NCBI RefSeq assembly: GCF_900091555.1
Contig: NZ_FMCX01000006.1
Location: 217,116 to 281,115, forward strand
Direction: 5' to 3'
Length of the DNA: 64,000 nt
From: Micromonospora mirobrigensis
Lineage (GTDB): Bacteria > Actinomycetota > Actinomycetes > Mycobacteriales > Micromonosporaceae
A program made the translations under genes and the position numbers. Below are positions 1 through 64,000 of the stretch, one piece after another. Position 1 is the first letter of the stretch. Each line of letters starts with the position of its first letter. The notes beneath the pieces were generated by a model. The model searched no databases. It saw only the letters and a list, made by a program, of their open reading frames with translations, and was not told the origin of the DNA.

Positions 1-1333
<1,333 letters not shown>

Positions 1334-1345
<12 letters not shown>

Positions 1346-1377
1346 CGCCTTCTGCATAGCAGGGGCCCCCTCTTAAC
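1334..1377. repeat. Short Micromonospora-type repeat element overlapping the regulator's stop
   Basis: Two identical 13-nt copies of GCCCCCTCTTAAC lie at 1334-1346 and 1365-1377, joined by GCCTTCTGCATAGCAGGG. The first copy supplies the end of the AsnC-type gene, including its TAA. I recall very similar gene-end elements scattered in Micromonospora and Salinispora genomes, but I see no other copy in this window, so its dispersed nature is inferred from memory. Confidence 0.5.
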
Positions 1378-1433
1378 ACGGGCCGCCGCCAAGAAAGCGT
1401 GGCGACACGGCGGCGCGGGGACCGGACGGAGCG

Positions 1434-2906
1434 GTGATCGTCGCTACCGTGTGCGGTGTGAGGGGCCTAGGCGTACGCGGCTGGTTGCTGCTCGGGCTCG
1501 TCACCGTGATCGTGCTCGCCGCCACCGGCGTGTGGAACCCGTTCCCGCGGCTGTGGGACTGGGTCGACCGGAGCCAGCCGATCTCCGAGCCGGACGTGGT
1601 CTGGCAGCAGCGGGTCGGCGGCACCCCGCGCAGCGTCACCTTCGCCGGCGACACCGTGGTCGTCGAGCAGCGTACCCGGGTGGAGGCCCGCAGCCTGGCC
1701 ACCGGCGCGCAGCTCTGGGAGCGCAAGGCCGACTGGGCGGCGGTCGCCGGCGGCGGCCGGGACGCGGTCGTCGCGGTGGGCAAGCTGCTGGTCAAGGGGT
1801 ACGACCTGATCGACCCGACGACCGGGGTGGTCCGCCGCCACGACGACGACGCGGTGGCGGTCTGGACATACCGGAACCTGCTGCTGGACGCCCGCTGCGT
1901 GGCCGCCACCGACTGCACGCTGCGCGCCTGGGACCCGCGCGGGACCCGGCCGCTCTGGACGGCGTTCCTGCCCGGGGTGAGCACCGGGCTGCTCGCCGAC
2001 AACCCCAACCTGCTGGACAGCCGCCGGTTCACCGCCAACCGGATCGACGACGGGGTCGCCGGTCCCGAGGCGGCACCGCCGCTGCTGGGCTTCCCCGTCG
2101 ACGGCCGGGTGCACGTGGTGGACACCGCCACCGGCCGGGTCGTGCAGGACGTCCAGCCGGGGCGGGACGAGCGACTCGCCGTGATCGGCGGCCGGCTGCT
2201 GCGGATCACCGCCACCGCCCGGGACGGCGCCTGCTACTTCGTCCTCTCCGCCCGCGACCCGGCCACCGGGCAGGAGGTGTGGCGGCGGACCGGGGTCAAC
2301 CCGCGCACCTCCGACGATGGCGGCTGCGCCCAGCGGCAGGACCCGCTGGGTGCCCGCAACGTGCTGGTCGGCGTCGGCCCGGACGGCCGGGAGGCGGTCC
2401 TCGACGGGTACGACGGCCGGCTGCTCCTGGTCGACGCGGACGGCGAGAAGCTGCTCGCCGTCGACGACCGGTACGCGCTGGTCCGTTCCGCCGACAAGGA
2501 GTCGATCGCGGCCCGGGAGCTGGCCACCGGCCGGGGGCTGTGGAGCCGTCCGGTGCCCGGCAGGGCGGCCGCCGCGCTGACCCCGTACGCGGCCGTGCTG
2601 GTCACCGAGAAGCCGTCCCGGCTGGTGGCGCTCGACCCGCGTACCGGGCGGGAGCTGGCGGGGCTGCGCAGCTCGGCGAACGCGCTGGCGGTCGGGCCGA
2701 GCGGCATGATCATCGGTGAGGGGCGGGAGATCGGCTACGTCCGCTTCGGCGCCGGCGCGCCCGGCGACCCCGGTCCGCTCCCACCGGGCACCGACGGCGG
2801 CGGGGGCCCCGGCCCGGGCGGCTCCGACGGCGTACCCGGTCCCACGGGCAGCTGCGGCCCGAAGCGGGAGCTCTGCTACGAGCAGGACGACGACAAGGAC
2901 CGGTGA
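1434..2906 (+). CDS. Membrane-anchored PQQ-like beta-propeller protein
   Basis: About 490 residues with one N-terminal membrane segment ([17 protein letters not shown]) and an extracytoplasmic beta-propeller built from PQQ-enzyme-like repeats: [44 protein letters not shown] and PRTGRELAG. The tail from about residue 440 is rich in Gly and Pro and has two Cys ([11 protein letters not shown]). Such proteins are usually protein-interaction scaffolds; no catalytic residue is visible. The start is uncertain: GTG at 1434 gives the longest frame but its purine tract is only 2 nt away; GTG at 1449 or 1458 is possible. The gene ends 67 bp before the fumarase. Confidence 0.75.
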
Positions 2907-2973
2907 GAGCGGCGTCCCACCACCCACCCGGCGGGTGCCACCGATCGACCGGTCTGCCCTAGGCTTTCCGCTC

Positions 2974-4641
<1,668 letters not shown>

Positions 4642-4657
4642 GCTCCGACGTACGCGA

Positions 4658-4691
4658 GAAGAGGCGTCGGGCTGCGGCCCGGCGCCTCTTC
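4658..4691 (+). terminator. Strong intrinsic hairpin after the class I fumarase
   Basis: A 15-bp stem (GAAGAGGCG TC GGGC against GCCC GG CGCCTCTTC, one G-U pair) closes a 4-nt TGCG loop, 16 bp after the fumarase stop. There is no T-tract, which is common for actinobacterial terminators. Confidence 0.8.
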
Positions 4692-4880
4692 GTCATGTCG
4701 CGCATCGACATCGGTGCGCCCACCCCGGAGTGACCCGGAGGGGCGCACCGCCCCCGTCGGATGCCGTGACCGACAACCGGATCGAGTGTCCGACCCGCTG
4801 CCCCCGTTCCGCTATCGGATCGCTATCGCCTGAGCGGGTCCGCCGGGACGGTCCGGTCTACCCTGCGGGGGTACGTACAA

Positions 4881-4904
4881 CGGGGGACACGGGGGACACG
4901 GGGA
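4881..4904 (+). repeat. Tandem 9-bp G-rich repeat in the leader of the SARP gene
   Basis: CGGGGGACA occurs twice in tandem (4881-4898) followed by a partial CGGGGA that doubles as the ribosome binding site of the gene at 4909. Repeated purine tracts could allow alternative Shine-Dalgarno pairing; this is inference. Confidence 0.5.
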
Positions 4905-4908
4905 GCAG

Positions 4909-7890
4909 ATGCGATTCGGGATACTGGGACCGCTGCGGGTCGGTGGGGGCGAGGCGACCATCACCGCAGGTAGGGACCGTGTCGTCCTGGCCATGCTGCT
5001 GTCCCGGGCCGGCCGCGTCGTCCCCGTCGAGGAGTTGATCGACGCGGTCTGGGAGGACCGGCCGCCGGCCACCGCCCGCGCCCAGCTCCAGAGTTGTGTG
5101 TCGCGTTTGCGACAACGCCTCACGTTGCTCGGCCTGCCCCCGGAAACCATCGTGACCGACCCGGTGGGCTACGGCGTACGGATCGAGCCGACCGACCTGG
5201 ACTTCGAGGTCTTCACCCGGCGGGTCGAGGCGGCCCGCGCGGTTGCCGCCGCCGGGCAGCCCGCCGAGGCGCGCCGGCACTACCGCGAGGCGCTCGCCCT
5301 GTGGCGGGGCCCGGCGTTCGCCGGGATCGCCAGCCGGAGCATCCAACGGCGGGCGCAGGCCCTCGACGAGCAGCGACTGACCGCGCTGGAGGAGTGCGTC
5401 GACGTCGAACTGCGGCTCCGGCGGGCCGCCGACCTGGTGGACGAGCTGACCGAGAGCGTCGAGCGGCACCCGCTGCGGGAACGGCTCCGCGGGCAGTTGA
5501 TGCTGGCCCTGTCGGCGCTCGGCCGGCAGGCCGACGCCCTCACCGTCTACCGGGAGGGCCGGCGCCTCTACGCCGAGGAGCTGGGCATCGAGCCGGGCGC
5601 GGCGTTGCAGGAGCTGCACCAGCGGATACTGGCCGGTGACCTGGCATCCGGGGGCGTCGACAGCCGTACGACGGGGCCGGTGCGCGCGCTGCCACGGGCG
5701 ATCAACGACTTCACCGGGCGGCAGCAGACCATGGCCCGGCTGGTCAAGGAGATCGAGGAGGACGCCGCCCGGATCCAGCTGATCGACGGCATGGCGGGCA
5801 GCGGCAAGACGACCCTCGCGGTGCACGTGGCGACCGCGCTGGCCGACCGCTACCCGGACGCGCACCTCTTCATCGACCTGCACGGGCACAGTGAGCGCAG
5901 CCCGTTGCCGACCGGCGCGGCGGTGGCCACGCTGCTGCGCCAGCTCGGGGTGCCGGCGGAGCGGATGCCGTTGGAGCTGGACGAGCGGCTCGCCCTGTGG
6001 CGCAGCGAGCTGGCCGGCCGGCGGGCCCTGGTGGTGCTCGACAACGCCGCCAGCGCCGACCAGGTGGCGCCGATGCTGCCGAACGGGCCGGACTGCCTGG
6101 TGCTGATCACCAGCCGCCGCCGGCTGGTCGGCCTGGACGAGGGGCGACCGTCCTCGCTGCCGGTGCTGGACCCGGAGGAGGCCGTCGAGCTGCTCGGTCG
6201 GGTGGCCGGCGAGGAACGGGTCACCGCCGAGCCGGAGGCCGCCGCCGAGGTGGCCCGGCGCTGCGGCTACCTGCCGCTCGCCATCCGGCTGGCCGGCGCC
6301 CGGCTGGCCCACCGGCCCCGCTGGCGGGTCGCCGACCTGGCCGAGCGGCTGGCCGCCGGGGCGGGACCACTGGCCGAACTCGTCGCCGGCCAGCGCTCGG
6401 TCGGGCAGGCGTTCGCGCTGTCGTACGCCCAGGTGTCGCCGGACGCGCAGCGGATGTTCCGGCTGCTGGGCCTGCACCCGGGGGTACGGTTCGACAACCG
6501 GGTCGCCGCCGCGCTGGCCGAGCGTTCCCTGCCCGACACCCAGGACCTGCTCGACGAGCTGGTCGACGCGCACCTGGCGGAGGAGGCCGAGCCGGGCCGC
6601 TACCGGCTGCACGACCTGATCCGGGAGTACGCCCGCCTGCTGCTGGCCGAGCCCGGACACGCGGCCGAGCGCCGGGCCGCAGTGGACCGGCTGCTGGAAT
6701 ACCACCTCCAGGGTGCGGCGGAGTTGGAGCGGCGGACCCAGGGGGCCAGCAACCAGTTGGTGCTGCGACTGCCCGAGCCGGCGCGGCCGGACCTGGTCGC
6801 CGCCTGCGCGGCACAGGGGCGCGGCTGGTTCGACGAGAACCGGGCCACCCTGATCGCCCTGGCCCGCCTCGCGGAGGAGGAGGGCTTCCCCCGCTACTGC
6901 TGGCAGCTGGCCCGGGTCTGCTGGCGCGGCCAGTTCGACGGGGGTCACCTGGAGGACCTGATCGAGATGCACACGGTCGGCCGGCGGGCGGCCGAAGGAG
7001 CGGGCGACGAGGAGGCCGTCGCCACCATGCTCAACTACCTCGCGTCGGCGTACTACCGGTTGGCCCGCTTCTCCGAGGCGATCCGGCTGATGGAGACCGC
7101 TCTGGTGCTCTGGCGCGGGCTGGGCCTGGACCGGGAGGTGAGCAACACGCTGGGCAATCTCGGGAACGCGCACGCGGCCAACGGCGACATCCGGCGGGGC
7201 GAGGAATACTACGCCGCCTCGGCTCAGCTCTTCCGCCGTCCGGGTGAGCTGGGCCCGTTCACCAACCTGCTCAACAACCTCTCCTTCGCTCTGTTCTCCG
7301 CCGGGCGGTACGACGAGGCGCTGCGGATGAGCCGCCGGCACCTGCAGCTGGCCCGGCAGACCCAGGACATCCGCCAGGTGGGGCACGCGCTCGGGCACCT
7401 GGGGATGATCCGGCACCGGATGGGTGACGTGGGCCCGGCGCGTCGGCTGCTGCGGCTGGCCGTCACCCTCAAGCGGCGGTCCGGCAACCGTTACGGCGAG
7501 GCGGAGGCGCTCAACGAGATCGGCCTGATGGAACTTCAGGGTGGTCGTCCGGAGCGGGCCGCCGCCCTGCACCGGCAGGCGCTGGCGGCGATGGTGGAGG
7601 TTGGCGACCGGATCGGTCAGTGCGCCTCCCGCAATCTGCTGGCCCGGGCGATCCTGGACGGGGGAGATGTCACCAGCGCGCTTGACCTGCACCGCCGGGT
7701 GCTCGCCGACGCCACCCGGCTGGGCGCCCGGTACGAGCAGGCCCGGGCGCTGGACGGCATCGCCCGCTGCCTGCTGCCGACCGATCCCGCCGCGGCCCGC
7801 TCGCACTGGAAGCGGGCGCTGACGCTGTTCCGCCAGGTCGAGTCGCCGGACGGGCGTGAGGTGGAACGACTGCTGGCCGAGGTGGACTGA
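4909..7890 (+). CDS. AfsR/SARP-type regulator with BTAD, NB-ARC and TPR domains
   Basis: 993-residue cytoplasmic signal-integrating transcription activator. Residues 1-95 form the OmpR-like winged helix of SARPs ([28 protein letters not shown]). Residues about 96-243 are the bacterial transcriptional activator domain ([25 protein letters not shown]). Then comes an NB-ARC ATPase with Walker [10 protein letters not shown] near 294, Walker B ALVVLDNA near 373 and [11 protein letters not shown]. The last 300 residues are TPR repeats ([20 protein letters not shown]). The layout matches AfsR of Streptomyces, known for control of secondary metabolism, but no biosynthetic cluster adjoins; the neighbours are fumarases. 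ATG follows a GGGGA tract. Confidence 0.9.
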
Positions 7891-7925
7891 GCGATCATCT
7901 GCGGTCCGGCCGGAGGCGCGGCAGG

Positions 7926-9335
7926 ATGGTACGCGTGACGACTCCAGAGGCGACCGGTTACCGGATCGAACGCGACTCGATGGGCGAGGTGGAGGTGCCC
8001 GCCGAGGCGCTGTGGCGGGCCCAGACGCAGCGGGCGGTGCAGAACTTTCCGATCTCCGGGCGGGGCATCGAACCGGCCCAGATCAAGGCGCTGGCCCAGA
8101 TCAAGGGGGCGGCGGCGCAGGTCAACGGCGAGCTGGGAGTGATTGGCGCGGACGTGGCCGCCGCGATCGCCGCCGCCGCCGCGCACGTGGCCGACGGCGG
8201 GTACGACGACCAGTTCCCGATCGACGTGTTCCAGACCGGCTCGGGCACCTCGTCCAACATGAACACCAACGAGGTGATCGCCACCCTGGCCGGCCGGGAG
8301 CTGGGCCGCGACGTGCACCCGAACGACGACGTGAACGCCTCGCAGTCCAGCAACGACGTCTTCCCGTCCTCGATCCACCTGGCCGCCACCCAGTTCGTGG
8401 TGGAGGACCTGATCCCGTCGCTGAAGCACCTGGCCGGGGCGCTGGAGGAGAAGGCCGCCGAGTTCGAGACGGTGGTGAAGGCGGGGCGTACCCACCTGAT
8501 GGACGCCACCCCGGTCACCCTGGGCCAGGAGTTCGGCGGGTACGCCGCCCAGGTCCGCTACGGCGTGCAGCGGCTGGAGTCGGCGCTGCCCCGGCTGGCC
8601 GAGCTGCCGCTGGGTGGCACCGCCGTGGGCACCGGCATCAACACCCCGCTCGGCTTCGCCGGGAAGGTGATCGAGCGGCTGCGGGAGTCCACCGGACTGC
8701 CGCTCACCGAGGCCCGCAACCACTTCGAGGCGCAGGGCGCCCGGGACGCGCTGGTGGAGACGTCCGGGCAGCTCCGCACCATCGCGGTCGGCCTCTACAA
8801 GGTGGCCAACGACATCCGCTGGATGGGCTCCGGCCCCCGCGCCGGCCTGCGGGAGCTGCGCATCCCCGACCTCCAGCCCGGCTCGTCGATCATGCCGGGG
8901 AAGGTGAACCCGGTGGTCGCCGAGGCGATGCGGCAGGTCTGCGCCCAGGTGATCGGCAACGACGCGGCGGTCGCCTTCGCCGGCACCCAGGGCGACTTCG
9001 AGCTGAACGTCATGCTGCCGGTGATGGGACGCAACCTGCTGGAGTCGATCAAGCTGCTGGCGGCGTCGAGCCGGCTCTTCGCCGACCGCCTGGTGGTCGG
9101 CCTGGTCGCGGACGCCGAGGTCTGCCTGGCGTACGCCGAGGGCTCGCCGTCGATCGTCACGCCGCTCAACCGCCACCTCGGGTACGACGAGGCTGCCTCG
9201 ATCGCCAAGGAGGCGCTGGCGAAGCAGGTGTCGATCCGTGAGGTGGTCATCTCCCGGGGGCACGTCGACTCGGGCAAGCTGACCGAGACCCAGCTCGACG
9301 AGGCCCTCGACCTCCTCCGGATGACCCACCCCTGA
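7926..9335 (+). CDS. fumC: Class II fumarate hydratase
   Basis: 469-residue homotetrameric, oxygen-stable fumarase of the TCA cycle, in the aspartase/fumarase superfamily. Visible hallmarks are [17 protein letters not shown], the substrate-binding [12 protein letters not shown], the catalytic-His segment [18 protein letters not shown] and the mobile loop signature [11 protein letters not shown] near residues 319-329. ATG at 7926 has GGAGG 9 nt upstream; GTG at 7935 is an alternative. It starts 35 bp after the SARP gene. Having FumC beside an iron-sulfur fumarase suggests switching with iron or oxidative stress, as known in E. coli; the switch here is inference. Confidence 0.96.
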
Positions 9336-9389
9336 CCCGTTTCCGGGGCGACGGGTGGCCTCTTCGCCGGAACGCTTGGCCTCCGGGTT

Positions 9390-9557
9390 TGGGAGGCGAT
9401 CCTCAGCGAGGCGTCGAACGACCAGTGCGTCGAGGTGGCGGACCTGGCCGGTGTGGTCGGGGTGCGGGACAGCAAGGACCCGGACGGACCCGTCCTGGCC
9501 TTCGAGGCGTACTCGTGGCGGCTCTTCGTGGCGGCGGTGCCGAGCGGGCGCGGTTAA
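9390..9557 (+). pseudogene. 5'-truncated DUF397 gene remnant
   Basis: In the frame ending with TAA at 9555-9557 the DNA encodes a clear DUF397 core: CVEVADLAGVVGVRDSKD, then PDGPVLAFEAYSWRLFVAA. Intact DUF397 proteins are about 60-75 residues and start with a short Trp-Arg-Lys-Ser-Ser stretch. Here only VWEAILSEASNDQ precedes the core, and the frame back to the fumC stop (9333-9335) contains no ATG, GTG or TTG. DUF397 genes normally follow an XRE-type regulator, which is missing. The simplest reading is a decayed fragment; translational read-through from fumC is less likely. Confidence 0.7.
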
Positions 9558-9597
9558 CCGGTCGCCCGGCGGGCGCCGGCCCGGCATCATCGACGGC

Positions 9598-10170
9598 GTG
9601 ACCGGGGACGTGCTGCTGGAGACCGCGCGGCTGCGGCTGCGCCGGTTCACCGCCGACGACGTGGACCTGCTGGTCGACCTGGACGGCGACCCGGAGGTGA
9701 TGGCCTTCCTCACCGGTGGGGCGCCGACCCCGGCTGCCGTGGTCCGGGACGAGCAGGTGCCGCGGATCGTCGCCGGCTACGACCGCCATCCGGGTCTCGG
9801 GCGGTGGGCCGCGCTCGACCGGGCGAGCGGGGAGTTTCTGGGCTGGTTCGCGCTGGACCCGTCCGACGACGGTACGGAGGCGGAGCTGGGCTACCGGCTG
9901 CGGCGGCCGGCGTGGGGCCGGGGCCTGGCCACCGAGGGGTCGCGGGCGCTGGTGCGGCACGCCTTCTCCTCGGCCGGGGTGCGGCGGGTGTGGGCGCAGA
10001 CGATGGCGGTCAACGCGCGGTCCCGTTCGGTCCTGGCGAAGGCGGGCCTGCGACACGTGCGCACCTTCCACCTGCACTTCGACGACCCGATCCCGGGGAC
10101 CGAGCACGGTGAGGTGGAGTACGAGCTGCTCAGGGGCGACTGGCGGCCTTCCGCGCCCGGTACGCGCTGA
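9598..10170 (+). CDS. GNAT family N-acetyltransferase
   Basis: 190-residue acetyl-CoA-dependent acetyltransferase of the RimJ/RimL-like branch. ETARLRLRRFTADDVD opens the fold, LGYRLRRPAWGRGLATEGS is the acetyl-CoA binding motif A, and NARSRSVLAKAGLRHV is the typical motif B helix. The substrate cannot be told. GTG at 9598 is chosen because the conserved N-terminus begins there; the upstream extension is the unrelated DUF397 region in another frame. Its last 41 bp overlap the convergent CGNR gene. Confidence 0.85.
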   Translation: MTGDVLLETARLRLRRFTADDVDLLVDLDGDPEVMAFLTGGAPTPAAVVRDEQVPRIVAGYDRHPGLGRWAALDRASGEFLGWFALDPSDDGTEAELGYRLRRPAWGRGLATEGSRALVRHAFSSAGVRRVWAQTMAVNARSRSVLAKAGLRHVRTFHLHFDDPIPGTEHGEVEYELLRGDWRPSAPGTR

Positions 10171-10675
10171 CCGCGGCCCGGTTGCCGCAGGCGGCCTCGC
10201 AGAACCGCCGGGAGCGGTTCTTGGAGAGGTCGACCAGCACGCCGTCGCAGTCGGGGCGGGCGCAGCGACGCAGCCGGCCCAGCTCGCCGCTGCGGACCAG
10301 GTCGGCGAGGGCCATCGCCGCCTCGACCGCCATCCGGGTGGCCAGCGGGGCGTCGCGCGGCACCGCGTGCAGGTGGTACGGGTGCTCGTCGTGCCGGATC
10401 AGCTGGGGCAGCGCGGACGCGTCGCGGAGCAGGGCGTTGATGATCTCCACGGTCTCGTCCTCGTCCGCGTGCCAGATGCGGCGCAACCGGGGTCGCAGGG
10501 CGCGTATCGACCGCAGCTCGGCCTCGGTGTGCTCATGCCGGCCGCTCCAGTTGTGGGCGGTGAAGAACGCGTCCAGCGCGGCGACGTCGGGCAGCCCCTC
10601 GGCGTCGGCGCTGTCGGTGTTGACCAGCGCGGCGGCGGCGAGCAGCCCACATTCCGTGTCATGGGCAAAGAGCAA
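10130..10675 (-). CDS. CGNR zinc finger regulator (ABATE-type N-domain)
   Basis: 181-residue putative stress-response regulator. The N-terminal region (LAAAALVNTDSADAEGLPD, then TEAELRSIRALRPRLRRIW) resembles the ABATE domain. The C-terminus is the CGNR zinc finger, RRCARPDCDGVLVD followed by RRFCEAACGNRAAVSAYR, with four zinc-ligand Cys and the name-giving CGNR. It is divergent from an EamA exporter across 80 bp, a recurring pairing in actinobacteria, so it probably controls that exporter. Convergent overlap with the GNAT gene. Confidence 0.88.
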   Translation of the reverse strand: MLFAHDTECGLLAAAALVNTDSADAEGLPDVAALDAFFTAHNWSGRHEHTEAELRSIRALRPRLRRIWHADEDETVEIINALLRDASALPQLIRHDEHPYHLHAVPRDAPLATRMAVEAAMALADLVRSGELGRLRRCARPDCDGVLVDLSKNRSRRFCEAACGNRAAVSAYRARKAASRP

Positions 10676-10755
10676 CTTGACTCCTGTCGAGGCCGGCCTC
10701 TAGCGTCATCAGTGTAAGCCTAGTTCGGTCATGACAGCCTCGTCGAGGAGTGCCG

Positions 10756-11718
10756 ATGCATCCACGTCCCGCCGCCGGTACCGGCCTGCTGTTGGCGTTG
10801 CTCTCGGCCGTCACCTTCGCGACCTCGGGCACCTTCGCCCGCTCGCTGATCGAGGCCGGCTGGTCCGCCGAGGCGGTGGTGGTCGCCCGGGTCGGCATCG
10901 CCGCCCTGGTGCTGCTCGGACCCGCCGCGGTGGCGCTGCGCGGCCGTTGGCACGTGTTGCGCCGCAACCTCGGCCCGGTCACCGTGTTCGGTCTGCTCGG
11001 GGTGGCGCTGGCCCAGGCCTGCTTCTTCAACGCCGTCCGCTACCTGCCGGTCGGCGTGGCCCTGCTGCTGGAATACCTCGGCATCATCCTCGTGGTGGGC
11101 TGGATGTGGGCGGTCCACGGCCACCGCCCGCGCCGGCTCACCGTGGTCGGATCGGTGGCGGCGCTGGCCGGGTTGGCGTTCGTGCTCGACCTGACCGGCG
11201 CCGGCCGGCTGGACCCGGTGGGCGTGTGCTGGGGGCTCGGCGCCGCGGTCGGCCTGGCCGGCTACTTCGTGCTCGCCGGCCGGGTCGACGAGAGGCTGCC
11301 CTCGGTGACCATGGCCGGCGGCGGCATGGCCGTCGGCGCTGCCGTGCTCGCCCTGCTCGGACTGGTCGGGGTGTTGCCGCTGCACGCCAGCTTCGGGGCG
11401 GTCACCTTCGCCGGGCGGCAGACCAGCTGGCTGGTGCCGATCGCCGGGCTCGCCCTGATCGCGGCGGTGGTCGCCTACCTGGCCGGGATCGCCGCCACCC
11501 GGGTCCTGGGCTCCCGGCTCGCGTCGTTCGTCGGGCTGACCGAGGTGATGTTCGCGGTGCTGATCGCCTGGGTGTTCCTCGGTGAACTGCCCACGGTCGT
11601 GCAGCTGCTCGGTGGCGCGCTGATCGTCGCCGGGGTGGCGCTGGTCCGCCTCGACGAGTTGCGCACGGCACCCACCAACCGGGTCGAGGAGCGCACCGAC
11701 CAGCCCGCCCTGACCTGA
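10756..11718 (+). CDS. EamA/RhaT family drug-metabolite transporter
   Basis: 320-residue inner membrane exporter with ten hydrophobic segments in two five-helix EamA halves. LLLALLSAVTFATSGTFA opens the first half; LASFVGLTEVMFAVLIAW and FLGELPTVVQLLGGALIV are the conserved end of the second. The substrate is unknown. ATG at 10756 is preferred over the in-frame GTG at 10750 because GAGGAG sits 5 nt before it. The divergent CGNR gene is the likely regulator. Confidence 0.9.
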   Translation: MHPRPAAGTGLLLALLSAVTFATSGTFARSLIEAGWSAEAVVVARVGIAALVLLGPAAVALRGRWHVLRRNLGPVTVFGLLGVALAQACFFNAVRYLPVGVALLLEYLGIILVVGWMWAVHGHRPRRLTVVGSVAALAGLAFVLDLTGAGRLDPVGVCWGLGAAVGLAGYFVLAGRVDERLPSVTMAGGGMAVGAAVLALLGLVGVLPLHASFGAVTFAGRQTSWLVPIAGLALIAAVVAYLAGIAATRVLGSRLASFVGLTEVMFAVLIAWVFLGELPTVVQLLGGALIVAGVALVRLDELRTAPTNRVEERTDQPALT

Positions 11719-11976
11719 CCCGCGGCGCGGCCCGGCGTTCAATCCTCGACGCATGGGTTTCCTGGCGCTGCGATCCTCGCGCAGCGTAGTTTGCGTGGCT
11801 GCCGTGTCCACTTCGGGGGTTATGGCATTTCTGCTGCTCACGGGCGGTGTGCGGGTCGAAAGTCCCTGGCGCCCACGGCATCTTCGGAGTTGTCTTGCTA
11901 CGAAGAGTCACATTGAGCGTGGACCGCTGCCCGGGGGGAGCCGGAAGGCCGTCGGTGCGCGCGGGGAGGAGCAGTC

Positions 11977-14900
11977 ATGCCCGACGAAACCACCACCCGA
12001 GAGGCCGCCGTCCCGAAGCAGGCGACCGCCGACGAGGCGACGACGCTCGCCGCAGCCCCACCGGACTACTTCGGATCCGTCCCGAACTACGCCAACAGCC
12101 CGCTGCCGGTCGTGGTGGGCGGGGGCGTCCAGCCCGGCACCGGCATCCGCAAGTTCATCGACAGCCTGCCGGGCCTCGGCCCGGCGAAGGCCAACGACCT
12201 GGGCAACTACATCCCGGTCGCCACCCCGGACACCATCACCTACCCGGGCAGCGACTACTACGAGATCGGCATCCAGCAGTACACCCAGCAGACCAACCGG
12301 GACCTCCCGGCCACCCGGTTCCGCGGCTACAAGCAGCTCAACAACGGCACCGACCCCTCCGGGCACAACACGGTCACACCACCCGCCCGGCCCTACTACC
12401 TGGGGCCGGTGATCATCGCCCAGCGGAACCGGCCGGTCCGGTTCAAGCTGGTCAACCAGCTGCCCACCGGTGTGGCCGGCAACATCTTCCTGCCCGTGGA
12501 CGTCACCATCGGCGGCGCCGGGACCGGCCCGCTCAGCCCCACCGAGCTGTACACCCAGAACCGGGCCGTCCTGCACATGCACGGCTCGGAGACGCCCTGG
12601 ATCAGCGACGGGACGCCGTTGCAGTGGCTCACCCCGGCCGGTGAGGTCACGTCCTACCCGCGCGGGGCGAGCTACGCCAACGTCCCGGACATGCCCGATC
12701 CGGGGCCGGGAGCGGTGACCCTCCTCTTCCCGATGCAGCAGAGCGCCCGGATGATGTGGTTCCACGACCACACCGAGGGCACCACGCACCTGAACCCGTA
12801 CAGCGGGCAGCTGAGCTTCCTGTTCCTGCGGGACCCGGTCGAGCAGAAGCTGATCGCCGACAAGGTGATCCCCGCCGACGAGATCCCGCTGGTCGTCCAG
12901 GACAAGACCTACGTACCGGACCCTGCGCAACTGGCCGCCCAGGACCCGACCTGGGACACCGCCAACTGGGGCGGCAAGGGCAGCCTCTGGATGCCGCACG
13001 TCTACATGCCGAACCAGAACCCGTACAACGCCGCCGGGGCCAACCCGATCGGCCGGTGGGACTACGGCCCGTGGTTCTGGCCGCCGTTCACCGGCATTGA
13101 GAACGGGCCCGTGCCCAACCCGTACTACGACCCCGTCACCCGGCCCTGGGAGCCGCCTCTGCAGCCGGGCACACCGACGCCCTCGATCACCCCCGAGGCG
13201 TTCATGGACACCCCGACCATCAACGGCTGCGACTACCCCGTCCTGACGGTGCAGCCCAAGGCCTACCGGTTCCGCATCCTCAACGCCTGCAACGACCGGG
13301 CGGTGAACCTCCAGCTCTACTACGCCGCCTCGAACGGCACGATGTGGAAGCCGAACGGCACGCTCAACGACGGGAACGCCGGCGAGGTGCACATGGTGGA
13401 GGCGTGCCCGAACCCGGACTTCCCGCCGACCTGGCCGACGGACGGACGCGAGGGCGGCGTACCCGACCCGAACGCGGTCGGCCCGGACTGGATCCAGATC
13501 GGCAACGAGGGTGGCCTGCTGCCGGGCGTCGCGGTGATCCCGCCGCAGCCCATCAACTACGAGTACGACCGCCGCTCGATCACCGTGCTCAACGTCTCCG
13601 ACCACTCGTTGCTCCTCGGGCCGGCCGAGCGGGCGGACGTGATCGTCGACTTCTCCTCGGTACGGCCCGGAACCAACATCATCCTCTACAACGACGCCCC
13701 GGCCCCGATGCCCGCCTACGACACCCGGTACGACTACTACACCGGCGACCCCGATCAGACCGACTCCGGCGGCGCCCCGACCACCCAGCCCGGGTACGGC
13801 CCGAACACCCGCACGATCATGCAGATCCGGGTGGCCGGCGCGCCCTCGGCGCCGTTCAACCTGGCCCAGCTGGAGACCCGGCTGCCGCAGGCGTACGCGC
13901 AGAGCCAGCCGAAGCCGATCGTGCCGGAGGAGGCGTACAACACGGCGTTCGGCACCAGCTTCCCGAACACCTACGTCGCCATCCAGGACACCGAGATCAC
14001 CTTCACCCCGATGGGCGGCAGCGGGCCGGTCACCCTGCCGTTGCAACCGAAGGCGATCGTCGAGGACTTCGACCCGGTCTACGGCCGGATCCTCACCAAC
14101 CTCGGCGTCGAGCTGCCGCACACCACCGCCTTCACCCAGACCAGCATCCCGCTGCCGTACATCAACCCGCCCACCGAGATCCTCACCATGTCCAACCTGG
14201 CCACCCCGGTCGGCTCGGCGGGTGACGGCACCCAGCTGTGGAAGGTCACCCACAACGGGGTGGACACCCACTTCATCCACTTCCACTACTTCAACGTGCA
14301 GTTGGTCAACCGGGTCGGCTGGGACGGCGCGTACAAGCCGCCGGACGCCAACGAGGTGGGGTGGAAGGAAACCGTGCGGATGAACCCGCTCGAGGACTGC
14401 ATCGTGGCGATGCGGCCGGCCATCCCCAACCCGCTGCCGTTCAAGATCGGTGACTCGGTCCGGCTGCTCGACCCCACCCAGGTTCCCGGTACGACCAGCG
14501 GGTTCGCCCAGGTCGACCCGGAGACCGGTGACCCGCAGACCGTCGCCAACGTCCCCTACAACTTCGGGTGGGAGTACGTCTGGCACTGCCACATGGTCGA
14601 CCACGAGGACTTCGACATGATGCGGCCGATCAGCATCAAGGTCTCGCCCGACCCGCCGTTCGACCTGCGGGCGGAGCCGGCCCCCGGCTCGCCCACCATC
14701 CTGCCGGGAATCGCGGTGTACTGGAGCAACCCCGTCGACGGACCCCCGGCCACCTCCATCATCATCCAGCGGGCCACCGACCCGGGATTCACCACGGGAC
14801 TGACCGTGCTCACGCCGGCGGTCACGGCCACCGGCTACACCGACCTCGCCGTGGTGCCCGGGGTGACGTACTACTACCGGGCCCGGCGGGAGAACACCGT

Positions 14901-15525
14901 CTCCTACTCCGCCTGGTCGAACACGGCCTCCGCCTCGGTCGGGCTGTTGCCCCCGACCAACCTGACCGCCGTCCAACTGGCCGGCGTGCCGTACCGGGCG
15001 GCCCTGAACTGGAACAACAGCTCGTACAACACCAGCGCGGAGCTCCAGCGGGCCACCAACCCGACGTTCACTGCCGGGCTGACCACCGTCGCCCTGGGCC
15101 CCAACAGCACCAGCTACATCGACACCACGGTGGCGGTGGGAACCACCTACTACTACCGGGTGCGCACCGCCTATCTGGGCGTCGCGTCGCCGTGGTCCAA
15201 CACCGCGACGGTGACCATCAACGACGTTCCGGCCGTCCCTACCAACCTGGCCGGGACCGCGGTCGCGGTGGCGGGCGGCACGGCGACGGTGAACCTCACC
15301 TGGCAGGAGAGCGCGGCCAGCCAGGTCAGCGGATTTACCCTCCAGCGGGCCACCAACGTCACCTTCACCAGCGGCCTGGCGACCTTCACCCTGGCCCTCA
15401 ACGCCCGGAGCTACAGCGACACCGGCCGAGCCCGGTCCACCACGTACTACTACCGGATCCAGGCCTTCAACTCGATCGGTCCCTCCGCGTTCAGTTCGGT
15501 CATCGCGGTCACCACACCCGCCTGA
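11977..15525 (+). CDS. Large multicopper oxidase with three C-terminal fibronectin III domains
   Basis: 1182 residues. All four copper motifs are present: HMHGSETPW (about 200), WFHDHTEG (about 262), HFIHFHYFN (about 766) and WHCHMVDHEDFDMM (about 868), the last giving the type 1 Cys, His and Met ligands. The N-terminal IRKFIDSLPGLGPAKANDL followed by TYPGSDYYEI resembles a family of large bacterial oxidases. Residues about 890-1182 are three fibronectin III-like repeats, each with TYYYR and a ...SxWSN or similar end. The start is firm (GGGGAGGAG, 6 nt before ATG) and no Sec or Tat signal is visible, odd for a copper oxidase. The 258 bp upstream hold only regulatory DNA. A strong hairpin follows. 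The substrate (metal, bilirubin or phenol) cannot be told. Confidence 0.9.
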   Translation: MPDETTTREAAVPKQATADEATTLAAAPPDYFGSVPNYANSPLPVVVGGGVQPGTGIRKFIDSLPGLGPAKANDLGNYIPVATPDTITYPGSDYYEIGIQQYTQQTNRDLPATRFRGYKQLNNGTDPSGHNTVTPPARPYYLGPVIIAQRNRPVRFKLVNQLPTGVAGNIFLPVDVTIGGAGTGPLSPTELYTQNRAVLHMHGSETPWISDGTPLQWLTPAGEVTSYPRGASYANVPDMPDPGPGAVTLLFPMQQSARMMWFHDHTEGTTHLNPYSGQLSFLFLRDPVEQKLIADKVIPADEIPLVVQDKTYVPDPAQLAAQDPTWDTANWGGKGSLWMPHVYMPNQNPYNAAGANPIGRWDYGPWFWPPFTGIENGPVPNPYYDPVTRPWEPPLQPGTPTPSITPEAFMDTPTINGCDYPVLTVQPKAYRFRILNACNDRAVNLQLYYAASNGTMWKPNGTLNDGNAGEVHMVEACPNPDFPPTWPTDGREGGVPDPNAVGPDWIQIGNEGGLLPGVAVIPPQPINYEYDRRSITVLNVSDHSLLLGPAERADVIVDFSSVRPGTNIILYNDAPAPMPAYDTRYDYYTGDPDQTDSGGAPTTQPGYGPNTRTIMQIRVAGAPSAPFNLAQLETRLPQAYAQSQPKPIVPEEAYNTAFGTSFPNTYVAIQDTEITFTPMGGSGPVTLPLQPKAIVEDFDPVYGRILTNLGVELPHTTAFTQTSIPLPYINPPTEILTMSNLATPVGSAGDGTQLWKVTHNGVDTHFIHFHYFNVQLVNRVGWDGAYKPPDANEVGWKETVRMNPLEDCIVAMRPAIPNPLPFKIGDSVRLLDPTQVPGTTSGFAQVDPETGDPQTVANVPYNFGWEYVWHCHMVDHEDFDMMRPISIKVSPDPPFDLRAEPAPGSPTILPGIAVYWSNPVDGPPATSIIIQRATDPGFTTGLTVLTPAVTATGYTDLAVVPGVTYYYRARRENTVSYSAWSNTASASVGLLPPTNLTAVQLAGVPYRAALNWNNSSYNTSAELQRATNPTFTAGLTTVALGPNSTSYIDTTVAVGTTYYYRVRTAYLGVASPWSNTATVTINDVPAVPTNLAGTAVAVAGGTATVNLTWQESAASQVSGFTLQRATNVTFTSGLATFTLALNARSYSDTGRARSTTYYYRIQAFNSIGPSAFSSVIAVTTPA

Positions 15526-15539
15526 CCCCGTACCCCGGA

Positions 15540-15571
15540 GGGGGTGGCTGCCGGCCCGGGCAGCCACCCCC
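15540..15571 (+). terminator. Intrinsic terminator after the multicopper oxidase
   Basis: GGGGGTGGCTGCC pairs perfectly with GGCAGCCACCCCC around a 6-nt GGCCCG loop, 15 bp after the stop. It may also serve the convergent gene ending at 15621. Confidence 0.8.
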
Positions 15572-15620
15572 TTCGGCCGTCCCGGGGTGTCCGGTGAGCG
15601 TCGTGGCGGCTGGTCCGCGG

Positions 15621-16598
15621 TCATGGCCGCCAGCCCCGGGAGAGCAGTGCGGCACGCACCTCCTGGACGACCGCCGGGAAGTCCTGGCGCAGCCGGCGGC
15701 TGGTCACGGGCAGCACGAGCCAGCCGGCGCCCACCAGCAGGTCGAGCCGCTGCCGGTCCCGGTGTAGCTGATCGAGGTCGCTGTGCCAGGGCCTGTCGTA
15801 GTCGACGGCGACCCGCAGCTCCGGCCATGCCAGGTCGGGGTGCAGCACGATCCCGGCGGGCAGCCGGACCGGATGCCGGGCGACGGGGCGGGGCAACCCG
15901 GCGAGCACCAACCGCACCCGCAACCGGGACTCGCCCGGTGACCGGGCGCCCGGATCGGCCAGGTCGAAGACCCACCGGGCACGCGAGGCGCCAGGCCGGT
16001 CGGCGTTCTCCTCCGCCGCGTCTGCGAGCCCGCCGCGGCTGGTCAGCCCCCGAGCCAGCAGGCTGTCCACGATGCTGACGGCCCGGACCGGCTCCAACCA
16101 CGCCGCCGTCTCCCAGGCGGCCAGCGCCGGTTCGGACCGTGCGGGTGCGGGCAGCGCCGGGCCGGGCGCGACCGGCGACGGTGGTGCCTGATCAACCGAC
16201 GGCGCCGCGGCAACCAGCACCCGGGTCGCACCGGCGAGGACGAGCGGAGGCTGGAGCAGGGAGGTGTGCACGCGCAGGCCGCGCCGGCTGCGCAACGGAC
16301 TGCCGTGCGCCGCGCTGACGTGCACCTCGTCGTCGAAGCCGGCGGCGTGCTCGACGCCGTGCAGGAAGGCCGCCGACGGACCGGCGATCGGGACTCCCGG
16401 CGGGAGCCGGAGCGCCACGGCACGGCAGGCGAGCCCGTGGTCGCGTTCCAGCCGGGCGTCGGCGTACACGTCGTGGTGCAGGCGGGTCCAGGCGGAGCTG
16501 CGGAGCTGGTGGACGGTGAGCAGGCCCCGGCGGACCACGTCGGATCCCCGGAAGACCTGCCCCGTCAGGTCGGCTGGTCGGTGTGCGACAGGAGGCAT
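15621..16598 (-). CDS. AbiEi-like N-terminus with DUF559-type nuclease-fold C-terminus
   Basis: 325 residues. The N-terminal 70 (GQVFRGSDVVRRGLLTVHQ, then WTRLHHDVYADA) look like the winged-helix AbiEi antitoxin domain. The C-terminus (ESRLRVRLVLAGLPRP, then HPDLAWPELRVAVDYDRPWH) matches the Vsr/DUF559 endonuclease-like fold with Glu and Asp at the expected metal positions. A proline-rich insert lies between (about 130-150). This two-part architecture is common in actinobacterial chromosomes with no known role. No AbiEii toxin adjoins, so a toxin-antitoxin role is unsupported. Confidence 0.65.
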   Translation of the reverse strand: MPPVAHRPADLTGQVFRGSDVVRRGLLTVHQLRSSAWTRLHHDVYADARLERDHGLACRAVALRLPPGVPIAGPSAAFLHGVEHAAGFDDEVHVSAAHGSPLRSRRGLRVHTSLLQPPLVLAGATRVLVAAAPSVDQAPPSPVAPGPALPAPARSEPALAAWETAAWLEPVRAVSIVDSLLARGLTSRGGLADAAEENADRPGASRARWVFDLADPGARSPGESRLRVRLVLAGLPRPVARHPVRLPAGIVLHPDLAWPELRVAVDYDRPWHSDLDQLHRDRQRLDLLVGAGWLVLPVTSRRLRQDFPAVVQEVRAALLSRGWRP

Positions 16599-16720
16599 GC
16601 GGCCAGCCTCACCGCCGCCGTGGCGCCCCGGTAACCCCTGTGGACAGCGGGACCCCTACCGGCGCCGCGTCCCTGTGGAGAACCCTTCGCCGCATCGACG
16701 ACTGTGCTAGGGGTGCCCGG

Positions 16721-17410
16721 TCAGCCGAGGGCCTCGGCGATGGCGGTCGCGGCGGCCAGCACCCGGGCGCCCACCGTCTCGACGTCGAGCGGCGCCAGCG
16801 CCACCACCCCCACGCTCGCCTCCAGCCCCGGCACCCCGAGCACCGGCGCGGCCACCCCGTACGCCCCGGCCTGGAGCTCGCCGCTGGTGGCGACCGGCCC
16901 GGCGGCACCGGCCCGGCCGGCGAGGATGGCCCGCCCGGCGGCCCCCCGCTCCAGCGGGTGCCGGGCGCCGGTCCGGTACGCCACGTGGAACGACGTCCAG
17001 CTCGGCTCCACCACGGCCAGCGCCACCCCCTCGCCGCCCTCGACCACTGTCAGGTGGGCGGTGGCGCCGGCCAGTTCGGCGAGGTCGCGCAGCGCCGGCA
17101 GCGCCCCCTCGGCGAGCAGCGGCTGGGCCCGCCGGGCCAGGTGCAGCACGCCGGCACCGAGTCGCAGCCGACCGTCGGAGTCGCGGCGCAGCATCCCGTG
17201 CCCGGCCAGCGCGCCGACCAGCCGGTAGACGGCCGCCCTACCGATGCCGAGCCGGTTGGCGGCCTCGGTGACGGTGAGCCCGCCGGGCGCGTCCGCGACG
17301 AGGTGCAGCAGCCGCAGACCACGGTCCAGGGTCTGCGACGTCTCCCCGCCGCGGGCCACCGGTTGCCGCGCCTCGGGGACCTGCTCACCCGTACGTGCCG
17401 ACATGTCCAC
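16721..17410 (-). CDS. IclR family transcriptional regulator
   Basis: 229 residues. The N-terminal winged helix is clear (QTLDRGLRLLHLVADAP, TVTEAANRLGIGRAAVYRL). The C-terminal effector domain follows with the IclR signature region HPLERGAAGRAILAG and LEASVGVVALAPL. IclR proteins sense small carbon metabolites; the ligand here is unknown. The start is either GTG at 17410 or ATG at 17404; neither has a convincing ribosome binding site. Divergent from cysS across 63 bp. Confidence 0.85.
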   Translation of the reverse strand: MDMSARTGEQVPEARQPVARGGETSQTLDRGLRLLHLVADAPGGLTVTEAANRLGIGRAAVYRLVGALAGHGMLRRDSDGRLRLGAGVLHLARRAQPLLAEGALPALRDLAELAGATAHLTVVEGGEGVALAVVEPSWTSFHVAYRTGARHPLERGAAGRAILAGRAGAAGPVATSGELQAGAYGVAAPVLGVPGLEASVGVVALAPLDVETVGARVLAAATAIAEALG

Positions 17411-17473
17411 AGCACGCAGCGTACGACCCGGCTCCGGAGGACCGGGAAAACTACGGACGGCTACCCTTGTGAG

Positions 17474-18889
17474 GTGACGCTACGCCTGTACGACACCGCC
17501 ACCCGATCGGTGCGGGACTTCGTCCCGCGGGAAGCCGGCAAGGTGGGGGTCTACCTGTGTGGCCTCACCCTCCAGGCGCCGCCGCACATCGGTCACCTTC
17601 GCTCGGGCGTCAACTACGACGTCCTGCGTCGCTGGCTGCTCGCCAACGGCTTCGAGGTGCGCTTCATCCGCAACCTCACCGACATCGACGACAAGATCCT
17701 GGTCAAGGCGCAGGAGCAGGGCCGCCCGTTCTGGTCGATCGCGTACGCCAACGAGCAGATCCTCTCCGAGTCGTACCGCGCGTTGAACGTGCTGCCGCCG
17801 ACGTACGAGCCGCGCGCCACCGGGCACGTCCCGGAGATGCACGAGCTGATCGCCCGGCTGATCGAGACCGGGCACGCCTACCCGGCGACCGACGGCTCCG
17901 GCGACGTCTACTTCGACGTGGCCTCCTGGCCGGCGTACGGCTCGCTGTCCGGGCAGGTGCCCGAGGACATGCTGCCCGCGGGGGACGCCCCGGACCGCGG
18001 CAAGCGGGACCCACGCGACTTCGCCCTGTGGAAGGGCGTGAAGCCGGAGGAGCCGGCCGACGCGTACTGGCCGTCGCCGTGGGGGCGGGGCCGGCCCGGC
18101 TGGCACATCGAGTGCTCGGCGATGTGCTGGCGCTACCTCGGGCCCGAGTTCGACATCCACGGCGGTGGGCTGGACCTGACCTTCCCGCACCATGAGAACG
18201 AGATCGCCCAGTCCCAGGCGGCGGACCTGCCGTTCGCCCGGTACTGGGTGCACCACGGGCTGTTGAGCATCGCCGGCGCGAAGATGGGCAAGTCGGCGGG
18301 GAACGCGCTCGACCTGGCGTACGTCGCCGAGCTGGGCGTCCGGCCGGTGGAGCTGCGCTACTACTACGCCGCCGCGCACTACCGGTCCCGGATCGACTAC
18401 TCGGAGGACGCGCTCCGCGAGGCGGCCGTGGCGTACCGGCGGATCGAGGGCTTCGTGCAGCGGGCCGTCGAGCGGGTCGGCGCCGGGCAGCCCGGTGAGC
18501 TGCCGGCCGGCTTCGTGGCCGCGATGGACGACGACCTGAACACCTCCGCCGCCCTGGCCGTGTTGCACGAGGTCGTCCGGGACGGCAACACCGCGCTGGC
18601 CGCCGGCGACGATGTGACCGTCCGCACCACCCTGGCCGCCACCCGGGCGATGCTGGATATCCTCGGCGTCGACCCCCTCGACCCCGCCTGGACCGGCGGG
18701 GGCCGCGCGGACGACCTGCGCGGCGTGGTGGACTCGCTGGTCGCGCTGGCCCTGGAGCAGCGCGCCCAGGCCCGCGGCCGCAAGGACTGGGCCGCCGCCG
18801 ACGCCGTCCGCGACCAGCTCAAGCAGGCCGGCGTGGTAGTCGAGGACACCCCCCAGGGCCCCCGTTGGACTATTGGAGAGCAGGACTGA
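17474..18889 (+). CDS. cysS: Cysteinyl-tRNA synthetase
   Basis: 471-residue class I aminoacyl-tRNA synthetase charging tRNA-Cys in the cytoplasm. [10 protein letters not shown] (about 36) is the HIGH motif and KMGKSAGN (about 271) the KMSKS variant. Zinc ligands appear in [14 protein letters not shown] and FPHHENE. A DALR-type anticodon-binding C-terminus follows. The KMSKS motif and C-terminal domain argue for CysS rather than the mycothiol ligase MshC. GTG at 17474 is chosen because the family N-terminus ([15 protein letters not shown]) starts there; a TACCCT box ends 7 nt before it, so the transcript may be leaderless. The stop overlaps the rlmB start. Confidence 0.94.
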
Positions 18890-20016
18890 TGGCCGGCAAC
18901 TCGCAGCGCCGTGGCCGGCGACTGACGTCGAAGGCAGGCGCCCCGAAGGGCTCCGGAGGCAAGAACAAGGACTCCCTCGCCGGCCGGGGCAAGACCCTGC
19001 CCGCTGACGAGCGCCCCTGGCACAAGGCGTACTCGGGCACCGAGAAGCTGCCCCAGCGCACCGCCTGGAAGCAGGACAAGGAGCGCCGGGTGGCGGCCGA
19101 GGAGGGGCGCGCCCCGAAGATCGGTCAGCCGGGCACCAAGGACACCACCTGGGGCAGGGGCACCAAGGGCGTCGGCCCGGCCCGCGGCGCCACCGGCGGC
19201 CGGGGCGGCAAGCCCACCGGCCGCGGCGGGCCCCGGGTCGCCCCGGGCCGCAAGTCCAACCCGTCGAAGGACAGCCCGGAGCTGCTGGTCGGCCGGAATC
19301 CGGTGCTGGAGTCGCTGCGCGCCCAGGTGCCGGCCACCGCGCTCTACACCGCGCAGGGCATCGACATGGACGACCGGGTCAAGGAGATCATCCGGACCGC
19401 CGCCGACCGGGGCATCGCCAACCTGGAGATCAGCCGGGCCGAGCTGGACCGGATGACCGGCGGGGTGCTGCACCAGGGCGTCGGACTCCAGGTGCCGCCG
19501 TTCGCGTACGAGCCCTTCGACGACCTGGTCGGCTCCGCGCTGGAGCAGGCCGCCCCGCTGCTGGTCGCGCTGGACGGGGTCACCGACCCGCGCAACCTCG
19601 GCGCGGTCATCCGGTCGGCCGCCGCCTTCGGCGCGCAGGGTGTCTTCGTACCCGAGCGGCGGGCGGCGGGGATCACCGCGACCGCCTGGCGGACCAGCGC
19701 CGGCGCGGCCGCGCGGGTGCCGGTGGCCCAGGTCACCAACCTGACCCGGTCGCTGAAGGCATGCAAGGACGCCGGCTTCATGGTGGTCGGCCTGGACGCC
19801 GACGGCGACACCGACCTGTACGACCTGGAGGCCGCCGTCGGTCCGCTGGTCGTGGTGGTCGGCTCGGAGGGCCGCGGCCTGTCCCGCCTGGTCGGCGAGA
19901 CCTGCGACCTGACCGTGAGCATCCCGATGATCTCCGACGTGGAGTCGCTCAACGCCAGTGTCGCCGCCGCGGTCACCCTGGCCGAGGTGGCCCGCCGCCG
20001 TTCCGTGGAGGCCTGA
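18889..20016 (+). CDS. rlmB: 23S rRNA (guanosine-2'-O-)-methyltransferase RlmB / TrmH family
   Basis: 375-residue SPOUT methyltransferase modifying 23S rRNA. Residues about 130-205 are the SpoU substrate-binding domain ([14 protein letters not shown]). The SPOUT motifs are [28 protein letters not shown] and [16 protein letters not shown]. The first 125 residues are a basic, Gly-rich extension ([15 protein letters not shown]) absent from E. coli RlmB but usual in actinobacterial homologues, probably RNA-binding. ATG overlaps the cysS stop by 1 nt (TGATG), with GGAGAGCAGG upstream, so the pair is an operon. Confidence 0.9.
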
Positions 20017-20035
20017 CCTCCGCACCGCACGCCGT

Positions 20036-20069
20036 CGACGGGCCGTCCCCAGCCGGGGGCGGCCCGTCG
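20036..20069. terminator. Intrinsic terminator after rlmB
   Basis: CGACGGGCCG TCCCC pairs with GGGGG CGGCCCGTCG around AGCC; the 15-bp stem has one T-G wobble. It begins 20 bp after the rlmB stop. Confidence 0.8.
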
Positions 20070-20110
20070 CGCGTCGGAGCCACCGGGTCCGGCCCATCCC
20101 CGGGTACGAC

Positions 20111-20146
20111 GACAGGGGCGGCCCGCCGAAGCGGACCGCCCCTGTC
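20111..20146. terminator. Terminator of the convergent ABC ATPase gene
   Basis: GACAGGGGCGG pairs perfectly with CCGCCCCTGTC across a 14-nt loop, 14 bp beyond the end of the reverse-strand ATPase gene. With the preceding hairpin it isolates rlmB from msiK. Confidence 0.75.
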
Positions 20147-20159
20147 AGGCGTTGCTACG

Positions 20160-21251
<1,092 letters not shown>

Positions 21252-21580
21252 GGGGGTGCTTCCTTTCACCGGCAGGAACGTGCCGGACGATCCGAGTGAA
21301 GGAGCGGCCGGCACCGAAGGTGCCAGCCCACGGACGGCGCCTCGGGCAGGCCGTGGTGTCGTCCGTGTCACTGCACGGTAGTGCGCTTTGCCGGCACTGC
21401 CAAGACGAGGGACAAGGGATGGGACGGGCGGCATGCGCATACCGGTCAGTCGGGCACGGGCGGGCATCAATCCCTCCGACTCGACCCCGTCGGTCGATAC
21501 GAATCGACGTTTGCGGTGCTCCGGGGGCCTGCCGAGCGTGATTTCCGGGTCGCGGTCGCTATGCTGACGTCGACACATGC
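21252..21580. other. 329-bp non-coding spacer between msiK and tRNA-Thr
   Basis: Holds the msiK promoter (reverse strand) and, close to the tRNA, a TATGCT box at 21560-21565 about 15 nt before the tRNA's first base, a plausible -10 on the forward strand without a good -35. Short open frames here have no codon-usage or similarity support. I see no other structure. Confidence 0.6.
21375..21403 (-). promoter_or_regulatory. Housekeeping-type promoter of msiK
   Basis: Read on the reverse strand: TTGGCA (21403-21398), a 17-bp spacer, then TACCGT (21380-21375). Spacing and both hexamers fit the main vegetative sigma factor, giving a leader of about 115 nt to the ATG at 21251. Confidence 0.6.
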
Positions 21581-21657
21581 GCCCCTGTAGCTCAGCTGGC
21601 CAGAGCACTCGCCTTGTAAGCGAGATGTCGCCGGTTCGATCCCGGCCGGGGGCTCCA
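21581..21657 (+). tRNA. tRNA-Thr (anticodon UGU)
   Basis: Full cloverleaf: acceptor GCCCCTG pairs with CGGGGGC; the D arm has AGCTCAGCTGGCCAGAGC; the anticodon stem CTCGC/GCGAG holds the loop CTTGTAA with anticodon TGT; the T arm contains GGTTCGATCC. The discriminator is T and the 3' CCA is encoded (21655-21657). It reads ACA/ACG threonine codons. Confidence 0.97.
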
Positions 21658-21741
21658 ATTCCATCCGGCTTCTCGCGGCGCCGCCGGCCGTCGAACGAAG
21701 CGCTGATGGCAGGTCGTCGGTCCGGCTGCCACAGTGTCGAC

Positions 21742-22113
21742 ATGACAGACCTTCCGGCCGGGCATGTCACCACCACCGCCCCGCCCCGCGCGCTGCGGGT
21801 CCTGGTCACGGCGGTGGCGTCGCTGGTGGTCGGTCCGGTGCTGCTGCTCTACGGCTGGGTGCTCGCCTGGTTCAGCCCCGAGATCACCGGTGCCGGCCGG
21901 TGTCCCGGGGGAGTCGACGACGGCGCCCTGGTCTGGTCGGTGGCGGCCTCGACGACCGTGGCGGCGTTGCTCTGCTTCGCCGTCGCCCTGGTCCGCCTGC
22001 ACCGGGGCGGGCGCTGGTGGCCGTGGCTGGCCGCCGCGCTGGTGTTCCTGGCCGTCGGTTTCCCGGTGCTGTCCGGGGTGCCGTCCGCCGCCTGGTGCCC
22101 ACCGGCGTCCTGA
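21742..22113 (+). CDS. Small membrane protein of unknown function
   Basis: 123 residues with three likely membrane segments: LVTAVASLVVGPVLLLYGWV, ALVWSVAASTTVAALLCFAV and WWPWLAAALVFLAVGFPVL. Two Cys flank the extracytoplasmic stretches (GRCPGG, AWCPPAS). I do not recognise a family. ATG at 21742 is a choice; ATG at 21706 would add 12 residues, and the frame runs further up into the tRNA, which is not coding. A hairpin abuts the stop. Confidence 0.6.
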   Translation: MTDLPAGHVTTTAPPRALRVLVTAVASLVVGPVLLLYGWVLAWFSPEITGAGRCPGGVDDGALVWSVAASTTVAALLCFAVALVRLHRGGRWWPWLAAALVFLAVGFPVLSGVPSAAWCPPAS

Positions 22114-22131
22114 CCGGCCCGGTCGGGCCGG
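22114..22131. terminator. Compact hairpin between convergent genes
   Basis: CCGGCCCG-GT-CGGGCCGG directly follows the stop at 22113. The two-base centre means the real loop opens to at least four bases. Likely terminator for the small membrane protein gene. Confidence 0.5.
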
Positions 22132-22203
22132 CCGGTGACCCCGGTCAGCGGTGGGCGGAAGAGGCGGCGCGGAGGACGGCACCCCGCGCCGCCCCGGGCC
22201 GGC

Positions 22204-22668
22204 TCAGCCCCAGTTCTGCGGGGCCGGCTGCCGGGTGGTGGCATTGATCCGGTTGAAGAAGTTGGTGGTGGCGATCCAGAGGACCAGCGCCGCCAGCTCC
22301 TTCTCGCCGAAGTGCCGGGCCGCCTCGTCCCACACCGCGTCGGGCACCGCGTCGCTCCGGTCGGCGAGCCGGGTGGCGGCCTCGGCCAGCGCGAGCGCCG
22401 CCCGTTCCGCCTCGGTGAAGTACGGGGTCTCCCGCCAGGCGGCGACCGCGAAGAGCCGCTCCTCGGTCTCGCCGGCCTTGCGGGCCCCACGCGCCCCCGA
22501 GTCGACGCAGGCGCTGCACCCGTTGATCTGGCTCGCCCGCAGGTGGACCAGTTCGAGGGTGGTGCCGGGTACGCCGGCCGAGTGGGCGGCCTTGTAGAGC
22601 AGGTTGACCGCCTGCACGGCGTCGGGGAGCAGCGCCGCCGGGTTCGGGATTCGTGCCTCGAGAGTCAT
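22204..22668 (-). CDS. Carboxymuconolactone decarboxylase (AhpD-like) family protein
   Basis: 154-residue all-alpha protein of the CMD/AhpD superfamily, usually peroxidase-linked or redox proteins. The CxxC pair is present in INGCSACVDS (about 49-58), but the His that normally lies four residues after the second Cys is Gly here (CVDSG). The rest (FTEAERAALALAEAATRL, WIATTNFFNRINATTR) is typical. It is divergent from an ECF41 sigma gene, the arrangement known for ECF41 and its CMD target, and a matching promoter lies at 22732-22759. Confidence 0.85.
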   Translation of the reverse strand: MTLEARIPNPAALLPDAVQAVNLLYKAAHSAGVPGTTLELVHLRASQINGCSACVDSGARGARKAGETEERLFAVAAWRETPYFTEAERAALALAEAATRLADRSDAVPDAVWDEAARHFGEKELAALVLWIATTNFFNRINATTRQPAPQNWG

Positions 22669-22731
22669 GCCGTTCCGTCCTGTTAGGCTGGCCGGCGCCC
22701 GTCGCGCCGGCCCTCACCTGGTTGTCGAGGC

Positions 22732-22759
22732 GACGCCGGGCGGCGTGACAGATGTGACG
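22732..22759 (-). promoter_or_regulatory. Candidate ECF41-dependent promoter of the CMD gene
   Basis: Reverse strand: CGTCACA (22759-22753), 17-bp spacer, CGTC (22735-22732). As I recall, ECF41 promoters have TGTCACA and CGTC boxes about 16 bp apart; here 6 of 7 and 4 of 4 positions match. The start of transcription would fall about 55 nt before the CMD ATG. Confidence 0.5.
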
Positions 22760-22787
22760 ACGGTCATTCGCGAGGGGTGGCGACGGG

Positions 22788-23648
22788 ATGCCCGACACCG
22801 ACCTGCTGGCCCGGCGCTTCGAGGAGCACCGTCCGCACCTGCGCGCGGTCGCCCACCGGATGCTCGGCTCCTCGGCGGAGGCCGACGACGCCGTGCAGGA
22901 CACCTGGCTGCGGCTGAGCCGCGCCGACCACACCACCATCGAGAACCTCCCCGGCTGGCTGACCACCACCGTCGGCCGGGTCTGCCTGGACCGGCTCCGC
23001 TCCGGCAGCGCCCGCCACGAGCGCCCGGTGGACGAGGTGACCGACGAGCCGGCCGGGGTGGCCGACCCGGCTCAGGAGGCGGTGCACGCCGAGTCGGTGG
23101 GCCGGGCGCTCGAGGTGGTGCTGACCACCCTCGGCCCGACCGATCGTCTGGTCTTCGTGCTGCACGACATGTTCGCCGTCTCCTTCGAGGAGATCGCGCC
23201 GGTGGTGGACCGCAGCGTCGCCGCCGTCCGGCAGATCGCCGTCCGCGCCCGGCGGCGGGTGCAGAGCCGATCGGCCGATCCGCTCACCGACCCGGGCCGG
23301 CAGCGCCGGGTCGTCGAGGCGTTCCTCGCCGCCTCCCGGGAGGGCCGCTTCGAGGACCTGGTGAAGCTGCTCGACCCGTACGTCGTGCTGCGCTCCGACG
23401 CGACCGCGGTCGCGATGGGCGGCCGGGCGCAGGCGCGGGGCGCCGAGACGGTGGCCGCCTTCTTCAACGGCCGGGCGCGGGGCGCGCTGCCCGCGTACGT
23501 GGACGCGCTGCCCGGTGCGGTGGTCGTTCTCGACGGGCAGGTCCGGCTGGCGCTCAGCTTCACGGTCACCGACCGGATCATCGGGATCGAGGTGGTGGCC
23601 GATCCGGCCCGGCTCGCCGGGCTCGACCTGGTCAGGGACCCCGGGTGA
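22788..23648 (+). CDS. ECF41-type RNA polymerase sigma factor with SnoaL-like C-terminal domain
   Basis: 286 residues. Region 2 (FEEHRPHLRAVAHRMLGS, DDAVQDTWLRLS) and region 4 (LGPTDRLVFVLHDMFAVS, VAAVRQIAVRARRRV) make a complete ECF core. From about residue 165 a SnoaL/NTF2-like domain follows (VVEAFLAASREGRFEDLVK, GGRAQARGAETVAAFFNG), which marks ECF41/SigJ-like factors. In ECF41 the extension modulates activity in place of an anti-sigma factor. The divergent CMD gene is the expected target. The stop overlaps the following AraC gene by 4 nt. Confidence 0.92.
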   Translation: MPDTDLLARRFEEHRPHLRAVAHRMLGSSAEADDAVQDTWLRLSRADHTTIENLPGWLTTTVGRVCLDRLRSGSARHERPVDEVTDEPAGVADPAQEAVHAESVGRALEVVLTTLGPTDRLVFVLHDMFAVSFEEIAPVVDRSVAAVRQIAVRARRRVQSRSADPLTDPGRQRRVVEAFLAASREGRFEDLVKLLDPYVVLRSDATAVAMGGRAQARGAETVAAFFNGRARGALPAYVDALPGAVVVLDGQVRLALSFTVTDRIIGIEVVADPARLAGLDLVRDPG

Positions 23649-24049
23649 GTCGGGCGGCCGAGGAGTCGAACCGGGCGATGCTGCGCGCCCGGGACGCGAT
23701 GGACCGGGCGTACGCGTCCCCTTTGGACGTGCCGGCGCTGGCCCGGATCGCGCACGTCTCCCCGGCGCACTTCATCCGGACGTTCCGCGCCACCTTCGGC
23801 GAGACCCCGCACCGCTATCTGCAACGCCGCCGGATCGAGCGGGCGATGGCGCTGCTGGTGGAGACCGACCGGGACGTCACGGACATCTGCTACGCGGTCG
23901 GGTTCGGCAGCCTCGGCACGTTCAGCCGGACCTTCCGCGGCGTCGTCGGTGAGTCGACCAGCGACTTCCGGCGGCGTCGCCCGGCGGTGCCGGCGAACGT
24001 GCCGAGCTGCTTCGCCAAGGCCTGGACCAGACCCAGCAGTTTCGGATAA
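23645..24049 (+). CDS. AraC family helix-turn-helix protein
   Basis: 134-residue stand-alone AraC DNA-binding domain with no sensor domain. Two helix-turn-helix motifs are visible: LDVPALARIAHVSPAHFIR and DVTDICYAVGFGSLGTFSR, followed by the conserved FRGVVGESTSDFRR. GTG at 23645 overlaps the sigma factor's TGA (GTGA), so translation is probably coupled. The VOC gene begins 34 bp downstream; AraC-type plus glyoxalase-type pairs recur in actinobacteria, so it may control that gene. Confidence 0.87.
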   Translation: MSRAAEESNRAMLRARDAMDRAYASPLDVPALARIAHVSPAHFIRTFRATFGETPHRYLQRRRIERAMALLVETDRDVTDICYAVGFGSLGTFSRTFRGVVGESTSDFRRRRPAVPANVPSCFAKAWTRPSSFG

Positions 24050-24083
24050 GCACCAGCTCAGGGCCTGCCATAGCGTGGTCGGC

Positions 24084-24503
24084 ATGACGATGAACGCGGT
24101 CACCCGCTCCCAGATCTACGTGCTCGACCAGGACCAGGCGCTGGACTTCTACGTCGGGAAGCTCGGCTTCGAGGTGAACACCGACCAGGATCTCGGCTTC
24201 ATGCGCTGGTTGACGGTCAACCTGCCCGGCCAGCCCGACCGGGAGATCCTGTTGGAGAAGCCGGGCCCGCCGGCGCTGGACCCGGCCACCGCCGAGCAGG
24301 TCCGTGAGCTGCTCACCAAGGGGGTGCTGGGCGGGTGGCTGAGCATCACCACCGACGACGCCCGCAAGACGTACGAGGATCTGGTCGGTAACGGCGTCGA
24401 CATCACCGACGAGCCGACCGAGCGGCCCTACGGGATCGACTTCGGCATCCGGGACCCGTTCGGCAACCGGATCCGGATCGGCCAGATGTTCCCCCGCTCC
24501 TGA
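24084..24503 (+). CDS. VOC (glyoxalase/bleomycin resistance) family protein
   Basis: 139 residues, a single VOC domain. SQIYVLDQDQALDFYVGKL is the first beta-alpha unit; FGIRDPFGNRIRIGQ carries the usual late Asp-Pro-Phe-Gly-Asn and the strand after it. The substrate is unknown. Start at ATG 24084 (MTMNAV); it follows the AraC gene closely in the same direction. Confidence 0.85.
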   Translation: MTMNAVTRSQIYVLDQDQALDFYVGKLGFEVNTDQDLGFMRWLTVNLPGQPDREILLEKPGPPALDPATAEQVRELLTKGVLGGWLSITTDDARKTYEDLVGNGVDITDEPTERPYGIDFGIRDPFGNRIRIGQMFPRS

Positions 24504-24568
24504 CGGGACACCGCGGTCGGGGGGGGCGCGGGCTAGCATCGCGTCTCCCGAGGTGTGAGGAGAGGTTT

Positions 24569-25183
24569 TTGGCGGCTCGACTGCTCTACCTGGCCCGGAA
24601 CGCCGAGCAGGACGGCGACCGGGAGACCACGCCGGTGGGACTCTCCGAGCGGGGGCGCCGGCAGGCCACGCTGCTCGGCGAGCGGCTGCGCGGCGTACCG
24701 TTCGCCGCCGTGCACCACGGCCCGCTGCCCCGGGCCGCGCAGACCGCCGAGCTGGTCGCCCGGTCCCTGCCGGGAACTCCGGTGTACGCCACCGAGCTGG
24801 CCGGCGACCACCTGCCGCACGACACCGACCCGGCCGGGCTGCCGCCGGCGTACGCGAACCTGCTGGGCGGCTACAGCGCGGCCGAGCGGGTCGACGGGCC
24901 GCGGGTGACCGCGGCGGCGGTGCGGCGGTTCGCCGCCCCGCCGGACGGTGACGAGGACGTGCGCGAGCTGGTGGTCACGCACAGTTTCCTGATCGCCTGG
25001 TTCGTGCGGCACGCCCTGGACGCCCCGCCGGCCCGGTGGCTCGGGCTGAACCAGCACAACGCCGGGCTGACCGTGATCCGGTTCGGTTCCGCCGGCCCGC
25101 CGAACCTGATCGCCCACAACGACGTCGCGCACCTGCCGCCGGAGCTGCGTGCCACCGGCCTGCCGCCCGACTACCGGGTCTAG
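24569..25183 (+). CDS. Histidine phosphatase superfamily protein with the catalytic His replaced
   Basis: 204 residues of the phosphoglycerate mutase-like fold. The family motif Arg-His-Gly/Ala-Glu reads ARNAEQDG at residues 9-16: codon AAC puts Asn where the phosphorylated His should be. The second motif is kept (VVTHSFLIAWF), as are GLSERGRRQATLLGERL and HHGPLPRAAQTAELV. Loss of the nucleophile predicts no phosphatase activity unless this is a one-base change or error. TTG start with AGGAGAGG upstream. The stop overlaps the convergent TetR gene's stop. Confidence 0.82.
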   Translation: MAARLLYLARNAEQDGDRETTPVGLSERGRRQATLLGERLRGVPFAAVHHGPLPRAAQTAELVARSLPGTPVYATELAGDHLPHDTDPAGLPPAYANLLGGYSAAERVDGPRVTAAAVRRFAAPPDGDEDVRELVVTHSFLIAWFVRHALDAPPARWLGLNQHNAGLTVIRFGSAGPPNLIAHNDVAHLPPELRATGLPPDYRV

Positions 25184-25749
25184 CGGGGCAGACCGGCGAG
25201 GAGGGTGTCGACCAGAGTGTCGGCGTCGGCGCCCGACAGCGGCCGGCGGGTGACCACCGCCCGCAGCCAGACCGGGCCGAGCAGCAGGTCGGCCAGGAGC
25301 TCGTCGTCGACCGGGCCGGTGAGCTCGCCGCGGGCCCGGGCCCGTCCGGTCACCTCGGCCACGTGCGCGCAGTGCTCGCCGAGCAGTTCGTCGGCGAGGC
25401 GGGCGAGTTCGGTGTCCGCGCCGGTGTGGGCGAGCACGTCGGCGGCGAGCCGGCCCGGGCCGTCGGCGAAGAAGGCGGCCTTCGAGCGGACCAGGGCGAC
25501 CAGGTCGCCGCGGAGCGTACCGGTGTCGGGCACCGGCAGGTCCCGGGCGATGGCGTGCCGGAAGGTGGCCGCCACCAGCGGTGGCTTCGACGGCCACCAG
25601 CGGTAGAGGGTGGTCTTGTTGATCCCGGAGCGGCGGGCCACCCCCTCGACGGTCAGGCCGACGTAGCCCTCCTCGGCGAGCAGGGCCAGCACGGCGGCGT
25701 GGATCGCCTCGGCGCCGCGTGGGCCGCGGGCCGGGCGTACCCCGGTCAT
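25180..25749 (-). CDS. TetR family transcriptional regulator
   Basis: 189 residues. The helix-turn-helix is LTVEGVARRSGINKTTLYRW followed by WPSKPPLVAATF (residues about 32-63). The C-terminal ligand domain is of the TetR_C type found after aldehyde and short-chain dehydrogenases. ATG overlaps the upstream aldehyde dehydrogenase stop by 4 nt (ATGA), so both are one transcript, and a perfect inverted repeat lies just before that transcript's first gene (27357-27376). Autoregulation of the pair is the likely logic. Confidence 0.87.
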   Translation of the reverse strand: MTGVRPARGPRGAEAIHAAVLALLAEEGYVGLTVEGVARRSGINKTTLYRWWPSKPPLVAATFRHAIARDLPVPDTGTLRGDLVALVRSKAAFFADGPGRLAADVLAHTGADTELARLADELLGEHCAHVAEVTGRARARGELTGPVDDELLADLLLGPVWLRAVVTRRPLSGADADTLVDTLLAGLPR

Positions 25750-27341
25750 CGGCCGGTGCGGCGCAGCAGGCGCAGCGCCGCCGTCATCCGGCGGGTCCAG
25801 GCCGCGGTCTCGGCCGCCGGCCGGTGGTACGCGGGCGCCAGGGCCGGTCCCCGCTGCCGGGCGACGGTCTTGACCCGGGTGAACCGGAGCAGCCCGTCGG
25901 CGCCGTGCCGGCCACCGAGGCCGGAGTCCTTCCAGCCGCCCATCGGGGCGTCGACGCTGCCCCAGACGGCCGAGTAGCCGTCGTCGACGTTGACGCCACC
26001 CGCGTCGATCCGGGCGGCCACCGCCTCGCCCCGCCGGCCGGAGCCGCTGAACACGCTGGCGTTCAGCCCGTACGCGGTGTCGTTGGCCAGCGCGACGGCC
26101 TCGTCGTCGGTGCCGAACCGGTACACCGCGACCACCGGTCCGAAGGTCTCCTCGGCGAACATCCGCATCTGCGGCGTGACGCCGGTGAGCACGGTGGGTT
26201 CGAAGACGTACGGGCCGATGTCGGGTCGGTGCCGGCCGCCGGTGTGCAGGGTGGCGCCCCGGGCGACGGCGTCGGTGACGTGCGCGGTGACCGTGTCGAG
26301 CTGGCGGGCCGAGGCGAGCGAGCCCAGGTCGGCGTCGAAGTCCCCGCCGACGCCGAGGCGCAGCGCGCCGGTCCGGGCGACGAAGCGGCGCAGGAACTCG
26401 TCGTGCAGCTTGTCGGCGACGTACACCCGCTCGATGGAGACGCAGAGCTGCCCGGCGCTGGCGAAGCAGGCCCGGATGGCGCCCTCCACCGCCCGGTCCA
26501 GGTCGGCGTCGTCCAGCACCAGCAGCGGGTTCTTGCCGCCGAGCTCCAGCGAGGTCGGGACGAGCCGATGGGCGGCCCGGGCGGCGACCTCCCGGCCGAC
26601 CCGGGTGGAGCCGGTGAAGCAGACCAGGTCGGCGCGGTCGGTGACCAGCGGACCGACGTCGGCGCCCTCCCCGGCGACGACCTGCCAGAGGGCGGCCGGC
26701 AGCCCGGCGGTGACCGCGAGGTCGCGGACCCAGAGCGCGGTGAGCATGGTGGCCGGGTCGGGGCGGTGCACCACGGCGTTGCCGGCGGCCAGGGCGGGCA
26801 GCACCTCGGCGACGGCCAGCGAGAGCGGATAGTTCCACGGCGAGATGACGCCCACCACGCCGACCGGGAAGCGCAGCTCGTGGGCGCGGGTGAGCACCGG
26901 CAGGGCGCCGGCCCGGCGGCGGGGGCGCAGCAGCTTCGCGGTGCGGCGGGCGTGGTAGCGGGCGTTGATCGCCACGTCGAGGATCTCCTCGACGGCGTGC
27001 CGCCGGGCCTTGCCGGCCTCCAACTGGATCAGGTCCAGCCCCTCGGCCTGCCGGTCCAGGACCAGGTCGTGCAGGCGGAGCAGGAACCGGGTCCGCCGGG
27101 AGGCGGGCAGCGTCGCCCAGGCCCGCTGTGCGGTCCGCGCGTCGGCGAAGGCCGCGTCGAGGTCGGCCGCCGTGCTCGACGGTACGTCCACGGTCCGCTC
27201 GCCGGTCAGCGGAGAGGTGGCGGTGAACGCGGGTCCGGTGCCTCGTACCTGCCCGACGAGGGCGGTCGCGGTGGCGGGCAGCGCGGGCGGCGTGCCGGCG
27301 ACGGCGGGGTTGCCTTCGACGGGGGTGGCGGTGACGGTCAT
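25746..27341 (-). CDS. NAD(P)-dependent aldehyde dehydrogenase (succinate-semialdehyde dehydrogenase-like)
   Basis: 531-residue oxidoreductase. PVGVVGVISPWNYPLSL binds cofactor, FTGSTRVGREVAARA is the Rossmann segment, SLELGGKNPLLVL holds the catalytic Glu and FASAGQLCVSIERV the catalytic Cys. It resembles the NADP succinate-semialdehyde dehydrogenases of Mycobacterium and Streptomyces, but the true aldehyde is unknown. ATG at 27341 follows a TACGGT box by 6 nt, hinting at a leaderless mRNA; the longer frame to 27425 would cover the operator and is rejected. Co-transcribed with the TetR gene. Confidence 0.88.
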   Translation of the reverse strand: MTVTATPVEGNPAVAGTPPALPATATALVGQVRGTGPAFTATSPLTGERTVDVPSSTAADLDAAFADARTAQRAWATLPASRRTRFLLRLHDLVLDRQAEGLDLIQLEAGKARRHAVEEILDVAINARYHARRTAKLLRPRRRAGALPVLTRAHELRFPVGVVGVISPWNYPLSLAVAEVLPALAAGNAVVHRPDPATMLTALWVRDLAVTAGLPAALWQVVAGEGADVGPLVTDRADLVCFTGSTRVGREVAARAAHRLVPTSLELGGKNPLLVLDDADLDRAVEGAIRACFASAGQLCVSIERVYVADKLHDEFLRRFVARTGALRLGVGGDFDADLGSLASARQLDTVTAHVTDAVARGATLHTGGRHRPDIGPYVFEPTVLTGVTPQMRMFAEETFGPVVAVYRFGTDDEAVALANDTAYGLNASVFSGSGRRGEAVAARIDAGGVNVDDGYSAVWGSVDAPMGGWKDSGLGGRHGADGLLRFTRVKTVARQRGPALAPAYHRPAAETAAWTRRMTAALRLLRRTGR

Positions 27342-27356
27342 GCGGCCAACCGTAGC

Positions 27357-27376
27357 GCAACGCAACGGTGCGTTGC
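27357..27376. promoter_or_regulatory. TetR operator before the aldehyde dehydrogenase operon
   Basis: GCAACGCA-ACGG-TGCGTTGC: perfect 8-bp arms with a 4-bp centre, ending 16 bp before the ATG at 27341 and overlapping the presumed -35/spacer region. Position and symmetry suit repression by the TetR protein encoded in the same operon. Confidence 0.65.
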
Positions 27377-27425
27377 ATTGTGAGCTGCGGCATGAGGCGA
27401 CCCGCGCACGATCGTGCCCGAACAT

Positions 27426-27466
27426 GGAAGTAGTGGCCTCCCTGCGTCGGCGAGGCCACTACTTCC
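27426..27466. terminator. Intrinsic terminator between the DJ-1 gene and the aldehyde dehydrogenase promoter
   Basis: GGAAGTAGTGGCCTC pairs perfectly with GAGGCCACTACTTCC across an 11-nt loop, 76 bp past the end of the reverse-strand DJ-1 gene. Confidence 0.8.
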
Positions 27467-27541
27467 TGGATCGAACGCGGTCATGGGCGGAGTGCGGGCG
27501 GGCCGGGGCCCGATGCGCGGTCTCCGGCCAGGTGGGGCGGG

Positions 27542-28204
27542 TCAGGCGGACTGGACGGTCTTGACGACGGCCTCGGCCAGGGCGCGGGCGGACTGCGGGT
27601 TCTGGCCGGTGACCAGGCGACCGTCGACCACCACGTGCTCGGTGAAGTTCGGCGCGGGCACGTGCGTGGCGCCGGCCTCGGTCAGCTTGTCGGCGAGCAG
27701 GAACGGCACCTCGGCACTGAGGCCGACGGCGTCCTCCTCGTCGTTGGTGAAGCCGGCCACCCGCTTGCCGGCGACCAGCTTCGCGCCGTCGGTGAGCTTC
27801 AGGTCGACCAGGGCGGCGGGGCCGTGGCAGACCGCCGACACCACGCCGCCGCGCTCGTAGATCGACGCGGCGATGCGGGCCAGATCCGGGTTGTCCGGGA
27901 AGTCCCACATCGCGCCGTGACCGCCCGCGAAGACGATCGCGTCGTATCCGGCCGGGTCGACGTCGGCGGCCTTCGGGGTGTTCTCGACACCGGCGGTGGC
28001 CAGGAAGTCGTTCTGGGTCTTGTCGTTCTCGTCGCGGCCGTCCTGCGGCGGCCGGCCACCGGCGACCGAGACCAGGTCGACGTCCCAGCCGGCGGCCCGG
28101 AAGACCTCCCACGGCTCGGCGGCCTCGCCGACGTAGAAGCCGGTCTCCCGGCCGGTGTTGCCGAGCTGGCGGTGGCTGGTCAGAGCGATCAGTGCACGAG
28201 TCAT
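27542..28204 (-). CDS. DJ-1/PfpI family class I glutamine amidotransferase-like protein
   Basis: 220 residues. The nucleophile elbow AVCHGPAAL (about 137-145) holds the catalytic Cys and His; the acidic partner lies in YVGEAAEPW (about 24-32). The long form with GGHGAMWDFPDN is typical of Hsp31/YhbO-like glyoxalase III or chaperone proteins of stress responses. ATG at 28204 is chosen; 9 nt upstream another ATG is in frame. Divergent from a LysR regulator across 72 bp, so LysR control is likely. A strong hairpin ends the unit. Confidence 0.87.
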   Translation of the reverse strand: MTRALIALTSHRQLGNTGRETGFYVGEAAEPWEVFRAAGWDVDLVSVAGGRPPQDGRDENDKTQNDFLATAGVENTPKAADVDPAGYDAIVFAGGHGAMWDFPDNPDLARIAASIYERGGVVSAVCHGPAALVDLKLTDGAKLVAGKRVAGFTNDEEDAVGLSAEVPFLLADKLTEAGATHVPAPNFTEHVVVDGRLVTGQNPQSARALAEAVVKTVQSA

Positions 28205-28229
28205 GGCACCCATGCTGGCGCGGAAAGCC

Positions 28230-28248
28230 ATAGCCGACCAATAGGCGA
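28230..28248. promoter_or_regulatory. Candidate regulator site in the DJ-1/LysR divergent promoter
   Basis: ATAGCCGA (28230-28237) is repeated as ATAGGCGA (28241-28248), 11 bp apart, one helical turn, within the 72-bp gap. It may be a LysR half-site pair; no textbook T-N11-A palindrome is obvious. Confidence 0.3.
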
Positions 28249-28276
28249 ATGCCACAGCCGCGATAGGTTTACTGAT

Positions 28277-29158
28277 GTGAAGGTCTCGCTCGACCTGCTG
28301 CGCAGCTTCCTCGCCGTCCACCGGTCCGGTTCGATCACCGCCGCCGCCGAACTGCTCGGCCTGGCGCAGCCGACGGTGACCGCCCAGCTGCGCGCCCTGG
28401 AGGAGGCGGTCGGTCGTCCGCTGTTCGACAGGTTGCCCCGGGGCGTCCGGCCCACCCCCGCCGGGGACGAGCTGGCCCGCCGGGTCGCCGAACCGCTGGA
28501 CCGGCTGGACACCGTGCTCGCCGACGACCGGGACGAGGCGTACCCCCGGACGGTGTTCCTGGGCGGACCCGCCGAGTTCCTGGCGGTCCGGGCGCTGCCC
28601 GCGCTGGCCGGCCTGGTCGCCGACGGGCTGGAGCTGCGGGTCACCGCCGGGCTGCCGGACGCGCTGCTGGACGACCTGGCCGTCGGGCGGCTCGACCTGG
28701 CCGTGACCAGTGTCCGACCCCGCCGCCGTGGGCTCACCGCCGAGCCGCTCTACGACGAGGAGTTCGTGCTGGTGGGCGCCCCGGTCTGGGCGGACCGGCT
28801 GGCCGGTCCGGTGACCCCGGCGGCGCTGCGGGACGTGCCGCTGCTGGCGTACGCGGAGGAGGCGCCGATCCTGCGCCGCTGGTGGCGGACGGTCTTCGAC
28901 GCCCGGCTGACCCGGACGCCCAGCCTGGTGGTGGCCGACCTGCGGGCGGTGCTCGCCGCCGTGGTGGCCGGGGCGGGGGTGAGCGTGCTGCCCCGCTACC
29001 TGTGCCGGGACGAACTCGCGGCCGGGACCGTCCGCGCGCTGCTCACCCCGCCGGTGCCGCCGCTGAACACGCTCTTCCTCGCCGCCCGGCCGGTGGCGGC
29101 GGGGCGGCGGGAGGTGCAGGCGGTCCGCCGGGCCCTGTTGGCCGCCGCCCCCGACTGA
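28277..29158 (+). CDS. LysR family transcriptional regulator
   Basis: 293 residues. The N-terminal winged helix is textbook: LDLLRSFLAVHRSGSITAAA then LAQPTVTAQLRALEEAVG. A type 2 periplasmic-binding-like effector domain follows (GRLDLAVTSVRPR, GVSVLPRYLC). GTG at 28277 is where the family begins; the frame is open further up into the divergent gene. It faces the DJ-1 gene it probably regulates. A bidirectional hairpin follows the stop. Confidence 0.9.
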   Translation: MKVSLDLLRSFLAVHRSGSITAAAELLGLAQPTVTAQLRALEEAVGRPLFDRLPRGVRPTPAGDELARRVAEPLDRLDTVLADDRDEAYPRTVFLGGPAEFLAVRALPALAGLVADGLELRVTAGLPDALLDDLAVGRLDLAVTSVRPRRRGLTAEPLYDEEFVLVGAPVWADRLAGPVTPAALRDVPLLAYAEEAPILRRWWRTVFDARLTRTPSLVVADLRAVLAAVVAGAGVSVLPRYLCRDELAAGTVRALLTPPVPPLNTLFLAARPVAAGRREVQAVRRALLAAAPD

Positions 29159-29161
29159 CAG

Positions 29162-29197
29162 CCCGGCCGGCGGCGTGGGGGTACGCCGCCGGCCGGG
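29162..29197. terminator. Bidirectional terminator between LysR and the emfourin-like lipoprotein gene
   Basis: CCCGGCCGGCGGCGT pairs perfectly with ACGCCGCCGGCCGGG around GGGGGT. It fills the 46 bp between the two convergent stops. Confidence 0.8.
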
Positions 29198-29204
29198 AGT
29201 GTCG

Positions 29205-29792
29205 TCAGGAGCCGGTGACCCGGACCAGCAGCTCCACCACGGCGGCCGTGGCCCCGGCCGAACCGTCCTCGCCGGGGCAGTCGACGTGGCCGGTCGTCCG
29301 CTGCCCGACGGTGAGCCGGTACTCGAACGCGTCGGCGCAGTTGGTCGGGGTGGCGGGGGCGTCGGCCTCGGTGGCCAGCCGGGGGTCGGCGAGCAGTTGC
29401 CGCAACCGGTCGAGATCCGCACCGGCGATCCTCCCGGTATGCCGCGATCCGGCCCCCTCGACGGTCCAGCTGCCGTCCGGTTGCACGGTCACCGTCTCCG
29501 CGCGGCCGGCGAAGCCGCCGGAGCGGGTGAGCACCACCCGCTCGGCGCTCGCCGGGAGGTCACCGGCCGGGGTCGGGGTGCCCGACGCCGGTCCGGTGGT
29601 GGGCGTCGACCCGGTGCCGGACGTCGGCGTGGGCGCGGCGGTGACGGTGGTCGGCGCGGTCGGTGCGGCGCTGCTCGTGGCGGGCGCGGACGGGGACTGC
29701 GCGGCTGGTCCGGCCGGTTCGTTCGCTGAGCAACCGCTCAGAATCATCGCCATCACAGCGATCTTGACAACTGTCCTGGGGGCTGGTGTCAT
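29205..29792 (-). CDS. Secreted lipoprotein with emfourin-like (M4 protease inhibitor) domain
   Basis: 195 residues. A short signal peptide ends in the lipobox LSGC (VVKIAVMAMILSGCSANEP), so the mature protein should be lipid-anchored outside the membrane. A 50-residue Pro/Thr/Ser/Ala linker follows. The C-terminal 110 residues show the two marks of the protealysin-inhibitor emfourin family: VVLTRSGGFAGRAE and DAFEYRLTVG. Two Cys (TNCADAF, HVDCPGE) could form a disulfide. The divergent neighbour encodes an M4 metallopeptidase, the target class of emfourin. ATG at 29792 is chosen over longer starts because it opens the signal peptide. Confidence 0.75.
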   Translation of the reverse strand: MTPAPRTVVKIAVMAMILSGCSANEPAGPAAQSPSAPATSSAAPTAPTTVTAAPTPTSGTGSTPTTGPASGTPTPAGDLPASAERVVLTRSGGFAGRAETVTVQPDGSWTVEGAGSRHTGRIAGADLDRLRQLLADPRLATEADAPATPTNCADAFEYRLTVGQRTTGHVDCPGEDGSAGATAAVVELLVRVTGS

Positions 29793-29966
29793 GCCTCGTC
29801 GGACGTGCGACGCCCCGCTCCGGTTCCCGACAACCTGGGCCGCCTCGTCCGAACGGCCACTGTCGCCGACCAGAAGTGCTCCCCCCTCTTCTCTTTTCGT
29901 CGGTGTATCAGTATATCTACATGCGTGACTACCCCCGTCACACATTCCCCCCCTTCAGGAGGGCAC

Positions 29967-32372
29967 GTGAAAAGACCCCTCGCCGCCGTCAGTGCAGCGC
30001 TGCTCACCAGTGGCGTGCTGACCTGCGTCGCCACCCCCGCGGCGCAAGCGGCAACCCCGAGCGCCCCCGCTCCCGCCTCGTCCGCCGCAGCACGCGCTGA
30101 GAGCCTCCTCGCCAGCAACCCCGGTGCCGTCCAGGGCGCCAGCGGTGAGGCCTACCAGGCGTACCGGACGAAGGTGGACGCGAACGGTGCGGCGCACACC
30201 CGCTACACCCGGACCTACCACGGCCTGCGCGTCTACGGCGGTGACTTCGTCATCCACACCGCCCCCAACGGCGCGTACGCCGGCACCTCGGTCGGTCTGT
30301 CCGCCCCGCTGACCCTCGGCACCGCCGCCAAGGTCACCTCGGCCGCCGCCAAGGAGACCGCCCGGAAGACCTTCAAGGGCTCGCTCGCCGCCGTGGGCGC
30401 CCCGGAGCTCTTCGTCGACGCCAGCTCGGGCAAGGGCCGGCTGGCCTGGGAGACCGTCGCCACGGGCTTCAAGGCCGACAAGCAGACCCCGTCGAAGCTG
30501 CACGTCATCACCGACGCCGTGACCGGCAGGGTGATCGGCTCGTACGACGAGATCGAGTCGGTCGCCGGCACCGGCAACAGCGTCTACTCCGGCACGGTCA
30601 GCGTGGACACCACGCTGTCGGGCAGCACCTACTCGATGGTGGACCCGTCGCACGGCAACGGCCGCACCTGCGACATGAACAACACCACCTCGGGCACCTG
30701 CACCACGTTCACCGACGCCGACAACACCTGGGGCACCGGTGCCGCCTCCAACCGGCAGTCCGCCGCGGTGGACGCGCACTTCGGCGCCGCGAAGACGTTC
30801 GACTACTTCAAGAACGTGCACGGCCGCAACGGCATCTTCGGCACCGGCGCCGGCGTTCCCAGCCGGGTGCACTACGGCAGCGCCTACGTCAACGCCTTCT
30901 GGGACGGCTCCCAGATGACCTACGGCGACGGCTCCGGCAACGCCAAGCCGCTGGTGTCGCTGGACGTGGCCGGCCACGAGATGAGCCACGGCGTCACCGA
31001 GAACGTGGTCTCCGGCGGCCTCACCTACTCCGGTGAGTCCGGTGGTCTCAACGAGGCGACCAGCGACATCTTCGGCACCTCCGTCGAGTTCTACGCCGCC
31101 GCCCCGGGTGACCCGGGCGACTACAAGATCGGCGAAGAGATCGACATCAACGGCAACGGCTCGCCGCTGCGCTACATGTACAACCCGTCGCTGGACGGCT
31201 CGTCCGACTCGTGCTGGACCACCAGCACGAAGAACAAGGACGTGCACTACTCGTCCGGTCCGGCCAACCACTTCTTCTTCAACCTCTCCGAGGGCACCGG
31301 CGCCACCTCCTGGGGCACCTCCCCGGTCTGCGGCTCCGCCCCGGCGGTGACCGGCATCGGCCGCGCCAAGGCCGAGAAGATCTGGTTCCGGGCGCTCGAC
31401 GTGTACTTCACCTCCAACACGTCGTACGTCAACAACACCACCCCGTCGAACACCGCCCGGGCGTACTCCCTGCGGGCGGCGACCGACCTCTACGGCAACT
31501 GCTCCGCCGAGTACAAGGCCGTCCAGGCCGCGTGGACCGCCGTCGCGGTCTCCGGCTCCGACGCGCCCTGCTCGTCGACCGGTAACGACTTCTCCGTCTC
31601 GCTCTCCCCGACCTCCGGCTCGGTGACCGCGGGCGGTTCCGTCTCCACCACCGTGTCGACCGCGACCACCTCGGGCACCGCGCAGACCGTGTCGCTCTCC
31701 GCGTCCGGCCTGCCGAGCGGCGCGACCGCGTCGTTCAGCCCCTCCTCGGTGACCTCGGGCGGCTCGTCCACCCTCACCATCAGCACCTCGTCGGCCACCC
31801 CGACCGGCACCTACTCGGTGACCGTCACCGGCACCGGCGCCGTGACCCACACGGCCGGCTACACGCTGACCGTCAACGGCACCGGCGGCGGCTGCACCGG
31901 CGCCGGCCAGAAGATCGGCAACCCGGGCTTCGAGTCCGGCAGCACGGCGTGGACGGCCAGCTCCGGCGTCATCGGCCAGCCCGGCGCCAGCCAGCCGGCC
32001 CGCTCCGGCACCTGGAACGCCTGGATGGACGGGTACGGCAGCAGCCACACCGACACCCTGTCCCAGTCGGTGAGCCTGCCGGCCGGCTGCACCTCGTACA
32101 ACTTCTCCTTCTACCTGCACATCGACACGGCCGAGACGACCACCAGCACCGCGTACGACACGGTCAGGGTGCAGGTGCTCAACTCGTCCGGCACGGTGCT
32201 GGCGACGCTGGGCACGTACTCCAACCTGAACAAGGCCGCCGGGTACACCCTGCGCTCGTTCTCGCTGGCCTCGTACGCCGGCCAGACCGTCACCCTGAAG
32301 TTCACCGCCACCGAGGACGCCTCGCTCCAGACCTCCTTCGTGGTCGACGACACCGCGGTCAACGTCTCCTGA
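29967..32372 (+). CDS. Secreted M4 (thermolysin-like) metallopeptidase with C-terminal beta-domains
   Basis: 801 residues. Sec signal peptide (LAAVSAALLTSGVLTCVA to AQAA), then an FTP/PepSY propeptide to about residue 215, then the zinc protease domain: VAGHEMSHGVTENV (zinc His 337 and 341, catalytic Glu 338), GGLNEATSDIFG (third ligand near 362) and GPANHFFFN (catalytic His near 435). After about 540 comes a Ser/Thr-rich Ig-like domain, then a jelly-roll-like domain (NPGFESGSTAWTAS) likely for substrate or surface binding. GTG start with AGGAGGG 3 nt upstream. An AT-rich promoter region with GTGAC-N7-GTCAC (29925-29941) precedes it. Divergent from the emfourin-like lipoprotein. Confidence 0.93.
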   Translation: MKRPLAAVSAALLTSGVLTCVATPAAQAATPSAPAPASSAAARAESLLASNPGAVQGASGEAYQAYRTKVDANGAAHTRYTRTYHGLRVYGGDFVIHTAPNGAYAGTSVGLSAPLTLGTAAKVTSAAAKETARKTFKGSLAAVGAPELFVDASSGKGRLAWETVATGFKADKQTPSKLHVITDAVTGRVIGSYDEIESVAGTGNSVYSGTVSVDTTLSGSTYSMVDPSHGNGRTCDMNNTTSGTCTTFTDADNTWGTGAASNRQSAAVDAHFGAAKTFDYFKNVHGRNGIFGTGAGVPSRVHYGSAYVNAFWDGSQMTYGDGSGNAKPLVSLDVAGHEMSHGVTENVVSGGLTYSGESGGLNEATSDIFGTSVEFYAAAPGDPGDYKIGEEIDINGNGSPLRYMYNPSLDGSSDSCWTTSTKNKDVHYSSGPANHFFFNLSEGTGATSWGTSPVCGSAPAVTGIGRAKAEKIWFRALDVYFTSNTSYVNNTTPSNTARAYSLRAATDLYGNCSAEYKAVQAAWTAVAVSGSDAPCSSTGNDFSVSLSPTSGSVTAGGSVSTTVSTATTSGTAQTVSLSASGLPSGATASFSPSSVTSGGSSTLTISTSSATPTGTYSVTVTGTGAVTHTAGYTLTVNGTGGGCTGAGQKIGNPGFESGSTAWTASSGVIGQPGASQPARSGTWNAWMDGYGSSHTDTLSQSVSLPAGCTSYNFSFYLHIDTAETTTSTAYDTVRVQVLNSSGTVLATLGTYSNLNKAAGYTLRSFSLASYAGQTVTLKFTATEDASLQTSFVVDDTAVNVS

Positions 32373-32387
32373 CCTGATCCGATGCCG

Positions 32388-32429
32388 GCGGGCCCGGCGA
32401 CCACCCACCCGGGTGGTCGTCGGGCCCGC
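32388..32429 (+). terminator. Intrinsic terminator after the M4 protease
   Basis: A 19-bp stem running from GCGGGCCCGG to CCACCC pairs with GGGTGG through CGGGCCCGC around ACCC, with one G-T wobble, starting 15 bp after the stop. Confidence 0.85.
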
Positions 32430-32468
32430 GCCGTTATGGTCGGGCCCGGGACCAACCAGGGGGAGCGC

Positions 32469-33236
32469 ATGTCGGACGCGGAGCTGACCGTCACGGTGAC
32501 CGGGCCGGTGGCGACGGTGACCATCCACAACCCGGCCCGGCGCAACGCGATGACCGCCGCGATGTGGCGGCAGCTGCCGGTCCTGCTGGACGGGCTGGCG
32601 GCCGACCCGGCGGTCCGGGCGCTGGTGCTCACCGGCGCGGGCGGCACCTTCTGCGCCGGGGCCGACCTCGGTGACCTGGACGAACTGCTGGACGCCGGTG
32701 ACGCCAGCATCGCGGTGACCGCGGAGGAACGGCTGGCCGGCTTCGCCAAGCCCACCGTCGCCGCGATCGAGGGGGCCTGCGTGGGCGGTGGCTGCCAGCT
32801 CGCCGTCGCCTGCGACCTGCGGATCGCCGCCGAGGGCGCCCGGTTCGGTGTGCCGCCGGCCCGGCTGGGGCTGGTCTATCCGGCGCCGACCACCCGACGG
32901 CTGGCCCGGCTGGTCGGCCCGGCCACCGCCAAGTACCTGCTCTTCACCGGCGAGCTGATCGACGCCGAGCGGGCGCTGCGGGTCGGCCTGGTCGACGAGC
33001 TGCTGCCGGTCGACCGGCTCGCCGAGCGGGTCGACGCGATCACCGCCGTCGTCGCGGCCCGCTCGCAGCTCACCGTGGCCGCCGCCAAGGAGATCGTCGA
33101 CGACCGGGCCGACGACGCGCGGATCGACTGGTGGCACCGGCAGGTCCGGGAGAGCGGCGAGGCCCGCGAGGGGGTGGCGGCGGCCAACGAGCGCCGCCCG
33201 CCGCGCTTCGGCTGGGCGCCGCCCGGCCGTCCCTGA
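32469..33236 (+). CDS. Enoyl-CoA hydratase/isomerase family protein
   Basis: 255-residue crotonase-fold enzyme acting on acyl-CoA thioesters. The oxyanion-hole segments are ALVLTGAGGTFCAGADL and VAAIEGACVGGGCQLAVACD; LFTGELIDAERALRVGLVDE is the usual C-terminal region. The catalytic Glu pair of true hydratases is not clear: the second position reads GLVYPAPTTRRL. The substrate is therefore open. ATG at 32469 follows AGGGGGAG. Confidence 0.85.
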   Translation: MSDAELTVTVTGPVATVTIHNPARRNAMTAAMWRQLPVLLDGLAADPAVRALVLTGAGGTFCAGADLGDLDELLDAGDASIAVTAEERLAGFAKPTVAAIEGACVGGGCQLAVACDLRIAAEGARFGVPPARLGLVYPAPTTRRLARLVGPATAKYLLFTGELIDAERALRVGLVDELLPVDRLAERVDAITAVVAARSQLTVAAAKEIVDDRADDARIDWWHRQVRESGEAREGVAAANERRPPRFGWAPPGRP

Positions 33237-33293
33237 CCGCCGTTTGCCCGACCCCCGTCGATGGGTACGTCCGTCGACGGCGAACGGGGGTCC

Positions 33294-33884
33294 ATGGTGG
33301 ACATGGCGGATGTGGAGCGGGACCGGATCACCCGCGGGCGACGGCGCTTCCGGTTGCTGGCGGTCGGCGCGGTGGTCGTCCTGGCGATCGCCGGGTTCGT
33401 GATCGGGGCGATCACCGGCGGGGACGAGCTGCCGAGCTGGCGCGGGAACCCGCCCGGCTGGGCAGAGAACGCCGGCCTGGCCCTGGTGGGGCTCGGGCTG
33501 CTCGGAGAGGCAGGCTGGTTCGTCTACGGCTATCGCAGCGGCCGGTTCAAGGCCAACCGGGAGTCCCGCATCTGGGCGGTGAGCTGGTCCCGGCGGCGGG
33601 AGCTGGCCAAGCAGGTCCGCCGCGACGAGCCGGCTGCCGGCGAGGACCCGGCGGTGCTGCGCAACGTCGCCGAGCAGATGGCCGGTGGCCGCTGGCTGCT
33701 CGGGCTGTACGCCTGCATGATGCTCTTCTTCGCGGGGCAGGCGCTGTCCCGGTACTCCTGGTTCTGGACGGTGCTGCTGTTGGTGATGGCCGCGCTCTTC
33801 GTCGTCGCCGCGGTCTCGATCTTCCGGGACGCCCGCCGGGCCGAGGCGTTCCTGCGTCACCGTCCGGTCGGCGGGGGCGACTAG
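33294..33884 (+). CDS. Membrane protein of unknown function
   Basis: About 196 residues with four hydrophobic segments in two pairs: LLAVGAVVVLAIAGFVIGA with AGLALVGLGLLGEAGWFVYG, and LLGLYACMMLFFAGQALS with FWTVLLLVMAALFVVAAVS. A charged cytoplasmic-type loop (SRRRELAKQVRRDEPAAGE) separates the pairs. No family recognised. ATG at 33261, 33294 and 33303 are all in frame; 33294 follows a GGGGG tract. It ends 10 bp before the remnant gene at 33894. Confidence 0.65.
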   Translation: MVDMADVERDRITRGRRRFRLLAVGAVVVLAIAGFVIGAITGGDELPSWRGNPPGWAENAGLALVGLGLLGEAGWFVYGYRSGRFKANRESRIWAVSWSRRRELAKQVRRDEPAAGEDPAVLRNVAEQMAGGRWLLGLYACMMLFFAGQALSRYSWFWTVLLLVMAALFVVAAVSIFRDARRAEAFLRHRPVGGGD

Positions 33885-33893
33885 ATTTCCCCC

Positions 33894-34236
33894 ATGACTG
33901 GTTGGTCGGCGGTGGGCGCGACCCTCAGCGGAGTCGCGATCACCGCGCTGTTCGGGCTGCTCACCGCTTACCTGACCCACCGTTGGCAACGCGAGCGGGT
34001 CCAGCAGGAGCAGACGTTCGCCTCGCGGCGGGAGTTGCGTGCGGCCCGTCGTGAGACGTACACGAGGTATCTCGTGTCCGCCCAGCGGGCGTTCGACGCG
34101 GCGAACCGGTTGCACGCCGCCAACCGGGACCGGCCGGTCGACCCGGACGCGTTCCGTGGTGGCGGCGATGCACGCCGAGATCAGCGACGAGGCGCTACGG
34201 CCAACCTCGATGACCCGCGCCAACCAGGCCTCCTGA
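33894..34236 (+). pseudogene. Frameshifted and truncated gene with one membrane helix
   Basis: Starts well (ATG 33894; GATLSGVAITALFGLLTAYL is a membrane helix, followed by a basic coiled-coil-like region RRELRAARRETYTRYLVSAQ). After DPDAF near 34155 the sense-looking sequence moves to another frame (VVAAMHAEISDEALRPTS), which stops at 34236. The original frame continues as low-complexity Arg/Gly sequence antisense to the next gene. Intact relatives of this helix-plus-coil type are, as I recall, 150-220 residues long. Probably decayed; a sequencing indel is the alternative. Confidence 0.5.
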
Positions 34237-34310
34237 CAGCGGCCGGTACCGGAGGTGGCGAGGGCTGGCCTGCGCGATCGCCGGGAGGGGCGGCAGCGCA
34301 TCTGGTGCCG

Positions 34311-35411
34311 CTACCGCCGCGCCCCGGCCCGCCACAGCGGTTCGGTCACCCGGTCGACCATCTGGACGATCAGTTCGGCGTCCAGCAGCGGCCGGTTGAC
34401 CTGGCCGGCGACGGCGAGCGCGGGCCGGGAGACCGACCGCCAGATCGCGGCGAGACCGCCGCCGAGGCCGACCAGCGCGATCGCGGCCCGGGTGGTGGGC
34501 GAGCCGCTGGCCGCCAGGGCGCTCACCCCGACCACGGCGAGCAGGGCGGCCAGCAGCGGGACCAGCACCGGCCGGAAGATGCCGCGGACCGCCTCCACGA
34601 CCAGCCGCCGGTCCCGGATGATCAGGCGCTGCGCCACCACGGCGTAGTCGTCCTCGTCGAGCAGGTCGCGGGGGTCCAGCTCACCGGTCAGGACGCCGCG
34701 CCACAGCTCGCCCTGATCGCGTACGGCGGCGGCCAGCCCCCGGACCGTCGGCGTGCCGGACCACGGCTCGACGGTGTTCGCGGCGTCGACGGCTGTCGTC
34801 CAGGCCCGCAGGGAGCCGCGGACCACCTCGGCGGAGAACGGCGGCAGCGCGCCGGCCAGTGCCCGCAGCCAGCGGGAGAGCTGTTCCTGTCGGCCGTTGA
34901 AGCGCGGCGGCAGCGGCTCCAGCTCGCAGTTGCGGACGGTGTCGGCCAGCGACCGGCCCAGCCGGTACGCCAGCCCGACCCGGTGGTCGGTCGCCATGGT
35001 CCAGCGCAGCACGTCCATGTTCAGCTCGTCGATCGTCGACAGCAGCTCCGCGGCGTCCTCGGCCCACGGCGGTCCGGCCCGGTCGAGGTGGGACCGGGCC
35101 GCCGCCGTGCTCGGCCGCTGCCGACCGTCGGCGGTCGACGCGGCGATCCGGGTCAGCGCGACGTCCACCCCGTCGAGGTACATCCGCAGCCGGCGGGCCA
35201 CCGGCATCTCGGTGAAGTTCGCCAGCTTGCGGGGCGGCTCCGGCGACGAGCCGTCCCCCGCCTCCGGCGACCAGGCGTGCGGGTGCAGCACGGTGTGGAA
35301 GGCGTCGGCGAGCCACCAGCCCAGGTGCAGCGCGGTCACCACGGCTGATCGCCCGTCCCGGTCCTCGCCGTCGGACGGGGCCTCCCACTGCAGTTGGTCG
35401 GCTGGCTGCAC
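34311..35411 (-). CDS. Hypothetical protein with C-terminal membrane hairpin
   Basis: 366 residues, no family recognised. The first 280 are soluble and helical with many Arg/Asp/Glu and Trp (LHLGWWLADAFHTVLHPHAW, WTMATDHRVGLAYRLGRSL). Two membrane segments follow: VLVPLLAALLAVVGVSALA and AAIALVGLGGGLAAIW. This suggests a cytoplasmic domain tethered by a C-terminal hairpin. The start is GTG at 35411 with GGGAGG about 4 nt upstream. Codon use matches its neighbours, so it is a real gene. Confidence 0.65.
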   Translation of the reverse strand: MQPADQLQWEAPSDGEDRDGRSAVVTALHLGWWLADAFHTVLHPHAWSPEAGDGSSPEPPRKLANFTEMPVARRLRMYLDGVDVALTRIAASTADGRQRPSTAAARSHLDRAGPPWAEDAAELLSTIDELNMDVLRWTMATDHRVGLAYRLGRSLADTVRNCELEPLPPRFNGRQEQLSRWLRALAGALPPFSAEVVRGSLRAWTTAVDAANTVEPWSGTPTVRGLAAAVRDQGELWRGVLTGELDPRDLLDEDDYAVVAQRLIIRDRRLVVEAVRGIFRPVLVPLLAALLAVVGVSALAASGSPTTRAAIALVGLGGGLAAIWRSVSRPALAVAGQVNRPLLDAELIVQMVDRVTEPLWRAGARR

Positions 35412-35471
35412 GGACCTCCCTCACCTGACCGGCCGCCCGGTTCGACTGGACGGACCCCATCGGCAGATCCG

Positions 35472-35500
35472 GGCAATTGTAACTAAAACGGTATGTTGCC
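35472..35500. promoter_or_regulatory. Orphan AT-rich operator-like element
   Basis: GGCAA (35472) and TTGCC (35496) frame an AT-rich core containing TAACTAAAACGGTATG, like the operators before TetR-type genes. It lies in the 151-bp gap between a reverse-strand membrane protein gene and the end of the CrtU-like gene. On the forward strand a perfect AAGGAGGG and a GTG-ATG follow at 35511-35529, but the only reading frame there runs antisense into the flavoprotein gene. Which gene it serves is unclear. Confidence 0.35.
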
Positions 35501-35562
35501 GAGGGTGGTAAGGAGGGAACGAGCGTGATGCGCCGCCGATGGTGTGAGGAGGCGGGGCGGGG

Positions 35563-37089
35563 TCAGTGGCGGGCGAGCAGACCCCGGGGGCGGATGGAGC
35601 GGACCGGCTCCGCGGCGCCACCCTCGGTCCGCAGGATGTGGTTGGCCGCCAGGATCCCGGTGGCCGCCGAGCGTTCCATCAACGCGCTCGGGAACTCCGT
35701 CCGGATGCCGTCGCCGGCCAGGTAGAGCCCGTCGGCCTCGGTGCGTACCCCCGGTCGCCAGCGGTCGCTGCCCGGGGTGAACGCCGGGGCCTGGGCCTCC
35801 ACCCGGGCGCGCAGCTCGCGGACCCGCAGCCCCGCCGCCTCCGGCCACAACCCGACCAGCTCGGCGCGCATCCGCTCGGCCAACTCCTCGGCCGGCACAT
35901 CCGGCTCGCAGGCGTACGCGTGCAGCTCCACCACCGAGCCGCCGGTGCGCTCGGCCCAGCGGCGGGACTCGTTCTCCAGCCGGTGGTAGAGGGTCACCGA
36001 GTCGAGGGTGGCCTGCCGGGACACCCCGCTGAACACCGCCCGGTCGGAGCGCACGTCCCCGTCCATCCAGTAGCGGGCCACCGCGTACGGCGGGCCGGCC
36101 GTGCCGAACGCGGACATCCGCTCCACCAGCTGCGGCGCGGCCCCGGCGAGCACCGGGGAGGCGCCGACCAGCCGGGCCAGCGCGGGCGGGTCGACGGCGA
36201 GCACCACGTGCCCGGCCGGGTACGACGTGCCGTCGCCGGTGGTCACCCGCCAGCCGCCCGGGGTGCGGTCCAGCCGGGTGGCCGGGGCGTCGGTCAGCAC
36301 CCGGCCGCCGTGCGACTCGACGTGCCGGCGCAGCGGCCCCCAGATCGCCGTGGCGTAGTCCTCGTCCGGGCAGTCGAAGGCCAACCCCTCCGGGTTGCCC
36401 AGCAGATAGAAGTGGAACTGGGCGATCATCTCCGCCGCCGACATCTCGGCCTCGTGGTTGAAGAACGAGTGGGAGAAGACCTCGAAGAGCATCGCCCGGG
36501 CCCGGTCCGGCAGCCGCAGCGAGGTGAGCAGCTCGTCGGCGGTGGTGTCGTCGAACTCGGCGTACGTGCGTTCCGGGTGGTAGGTGAGCAGCGGCAGCGC
36601 GGCGTCCCGGTCCATCGACCGCAGGTCGGCCAGGCGCAGGCTGGGACTGCGCAGCAGCAGCGCCAGCAGGTTGAACGGCGGCGCCGGCGGCAGCTTGCCG
36701 AACTCCTCGGTGGGCCACTGGGACGAGAGGATCGGATAGCCGGGGATCGGCTTGAGGAAGTCCAGCCTCGGGTCGACCCGGCGCAGGATGGACCGCCAGT
36801 TGTAGTACTGCCGGAAGAACGCGTGGAAGCCGTGCTCGTTCATCTGGTCGCCGTCGGGCAGCGCCTCCGGCCACGCGCCGAGCCGGCCGCCGAGGGTGGG
36901 CGCCGCCTCCAGCACCGTCACCCGGACACCCCGCTCGGCGAGCACCACCGCCGCGGACATGCCCGCGATGCCGCCGCCGACCACCACCGCCTCGGCCGGG
37001 CCCGGCACCCGGGGCGCGCCACCGCCGCCCGGATCCACCACGTGCTCCCGTACGCCGATGAGCCGACCGACCGCCTGCGACAGCGTCAT
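35563..37089 (-). CDS. FAD-dependent oxidoreductase of the carotenoid desaturase type (CrtU-like)
   Basis: 508 residues. The dinucleotide-binding motif VVVGGGIAGMSAAVVLAERG (about 37-56) is followed by VTVLEAAPTLGGRLGAW, and the C-terminus has the FAD motif LYLAGDGIRTEFPSALMERS. NEHGFHAFFRQYYNWRSIL resembles isorenieratene synthase (CrtU, beta-carotene desaturase/methyltransferase) and related proteins. No other carotenoid gene is in the window, so substrate and name remain inference. ATG at 37089 is preferred over GTG at 37095 because GGGAAGGG lies 6-7 nt before it. Confidence 0.75.
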   Translation of the reverse strand: MTLSQAVGRLIGVREHVVDPGGGGAPRVPGPAEAVVVGGGIAGMSAAVVLAERGVRVTVLEAAPTLGGRLGAWPEALPDGDQMNEHGFHAFFRQYYNWRSILRRVDPRLDFLKPIPGYPILSSQWPTEEFGKLPPAPPFNLLALLLRSPSLRLADLRSMDRDAALPLLTYHPERTYAEFDDTTADELLTSLRLPDRARAMLFEVFSHSFFNHEAEMSAAEMIAQFHFYLLGNPEGLAFDCPDEDYATAIWGPLRRHVESHGGRVLTDAPATRLDRTPGGWRVTTGDGTSYPAGHVVLAVDPPALARLVGASPVLAGAAPQLVERMSAFGTAGPPYAVARYWMDGDVRSDRAVFSGVSRQATLDSVTLYHRLENESRRWAERTGGSVVELHAYACEPDVPAEELAERMRAELVGLWPEAAGLRVRELRARVEAQAPAFTPGSDRWRPGVRTEADGLYLAGDGIRTEFPSALMERSAATGILAANHILRTEGGAAEPVRSIRPRGLLARH

Positions 37090-37140
37090 GTGCACCCTTC
37101 CCCGCCCCGACTAAGCCTCCAGTCTGCCCGAGGAACGCAG

Positions 37141-37182
37141 CGGGGGCCCCTGGCACCGCTCGGCGTCGTGCCGGGGCCCCCG
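37141..37182 (-). terminator. Terminator after the SGNH hydrolase gene
   Basis: CGGGGGCCCC and GGCAC pair with GTGCC and GGGGCCCCCG; one T is bulged and the loop is 11 nt. It lies between the SGNH hydrolase stop and the CrtU-like start, both reverse strand, separating the two. Confidence 0.7.
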
Positions 37183-37200
37183 GGTCGGCTGCGTCGACCC

Positions 37201-38544
37201 TCAGCCGTGGCGGCTGATCAGGGGAGCGACCACCGCCGCGATCGCGGCGGCACCCGCGTCGTTGGGGTGCAGGTGGTCGCCGGAGTCGTAGGCCGGCCGC
37301 AGGGCGTTCCGATCGGCCGGGTCGGCGAGGGCCCGGTCCAGGTCGGCCACGGCGTCGTACTCGCCGCCGTGCCGGATCCAGGCGTTCACGGCGTCGCGGA
37401 CCGCCTCATTGGCGGGAGTGTCGTAGCCGAACGCCCCCTTCACGGGCAGGGTGGTGGCTCCGACGACCCGGACGCCCCGCGCGTGTGCCGCCCGGATCAA
37501 CCGCCGATGCCCGTCGATCACCTGCGCCGCGGTCACCACCGGTGAGGCGCCACAGCCGAAGTCGGGGAATCCTCCGCCGCCGATGTCGTTGATGCCGGCG
37601 AGGATGATCACGGAATCGACGCCGGGCTGGCCCAGCGCGTCCCGACCGAACCGGGACACTCCCGCCTCGCCGAAGCAGGTCGAGTCGGCGAGCAGCTTGT
37701 TGCCGTTGATGCCGGCGTTCACCACGCTCGCCGGTCGGGGACCTGTCCGCAGCAGTTCAGCCAGTTGGTCCGGGTACCGGTTGTCGGCGTCGACCGTCGT
37801 GCCGTACCCGTCGGTGATCGAGTCCCCGAAGGCCACGACCACCCGGTGTTCCCGTCCGGGTCGGCCGGCCGTGTCGACGCCGGTGAGGAAGTACCAGGAT
37901 CGGCTGGTGTCGGTGAACACGTCGGTCCGGTCGGCGAACCGCTGGTCACCGGCCGCCCGGTAGGTGGTGGCGGTCGCGTTCTCGTGTCCGGTGGCCGGGC
38001 CGGTGGCACCGGCGAAGAACAGCGTCACCGCGAGCGGATCGAGGGCCCGCGTCGGCAGCGGCGCCGGGTCGGAGGCGAGTTCCGCTCCCGCCGGGACGAC
38101 CGCCGACGTCGAGCCGCCGAAGGTCAACGGGCGCAGGCTCCCCCGGCGGACGGCCGGCCCACGGGTGGCGTGCCCGACGGTCGCGCCGGCCACCCGCAGC
38201 GGCCGGTCCCCGAAGCGGTTGGACAGCCGGATCCGGACCCTCGAGCCGCCGACGCCCACCCGGACCACCTGCCGCAACGACTGGTCGGCGAAACCGGTGA
38301 CCGACCAGTTCGGTGCGCCGAAGCCGGGGAAGGGGTGGTGGGGCGATGCGGCCCAGGCCGATCGCCAGCGGTCCGGGTCGGACACGCCGACCTGGGCGGA
38401 CCGGTGCGCCGTAGTCGGCGACGCGGTCACGGCCTCGGCGGGCGCCAGGAGCGCCACGGCCAGCGCGGTGCCGAGGGCGAGCAGGCGTCGCGGCGACGGC
38501 ACCGGCGCACCTCCCGTCCGGGTGTCGGTTGGTGGGACGTTCAT
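37201..38544 (-). CDS. Secreted SGNH/GDSL-type hydrolase
   Basis: 447 residues. Signal peptide (PSPRRLLALGTALAVALLAP), a beta-rich N-terminal domain (about 55-220, LRQVVRVGVGGSRVRIRLSN), then the SGNH catalytic domain: VVAFGDSITDGYG with the nucleophile Ser, NAGINGNKLL with oxyanion Gly, ILAGINDIG with Asn, and DHLHPND with catalytic Asp and His. Relatives are esterases or deacetylases acting on polysaccharides or lipids. Its ATG overlaps the SRPBCC gene's stop (ATGA), so it is the second gene of that unit. Confidence 0.88.
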   Translation of the reverse strand: MNVPPTDTRTGGAPVPSPRRLLALGTALAVALLAPAEAVTASPTTAHRSAQVGVSDPDRWRSAWAASPHHPFPGFGAPNWSVTGFADQSLRQVVRVGVGGSRVRIRLSNRFGDRPLRVAGATVGHATRGPAVRRGSLRPLTFGGSTSAVVPAGAELASDPAPLPTRALDPLAVTLFFAGATGPATGHENATATTYRAAGDQRFADRTDVFTDTSRSWYFLTGVDTAGRPGREHRVVVAFGDSITDGYGTTVDADNRYPDQLAELLRTGPRPASVVNAGINGNKLLADSTCFGEAGVSRFGRDALGQPGVDSVIILAGINDIGGGGFPDFGCGASPVVTAAQVIDGHRRLIRAAHARGVRVVGATTLPVKGAFGYDTPANEAVRDAVNAWIRHGGEYDAVADLDRALADPADRNALRPAYDSGDHLHPNDAGAAAIAAVVAPLISRHG

Positions 38545-39035
38545 CCGGCGACGCCCGAGCCGGTCTCCAGCAGCGACTTCAGGTCGCTGAGCACGAACGC
38601 CCAGCCACCGCCGGTTCCGGGCACGGAGCCGCTGACCAGCGCCGCGGTCTGGGGTGCCCCGGTGAGGTCGTGGGTGACGGTGAGGGTGGTGATGCCGCGC
38701 TCGTCCTGGCCGATCTCGTAGGTCAGCCGGGTGGGCCCCTCGGCGGCCATGGCGGGATCGGCGGTCATCCGCCAGGTCATGGCGAGCCGGCGGAGGGGTT
38801 CGACCGCGGTGATCTCACCCTCGACGATGACGATGTCGACGCCGCTGCCGACCATGGCCTCACTGGCGTAGCCGCGGTAGGAGCCACCGGGGCGCAGGTC
38901 GATGTCGATGGCGCCGGCGTACCCGTAACGCCTGGTGAGTTCCGACCGGGTGAGCGCGGCCCAGACCTGCTCCGGGTCGGCCTTGAGATAGCTGCGGTGC
39001 ACCAGTACGTCGGTGCGCTGCGCGGTGTCCGTCAT
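38541..39035 (-). CDS. SRPBCC (AHSA1/START-like) family protein
   Basis: 164 residues with the hydrophobic-cavity fold of the AHSA1 family: VHRSYLKADPEQVWAALTRS, IDIDLRPGGSYRGYASEAM and TTLTVTHDLTGAP. Ligand unknown. ATG at 39035 with GGGAGC upstream is chosen; the frame continues upstream into the regulator's 3' region without codon support. Overlaps the SGNH gene by 4 nt and lies 126 bp after the LuxR/NB-ARC regulator on the same strand; such regulators often control adjacent SRPBCC genes. Confidence 0.85.
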   Translation of the reverse strand: MTDTAQRTDVLVHRSYLKADPEQVWAALTRSELTRRYGYAGAIDIDLRPGGSYRGYASEAMVGSGVDIVIVEGEITAVEPLRRLAMTWRMTADPAMAAEGPTRLTYEIGQDERGITTLTVTHDLTGAPQTAALVSGSVPGTGGGWAFVLSDLKSLLETGSGVAG

Positions 39036-39161
39036 CGTTGCTCCCTGCTGATCCGACGCCGGCGGCGTCTCGGTCCGATCAGCCTCCGCCCGACGGCCCG
39101 CCGGCACATCCGTGCTCACCACGGATCCGGCCACGGAGAACACGTCGGTAGGTGGTGCCGG

Positions 39162-41876
39162 TCAGCCGTCGGGGGCCGCCATGCCCAGCGACCGCAGCTC
39201 GGCGCGGGCCTCTTCCTCGCGGCCGGGCAGCAGCGCCAGGGTGCAGGCGTACTCGGCGCACGCGCCGATCCGCTGCCAGCCGGTCAGGGCCGCCACGAGT
39301 GCCTCGGGATCGGCAGCCGACCGCCACCGGGCCCGCGCCAGACCCGCGGCGGCCCACGCATTGTCGGCGACATCGGCCTCGGCCGCCGCGAGACGGCGGA
39401 CCGCGTCCGGCAACCCGGCGGCGACCGCCAGTTCCGCGCCGGCCGCCCTGGCGTACGCCTCGTAGCGGAAACCGGAGAAGGCGGCGAACGCCCGCTCGAC
39501 GAGCCGGGACGCGTCGGCGAAGTCGCCCAGGTGCAGGGCGAGGCGGCAGTCGGCGAACACCGCCGACGGCAGGTTGGCGAGGGAAACGCCGGCACCGGCC
39601 GCGCTGGTCGTCAGCCGCTCCCGCCAGAGCGGCAGGCTGCCCCGGTCGCCGCGGAACCCGCACGCCAGCACGGCGAAGGCCATGGCACCCACCAGCTGCC
39701 CGCTGGGTGGCCGGTCGGCCCGCTGCCAGCCCTGCCACAGCGCCTCCGCCTGCGCCAACGACTCGTGGAGCCTGCCGCGGAGCGCGAGGGCGGGCACCAG
39801 GGTGGTCAGCGAATGGGTGCGGTCACCGGCCAGCTGGTCGGTGGCCATCCGGCGGGCTACGCCGAGTGCCGCGGGCAGGTCGCCGGCCCGGATCGCCACC
39901 GTGGCCATCCCGTGGACGATGTCGCCGATCTCGGGTGCCGCCCGCGGGTCGGTGGAGTCGAGCGTACCCAGCAGTTCGAACCGCTCCCTGGCGATGCGCT
40001 GCGCAGCCGCCGCTCGTCCGGCCTGCGCGTGTGCCGTTCCCAGCACGTCCAGGCCCGCGCTGACCAGTGTCGGCACGCCGCAGCGCCGGGCCGCCGCCGC
40101 GGCGACGGCGGCGAGTTCCTGGTCCGGACGGTTCGGCCTGCCGCCGGCGTGCCAGGCCGCGGCGATGGCGACGGCGGCGGCCACCGCGGGATCGGCCGGA
40201 TCTCCCGTGGCCCGGGCCCGCTCCAGCAACCCGGTCAGCCGCTCCCGCGTCAGGTCGCTGGCGAGGCGGCCGTCGAACCGGTCGACCAGCTCCACCACCC
40301 GGGTCAGGGCGAGCGCCTGGGCGTTGCCGTCGCCGGCCGCCTCCGCCAACTCGGCGCAGGTCAGCAGAAGGTCGAGCACCTGCCTGCCGGTGGCGGTGCC
40401 GACCAGTGCGCAGTCCGCCGCGGCGCGTAGATCCGCGACCGCCTCGGCGGGGTCGGGCGCCCGCGCCGCGGCTTGCCGGTAGCAGTCCAGGGCCGCGGCC
40501 ACGAACCCACGGGCGTACGAGAGTCGACCGAGCGCCCGGGCCAGCCGGTGCGGCGCCGGCCGGGCGCCGTAACGATGAGCGAGCAGCGCGGCCCGCAGGT
40601 CGTCGGCGGCGAGGTCGAAGTCGTCACGCCACTCGCCGCCCAGCCGGTCGACGAGGTCGCTCGCCGTCGAGGTGGCCCACTCGAGATACCGGTCGAAGAC
40701 CTGGCCCCGGGCCGGGTCGGTGCCGAGGTGTTCCCCGGCGAACGCCCGGACGGTGCCCAGCATCCGCCAGCGGTCGGCGCCACGCTCGCGTGTCACCAGA
40801 CTCTTCTCGACCAGCCGGCCGAGCAGGTCGGCGGTCTCGGCCACGTCGCCGTGCGGCGCCACTCGGGCCGCGCCGGCCAGGTCGAACCCGCCCACGAACA
40901 CGGACAGCCGCCGGAACAGCGTCTGCTCGTCGGCGTCCAGCAGTCCGTAGCTCCAGTCCAGCACCCCGCGCAGCGAGCGGTGCCGCCGGTCGGCCCGGCG
41001 GCCGCCGGTCAGCACCCGCAGCGGATCGGTGAGCGCGGCCAGGAGGCCCGCCGCCCCCAACGAGGCACTGCGCGCGGCGGCGAGTTCGATCGCCAGCGGC
41101 ACGTTGTCGAGCCGAGCGCAGAGTTCGTCGACGGTCGCCGTGTCGTCGGTCAGCCGCGCCCCGGCCGACCGGGCCCGGTCGAGGAAGAGGGCCCGTCCGT
41201 CCGACCCGGGCAGTGGCAGCACCGGCAGGACCAGCTCACCGGGCACCCCCAGCCGTTCCCGGCCGGTGGTGAGCAGCGTGACGCCCGGGCATGCGGTGAG
41301 CAGCCGGTCGGCGAAGGCGGCCACCGCGTCCAGCAGATGCTCGCAGTTGTCCAGCACCAGCAACGAGCGATCGGCGCCGAGGCCGTCACTGATCGCCTCC
41401 GACAGTGGCTGCCGTGGGCCCGGGGTGACGCCGAGCGTGGCAGCCACCGCCTGCGCCACCGACCCGTCCCGCACCGGAACCAGGTCGACGAAGGCGCTGG
41501 GCGGCCACCGCGCCGCGAACTCGACGGCCAGCCGGGTCTTGCCCACCCCGCCGACGCCCACCAGGCTCACCAGCCGGGCGTCGTCGACCGCCCGGGCCAG
41601 CGTCTCCAGTTCCGCTTCGCGGCCGAAGAAGGCAGTCCGCGGTGCGGGGGGCCCGGTCGGCGCGGCGCCGGCCGGACATGGCCGCGTCGCCGCCGCCGGC
41701 AGGACCGCAGACAGCGCCCGCCGATCGGCGACGCCGTACTTGCGCAGCAGGGACGAGACGTGGCTCTCGACGGTGCGGACGGAGATGAAGAGGCGCTCCG
41801 CGATCTCGGCGTTGGTACGCCGTTCCGCCAGCAGGCTCAGCACCTCGGCCTCCCGGGCCGAGACCGTCACCTCCAC
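39162..41876 (-). CDS. Large regulator: N-terminal LuxR helix-turn-helix, NB-ARC-like ATPase, TPR-like helical repeats
   Basis: 904 residues. The DNA-binding domain is at the N-terminus: SAREAEVLSLLAERRTNAEI then LFISVRTVESHVSSLLRKYG (residues 6-50), reversed from the MalT/LAL layout. An ATPase of the AfsR/NB-ARC type follows: VGVGGVGKTRLAVEF (about 110), SLLVLDNCEHLLDAV (about 170), LDNVPLAIELAAARSASL and LDWSYGLLDADEQTLFRRL. The remaining 500 residues are helical TPR-like repeats. It probably responds to a ligand or protein by ATP-dependent oligomerisation and may control the downstream SRPBCC and SGNH genes. GTG start. Confidence 0.87.
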   Translation of the reverse strand: MEVTVSAREAEVLSLLAERRTNAEIAERLFISVRTVESHVSSLLRKYGVADRRALSAVLPAAATRPCPAGAAPTGPPAPRTAFFGREAELETLARAVDDARLVSLVGVGGVGKTRLAVEFAARWPPSAFVDLVPVRDGSVAQAVAATLGVTPGPRQPLSEAISDGLGADRSLLVLDNCEHLLDAVAAFADRLLTACPGVTLLTTGRERLGVPGELVLPVLPLPGSDGRALFLDRARSAGARLTDDTATVDELCARLDNVPLAIELAAARSASLGAAGLLAALTDPLRVLTGGRRADRRHRSLRGVLDWSYGLLDADEQTLFRRLSVFVGGFDLAGAARVAPHGDVAETADLLGRLVEKSLVTRERGADRWRMLGTVRAFAGEHLGTDPARGQVFDRYLEWATSTASDLVDRLGGEWRDDFDLAADDLRAALLAHRYGARPAPHRLARALGRLSYARGFVAAALDCYRQAAARAPDPAEAVADLRAAADCALVGTATGRQVLDLLLTCAELAEAAGDGNAQALALTRVVELVDRFDGRLASDLTRERLTGLLERARATGDPADPAVAAAVAIAAAWHAGGRPNRPDQELAAVAAAAARRCGVPTLVSAGLDVLGTAHAQAGRAAAAQRIARERFELLGTLDSTDPRAAPEIGDIVHGMATVAIRAGDLPAALGVARRMATDQLAGDRTHSLTTLVPALALRGRLHESLAQAEALWQGWQRADRPPSGQLVGAMAFAVLACGFRGDRGSLPLWRERLTTSAAGAGVSLANLPSAVFADCRLALHLGDFADASRLVERAFAAFSGFRYEAYARAAGAELAVAAGLPDAVRRLAAAEADVADNAWAAAGLARARWRSAADPEALVAALTGWQRIGACAEYACTLALLPGREEEARAELRSLGMAAPDG

Positions 41877-41954
41877 CGCGACCGCCCCCGCATCGTCCCA
41901 TCGTCGCCGAAGCCGGCCGATCCGTCACGCCCGCCCAGCCGATGGGAAGGAGTT

Positions 41955-42434
41955 TCAGGGCAGGCAGCGGCGGGGGCGGTCGGAGGCGGGCCAGACGTAC
42001 TCCACGTCGGGCGGGACGTCACCGAACAGCGGCCGGTAGTGCTCGGGCGCCTTGCGGACCAGCGACGAGCGGTGGCTCAGGTGCAGGTCCTCGCGGCCGA
42101 GCCAGGGCGGCAGCTCACCGGCGTCGGCCAGCTCGGCCTGGCCGCGGATCCGGGTCAGGCCGCAGGCGGTGGCCAGGTCGGTGGTCATGGTGGCGGCGCA
42201 GGTGTCCGCCCGGCCCGGCTCGCACCAGACGGCGCAGACGTCCAGCCCGTACCGGACCAGCGCCTCCTCGTAGCCGGCCCACATCCTCACCGCCGGGTGG
42301 TTGCGCCAGCCGTAGTCCGGCCGGGTCAACCCGCGCAGCACCTGGATGGCCTCCACCCGCTGCTTGCCCAGCCGCTTCTGGTCCAGCGTCCGCGCGCTGG
42401 CCAGGAAGTCCGGGTACGGGAGGAACGTCTGCAT
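41955..42434 (-). CDS. MSMEG_6728 family protein (pyrimidine-dimer glycosylase-like)
   Basis: 159 residues. The N-terminus MQTFLPYPDFLASARTLD, then KRLGKQRVEAIQVLRGL and WRNHPAVRMWAGYEEALVRY, matches actinobacterial proteins annotated as the MSMEG_6728 family, distantly like pyrimidine-dimer excision glycosylases. Activity is not established for the family as far as I know. Divergent from the channel-like gene across 86 bp and upstream of the LuxR/NB-ARC gene. Confidence 0.8.
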   Translation of the reverse strand: MQTFLPYPDFLASARTLDQKRLGKQRVEAIQVLRGLTRPDYGWRNHPAVRMWAGYEEALVRYGLDVCAVWCEPGRADTCAATMTTDLATACGLTRIRGQAELADAGELPPWLGREDLHLSHRSSLVRKAPEHYRPLFGDVPPDVEYVWPASDRPRRCLP

Positions 42435-42520
42435 GCCGCTGCACTACCCGGCCCGACGGCGGGCATGCGTCCAAGATCAGGGGGCTGCGCCCGCTGCGAT
42501 CGGCTGACTACCATCCGGAC

Positions 42521-44296
42521 ATGGCCGAACCCCTGCGCGACCGGGCCCGCCGTGCGACCGGTTGGCGGCTGCGCGGCAACGGCGACCCCCGGCCGCACTA
42601 CGTGGTCTGCGGTTCCGACCCGCTCGCCTACTGGGTGGTCCGGGCGCTGCTCGGCAACGGTCCGGCGGCCGGCCGGATCCGGGTCACCCTGGTGGTCCCG
42701 GAGCGGCGCCGCTCGGAGGGGCCGGACGGGCGGGACATCGAGGGCATCCAGGTGGTCCGGGCCGACCGGCTCGACGAGTCCACCTTCCGCCGGGCCGGGC
42801 TGGCCGGTGCGGACGGGCTGGCGCTGCTGCATCAGGACGACGTGGGCAACATGCACGCCACGCTCTGCGCCCAGGAGGTCGAGCCCCGGCTGCGCCTGGT
42901 GGTACGCATGTTCAACACCAGCCTCGCCGACGGCCTGCGGCAGCTCTTCCCCGACTCGGCGGTGCTCTCCGACGCCTCGATGGCCGCGCCGGCCTTCGTG
43001 GCTGCCGCCCTCGGCGAGGTCGCCCCCACCCACTTCCGGCACGCCGGCCGCACCCTCTACGTGGCGCGGCGGGCCGACGTACGCCCCGACGACGTCGTCT
43101 GCGGCCTGGCCGTCACCACGGACCCGGACCTGATCCGGGTCCTCCCGGCGGACGAGGAGTCCGCCGACGTGGTGCTCGCCGAGGCGACCGGCCAACCGGC
43201 CGGCACCGAGCTGGCGGCCCGCCGCCTGGTCCGGGCCCGCCGCCGCCGGCAGCCGTTCGCCGTGCTGGTCCGGGCCGTGCGCAGCTTCGCCACCCGCAAG
43301 ATCGGCATCGCGGTGCTCCTGCTGCTCGGGATGATCGCCGTCCTCGGCTGGCTCAACGCCCGGGCCGCGCACGTCGACTGGGCCGACGCGCTCTATCTCA
43401 CCCTGGTCACCACCCTCAGCGGCCAGGACCCGGACCTGGCCAAGCCGGCCGCCGCCCAGGTGATGCAGGTGGTGCTCAACCTGGCCGGGCTGGCCCTGAT
43501 CCCGCTGATCACCGCCGTGGTGGTCGACGGGATCGTCAACGCCCGGCTGGCCCTGCACTCCGGCCGGATCCAGCCGGACCGGACCGGCCACGTGGTGGTG
43601 GTCGGGCTGGGCAACATCGGCACCCGGGTGATGGCCCAACTGCACGACTTCGGGGTCGAGGTGGTGGCCATCGACCGGAACCCGGACGCCCGGGGCGCGG
43701 CGCTGGCCCACCGGCTCGGCGTGCCCCTGATCGTCGGCGACGCCGGGCTGGAGGAAACGCTGCGCGCCGCCTCCGTCCCCACCTGCCAGGCCCTGGTGGT
43801 GGTCTCCACCGACGACGGCACCAACCTGCGGGCCGCGCTGAACGCCCGGGCGCTCGACGCCGACCTGCGGGTGGTGCTGCGGCTCTTCGACGGCGACTTC
43901 GCCGAGCGGATCCAGAGGGCCTTCGGCATCGGCATCTCCCGCAGCGTGTCTTACCTGGCCGCGCCGGCGTTCGCGGTGGCGCTGCTGGACCGCGCGGTAG
44001 TCGCCACCATCCCGGTCGGCCGGCACGCGCTGCTGGTCACCGAGGTCCCGGTGGTGGCCGGCTCCCCGCTGGACGGCCGCCCGCTCGCCGCGGTGGCCCG
44101 CCCCGGGGAGGTACGCCTGCTCGCCCACAGCCGCCCCGGCCGCAAGGCCGACTGGTCCACCGATCCCCGGGTGGTGATCCAGGCGGGGGACCGACTGACC
44201 GTGGTGGCCCGCCGGGCCGGACTGAGCGCCCTGCTCCGGGAGACCACACCGCTGCCACCGCCCGTGCCGCCGGCGCCCCGGGAGGCGCCCGAGTGA
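42521..44296 (+). CDS. Channel-like protein with two TrkA/RCK NAD-binding domains and non-canonical pore
   Basis: 591 residues. A first Rossmann/TrkA-N domain (HYVVCGSDPLAYWVVRALLG) occupies residues 27-160. A membrane hairpin follows: IGIAVLLLLGMIAVLGWL, a pore-helix-like stretch LYLTLVTTLSGQDPDLA, then VMQVVLNLAGLALIPLITAV. The second TrkA-N domain HVVVVGLGNIGTRVMAQL leads to a TrkA-C region. This is the plan of two-TM potassium channels such as CASTOR/GsuK relatives, but the TVGYG filter is replaced by TTLSGQ. Potassium selectivity is therefore doubtful. Frames upstream of ATG 42521 lie in the divergent promoter. Confidence 0.8.
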   Translation: MAEPLRDRARRATGWRLRGNGDPRPHYVVCGSDPLAYWVVRALLGNGPAAGRIRVTLVVPERRRSEGPDGRDIEGIQVVRADRLDESTFRRAGLAGADGLALLHQDDVGNMHATLCAQEVEPRLRLVVRMFNTSLADGLRQLFPDSAVLSDASMAAPAFVAAALGEVAPTHFRHAGRTLYVARRADVRPDDVVCGLAVTTDPDLIRVLPADEESADVVLAEATGQPAGTELAARRLVRARRRRQPFAVLVRAVRSFATRKIGIAVLLLLGMIAVLGWLNARAAHVDWADALYLTLVTTLSGQDPDLAKPAAAQVMQVVLNLAGLALIPLITAVVVDGIVNARLALHSGRIQPDRTGHVVVVGLGNIGTRVMAQLHDFGVEVVAIDRNPDARGAALAHRLGVPLIVGDAGLEETLRAASVPTCQALVVVSTDDGTNLRAALNARALDADLRVVLRLFDGDFAERIQRAFGIGISRSVSYLAAPAFAVALLDRAVVATIPVGRHALLVTEVPVVAGSPLDGRPLAAVARPGEVRLLAHSRPGRKADWSTDPRVVIQAGDRLTVVARRAGLSALLRETTPLPPPVPPAPREAPE

Positions 44297-44299
44297 GGG

Positions 44300-45547
44300 T
44301 CAGCGGGCGGTGGGGCGGAGCCGGTGGCGCAGGGCGTACCCGGCGGCGCCGAGGGCGAGCACGGCGAGACCGGCGAGCACGCTGCTCACCGGCAGGCTGA
44401 CCACCAGCACCACACAGCCGACGAGCCCCAGCGCGGCGATCAGCTGCACCGGCAGCTTCCGCCCCGGCTCCCGGCCGAGGGTGAGCGCCGAGGCGTTGGC
44501 GATCGCGTAGTAGACCAGCACCGTGCAGCTGGAGAAGCCGATCGCGCCACGTACGTCGCCCAGCGCCACCACGACGATCACCACGGCGGCGACCGCCAGC
44601 TCCGCCCGGTGCGGCACCTGGTACCGGGGGTGCACGGTGGCCAGCGCGCCGGGCAGGTCGCGGCGGCGGGCCATCGCCAGGGTGGTCCGGCCCACCCCGG
44701 CCAGCAGGGAGAGCAGCACCCCGACCACGGCCACGGTGGCGCCGACCCGGACCAGCCCGGCCAGGCCGGGCAGCCCGGCGGCGCTGACCACCTCGGCCAG
44801 CGGGGCGCTGGCGGCGGCCAGCCGCTGCTCGCCGAGCACCCCGAGGGCGACCACGGCCAGGGTCAGGTAGATCGCCAGCACGACGCCCAGGGCCAGCGGC
44901 ACCGCCCGGGGGATGGTCCGCTCCGGTTCGCGTACCTCCTCGCCGAGGGTGGCGATCCGGGCGTACCCGGCGAAGGCGAAGAAGAGCAGCCCGGCGGCGG
45001 TGAGCACGCCCCGGTCGCCGGTGCCGGCCAGCCCGTCCAGCTGGTCGGGGGCGACGTGCGGGGCGCCGGTCACCGCGACCACGGCCAGCACGGCGAGGGT
45101 GACCGTCACCAGCACCCGGGTCGCCGCCGCGGTCTTGCCGATGCCGCGCAGGTTCACCGCGGTCACCGCCACCACGGCCGTCGCCGCCACCTCCCGGGCC
45201 CGCTCCGGCCAGGCGTACGCGCCGATGGTCAGCGCCATCGCCGCGCAGCTCGCCGTCTTGCCGACCACGAAACCCCAACCGGCGAGGAAGCCGGCGAACG
45301 GGCCGAGCCGTTCCCGGCCGTACACGTAGGTGCCGCCGGACTCGGGGTAGCGGGCGGCCAGCCGCGCGGAGCTGGTCGCGTTGCAGAAGGCGACGAAGCC
45401 GGCCAGGGCCACCGCGATCAGCAGCCCCGCGCCGCCGGCCGCGGCGGCGGCCGGCGCGAAGACCACGAAGACCCCCGCGCCGAGCATGGAGCCGAGGCCG
45501 ATCACCACCGCGTCGGCCACGCCCAGCCGGCGCGCGAGTCGTTCCAC
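44300..45547 (-). CDS. APC superfamily amino-acid permease
   Basis: 415 residues, about twelve membrane helices. The APC signature is at the start: GLGSMLGAGVFVVFAP, the unwound first helix, and YPESGGTYVYGRERLGPFAG. FFAFAGYARIATLGEEVREP carries the conserved helix 6 to Glu loop. The substrate is probably an amino acid or amine. GTG at 45547. It starts 9 bp after the PAP2 gene on the same strand and ends 3 bp from the channel gene's stop, convergent. Confidence 0.9.
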   Translation of the reverse strand: MERLARRLGVADAVVIGLGSMLGAGVFVVFAPAAAAAGGAGLLIAVALAGFVAFCNATSSARLAARYPESGGTYVYGRERLGPFAGFLAGWGFVVGKTASCAAMALTIGAYAWPERAREVAATAVVAVTAVNLRGIGKTAAATRVLVTVTLAVLAVVAVTGAPHVAPDQLDGLAGTGDRGVLTAAGLLFFAFAGYARIATLGEEVREPERTIPRAVPLALGVVLAIYLTLAVVALGVLGEQRLAAASAPLAEVVSAAGLPGLAGLVRVGATVAVVGVLLSLLAGVGRTTLAMARRRDLPGALATVHPRYQVPHRAELAVAAVVIVVVALGDVRGAIGFSSCTVLVYYAIANASALTLGREPGRKLPVQLIAALGLVGCVVLVVSLPVSSVLAGLAVLALGAAGYALRHRLRPTAR

Positions 45548-45556
45548 GAGGCAACC

Positions 45557-46333
45557 CTAGGGGTACGACGTGAACGGCCGGTCGTGTTGGCGCAGCCGGC
45601 CGGGCAACGGCAGGTCGTCCCAGGGCACCCGGCGCAGCAGCCGGTCGAGCAGGAACGCGAGGGCCAGCCCGGCCACCGAGTCGGTCAGCCAGTGCCAGCC
45701 GAGATAGATCGTGGTGCAGAAGACCACCAGCGGCGGCACCACCCGGACCGCGGTGACCAGTCGGGGTGGCATCCGGCGGCCGTAGGTGGTCAGCAGGGGC
45801 GCCAGCAGCAGGGCGATCACGCCGTACCAGACGATGGCGTTGGCGACGTGCCCCGACGGGTACGACTGGGCGTAGCGGACCGGCAGGTCGTGCTGGAACA
45901 GCGGCAGCGTCTGCTCCGGCGGCAGGAAGGGTTCCTTACTGCTGGCGCTGGGCGCCGGCCGGGCGGTCCAGACCTTGAGCGGGCCGATGGTGAGGTAGGT
46001 CAGCACGAACGCGGTGACCGGCGGCAGCAGCGGGCGGACCGAGCGCAGCCGGACGGCCAGCAGCACGCCGAGGCCCGCGGCGATCAGCGTCAGCGGGGTG
46101 CCCTGGCCCAGGTAGTTGAGGGTCATCGCGGTCCACCGGGCCACCGTGGGCCGGTGCGTGTCCGCCCAGTCGGCGACCGCCCGGTCGACCCCGAAGAGCC
46201 GGTCGGCGGCGAGCGCGACGGTCAGCGCGACGAGCCCGACGAGCAGCAGCGCGTCGAGCCACCACCCGGGCGGGCGGACCGCCCGGAGCTGGACCTTCCG
46301 CCGTACCGTCGTGGGCTCGCGCACCCGGACCAC
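45557..46333 (-). CDS. PAP2 family membrane phosphatase
   Basis: 258 residues with six membrane segments. Active-site motifs are KVWTARPAPS (motif 1), YPSGHVANA (motif 2) and GWHWLTDSVAG (motif 3, His and Asp); the Arg of the usual third-motif SR pair is not apparent (TTIYLGWH). Members remove phosphate from isoprenoid or lipid phosphates on the outer face of the membrane. GTG at 46333 is a choice (others at 46324). Same direction as the APC gene, divergent from the DUF4032 gene. Confidence 0.85.
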   Translation of the reverse strand: MVRVREPTTVRRKVQLRAVRPPGWWLDALLLVGLVALTVALAADRLFGVDRAVADWADTHRPTVARWTAMTLNYLGQGTPLTLIAAGLGVLLAVRLRSVRPLLPPVTAFVLTYLTIGPLKVWTARPAPSASSKEPFLPPEQTLPLFQHDLPVRYAQSYPSGHVANAIVWYGVIALLLAPLLTTYGRRMPPRLVTAVRVVPPLVVFCTTIYLGWHWLTDSVAGLALAFLLDRLLRRVPWDDLPLPGRLRQHDRPFTSYP

Positions 46334-46426
46334 GCTACCGGCCGGCGGCGACGGCACGGCACCGGTGGCTGTGTGCCGAACCACGAAGGGAAGCGCTCGG
46401 CGGGGACAGCCGTCACACTTGTCCCC

Positions 46427-47638
46427 GTGCGGATCACCTCTGCCCTCGTGGACCCGGCGCTGCTCGACCTTCCCTGGTCGACCCCGCTGGAGGAGTGGCC
46501 TGCCCAGCACCTGGTGGCCCTGCCCCAGGGCATCTCCCGGCACATCGTCCGGTTCGTCCGGCTCGGCGACTTCGTGTACGCGTTCAAGGAGACCCGGGAG
46601 CGCATCGCCGAGCGGGAGTACGACCTGCTGCGGGCGCTGGAGCGGATCGACTTCCCCTCGGTGGAGGGGGTGGCGATCGTCGCCGACCGGCAGACCGACG
46701 ACGGGGAGCCGCTGGAGTCGGTGTTGATCACCCGGCACCTCCAGTTCTCGCTGCCCTACCGGGCCCTGTTCTCGCACACCCTGCGCCCGGAGACCATGGG
46801 CCGGCTGCTCGACGCGCTGGCCGCGCTGCTGGTCCGGATGCACCTGACCGGCTTCTTCTGGGGCGACTGCTCGCTCTCCAACACCCTGTTCCGGCGGGAC
46901 GCCGGGGCGTTCGCCGCCTACCTGGTGGACGCCGAGACGGGGGCGCTCCACAACTCCCTCTCCAACGGGCAGCGCGGCGAGGACCTGGAGATCGCCCGGG
47001 TGAACATCTTCGGCGAGGCGCTGGACCTCCAGGCCGCCGGGCTGCTGCACGAGTCGATCGACCCGGAGGTGGTCTGCGAGGAGGTCGTGCAGCGCTACGA
47101 GCGGCTCTGGCACGAGATCACCTACGAGCAGCAGATCGAGCGGGAGGCCCGGCACGACGTCGAGGGTCGGATCCGCCGCCTCAACGACCTGGGCTTCGAC
47201 GTGGCCGAGGTGGCCATGTCGACGGTCGACAACGGGCGCTACCTGATCCGTCCCAAGGTGGTCGACGCCGGCTACCACACCCGGCGGCTGCTCCGGCTGA
47301 CCGGCCTGGACGCCGAGGAGAACCAGGCCCGGCGGCTCCTCAACGACCTGGACGCGTACCGGGTGGAGAGCGACCTGACCGACGAGCAGCAGGCCGCGCA
47401 CCGCTGGCTGACCGAGGTCTTCGAGCCGGTCGTCCGGGCGGTGCCGGCGCACCTGCGCCGCAAGCTGGAGCCCCAGGAGCTCTTCGCGCAGATCATCGAG
47501 CACAAGTGGCTGCTCTCCGAGCGGGCCGGCCGGGACGTGGGGATGGGCCCCGCCGTGCAGTCGTTCCTCTCCGAGGTGCTGGTGCACCGCCCCGACGAGC
47601 AGGCCGTCCTCGGCGTCGAGGTCCCCACCGCCAACTGA
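46427..47638 (+). CDS. DUF4032 protein with lipopolysaccharide-kinase-like domain
   Basis: 403 residues. The N-terminal 220 have a kinase-like core: VYAFKETRERIAEREYDLL suggests the ATP-binding Lys and Glu, and GFFWGDCSLSNTLF followed by AYLVDAETG matches the catalytic loop and metal-binding Asp of WaaP/Rio-type kinases. The rest is the DUF4032 region (NDLGFDVAEVAMSTVDNGRY). Substrate unknown. GTG at 46427 lies 7 nt after a CACACT box, so the message may be leaderless. Convergent with nagA at 11 bp. Confidence 0.8.
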   Translation: MRITSALVDPALLDLPWSTPLEEWPAQHLVALPQGISRHIVRFVRLGDFVYAFKETRERIAEREYDLLRALERIDFPSVEGVAIVADRQTDDGEPLESVLITRHLQFSLPYRALFSHTLRPETMGRLLDALAALLVRMHLTGFFWGDCSLSNTLFRRDAGAFAAYLVDAETGALHNSLSNGQRGEDLEIARVNIFGEALDLQAAGLLHESIDPEVVCEEVVQRYERLWHEITYEQQIEREARHDVEGRIRRLNDLGFDVAEVAMSTVDNGRYLIRPKVVDAGYHTRRLLRLTGLDAEENQARRLLNDLDAYRVESDLTDEQQAAHRWLTEVFEPVVRAVPAHLRRKLEPQELFAQIIEHKWLLSERAGRDVGMGPAVQSFLSEVLVHRPDEQAVLGVEVPTAN

Positions 47639-47649
47639 CGGCGCCGGGG

Positions 47650-48759
47650 TCACTCCACCCAGGCGCCGCCGCGCATCACCCGGACCACGTTCAGGTCGTC
47701 GTCGAGGACCACCAGGTCGGCGCGGAGGCCGACCTGGAGCGCACCTACCCGGTCGCCGAGGCCGATCGCCCGGGCCGGGGTGGTGGCCACCATCCGGACG
47801 GCGTCGGGCATCGGGATGCCCGCCGCCACGGCGTGCCGAAGGGCGGCGTCCATGGTGAGGGTGCTGCCGGCGATCGCGCCGTCGCGGGCCAGCCGGGCCA
47901 CCCCGTCGGCCACGGCGACGGCCTGGCCGCCCAGCTCGTACTCGCCGTCGGGCATGCCGGCGGCGGCCATCGCGTCGGTGATCAGGGCGGCCCGGTCCGG
48001 GCCGGCCGTCGAGGTGGCGAAGGTGAGCATGCCGTCGTGCAGGTGCACCCCGTCGGCGACCAGCTCGCAGACCACGTTCGGCGCCTCCAGCAGGGCCACC
48101 ACCGGGCCGGGCTCGCGGTGGTGCAGCGGGCGCATCCCGTTGAACAGGTGGGTGGCGACGCTCGCGCCGGCCGCCACCGCGGCGCGGGTCTGGTCGTACG
48201 TGGCATCGGTGTGGCCGACCGCGGCGACCACCCGGTGCGCGGTGAGCAGCTTGATCGCCTCCTGCGCGCCGTCCCGCTCCGGGGCGAGGGTGACCATGCG
48301 TACCGCGCCACCGCCCAGCTCGACCAGCTCGCTCAGCTCCTCGGTGGACGGGTCGCGCAGGAACTCCGGGTTCTGCGCCCCGCAGCGCGCCGCCGACAGG
48401 TACGGCCCCTCGAAGTGGACACCGGCCAGCACCCCCTCGCGGACCAGCGGCGCGAAGGCCGAGGTGGCCTGTCGCATCAGCTCGAACGGGGAGCTGACCA
48501 GGCTGGCCAGCAGGCTGGTGGTGCCGTGTGCGAGGTGGAACTCGGCGGCCCGGCGGGCGGATTCGGCGTCGCCGGTGGTGAAGGTGTGGCCGCCACCGCC
48601 GTGGGTGTGCATGTCCACGAAGCCCGGCACGATCCAGTGCCCGTCGCGCACCGACGGGTACTCGGCGACTGCGGTGATCCGGTCGCCGGTCAGCTCCACG
48701 CAACCCTGCCGGACCACGCCGGTCGGGGTCACCACCTTGCCGTTCACCCGCAGGGTCAT
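47650..48759 (-). CDS. nagA: N-acetylglucosamine-6-phosphate deacetylase
   Basis: 369-residue amidohydrolase turning GlcNAc-6-P into GlcN-6-P plus acetate. Metal and catalytic residues appear in VDMHTHGGGGH, VHFEGPYLSAARCGAQNP (metal Glu), AVGHTDATYD, THLFNGMRPLHHREPG and ALITDAMAAAG (catalytic Asp). Its ATG overlaps the upstream ROK gene's stop (ATGA). Last gene of a three-gene operon with a ROK kinase and a SIS protein, which together give a GlcNAc or related amino-sugar catabolic route. Confidence 0.93.
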   Translation of the reverse strand: MTLRVNGKVVTPTGVVRQGCVELTGDRITAVAEYPSVRDGHWIVPGFVDMHTHGGGGHTFTTGDAESARRAAEFHLAHGTTSLLASLVSSPFELMRQATSAFAPLVREGVLAGVHFEGPYLSAARCGAQNPEFLRDPSTEELSELVELGGGAVRMVTLAPERDGAQEAIKLLTAHRVVAAVGHTDATYDQTRAAVAAGASVATHLFNGMRPLHHREPGPVVALLEAPNVVCELVADGVHLHDGMLTFATSTAGPDRAALITDAMAAAGMPDGEYELGGQAVAVADGVARLARDGAIAGSTLTMDAALRHAVAAGIPMPDAVRMVATTPARAIGLGDRVGALQVGLRADLVVLDDDLNVVRVMRGGAWVE

Positions 48760-49754
48760 TGCGTCTCCAGGTCGTTCAGGGCCGGCACGCCGTCGAGGGT
48801 CGACAGGTCGTCGAGGGCCGGCCGGGCGTCGAGGGCGAGCAGGGCGGCGCCGAGGCAGCCCGCCTCGTCGCCGAGGGCCGCCGGCACGAGCCGCGGCTCC
48901 CGGTGGAAGGTGAGCCGCTCCTTCAGCGCCACCCGCAGCGGGTCGAACAGCCGCGGGCCGGCCTGCGCCAGCCCGCCGCCGAGCACCACGGTGGTCACGT
49001 CGAAGAGCGCCTGCCCGGTGGCCAGGCCGTCGGCGAGCGCCTCGACGGCCTCCTGCCAGACCCGGCCGGCCAGCGGCTCGCCGGCCGCCGCCCGCTCGGC
49101 CACCCCGGCCGCGGTCACCGGCGGGCCGCCCGCGTCGGTGAGTTCGGCGTAGCGGCGGGCGACCGCCGAGGCCGAGGCGACCGCCTCCAGGCAGCCGGGA
49201 CGGCCGCAGCCGCAGCGCGGGCCGCCGGGGCGTACCAGGATGTGGCCGATCTCCCCGGCGGCGCCGTGCGCGCCGGTGGCCGCGACGCCGTCGACCACGT
49301 GGGTGGCGGCGATCCCGGTGCCGATCGCCACGAAGAGGACGTGGCCGGCGCCGCGCCCGGCGCCGAGCCGGGCCTCCGCCAGGCCGCCGGCCCGCACGTC
49401 GTGGCCGAGCACCGTGGGCAGGCCGGTCCGCGCCCGGACCAGCTCCCGCAGCGGTACGTCCCGGAAGCCCACGTTCGCCGACCAGACCGCCACTCCGGCG
49501 GCCTCGTCCACCACTCCGGGGATCACGACGCCGCAGGCCACCGGGGTGAGCCCGGCGCGGCGGGCCCGTTCGGTGAGTCCCTCGGCGACGGTCAGCACCG
49601 TCTCCACCACGGCGGACGCGCCGCGCCCGGCGTCGGTGGGGTGCCGTTCGGTGTGCGCCACGGTGCCGTCCGGCCGGACCAGGGCGCATTTCATCCCGGT
49701 GCCGCCGACGTCCAGCGCGACGACGACGTCGGTCGGCGTCGCCGCACCGGTCAC
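48756..49754 (-). CDS. ROK family sugar kinase (probably N-acetylglucosamine kinase)
   Basis: 332 residues. The phosphate-binding motif ALDVGGTGMKCALV opens the ASKHA fold and the ROK zinc signature GHILVRPGGPRCGCGRPGC is intact (His and three Cys). No DNA-binding domain is present, so it is an enzyme rather than a ROK repressor. Between SIS and nagA genes, with 4-nt overlaps on both sides (GTGA and ATGA), it most likely phosphorylates GlcNAc (NagK role), feeding NagA. The exact sugar is inference. Confidence 0.87.
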   Translation of the reverse strand: MTGAATPTDVVVALDVGGTGMKCALVRPDGTVAHTERHPTDAGRGASAVVETVLTVAEGLTERARRAGLTPVACGVVIPGVVDEAAGVAVWSANVGFRDVPLRELVRARTGLPTVLGHDVRAGGLAEARLGAGRGAGHVLFVAIGTGIAATHVVDGVAATGAHGAAGEIGHILVRPGGPRCGCGRPGCLEAVASASAVARRYAELTDAGGPPVTAAGVAERAAAGEPLAGRVWQEAVEALADGLATGQALFDVTTVVLGGGLAQAGPRLFDPLRVALKERLTFHREPRLVPAALGDEAGCLGAALLALDARPALDDLSTLDGVPALNDLETQ

Positions 49755-50680
49755 GCCAGCACCACGGAGCGGCTGAGGTGCCGGGGCGCGTCCGGGTCCA
49801 GGCCGCGGCTGGTGGCCAGCGCGACCGCGAAGCGCTGGGCCAGGATCAGGTCGGCCATCGGGTCGACCGGGGTACGCCCGGCCGCCCAGCTGGTCAGCAC
49901 GGTGCGGCAGCCGTGGGTACGGCTGTGCACGAACGCCGCCCCGGTCGCCGCCACGTCCTCGGGCAGCCCCTCGGGCAGCGGCCCGAACGCCCAGACCAGC
50001 CGGCCCGGGGCGCCGATCGAGATCGGACCGTGCCGGTAGTCCATCGCCGGGTACGCCTCGGCCCAGAAGGTGGCCGCCTCCCGGCACTTCAGAGCGGCCT
50101 CCTGGGCCAGGCCGACCGTCCACCCCCGGCCGAGGAAGGTGGCCTGCTCGATCCGGGTGGGGTCGATGGGCAGCGGCGCGCGGACGGCCACCTCGGCGTC
50201 GGCGGCCAGCGCCTCGACATGGTGGCCGAGTTGGGCGCGGAGCAGGGCCAGCGTGGTGGTGGCGAAGCGGGTCTGCACCACCGCCCGCTCGTCGGCGAAG
50301 GGCAGGGTGACGGCGGCGTCGGCGAGCGCGACGGCGGGGGAGTCGGGGTCACCGACGATGACGGTGGTGGGGACCCGGCCGCGCAGCGCGGTGATCAGGT
50401 CCAGCACCTCGGTGGTGGTGCCGGAGCGGGTGATCGCCACCAGCCGGTCGTAGCGGCGGCCGGTGGGGAACTCGCTGGCCTGGAAGGCGTCGGTCTCGCC
50501 GTGGCCGGCCTGTTCGCGCAGCCCGGCGTACGCCATGGCCATGAACCACGAGGTGCCGCAACCGACCACGGCCACCCGCTCGCCGCGGGCCGGGAGGCGG
50601 TCGGCGACCGAGCCGGCGAGCTTCGCCGCCTCGCGCCAGCAGTCGGGTTGGCTCGCGATCTCCGCGTGCACGTGGGCCAT
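49751..50680 (-). CDS. Double-SIS-domain protein, probable glucosamine-6-phosphate deaminase/isomerase
   Basis: 309 residues made only of two SIS domains, without the glutaminase half of GlmS. VAVVGCGTSWFMAMAYAGL and LVAITRSGTTTEVLDLI are the phosphosugar-binding loops of domain 1; FLGRGWTVGLAQEAALKCRE is the GlmS-like second domain. As first gene before ROK kinase and NagA it sits where nagB would be, so it may be the SIS-type deaminase (NagB-II role) that replaces NagB in some bacteria. ATG has GGCGAGGAGT upstream. Controlled most likely by the divergent DeoR protein. Confidence 0.8.
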   Translation of the reverse strand: MAHVHAEIASQPDCWREAAKLAGSVADRLPARGERVAVVGCGTSWFMAMAYAGLREQAGHGETDAFQASEFPTGRRYDRLVAITRSGTTTEVLDLITALRGRVPTTVIVGDPDSPAVALADAAVTLPFADERAVVQTRFATTTLALLRAQLGHHVEALAADAEVAVRAPLPIDPTRIEQATFLGRGWTVGLAQEAALKCREAATFWAEAYPAMDYRHGPISIGAPGRLVWAFGPLPEGLPEDVAATGAAFVHSRTHGCRTVLTSWAAGRTPVDPMADLILAQRFAVALATSRGLDPDAPRHLSRSVVLA

Positions 50681-50732
50681 GGGAACTCCTCGCCGGCGGG
50701 TGCTCTGCGCATTACGGCTCGTTTACACCGTC

Positions 50733-50859
50733 TTTCGCGCGTCATTCTGCGTGAACCCGGGTGACCCTGGCAACAACCCCCTCGATCGCGCAGGACCGGG
50801 TTTTGCGCACTCCGAGTTTCGCGCACTACTGTGCACGCAATCAATCACCGTTCGTGCAG
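50733..50859. promoter_or_regulatory. Array of repeated operator-like motifs between SIS operon and DeoR gene
   Basis: The 197-bp divergent gap contains TTTCGCGC (50733-50740), TTTTGCGCAC (50801-50810), TTTCGCGCAC (50817-50826), the inverted-like GTGCACGCAA (50831-50840) and TTCGTGCAG (50851-50859). The middle two are direct repeats spaced 16 bp. DeoR-type repressors bind repeated half-sites, so these are good candidates. Confidence 0.45.
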
Positions 50860-50877
50860 AGTCAGTGGAGGTTCCCG

Positions 50878-51663
50878 GTGGACCGGTACGCCAGATGGAA
50901 CGCCCTGCTCGAGATGCTCACCGACAGCGGACGGGTCACCGTCGAGGAGGCCGCGGAACGGCTGGACGTCTCCCAGGCGACCATCCGGCGCGACTTCGAC
51001 CAGCTCGCCCAGCAGCAGATGATCACGCGTACCCGGGGCGGCGCGGTCGCCAACGGCGTCTCGTACGACCTTCCGCTGCGCTACAAGACCGCCAAGCACT
51101 CGGCCGAGAAGCAGCGGATCGGCGCGGCGGCCGCCGCCCTGGTCACCCCGGGGACCGTGGTGGGCCTCAACGGCGGCACCACCAGCACGGAGGTGGCCCG
51201 CGCCCTGGCCGTCCGCCCCGACCTGAACACCAGCGCCGAGGGCGCCCAGCTCACCGTGGTCACCAACGCGCTCAACATCGCCAACGAGCTGCTGGTCCGG
51301 TCCCGGATGAAGGTGGTGGTGGCCGGCGGCGTGGTGCGTCCGAAGTCGTTCGAGCTGGTCGGGCCGCTCGGCGGCGCGCTGCTGCGCGAGGTCACCCTGG
51401 ACGTCGCCCTGCTCGGTGTCGACGCGATAGACCCGCAGCTCGGCGCCGCCGCCCACCACGAGGGGGAGGCGGCGATGAACAACCTGATGGTGGCCCGGGC
51501 GAAGCGGGTGGTGATCATCGCGGACTCGTCGAAGCTGGGCGGGCACGCCTTCGCCCGGATCTGCCCGGTGGACCGGGTGCAGACCCTGGTGACCGACTCC
51601 GGAGCTGCGCCCGAGGTGGTCGCGGCGTTCCGCGCCGCCGGCGTTCAGGTCGTCTGCGCCTGA
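50878..51663 (+). CDS. DeoR/GlpR family transcriptional regulator
   Basis: 261 residues. The N-terminal helix-turn-helix is RWNALLEMLTDSGRVTVEEA then LDVSQATIRRDFDQLAQQQM, the classic DeoR pattern. The DeoR C-terminal sugar-phosphate sensor follows (VVGLNGGTTSTEVARAL, VVVAGGVVRPKSFELVG, ADSSKLGG). It probably senses an amino-sugar phosphate and represses the divergent SIS-ROK-nagA operon. GTG at 50878 with GTGGAGG is preferred over the longer frame to 50761, which would cover the repeated motifs. Confidence 0.9.
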   Translation: MDRYARWNALLEMLTDSGRVTVEEAAERLDVSQATIRRDFDQLAQQQMITRTRGGAVANGVSYDLPLRYKTAKHSAEKQRIGAAAAALVTPGTVVGLNGGTTSTEVARALAVRPDLNTSAEGAQLTVVTNALNIANELLVRSRMKVVVAGGVVRPKSFELVGPLGGALLREVTLDVALLGVDAIDPQLGAAAHHEGEAAMNNLMVARAKRVVIIADSSKLGGHAFARICPVDRVQTLVTDSGAAPEVVAAFRAAGVQVVCA

Positions 51664-51706
51664 GCCCGGGTCGCCCGCGCGGGAAATTCAGCCGAACCGC
51701 CGATGC

Positions 51707-51740
51707 ATACCCCGTATTGCCGACGCTACATACCCAGTAT
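51707..51740. promoter_or_regulatory. Twin palindromes in front of the ABC exporter operon
   Basis: ATAC-CCC-GTAT (51707-51717) and ATAC-CCA-GTAT (51730-51740) are nearly identical 11-bp palindromes, 23 bp centre to centre (about two helical turns), 40-70 bp before the TTG start at 51780. They look like paired operators for a dimeric repressor; no regulator gene is adjacent apart from DeoR. Confidence 0.55.
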
Positions 51741-51779
51741 GGTGACGGTCGTCATTCACACCATCGGGGGAGGCGCAGC

Positions 51780-52781
51780 TTGTCGGCTGTCCTGGAGATC
51801 GAAGGTCTGCGCAAGACCTACAAGAGTCGTCGGCGCGGCACCCGCAACGCGCTCGACGGCTTCGACATGCGGGTGGAGGCCGGCCAGGTGCACGGCTTCC
51901 TGGGGCCCAACGGCTCCGGCAAGACCACCACCCTGCGTACGCTGCTCGGGCTGATCCGGCCCGACGGCGGCCGGATGAGCGTGCTCGGGCACCAGGTGCC
52001 GGCGGCCCTGCCGCAGGTCGCCGGCCAGATCGGCGCCATCGTGGAGAGCCCGCAGTTCTTCCCGCACTTCACCGCCCGGGACACCCTGGACCTGTTGGCC
52101 GGGGCGGGCGAGGTGCCGCGCCACCGGGTCGACGAGGTGCTGGAGCTGGTCGGCCTGCGCGATCGGGCCGGCGACCGGGTGAAGACGTACTCGTTGGGCA
52201 TGAAGCAGCGCCTGGCGGTGGCCTCGGCCCTGCTCAAGGACCCCAAGCTGCTGATCTTGGACGAGCCCGCCAACGGCCTCGACCCGGGCGGCATCCGGGA
52301 GATGCGCAGCCTGGTCCGCGACCTGGCCGCCAACGGGATGACCGTGCTGCTCTCCAGCCACATCCTCGGCGAGATCCAGCTCATCTGCGACGCGGTCACC
52401 ATCATCTCGCTGGGCCGCCGGGTCGCCTTCGGCCCGGTGGACGAGGTGCTCGCCCAGCACTCGCACGGGACCGTCCGGGTCCGGCTGGAGGCGGTCGGCG
52501 ACCTGCCCACCGCCGCCGACCTGCTGGACCGGGGCGGGATCCGGGTCACCGCCGAGCCGGACCACCTGATGCTCAGCGGCGTCGACAAGCCGGCCGTGGT
52601 CAGCCGGCTCCTCGCCGACCAGGGCCTGTACGTCAGCGAACTGGCGCCGGTCGCCGTCGACCTGGAGAGCGTCTTCCTCGAGCTGACCGCCACCGCGCCG
52701 GTCCCCGGACAGCATCGGCAGGTCGACCAGTCCACGAAGGTCGGTGGCCCGGAGGTCACCAGGGGAGGGTGGGGCGCGTGA
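51780..52781 (+). CDS. ABC-2 type transporter ATP-binding protein
   Basis: 333 residues. Walker A GPNGSGKTTTLRTLLG, signature YSLGMKQRLAVASALL, Walker B LLILDEPANGLD and LLSSHILGEI form a full nucleotide-binding domain of the antibiotic/Nod-factor exporter branch (CcmA/DrrA). A 90-residue C-terminal extension follows (VRVRLEAVGDLPTAADLL). TTG start at 51780, strongly supported by GGGGGAGG. It overlaps the permease gene by 4 nt. Regulated perhaps through the twin palindromes upstream. Confidence 0.9.
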   Translation: MSAVLEIEGLRKTYKSRRRGTRNALDGFDMRVEAGQVHGFLGPNGSGKTTTLRTLLGLIRPDGGRMSVLGHQVPAALPQVAGQIGAIVESPQFFPHFTARDTLDLLAGAGEVPRHRVDEVLELVGLRDRAGDRVKTYSLGMKQRLAVASALLKDPKLLILDEPANGLDPGGIREMRSLVRDLAANGMTVLLSSHILGEIQLICDAVTIISLGRRVAFGPVDEVLAQHSHGTVRVRLEAVGDLPTAADLLDRGGIRVTAEPDHLMLSGVDKPAVVSRLLADQGLYVSELAPVAVDLESVFLELTATAPVPGQHRQVDQSTKVGGPEVTRGGWGA

Positions 52782-53797
52782 GCCTCTATCGGACCGAGCT
52801 GCGTCGGCTCGGCAAGCGGCGCTTCACCAGGTACATGGCCCTGCTCGGCCTGCTGGTGCTGGGGGCCATCGTCGCCAGCGCGTTCGTCACCAACCAGAAG
52901 ATCGGTGCCGAGCAGGTCGCCGCCGCCGAACGGGCGGCCCAGGCCCACTACCAGCAGGCGGTGCGGGACACCGACGGGTTCCGGGCCGAGTGCGAGAAGG
53001 CCAAGGCGGCCGGCGAGGCGCCCGGCCCCCGGGGCTTCCCGGACGACTGCTCCCAGATCAGCCCGCCGCCACCGGAGGCGTTCGACCCGAAGTGGTCGCT
53101 GCCGTCGACGTTCCGCTTCCACGACGACTTCGCGCCGACCCTGGAGACCTTCGCGGCGCTGCTGGCGGTCGTCGGCTTCGTGGTCGGCGCGTCGTACGTC
53201 GGTGCCGAGTGGAACACCGGCGGGATGATGAACCTGCTGCTCTGGCGGCCGAAGCGGCTCAACGTGCTGTTGACCAAGCTGGCGGCGCTGCTCACCGGGA
53301 CGGCCGTGGTCACCGTGCTTGCGGTTGCCCTCTGGACCGCGGCGTTCTGGCTGGTCGGCCACTTCCGGGGGACGACCACGGAGATGACCGCGGGAGTGTG
53401 GCGGTCGTTCGGGCTGACCGAGCTGCGGGCGGTGGTGCTGGTGCTGGCCGTCACGGCGGTCGGCTTCGCGGTGGCCTCGCTCGGCCGGCACACCGCCTTC
53501 GCGCTCGGCGGGGCGATGGCCTTCTTCGTGGTCGCCCAGGTCGGATTGGCGATCGTGTTGCAACTGGCCGGCGTCCGCTTCCCGGACGCCTGGCTGCTGC
53601 CCACCTACGGGCTGGCCTGGATGCGCAAGGAGGTGACCCTGGAGAACTACGACGCGTGCAACGCCAGCCCGACGGGCGGCTGCCTGCCGGACCAGCTCTC
53701 CATCACCTGGCAGCAGTCGTCGGTGCTGCTCGCCGTCGGGCTGGTGCTCGCGCTCGGCGCGGCGCTCTGGACGATGCGCCGGCGGGACGTGGCCTGA
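52778..53797 (+). CDS. ABC-2 family permease
   Basis: 339 residues with about six membrane segments: RYMALLGLLVLGAIVASAFV, a 100-residue soluble loop with two Cys, then LAVVGFVVGASYVGAEW, LAALLTGTAVVTVLAVALWT, VVLVLAVTAVGFAVASL and a last helix near the end. It is the membrane partner of the ATPase at 51780 (GTGA overlap). Cargo unknown. GTG at 52778 with AGGGGAGGG upstream; ATG at 52769 would overlap further. Confidence 0.87.
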   Translation: MSLYRTELRRLGKRRFTRYMALLGLLVLGAIVASAFVTNQKIGAEQVAAAERAAQAHYQQAVRDTDGFRAECEKAKAAGEAPGPRGFPDDCSQISPPPPEAFDPKWSLPSTFRFHDDFAPTLETFAALLAVVGFVVGASYVGAEWNTGGMMNLLLWRPKRLNVLLTKLAALLTGTAVVTVLAVALWTAAFWLVGHFRGTTTEMTAGVWRSFGLTELRAVVLVLAVTAVGFAVASLGRHTAFALGGAMAFFVVAQVGLAIVLQLAGVRFPDAWLLPTYGLAWMRKEVTLENYDACNASPTGGCLPDQLSITWQQSSVLLAVGLVLALGAALWTMRRRDVA

Positions 53798-53800
53798 GTC

Positions 53801-53840
53801 GCCACGGGTGCCCCGGGAGGTTCTCCGGGGCGCCCGTGGC
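53801..53840 (+). terminator. Strong intrinsic terminator after the ABC exporter operon
   Basis: GCCACGGGTGCCCCGG pairs with CCGGGGCGCCCGTGGC (16 bp, one T-G wobble) around an 8-nt loop, 4 bp after the permease stop. Confidence 0.85.
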
Positions 53841-53910
53841 GTCCACTGCGTTCCTGGTCGGCCCTGGTTAGGCTGGGGTCCCCGGTCCCACCCGCCCTGC
53901 GAGGAGCGCC

Positions 53911-54318
53911 ATGTCCGCCGACGCCTCCGCGGCCGCCACCGGCCGGCCCGAGCCGTCCCCGGCGGCCGTCGCGCCCGGGCCCGCCGTCCCGCCCCCACGC
54001 TCCGCGCCCGAGGTGGAGTCCACCCCCGGGCCGGAGCCGGACCCGCCGACCGGCACCGAGAGCGGCCCGGCCGTCGCGCCGGCAGCCACCGGGCTGACCG
54101 AGCGGGAGCGGCGGATCCTCGACTTCGAGCAGCAGTGGTGGCGGCATGCCGGTGCCAAGGAGCAGGCCGTCCGGGAGACGTTCGGACTCTCCGCGACCCG
54201 CTACTACCAGCTGCTCAACGGCCTGCTGGACAATCCGGCGGCGCTGGCCGCCGAGCCGGTGCTGATCGCCCGGCTGCGCCGGTTGCGCTCCTCGCGGGCG
54301 CGCAACCGGCGGCGCTGA
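53911..54318 (+). CDS. DUF3263 domain protein
   Basis: 135 residues. The N-terminal 60 are Pro/Ala-rich and probably disordered. The C-terminal DUF3263 domain is clear: LTERERRILDFEQQWWRHAG then TFGLSATRYYQLLNGLLDNP, a helix-turn-helix-like unit restricted to actinobacteria. Function unknown; DNA binding is suggested by the fold and the basic tail RSSRARNRRR. ATG at 53911 with GAGGAG upstream. Confidence 0.87.
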   Translation: MSADASAAATGRPEPSPAAVAPGPAVPPPRSAPEVESTPGPEPDPPTGTESGPAVAPAATGLTERERRILDFEQQWWRHAGAKEQAVRETFGLSATRYYQLLNGLLDNPAALAAEPVLIARLRRLRSSRARNRRR

Positions 54319-54322
54319 CCGC

Positions 54323-54538
54323 TCAGCGCTTCTCGTACATCTGAAGGCCGTTGCCGATGGCGAAGAACGTCGGCGCCCACTCGCCGATGAAGATGCCCCA
54401 GCGGTCCGCCCGGGCCACGCCGGCCCGCTCCAGGTGCTTGGAGAGGAACCAGCTGGTGAACGAGAGGCCGATGCTGGCGAACCCGGCAAAGTACATGTGT
54501 TCCGACTTCAGTCCCGACTCGTGCAACCGTGCCAACAT
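54323..54538 (-). CDS. Small two-helix membrane protein
   Basis: 71 residues: MLARLHESGLKSEHMYFAGF then two hydrophobic segments (FAGFASIGLSFTSWFLS and WGIFIGEWAPTFFAIGNGL). No family name known to me, but the codon usage and GGGGGATC before the ATG at 54538 support a real gene; the longer frame to 55063 is antisense to the PP2C-like gene. Converges on the DUF3263 gene with a 4-bp gap. Confidence 0.7.
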   Translation of the reverse strand: MLARLHESGLKSEHMYFAGFASIGLSFTSWFLSKHLERAGVARADRWGIFIGEWAPTFFAIGNGLQMYEKR

Positions 54539-54707
54539 GCGATCCCCCTGTCGCCGTCGTACCGCTCTGCCGGCGCCGTGCCGGGCCGGCGAGCCCACCG
54601 CTGCCGACGCTACCGTCGGCGTCCGGGCGGCGGTGGCGAGTTGGTCGGATGGCCGGCATGTCCCGGGTACGGCCGGGTAGGCGGACGGCGACGGAGGGGG
54701 TACACGG

Positions 54708-55601
54708 ATGGGGGCACCGGACCGGCGGTACGCGACCGGGAGCCGGCCGGCGTGGCCGGCGGCTGCGGCGCCGACGATGTGGGTGAGTTCCGCCTCGGCG
54801 GCCGCCCCTGGCCGGCCGGAGAACGAGGATCTGGTGTTCCGGTTCGGGCCGCTGGTGGGCGTGCTGGACGGGGCGACGGTGCCGGAGGGCTTCGACACCG
54901 GCTGTGCGCACGGACCGTCCTGGTACGTCCGGCACCTGGCGGCCCGGATCGGCCTGGCGCAGGCGACCCGGCCGGCGGCGACGCTGATGAGCAACCTGGC
55001 GGCGGCGATCCTCGCCGTACGCGCCGACCACGACGGCCGGTGCGACCTGGACCACCCGGGCACCCCGTCGTCGACGGTCTGCCTGCTGCGGGAGGGCGGC
55101 GACCAGGTCGACTACCTGGTGCTCTGCGACTCCCCGCTGGTGCTGGAGACCGGCGGCGAGGTGCGGGTGGTCACCGACGACCGGCTCGACGCGACCACCG
55201 CCGAGCTGCGTCGGGCGGTCGCCGCCGTACCGGCCGACGCGGCCGACCGGGCCACCCGGTTCCGGCTGGCGGTGACCGCCCAGCGGGAGCGGATGAACCG
55301 GACCCACGGCTACTGGGTGGCGGCGTCCGATCCGGACGCGGCGTACCACGCGGTGACCGGGACGCTGCCGCTGCGCGGGGCGGGCGCGCTGCGCCGGGCG
55401 GTGCTGCTCAGCGACGGCGCCTCGTGCGCGGTGGAGCAGTTCGGCCTCTTCGGCTGGCCGGGCCTGCTCGACCTGGTGGCGTCCGAGGGGCCGGGGGCAC
55501 TGGTCGACCGAGTCCGGGCGGCCGAGCGGGACCACGCCGACCGGCTGCGCCGGTTCAAGCGGGCCGATGACGCCTCGGTGGTGCTCTGCGAGTTCGGGTG
55601 A
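54708..55601 (+). CDS. PP2C (PPM)-like protein phosphatase domain protein
   Basis: 297 residues with sparse but ordered PPM motifs: PGRPENEDLVF and GVLDGAT (metal Asp residues), VLCDSPLVLETGG, VLLSDGAS and a final DDASVVLCEF. The layout fits a minimal, diverged serine/threonine phosphatase of the PP2C fold, cytoplasmic and without a sensor domain. No partner kinase adjoins. ATG at 54708 with ACGGAGGGGG upstream. Confidence 0.7.
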   Translation: MGAPDRRYATGSRPAWPAAAAPTMWVSSASAAAPGRPENEDLVFRFGPLVGVLDGATVPEGFDTGCAHGPSWYVRHLAARIGLAQATRPAATLMSNLAAAILAVRADHDGRCDLDHPGTPSSTVCLLREGGDQVDYLVLCDSPLVLETGGEVRVVTDDRLDATTAELRRAVAAVPADAADRATRFRLAVTAQRERMNRTHGYWVAASDPDAAYHAVTGTLPLRGAGALRRAVLLSDGASCAVEQFGLFGWPGLLDLVASEGPGALVDRVRAAERDHADRLRRFKRADDASVVLCEFG

Positions 55602-55751
55602 GCGGCCGGGCGGCCGGAGTCCCGTCCACAGGACCACGGAGCGTGAGGCGGGACACGTCGGTGGCACGACCGGCCGAGACCTCCCGACGGACCGGCAGTA
55701 CCCGCCCAAAGGGCTGGACTGAGCCGGTCCCGGGCGGCAGACTGCGGCACT

Positions 55752-56261
55752 GTGACGGGATCGGTACGGCTGGAGCCGGTGGACGAGCAGAACCTGGAGC
55801 CGTTGCTCTCCGTAGCGGTAGCCGAGGCCGAGCCGGCCGACGTGATGCCCCCGGTGGAGGCGCCGGCCGGTTGGTCCCAGGCTCGCCGGGACGCCTTCCG
55901 TGACTTCCACCGGGCCAGCTTCGGCGGTCTGGACGGCCCGACCCGGACCCTGATGTTCGCCGTCGTGGCCGGCGGTGAGGTGGTCGGCATGGTCCGGATG
56001 GCCCGCTGCGACACCCCGGGGGTGGTGGAGACCGGGATGTGGCTGGGCCGGTCGGCTCGCGGGCAGGGGTTGGGTGCGGCGGCACTGCGCGAATTGTTGA
56101 ACCGCGCCGCCGCGGCCGGCATGCGTACCGTGGTGGCCGAGACGACACCGGACAACGCGGGTGCCGTTTCGGTGTTGCGGAAATGCGGTGCGAAATTGCG
56201 TGACGAGGGTGGGAAACTGCACGCGGAAATGTGTCTGGATTCCGCCCTGCCGATCCGCTGA
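55752..56261 (+). CDS. GNAT family N-acetyltransferase
   Basis: 169 residues. LMFAVVAGGEVVGMVRMARC and GMWLGRSARGQGLGAAALRE form the acetyl-CoA site (Arg-Gly-Gln-Gly-Leu-Gly); NAGAVSVLRKCGAKL is motif B. Substrate unknown. GTG start at 55752. The 150 bp upstream hold no visible gene. Followed by the AT-richer leader of the gas vesicle operon. Confidence 0.85.
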   Translation: MTGSVRLEPVDEQNLEPLLSVAVAEAEPADVMPPVEAPAGWSQARRDAFRDFHRASFGGLDGPTRTLMFAVVAGGEVVGMVRMARCDTPGVVETGMWLGRSARGQGLGAAALRELLNRAAAAGMRTVVAETTPDNAGAVSVLRKCGAKLRDEGGKLHAEMCLDSALPIR

Positions 56262-56401
56262 ACCACCTGCTTGTCATCGGGAAAGCATTTGTCCCCCGAC
56301 CTGCTCAGAGCGATTATGATGTCCGCTTTGTAGCATTCGTGACGGCGGCTGCCCGGCAATCCCAATAGCTCTCCCAGCCATTCCCTGTGCGGCACAGAAA
56401 G

Positions 56402-56426
56402 GTTTTGTGGATGCCGCCTCGGGTAC
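56402..56426 (+). promoter_or_regulatory. Candidate sigma-B/stress-type promoter of the gas vesicle operon
   Basis: GTTT (56402-56405), 15-bp spacer, GGGTAC (56421-56426). This fits the Streptomyces sigma-B consensus as I recall it (GNNT-N14-16-GGGTAC/T). It lies in the 291-bp gap 56262-56552, notably AT-richer than the rest of the window, and would give a leader of about 120 nt. Confidence 0.45.
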
Positions 56427-56552
56427 TGCCCGCCGGGTCCGCAAATACGGGACTCCCGATCGCAGGCCCTTCTCGCGCTGTTCCCCGGTAGCTGTTTTCC
56501 GGCCGCGAACCAATCGGGTGTCCGATTTTCCCGGGGAGTGAAGGAGCATGTG

Positions 56553-57023
56553 ATGAAGACCGGAGCACGAGTCGCGCTCGCGATCGCCGCCGGCTACGTC
56601 CTGGGTCGGCGCAAGAAGATGCGTACCGCCCTCACCCTCGCCGCGGCCGTCGCCGCGGGTCGAGCCAGCCAGAAGCCGGGCGGGCTGATGAAGGCCGGCA
56701 CCGACCTGCTGAACAACTCCCCCCAACTGGGCAACCTGAGCAAGCTCGGCGCCCCGCTGGCCACCGCCGGCAAGGCCGCCGCGAGCGCCGCCGCGGGCAG
56801 CGGCATCGACGCGCTCAGCGGCAAGCTGCGCGGCGGCGCGGACGCGCTGCGCCGCCGCTCCGGTGGCGGACAGCCCGACGAGGGCGCCGACCGGCAGGAC
56901 GACCGACGCGACGACGACCGGTACGACGACGAGCAGGGCTCGGCCCCGGACGAGGAGCAGGAGCTCGACGAGCAGCCGGCGGCGGACGACCGGCGACCGA
57001 TGACCCGCGGTCGGGGGCGATGA
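56553..57023 (+). CDS. Gas vesicle cluster protein, GvpY-like
   Basis: 156 residues, first gene of the gas vesicle operon. The N-terminus RVALAIAAGYVLGRRKKMRT and TLAAAVAAGRASQK is hydrophobic or amphipathic; the last 60 residues are charged and disordered (DDRRDDDRYDDEQGSAP). Actinomycete gvp clusters carry such a short accessory gene (GvpY, often mislabelled DNA primase) next to the SRPBCC gene gvpZ; position and composition fit, the name is inference. AAGGAG sits 6 nt before ATG 56553. TGA overlaps the next ATG. Confidence 0.65.
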   Translation: MKTGARVALAIAAGYVLGRRKKMRTALTLAAAVAAGRASQKPGGLMKAGTDLLNNSPQLGNLSKLGAPLATAGKAAASAAAGSGIDALSGKLRGGADALRRRSGGGQPDEGADRQDDRRDDDRYDDEQGSAPDEEQELDEQPAADDRRPMTRGRGR

Positions 57024-58252
57024 GGATGGCAGCGACCCAGAACCTCACCGACCGGGCCCGCGACCAGCTCGGCGGCGAGCTGCGCAACCTGGCCGGCGCG
57101 ATCGGCGAACGCGCGGTGACCGTGGTGACCGAGCGGCTCACCGGCGCCACCGGCCGACTCAGCGAGTACGCGAAGTCCGGCGGCGGTCCGGGCCTGATCG
57201 CCGCGGCCACCGGCGCGCAGAAGCTCGCCGAGGGGCACTCCCCGGTCAGGGCCATGTTCCATGCCGGCCTGGCCGGCGGTAAGGAGAAGCTGATGGCGGC
57301 CTTCGGTGGCGGCGGCAAGGGCGGCAAGAGCGGTGGCAAGAAGCTGAAGGTCACCAACATCGTCGAGACCATCGAGGTCGGCGTGCCGGTCCGGGTGGCG
57401 TACAACCAGTGGACGACCTTCGGCGACTTCCCGAGCTTCATGAAGAAGGTCGAGCTCGCGGAGAACGCCGAAGACGAGAAGATGAACTGGAAGGCCCAGA
57501 TCTTCTGGTCGCACCGCAGCTGGGAGTCGACCATCGTCCGGCAGATCCCGGACCGGTTGATCCACTGGCGGTCCAAGGGTGAGAAGGGCTCGGTCGACGG
57601 CACGGTCAGCTTCCACGAGGTCGGCCCGGAGCTGACCCGGATCCTGGTCGTCCTGGAGTACCACCCGAAGGGCCTCTTCGAGCACACCGGAAACCTGTGG
57701 CGGGCCCAGGGCCGGCGGGTCCGGCTGGAGCTGAAGCACTTCGTCCGGCACGTCATGACGGTGACCGTGCTCGACCCCGACTCGGTCGAGGGCTGGCGCG
57801 GCGAGATCCAGGACTCCGAGGTGGTCAAGGACCACGAGACCGCCCTCCAGGAGGAGCAGGAGGCCCGCGAGCAGGCCGAGCAGGGCCCGCAGGGCGAGGC
57901 GGAGGAGCCCGAGGAGGGCGAGGAGCAGGCGGAGGAGGAGCGCCGGCCCGCCGAGCGGGGCCGCCGCCGGCCGCCGCAGCGCCGCCGCCCGCCGGAGGAG
58001 GACGAGTACGACGCCTACGACGAGGGCGAGGACTACGACGAGGGGTACGACGAGGAGGAGCCGGAGGAGGAGCAGCCCCCGCCGCGCCGTAGGCAGCCGG
58101 AACGCGCCCGCCGTCCGCAGCCCCGCCCCGAACGGGAGCCCCGCGAGCCGCGGGAGGAGCCGCAGCGGCCCCGCCCGACGGCCCGCCGCGCCCCCGAGGC
58201 GCCCCGCCGGCCGGTGGTCCGCCGTCGCCGCGAGGAGCGTGACGACCGATGA
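57020..58252 (+). CDS. Gas vesicle cluster SRPBCC protein, GvpZ-like
   Basis: 410 residues. A helical N-terminus ([20 protein letters not shown]), then an SRPBCC/cyclase domain from about 112 to 260 ([50 protein letters not shown]). The last 130 residues are highly charged low complexity, alternating acidic ([20 protein letters not shown]) and Arg/Pro-rich blocks. Actinomycete gvp clusters include a cyclase-like gvpZ at this relative position. Role unproven; a scaffold or lipid-handling role is a guess. Overlaps its neighbours by 4 nt. Confidence 0.75.
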
Positions 58253-58689
58253 CCATCGCGACGACGAGCGGCGGCGCCCAGGGCGGTAGCGCCCTGGAAC
58301 GCGGTGGCGGTGGTGGTGGCGGCGGCACCCTCGCCGACGTCGTGGAGACCGTGTTGGACAAGGGCGTGGTGATCGACGCCCAGGTGTCGGTCGCCGTGGT
58401 CGGCATCCAGCTGCTGGAGATCAACGCCCGGATCGTGATCGCCAGCGTCGAGACGTACCTGCGGTTCGCCGAGGCGGTCGACCGGATGAGCATCACCCCG
58501 AAGAACCAGAAGGGCCTGCCGGACCTGGTCGGGGACGCCGCCGGGGCGGCCACCAAGGGCAAGGCGATCTCCGGTCTGGGCAAGGCCGCCCAGGAGATCA
58601 GCGGCGCGGTGGCCGATTCGCTGAGCAACCGCGGCACCGACGAGGAACGCGAGCGGCCACGCCGCCGCCGGGACGGGGAGCGCAGATGA
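58249..58689 (+). CDS. gvpA: Gas vesicle structural protein GvpA (extended)
   Basis: 146 residues. The GvpA/J amphipathic core is clear: [19 protein letters not shown], then [20 protein letters not shown] and [13 protein letters not shown], which assembles the ribbed vesicle wall. A Gly-rich N-terminus (GGGGGGGT) and a 65-residue C-terminal extension ([19 protein letters not shown], then a basic tail) exceed the 70-residue cyanobacterial protein. It is the best wall candidate of the three GvpA-like proteins here because of the [11 protein letters not shown] segment. ATG overlaps the gvpZ stop. Confidence 0.9.
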
Positions 58690-59447
58690 CCGACCAGGCT
58701 GAGCTGGGACTCTTCATCTACGGCATCGTGCCGTCCGACGTGGAGCCGACCCCGGACGCCGCCGGGGTCGGCGACCCGCCGGGGGAGGTGGAAGCCGTCC
58801 GGCAGGGCGACCTCGCCGCGCTGGTCAGCGAGGTGGGACTGGAACAGCCGATGGGCCGGCCGGCCGACCTGACCGCGTACCAGACGCTGCTGGACGGGAC
58901 GGCGGCCGTCGCGCCGGTGCTGCCGGTGCGGTTCGGCACCGTGGTCACCGGCCCGGACGCGGTGCAGGACCTGCTCTCCGCGCACCACGACCGGTTCGCC
59001 GAGGCGCTGGACGAGCTGGAGGACACCTTCCAGTACACGGTGCACGGACGGTACGACGAGCAGGAGCTGATCAGCGAGATCCTGGCCGAGAACCCGGACG
59101 CCGCCCAGCTGGCCGAGCAGGTGCGCGGCCGGCCCGAGCTGGAGAGCCGGGAGGCCCGGATCCGGCTCGGCGAGATCATCAGCCAGTCGGTGGAGCTGCG
59201 CCGGGAGGCGGAGAACAAGCAGCTCGTCGACGCCGTCGGCGGGTACGCCCGGCACACCGCGCCGCGGCAGCCGAGCAGCGAGCTGGACGCGGTCAACGTC
59301 GCCTTCCTGGTCGGGGCGGCCGACGAGGACGAGTTCGTCGCGGCGGTCGAGGAGTTCGCCGAGCAGCGCCGCGACCTGATCCGGATGCGGCTGCTCGGCC
59401 CGCTCGCCCCGTACGACTTCGTCAGTGCCCACCAGTTGGTGGAGTGA
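58686..59447 (+). CDS. gvpF: Gas vesicle protein GvpF (GvpL/GvpF family)
   Basis: 253 residues of the GvpL/F family, minor assembly factors that bind Gvp[16 protein letters not shown] opens the first domain; [20 protein letters not shown] and [20 protein letters not shown] with [13 protein letters not shown] close the second, the family's conserved end. ATGA overlap with gvpA, 3 bp before gvpG. Confidence 0.92.
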
Positions 59448-59450
59448 GCG

Positions 59451-59855
59451 GTGGACATCCTGTGGGCGCTGCTGACCTTCCCGTATGCCCCGGTACGGGG
59501 GCTGACCTCGGTGATGAAGGTGATTGCCCGGGAGGCGGAGGCGAAGCAGTACGACCCGGCGAACATCCGCCGGGAGCTGGAGGAGCTGGACCGGGCCGAG
59601 GCAGCCGGGGACATCACCGCCGCCGAGCGGGACGCCGGGCAGCAGCGGGTGCTGGACCGGCTGACCGGTACGGCCGGCTCCTCCGGCGCCCCGGCCGGGG
59701 ACGGCCGGGCGGCCGGCTCCGGCGCGGCCCGGCCGGGCGCCGGCGCGACCCGGCGGACCGCCACCGGGCAACGGCGACGCGCCCGCGGCGGGCCGCCGCG
59801 ACGACGAGCGGGCGAGGGAGGTGACCGCCGTGGCACCAGGGCTGATCCGCGGTGA
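59451..59855 (+). CDS. gvpG: Gas vesicle protein GvpG
   Basis: 134 residues. The GvpG core is residues 1-75: LLTFPYAPVRGLTSVMKVI, then IRRELEELDRAEAAGDITAA and QQRVLDRL. An Arg/Gly-rich extension follows. GvpG is a minor assembly protein acting with GvpF and GvpL. GTG at 59451. Its 3' end overlaps the gvpO start by 26 nt. Confidence 0.88.
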   Translation: MDILWALLTFPYAPVRGLTSVMKVIAREAEAKQYDPANIRRELEELDRAEAAGDITAAERDAGQQRVLDRLTGTAGSSGAPAGDGRAAGSGAARPGAGATRRTATGQRRRARGGPPRRRAGEGGDRRGTRADPR

Positions 59856-60177
59856 CGGTGAGCGGGGTGGCCGGCGTGAGCCGGCGGACCGGTACGAGGA
59901 CGACGACGAGGAGCTGGAACCGATCTCGGCCGCCGAGGCGGCTCGCGAAGGGCTGCGCCAGGTGGTCGCGCTGACCGGCCGGGACCCGCTCGGCATCACC
60001 TCCATCCAGCCCACCGACGACGGCTGGCTGGTCGGGGTGGAGGTGGTGGAGGACCACCGGATCCCCGCCTCCACCGACCTGCTCGGGCTCTACGAGGTGG
60101 AGCTGGACCTCGACGGCGGCCTGCTGGGCTACCGACGGACGCGGCGCTACCAGCGCGGCAAGGGCGACGGAGGATGA
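59830..60177 (+). CDS. gvpO: Gas vesicle protein GvpO
   Basis: 115 residues. After a charged N-terminus (YEDDDEELEPISAAEAAREG) comes the GvpO domain: VVALTGRDPLGITSIQPTDD, WLVGVEVVEDHRIPAST and LLGLYEVELDLDGGLLGYRR. GvpO is required for vesicle formation in haloarchaea. GTG at 59830 is preferred since GGGAGGTGA lies 6-7 nt upstream; GTG at 59821 overlaps that site. Ends 1 bp before gvpJ's ATG. Confidence 0.9.
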   Translation: MAPGLIRGDGERGGRREPADRYEDDDEELEPISAAEAAREGLRQVVALTGRDPLGITSIQPTDDGWLVGVEVVEDHRIPASTDLLGLYEVELDLDGGLLGYRRTRRYQRGKGDGG

Positions 60178-60178
60178 G

Positions 60179-60544
60179 ATGACCGGTCCGCGACCACCCG
60201 TGGTGCAGAACTCCGGGCAGGTGATGGGTGCCGGGCACGAGCCGGCGAACCTCGGGGACATCCTGGAACGGGTGCTGGACCGGGGCATCGTGATCGCCGG
60301 TGACATCCGGGTCAGCCTGCTCGACATCGAGCTGCTGACGTTGAAGCTGCGGCTGGTCATCGCCTCGGTCGACACCGCGCGGCAGATCGGCATCGACTGG
60401 TGGGAACACGACCCGTGGCTCAGCTCCCGGGCCCGGCCGCCGGTCGAGCCGGGCCCGCGCGACCCCGAGGAGGTTGAGGCCGAGCGCCGCCCGCGGGTGG
60501 AGCGGGTCGCGGCGAGGAGGGACATCGATGAGTACGACCGCTGA
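60179..60544 (+). CDS. gvpJ: Gas vesicle protein GvpJ (GvpA-like)
   Basis: 121 residues. NLGDILERVLDRGIVIAGDI, VSLLDIELLTLKLRLVIASV and the GvpJ-type ending DTARQIGIDWWEHDPWL distinguish it from GvpA. A basic, Arg-rich tail follows. Probably shapes the vesicle tips. The 3' end overlaps the next GvpL/F gene by 17 nt. Confidence 0.9.
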   Translation: MTGPRPPVVQNSGQVMGAGHEPANLGDILERVLDRGIVIAGDIRVSLLDIELLTLKLRLVIASVDTARQIGIDWWEHDPWLSSRARPPVEPGPRDPEEVEAERRPRVERVAARRDIDEYDR

Positions 60545-61373
60545 CGTCGGCCCGGTCGCCACCGCGCGACCCGACACCGGCGCCTGGCTGCACGGCGTGG
60601 TCCGGGAGCTTCCGCCGGACACCCTCGCCGAGCTGGTCGGGATGGACGGCGCGGAGGTCCGGGCGGTGCGCTCCGGCGGCCTGGTCGCCGTGGTCAGCGC
60701 CGCGCCGCTGACCGAGTACGGCGAGGAGCCGCTGCGCCGGAAGCTTTCGGACCTGACCTGGTTGGAGTCGGCGGCGCGTACCCACCACGGGGTGGTGGCG
60801 GCGCTGTCCCGGACCGGGGCGGTGGTGCCGGCCCGGCTGGCCACCGTGCACCGGGACACCGACCGGGTCGCCGCGGTCCTCGCCGAGCGGCGCGCGGAGC
60901 TGACCGCCGCCCTGGACCGGCTGACCGGCCGCACCGAGTGGGGCGTCAAGGGATACGTGGTGCCCGGCGCGCTGCCGGCCGAGGCGGACGACGAACCGGC
61001 CGGCGGGGGCGGCGCGGGGGCGGCGTACCTGCGGCGGCGGCGGGCCCAGCTCACCGCGAAGGAGCAGGGGCAGCGGATCACCGCGGAGACCGCCGCCACC
61101 GTGCACGAGGCGCTCGCCCAGTACGCGGTGGCCGACCGCCGGCACGCCCCGCAGGACCGCCGGCTCTCCGGCGCGGCAACGGCGATGGTGCTCAACGGGG
61201 CGTACCTGGTGGACGTGGCCGCCCTCGACGGCTTCACCGAGCTGGTCCGGGCGCTCGCCGGCCGGCACCCGCAGGTCAGGCTGGAGCTGACCGGCCCGTG
61301 GCCGCCGTACTCGTTCGTGGCGGAGGCGCCGGCGCAGGAGGCGCACACCGTCCGGGACCCGGCGTCGTGGTGA
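60528..61373 (+). CDS. gvpL: Gas vesicle protein GvpL (second GvpL/GvpF family member)
   Basis: 281 residues. WLHGVVRELPPDTLAELVGM begins the first GvpL/F domain; HHGVVAALSRTGAVVPARLA and the final LELTGPWPPYSFV are family hallmarks (Thr-Gly-Pro-Trp-Pro-Pro-Tyr-Ser-Phe). An inserted Gly-rich loop (GGGGAGAAYLRRRRAQ) lies mid-protein. ATG at 60528 has GGCGAGGAGG 7 nt upstream, inside gvpJ. GTGA overlap with gvpS. Confidence 0.9.
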   Translation: MSTTADVGPVATARPDTGAWLHGVVRELPPDTLAELVGMDGAEVRAVRSGGLVAVVSAAPLTEYGEEPLRRKLSDLTWLESAARTHHGVVAALSRTGAVVPARLATVHRDTDRVAAVLAERRAELTAALDRLTGRTEWGVKGYVVPGALPAEADDEPAGGGGAGAAYLRRRRAQLTAKEQGQRITAETAATVHEALAQYAVADRRHAPQDRRLSGAATAMVLNGAYLVDVAALDGFTELVRALAGRHPQVRLELTGPWPPYSFVAEAPAQEAHTVRDPASW

Positions 61374-61606
61374 CCCAGACGCTGGCGGCGAGCAGCGCCG
61401 ACGACCCGCTGGCGTACCGGCCGGTGGCCCTGGTGGACCTGCTGGACCGGGTGCTCGCCACCGGCGTGGTGATCAGCGGCGAGATCACCATCGCCATCGC
61501 CGACATCGACCTGGTGTACGTCTCGCTGCGGGCGTTGATCTCCTCGGTCGGCTCGCTCACCCCGCCCGAGCTGCGCCCCGCCCTGCCGCCCGGTGCCCCG
61601 GCATGA
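61370..61606 (+). CDS. gvpS: Gas vesicle protein GvpS (short GvpA/J/M-like)
   Basis: 78 residues: VALVDLLDRVLATGVVISGE, then ITIAIADIDLVYVSLRALIS, a compact GvpA-like amphipathic core without extensions. Position between gvpL and gvpK matches gvpS of actinomycete clusters. GTG at 61370 overlaps the gvpL stop; its stop overlaps the gvpK start. Confidence 0.87.
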   Translation: MTQTLAASSADDPLAYRPVALVDLLDRVLATGVVISGEITIAIADIDLVYVSLRALISSVGSLTPPELRPALPPGAPA

Positions 61607-61971
61607 CCGACCACCGGCCGGCACGGCGGGACGAGGCGGCCGAGCTGGTCGCCGCGCTGGGCGAACCGTCCTGGCAGCCACCCCGGGTGCGCCCGCTTGA
61701 CCGGCGGGTCGCGGTGGACCGGGACTCCGTCGAGCGGGGACTGGGCAGCCTCGTGCTCACCGTCATCGAGCTGCTCCGGCAGCTGATGGAACGGCAGGCG
61801 CTGCGCCGGGTCGAGGTCGGCGACCTCACCGACGAGCAGATCGAACGGATGGGCGCCACCCTGATGGCCCTGGAGGAGCAGATGACGCTGCTCCGCGAGC
61901 ACTTCGGCCTCTCCCCGGAGGACCTGAACCTCGACCTCGGCCCGCTCGGCCCACTGCTGCCCACCGACTGA
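61603..61971 (+). CDS. gvpK: Gas vesicle protein GvpK
   Basis: 122 residues. The GvpK domain is complete: VERGLGSLVLTVIELLRQLM, ERQALRRVEVGDLTDEQIER and MGATLMALEEQMTLLREHFG, ending with the usual LNLDLGPLGPLL. Final gene of the operon, 3 bp from the convergent AAA ATPase gene. No clear terminator separates the two. Confidence 0.93.
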   Translation: MTDHRPARRDEAAELVAALGEPSWQPPRVRPLDRRVAVDRDSVERGLGSLVLTVIELLRQLMERQALRRVEVGDLTDEQIERMGATLMALEEQMTLLREHFGLSPEDLNLDLGPLGPLLPTD

Positions 61972-61974
61972 CCG

Positions 61975-64000
61975 TCAGCCGGCCCGTTTCTCCGCGTACG
62001 CGGCCAGCCAGGCCACCTGGCCCGGGTCGAGCGACGGGCGGACCCGCCGGCGGGCGGCCACCACGTGCGCGGCGGTGACCGTGGCGGCGGTCAACGACTC
62101 CCGCATCGCGGCCAGCGCCGCCTCCCGCACCAGCGCCGCGCAGTCCGCCGCCGAGAAGCCGTCGAGCTCCTCGCCCAGCCCGCCCAGGTCCACGTCCTCG
62201 GCGAGCGGGACGTTCCGCGCGGCGGCGCGCAGGATCTCCGCCCGGGCCGGCCCGTCCGGCGGCGGCACGTAGACCAGCCGTTCCAGCCGGCCGGGGCGCA
62301 GCAGCGCCGGGTCCACCAGGTCGGGCCGGTTGGTCGCGCCGACCACCACCACGTTACGCAGCGTCTCCACCCCGTCCAGCTCGGTCAGCAGGGCGGCGAC
62401 CACCCGGTCGGTCGTACCCCCGTCGCTGGCCTGGCCGCGGACCGGCGCCAGAGCGTCCACCTCGTCCAGGAACACCAGCGTCGGCGCGGCCTCGCGCGCC
62501 CGGCGGAACAGCTCCCGGACGGCCCGCTCGCTCTCCCCGACCCACTTGGAGAGCAGCTCCGCGCCCTTCACCGAGAGCACGTTGGCCCGGCCGGACCCGG
62601 CCAGCGCGGTCACCAGGTAGGTCTTGCCGCAGCCGGGCGGGCCGTAGAGCAGCACCCCGCGGGGCGGCTGCACGCCCAGCCGGGCGAAGGTGTCCGGGTA
62701 GGTCAGCGGCCAGAGCACCGACTCGGTCAGGCTCTCCTTGACCTCGCCGAGCCCACCGACGTCGTCGAGGGTCACCGCCGCCAGCTCCAGGCTGGAGCCG
62801 GCCATCGTGGTCGGCCGGACCACCTCCAGCGCCGCCGAGAAGTCGGCCATCGCCACCGTCGGCGTCTCCGCCGACCGTTGGCGCAGGGCCGCGCGTACCC
62901 CGGCCTCGCGGACCAGCGCGGCCAGGTCGGCGAGGACGAACCCGGGGGTACGCCCCGCCACCTCGTCGAGCCGGACGTCCTCGGCCAGCGGAACCTGCCG
63001 GGTGAGCACGGTCAGCTGCTCCCGGCGCAGCGCGGCGTCGGGCAGCGGCACGGTGATCCGTACCGGCAGCAGGTCCGGGCCGGTCAGGGCGGGCTGGACC
63101 TCCTCGGGCCGGCCGGTGGTGCAGACCACCGCGGCGCCGGAGCGGACCAGCTCACCGACCAGCTGGCCGAAGACGGTGGCCAGCGGGCCGGCCTCGGTGG
63201 CCGGGGCGAGCGCCTCGACGTCGCTGACCAGCAGCACGGCCGGACCGTCGGCGCGGACCGCCGCGGCGGCCTCGCGCAGCCGGCGGGCGGCCGCGTCGTT
63301 GCTCAGCGCGGCCAGCTCCGGCGCCCAGACCGGGTGCACCCGCAGCCCCAGCGCCGCCGCGACGGCCCGGACCAGCGCCGCCTTGCCGGAACCGGCCGGG
63401 CCGCTGAGCAGCACCCCGAGCGACACCCCGGTGCCGAGCCGGTCCAGCACCTCCCGGTGGTGGAAGCCCAGGTCCAGCAGCTCGGTGAGCTGCTCGGCCT
63501 GGGCCCGCAACCCGGGCAGCTCGTCGACGCTGGGGGCCGGCTCCGCCACCCCACCTGCCGCTCCCGCGCGGTTCGCTGTTCCCGCTCCGCCGGCGGCTCC
63601 CGCGCGGTTCGCCGTTCCCGCGCCGTTCGCCCTTCCCGCCACGGCCGTTGCGGTGCCGCCGGCCGGTCCCGTGCCATCGGCGGTTCGCATGCCGTTCGCC
63701 GGCTCCGCGCCACCGGCCGAGCCGTGGGTCACCGGACCGTGCTCCCAGCCGACCTCGGTCTCCATGGTGACCAGCGCGCCGACCTCGGGCTCGGCCGCCG
63801 TGACGGTGAGCAGGGTGCTGGTCCAGGCGTAGCCGACCGTGTTGGACAGGCTCCGCCGGGCCGCCTCCACCAGGGCGCGGACCGACGCGTCCGGGAGGAC
63901 GTCCTGCGGCAGCAGCGAGACGTCGTCCTCGGCCGTCACCACCTTGCCGAGCAACGCGAGCCGCAGCATCTCCGGCGAGACCGCGGCGACGATCTCCACC
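61975..64000 (-). CDS. Double-AAA (Cdc48/VCP-like) ATPase, 5' end probably beyond the window
   Basis: At least 674 residues. A linker rich in Gly, Ala and Thr with a 12-residue repeat separates the N-domain from the ATPases. Domain 1 is degenerate: Walker A reads GPAGSGKA (no Thr/Ser after the Lys) and Walker B reads LLVSDVEAL. Domain 2 is canonical: GPPGCGKTYLVTALAG, LVFLDEVDAL, VVVGATNRPDLVDPALLRPG with arginine finger. Convergent with gvpK at 3 bp; no GvpN is present in the cluster, so a link to vesicle assembly or turnover is possible but unproven. A GTG at 63999 could be the start, but the frame stays open at the edge. Confidence 0.85.
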   Translation of the reverse strand, partial: VEIVAAVSPEMLRLALLGKVVTAEDDVSLLPQDVLPDASVRALVEAARRSLSNTVGYAWTSTLLTVTAAEPEVGALVTMETEVGWEHGPVTHGSAGGAEPANGMRTADGTGPAGGTATAVAGRANGAGTANRAGAAGGAGTANRAGAAGGVAEPAPSVDELPGLRAQAEQLTELLDLGFHHREVLDRLGTGVSLGVLLSGPAGSGKAALVRAVAAALGLRVHPVWAPELAALSNDAAARRLREAAAAVRADGPAVLLVSDVEALAPATEAGPLATVFGQLVGELVRSGAAVVCTTGRPEEVQPALTGPDLLPVRITVPLPDAALRREQLTVLTRQVPLAEDVRLDEVAGRTPGFVLADLAALVREAGVRAALRQRSAETPTVAMADFSAALEVVRPTTMAGSSLELAAVTLDDVGGLGEVKESLTESVLWPLTYPDTFARLGVQPPRGVLLYGPPGCGKTYLVTALAGSGRANVLSVKGAELLSKWVGESERAVRELFRRAREAAPTLVFLDEVDALAPVRGQASDGGTTDRVVAALLTELDGVETLRNVVVVGATNRPDLVDPALLRPGRLERLVYVPPPDGPARAEILRAAARNVPLAEDVDLGGLGEELDGFSAADCAALVREAALAAMRESLTAATVTAAHVVAARRRVRPSLDPGQVAWLAAYAEKRAG
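63560..63631. repeat. Two 36-bp tandem units inside the AAA ATPase linker
   Basis: The unit starting GCTCCCGCGCGGTTCGC is repeated 36 bp later with a few changes, encoding two copies of a 12-residue Gly/Ala/Asn/Arg unit (GTANRAGAAGGA-like). Length variation here would stay in frame. Confidence 0.7.

Follow-up and report, generated by a model that had tools for sequence, protein, structure and literature searches.

A lipoprotein with a C-terminal emfourin domain and a thermolysin-type M4 metalloprotease are encoded by divergently aligned genes in the window, by which we mean the whole 64,000-nucleotide stretch of Micromonospora mirobrigensis DNA analysed here, and the lipoprotein gene has been retained in related genomes after loss of the protease. 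The known target of emfourin is an intracellular protease, which it inhibits; here the emfourin domain bears a predicted lipid anchor and lies opposite a protease of the secreted type. We consider it somewhat probable that the lipoprotein acts at the cell surface as an emfourin-family inhibitor, expressed from an ECF-type promoter and directed against M4 proteases, both its own and probably those of neighbours. The features found by computation at this locus are listed below.

Table. Features of the divergent lipoprotein-M4 protease locus (positions in the window).
Feature	Position	Strand	Basis or remark
Gene of the 195-aa lipoprotein, emfourin domain at the C terminus	29205..29792	-	ORF, ATG start; Pfam PF20242
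Emfourin domain, residues 79-195, 117 aa	29208..29558	-	Alignments; AlphaFold2 model
Pro/Ala/Thr/Ser-rich linker, residues 22-78	29559..29729	-	Sequence; putative disorder, from composition
Lipobox LSGC (residues 18-21), Cys21 the putative lipidation site	29730..29741	-	Sequence; orthologue rows
Spacer separating the two divergent genes	29793..29966	.	67 loci measured: 119-183 bp, with 61 of them at 165-175 bp
Promoter-like site GGAACC-N16-CGTC	29802..29827	-	Ends 9 nt before the lipoprotein ATG
M4-side conserved element TATATCTACATGCGTGACTACCCCCGTCACA, GTGAC/GTCAC inverted repeat	29912..29942	+	Multi-locus comparison
Ribosome-binding site of the M4 gene, AGGAGGG	29957..29963	+	Sequence; in consensus of 67 loci
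M4 (thermolysin-type) metalloprotease precursor, 801 aa	29967..32372	+	GTG start; Pfam FTP, M4, M4_C
FTP propeptide motif	30153..30275	+	Pfam PF07504, E 3.1e-13
M4 catalytic domain, HEMSH at 30975-30989	30567..31001	+	Pfam PF01447, E 1.7e-50
M4 alpha-helical domain	31017..31550	+	Pfam PF02868, E 1.8e-42
C-terminal MAM-like domain, weak	32019..32366	+	InhA-like MAM 22.1 bits, cut-off 26.9

The original prediction assigned the lipoprotein to the emfourin family on two sequence marks, Arg-Ser-Gly-Gly-Phe-Ala-Gly and Asp-x-Phe-x-Tyr-x-Leu, and proposed an HMM search as a check. Both marks are present, as RSGGFAG and DAFEYRL, and the search agreed with the assignment, giving a match to Pfam Emfourin of 30.7 bits (cut-off 27, E 4.2e-7) over profile positions 23-76 of 91 (54 positions). 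The same family was matched at E 0.001 by 67 of 68 aligned orthologous domains, only some of which were compared with the Pfam cut-off, and three relatives adjoining M4 genes (L259, L264 and L278) fell below that cut-off. When the lipoprotein profile was aligned with short emfourins from the same bacterial family, the match was likewise clear (hhalign 94.8%, E 5.3e-8, 75 columns), and the solved Serratia emfourin, 6zyg, was the top Foldseek match of the short-emfourin model (E 3.2e-3, prob 1.00). The AlphaFold2 model of the lipoprotein domain (pLDDT 82, pTM 0.74) had Mago nashi as its leading fold match, and 6zyg was absent among the matches listed; no Mago nashi sequence match was obtained with the domain in Pfam at E 10. 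NCBIfam gave no match over cut-off to the lipoprotein, and a sequence search of the PDB gave no emfourin match with the lipoprotein, with a short emfourin, or with the profiles of the short emfourins (A2) and of the lipoprotein domains (A1).

The predicted lipobox was also found, and a strict pattern matched it in 89 of 92 orthologue rows. Within the emfourin domain GG, W, D..Y and two cysteines (Cys152 and Cys172) are invariant in both the 68-row A1 alignment and a 90-row alignment; the two cysteines occur in all 68 lipoprotein domains versus none of ten short emfourins, and probably form a disulfide. A longer open reading frame reaching 29945 is probably just an upstream open frame, because the conserved promoter lies at 29802-29827. 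This promoter-like site, which we take to be of the ECF-sigma type, was detected as GGAAC-N17-CGTC at a near-fixed distance upstream of all 89 lipoprotein orthologues that carry a lipobox and at least 60 nt of upstream sequence, with GGAACC in 88; the looser pattern used for searching has a chance rate of 0.0137 per 150 nt. The lipoprotein transcript may be leaderless. On the other side of the spacer the M4-side element was found, allowing up to 8 substitutions, in 61 of 67 M4-bearing loci versus none of 21 loci without M4. An adjoining LysR gene was considered as the regulator and set aside, being absent from the maps of lone-lipoprotein loci (gene maps were drawn with a simple GC-frame caller).

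For the protease, FTP, Peptidase_M4 and Peptidase_M4_C exceeded their cut-offs and PepSY remained below; the HEMSH...NEATSD motif is intact, the N terminus is of the export type as judged by eye, and the matches in the PDB sequence search included neutral protease and thermolysin. The motif was intact, without a stop, in all 69 M4-bearing loci checked. The predicted secreted M4 protease with C-terminal binding domains is thus thermolysin-type with an FTP propeptide, while its C-terminal domains are supported in part, the MAM-like match lying below cut-off and an Ig match being weak (E 0.068).

Among 151 Micromonospora genomes an adjacent M4 orthologue was found at 69 of 97 lipoprotein places. 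The 97 places include three far paralogues (G304:C218, G250:C1:2525018 and G269:C113) and three copies whose lipoprotein and M4 genes sit at the ends of different contigs (G313, G131 and G267). The divergent arrangement seen in the window, where both genes lie as originally described, is shared by all 69 adjacent pairs with near-constant spacing, and with the three split by contig ends the loci carrying both genes number 72. At the level of genomes, 77 contain both, 17 the lipoprotein only, 13 M4 only (three of which do carry a contig-cut lipoprotein) and 44 neither (Fisher p 8e-13, uncorrected for kinship); with those three already credited, 10 of the 151 have some M4 without a strong lipoprotein match. 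No such lipoprotein gene was detected in the stretches fetched around 19 other M4 genes elsewhere in the genomes, by a profile search without a positive control in the same run; tblastn recovered orthologues from the same database. Co-evolution of the two proteins was dropped as support, the distances of lipoprotein and M4 giving a weak partial correlation of 0.06-0.15 over 66 loci after removal of the linked enoyl-CoA hydratase.

In 22 genomes the lipoprotein was found without a visible M4 at the locus, and 17 of these genomes lack M4 (PF01447) altogether; one of the 22 lipoproteins is broken (L164 in G123) and another lies at a contig end (L082 in G220). Only one reverse case was detected, G302 (L185), recognised as the same locus by its neighbours, where an intact M4 (HEMTH...NEATSD) faces an apparent lipoprotein remnant, by eye the first dozen or so codons and a decayed promoter, and the genome gave no lipoprotein match. 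The M4 of this locus can therefore be borne alone, and the rule that it never occurs without the lipoprotein is overturned. Loss is thus lopsided, with 22 genomes in one direction and one in the other, beside 72 loci that keep both genes. Such a pattern agrees with a role in inhibition or immunity and hints at M4 proteases of foreign origin as further targets. On the tree, the presence of the protease changed about seven times.

These data bear on the original view of a dedicated guard against the producer's own released protease, and on its stricter form in which the lipoprotein serves self-immunity only and lone copies are dying relics. The conserved divergent pairing, the rarity of an M4 with a mere remnant, and the M4 remnants found beside three lone copies, including the broken one of G123, agree with it. 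The lone copies, however, have lasted, since one tree group holds 14 of the 21 lone rows scored (SH-aLRT 83, not starred). The promoter is kept at each of the 20 loci where it could be tested, the lipobox in 21 of 22 rows and the full set of 12 invariant positions in every one of the 22. As to relaxed selection in the lone copies, the rates point both ways: the median dN/dS of the lipoprotein is 0.51 in lone versus 0.68 in M4-bearing pairs, but its dN relative to a neighbour gene is 4.4 versus 3.3 (83 rows for both, with four rows removed by hand, others dropped for want of the neighbour gene, and the broken L164 included); a shift from D-A-F to D-V-M in lone rows is restricted to related rows and was not counted. 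Given also the 19 M4 genes without such a partner and the survival of G302 with M4 alone, the dedicated guard found no support in its original form, and we regard self-immunity as the sole role as distinctly unlikely. The opposite emphasis, in which the lipoprotein is a membrane-tethered shield induced by stress and directed at M4 proteases generally, chiefly those of other microbes, and its gene an immunity gene worth keeping in itself once the own protease was lost, is possible and is offered tentatively; if true, it would define a surface-anchored branch of emfourins under an ECF sigma factor. Because the inhibitor-like gene outlasted these natural changes of the protease in 22 genomes, in one of them as a broken copy, it can be tested whether a lone copy protects against foreign M4.

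An emfourin-fold envelope lipoprotein with another job, such as a chaperone or receptor for secreted proteins, could also have come to lie beside M4 by way of secretion. Outside the genus no M4 was found next door at 13 of 21 loci examined, the own genome has a paralogue adjoining glpD, Mago nashi as the top fold match is no inhibitor, M4-free genomes keep the gene and G302 manages without it, all as such a role would have it. Against it stand the Pfam and profile matches to a proven inhibitor family and the recurrence of pairing with distant M4s: the other 8 of the 21 loci, from six genera, have an M4 next door that is 34-77% identical to that of the window (20 outside-genus loci being a non-random choice by hand from the better matches, with the surroundings of G198, G087 and G133 partly known beforehand), and lipoprotein-M4 pairs are also present in Catenulispora. 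As the M4 has its own FTP propeptide, a separate chaperone would moreover be less needed, and we hold a non-inhibitor role to be unlikely. Lone copies and outside-genus loci without M4 would be expected from a chance neighbourhood as well; the uniform orientation and near-constant spacing within the genus, the pairs in other genera and the genome-level association make chance highly improbable. Lipoprotein matches were obtained in 106 of 200 genomes of the family, 29 of 200 of the order and 25 of 394 of the class, the genus included.

Under the favoured reading, a surface inhibitor of own and probably neighbouring M4 proteases, the lipoprotein would cross the membrane, receive its lipid at Cys21 and stay tethered through its flexible linker on the outer membrane face of the cell, with a Cys152-Cys172 disulfide as the likely stabiliser outside the cell. 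Thermolysin-type M4 proteases arriving at the envelope would then be blocked, the targets being the product of the divergent gene during its secretion and maturation, and probably the M4 proteases of neighbours. A promoter of the ECF-sigma type, distinct from that of the protease, would drive the lipoprotein gene, so that the lipoprotein could rise under envelope stress without the protease.

No lipoprotein form of emfourin was found in the literature searched, a scope outside which most subscription papers fall. The best fold match of the lipoprotein domain model, Mago nashi of the exon junction complex (Z 9.8, rmsd 3.6, 111 residues), also has the highest Z for the short-emfourin model (7.0, rmsd 3.6, 94 aligned); this protein is eukaryotic and its function unrelated. 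Inhibitors of the Streptomyces subtilisin inhibitor family (SSI, sermetstatin) are likewise actinobacterial protease inhibitors; the SSI-type structure 4hx3 shows a weak fold likeness to the domain (Z 4.2, rmsd 4.1, 87 residues), with a Z typical of common arrangements, and no sequence match was found between the lipoprotein and the SSI family.

The nearest known system is the emfourin of Serratia proteamaculans (M4in; PDB 6zyg), which likewise belongs to PF20242 and adjoins an M4 protease gene. Serratia emfourin is reported to share one operon with intracellular protealysin, and emfourin-like inhibitors have been proposed as immunity proteins (PMC9505478). The window protein differs in having a predicted lipid anchor, a linker, two invariant cysteines and its own promoter-like site, and its partner is a thermolysin-type precursor with an FTP propeptide on the opposite strand, instead of a protealysin in the same operon. 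The predicted unlikeness to Serratia therefore holds for the anatomy. It does not hold for the bacterial family as a whole, where Serratia-like neighbours, an emfourin beside a small M4 that shares about 30-33% identity with that of the window, were found at 11 loci (L003-L009, L011, L012, L016 and L017); at the mapped loci in which the M4 was called, the small M4 lies just upstream on the same strand, and in two small M4s tested the protealysin propeptide gave no match over cut-off. The ten short emfourins aligned, all beside an M4 gene, have no cysteine and, by eye, no signal peptide, and their model has two predicted N-terminal strands versus four in the lipoprotein model, while the GG and D..Y positions are invariant in both forms.

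The lipoprotein encoded opposite the M4 metalloprotease gene consists of a signal peptide up to LSGC, a stretch rich in Pro, Ala, Thr and Ser, and a 117-residue domain at its C terminus. The original prediction had placed this domain in the emfourin family, whose founding paper reportedly dates from 2021. This was borne out by HMM search, in which Emfourin (PF20242) was the sole Pfam family over cut-off (30.7 bits against 27, profile positions 23-76 of 91). The family was also matched at E 0.001 by 67 of 68 aligned orthologous domains. Twelve domain positions were invariant in 90 rows (G14, G15, G18, G29, W31, G42, L52, L55, C74, D76, Y80 and C94), and exactly two Cys were present in each of the 68 aligned domains. 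In contrast, ten short emfourins of the same bacterial family, each adjoining an M4 gene, contain no Cys. When compared profile against profile, the two alignments matched over 75 columns (probability 94.8%, E 5.3e-8).

Coordinates of the features (window positions unless a locus is named)
Feature	Position	Strand	Remark
Lipoprotein gene	29205-29792	minus	ATG start, 195 aa
Modelled lipoprotein domain	29208-29558	minus
M4-side element	29912-29942		TATATCTACATGCGTGACTACCCCCGTCACA; inverted repeat GTGAC/GTCAC
M4 gene	29967-32372	plus	GTG start
M4-side element, variant form	L173:2644		upstream of M4 gene
M4-side element, variant form	L274:5749		upstream of M4 gene
Gene with GGAACC-N16-CGTC	L322:1535-1918	plus	own genome, contig C7; lipobox by eye
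Gene with GGAACC-N16-CGTC	L324:475-1494	minus	own genome, contig C7; lipobox by eye
Second emfourin	L001:1453-1890	minus	own genome, contig C3; 145 aa, 33.4 bits
Lipoprotein paralogue	L073:5263-5775	plus	own genome, C16 near 307.4 kb
M4 without lipoprotein	L185:2390-4765	plus	genome G302
Trypsin-like protein gene	L259:8052-9629	plus	beside lipoprotein/M4 pair

The window M4 showed Pfam FTP, M4 and M4_C over their cut-offs, with the motif HEMSH...NEATSD intact, and its best PDB sequence matches were bacterial neutral protease and thermolysin. The two genes are separated by 174 bp. The divergent arrangement described in the prediction was found to recur in the genus. Some lipoprotein match was detected in 134 of 151 Micromonospora genomes, with E 2.9e-16 or better in 94 of them at 97 places; an M4 orthologue adjoins the lipoprotein at 69 places, divergently in every case. 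Among the M4-bearing loci analysed, 69 have an intact catalytic motif and no visible stop. The remaining 28 places are 22 lone loci, three loci split over separate contigs at their ends and three far paralogues. Three M4 orthologues lie on contigs whose first base falls within the lipoprotein gene, so that the loci with both genes number 72. In one scan with named relatives, 35 of 36 loci were from Micromonospora and one from Catenulispora rubra. Another 19 M4 loci in the genus were searched, and no lipoprotein was detected in the stretches examined around them.

Of the 22 lone loci, 18 of which were mapped, all but one still have the enoyl-CoA hydratase neighbour in the stretch examined; the exception is cut short by a contig end. 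The lipobox is retained in 21 copies. Remnants of M4 were identified in L164 (residues 652-801, 75% identity), L077 (last 35 residues) and L074 (last 37 nt, 97%), indicating that these loci once carried an M4 gene that has since disappeared; L164 lacks the start of its lipoprotein gene as well. On the lipoprotein tree, M4 status requires 7 changes against a shuffled mean of 19.0, and a single group (SH-aLRT 83) holds 14 of the 21 scored lone rows. No M4 (PF01447) was found anywhere in 17 of the 22 genomes with a lone lipoprotein. The reverse situation was found in a single genome, G302, in which an intact M4 (62-63% identical, HEMTH...NEATSD) is flanked by the same neighbours and no lipoprotein match was detected in the genome. 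By eye, all that is left upstream is a decayed promoter and an ATG followed by about a dozen codons resembling the beginning of the lipoprotein, and the lipoprotein gene thus appears to have been cut down to a remnant of its start. This genome provides a natural test case.

Upstream of the lipoprotein start, GGAAC-N17-CGTC, a putative promoter of the ECF-sigma type, was present in all 89 genes tested (67 with M4, 20 lone and 2 at contig edges), with C as the sixth base in 88; for the looser search pattern the background is 0.0137 per 150 nt. A literature search on this promoter type found nothing on actinobacteria. In 82 genes the first base of the site lies 34-35 nt ahead of the ATG; in the other seven, all of which have an in-frame ATG 15 nt upstream of the start chosen, this distance is 49 nt. 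Such spacing is suggestive of a leaderless transcript. With a looser pattern, similar sites shortly followed by a start codon were also located ahead of 8 lipoprotein genes, that of L278 among them, out of 22 examined from outside Micromonospora. Allowing one mismatch, the pattern occurs 17 times in the own genome, compared with 5 occurrences of the reversed control; among ten occurrences inspected, two besides that of the window gene lay 5-6 nt before an ATG. These two belong to the C7 genes at L322 and L324, where the distance is counted from the end of the 29-nt pattern, and together with the window gene they could form a small ECF regulon of lipoproteins. The M4-side element was found in 61 of 67 lipoprotein/M4 pairs and in none of 21 lone loci, and is a possible candidate for the operator of these proteases; variant forms also occur at L173 and L274. 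Given a promoter-like site of its own for the lipoprotein and a separate element on the M4 side, the two genes are, as judged from sequence, likely to be controlled apart.

The own genome contains one further M4, on C9. The second emfourin, on C3, has by eye a signal peptide and no lipobox, and no M4 was found within the 3.3 kb examined around it. The paralogue in L073, about 60 kb from the window gene, is 37% identical to the lipoprotein over 97 aa, gave no Pfam match at E 0.01, and sits between glpD and an FAD-linked oxidase gene. A second, weaker lipoprotein match was observed in many genomes of the genus, often at a similar distance.

Outside the genus, M4 adjoins the lipoprotein in 8 of 21 loci examined, from six genera (L259, L263, L264, L269, L274, L275, L278 and L311). 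These M4s are 34-77% identical to the window M4, in tandem in L278 and divergent in the other seven; those of L259, L278 and L311 keep HExxH with a shorter and altered downstream motif. Of the other 13 loci, five carry a glpD-like gene within about 3 kb (labelled by eye from likeness to the Pfam-typed glpD of L073), and six carry neither this gene nor a protealysin-like M4. In L267 a protealysin-like M4 with its short emfourin is found at a distance of 1.2 kb from the lipoprotein, and in L271 such an M4 lies about 3.3 kb away; both belong to one genus, with a DUF3455 gene in between. Emfourin-like lipoprotein genes in side-by-side pairs were observed in other genera of the family (L261, L262 and L277), with no M4 in the stretches examined. 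In L259, a neighbouring gene joins a trypsin-like domain to a C-terminal part 59% identical to the window M4 over 190 residues.

AlphaFold2 models were obtained for the lipoprotein domain (pLDDT 82.0, pTM 0.74; E-E-E-E-H-H-E-E-H) and a short emfourin (pLDDT 79.2, pTM 0.71; E-E-H-E-E-H). Comparison of these secondary-structure strings indicates a likely common core of two strands, a helix, two strands and a helix, with a predicted additional strand pair in the lipoprotein. The top Foldseek match of the short emfourin was Serratia emfourin (6zyg, E 3.2e-3), which was absent among the matches listed for the lipoprotein domain. The top fold match of the latter was Mago nashi, an exon junction complex protein (Z 9.8, rmsd 3.6, 111 aligned), a likeness without sequence support; the short emfourin model likewise resembles Mago nashi (Z 7.0). 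Whether protease inhibitors of bacteria share their fold with a eukaryotic component of an RNA complex deserves a test.

A tethered M4 inhibitor would account for most of the evidence. The lipoprotein would be exported and lipidated, its linker would hold the emfourin domain away from the membrane, and we infer that the tethered domain, possibly with a disulfide, blocks M4 proteases near the envelope. The lopsided loss, with the lipoprotein alone in 22 genomes (one copy broken) and M4 alone in one, is as expected for a harmful enzyme and its antidote, although the case of G302 demonstrates that such an antidote can be dispensed with. Co-evolution between lipoprotein and M4 was weak, and neither this nor a rate test, which gave no decision, was of help. 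In one group of lone copies, gene, motif and promoter are intact, and most of these genomes lack M4 altogether. This points to action on foreign M4 proteases or to another role. The emfourin family itself is already known (Pfam; PMC9505478). Among the papers searched, none described a lipid-anchored, two-Cys branch divergent from secreted-type proteases.
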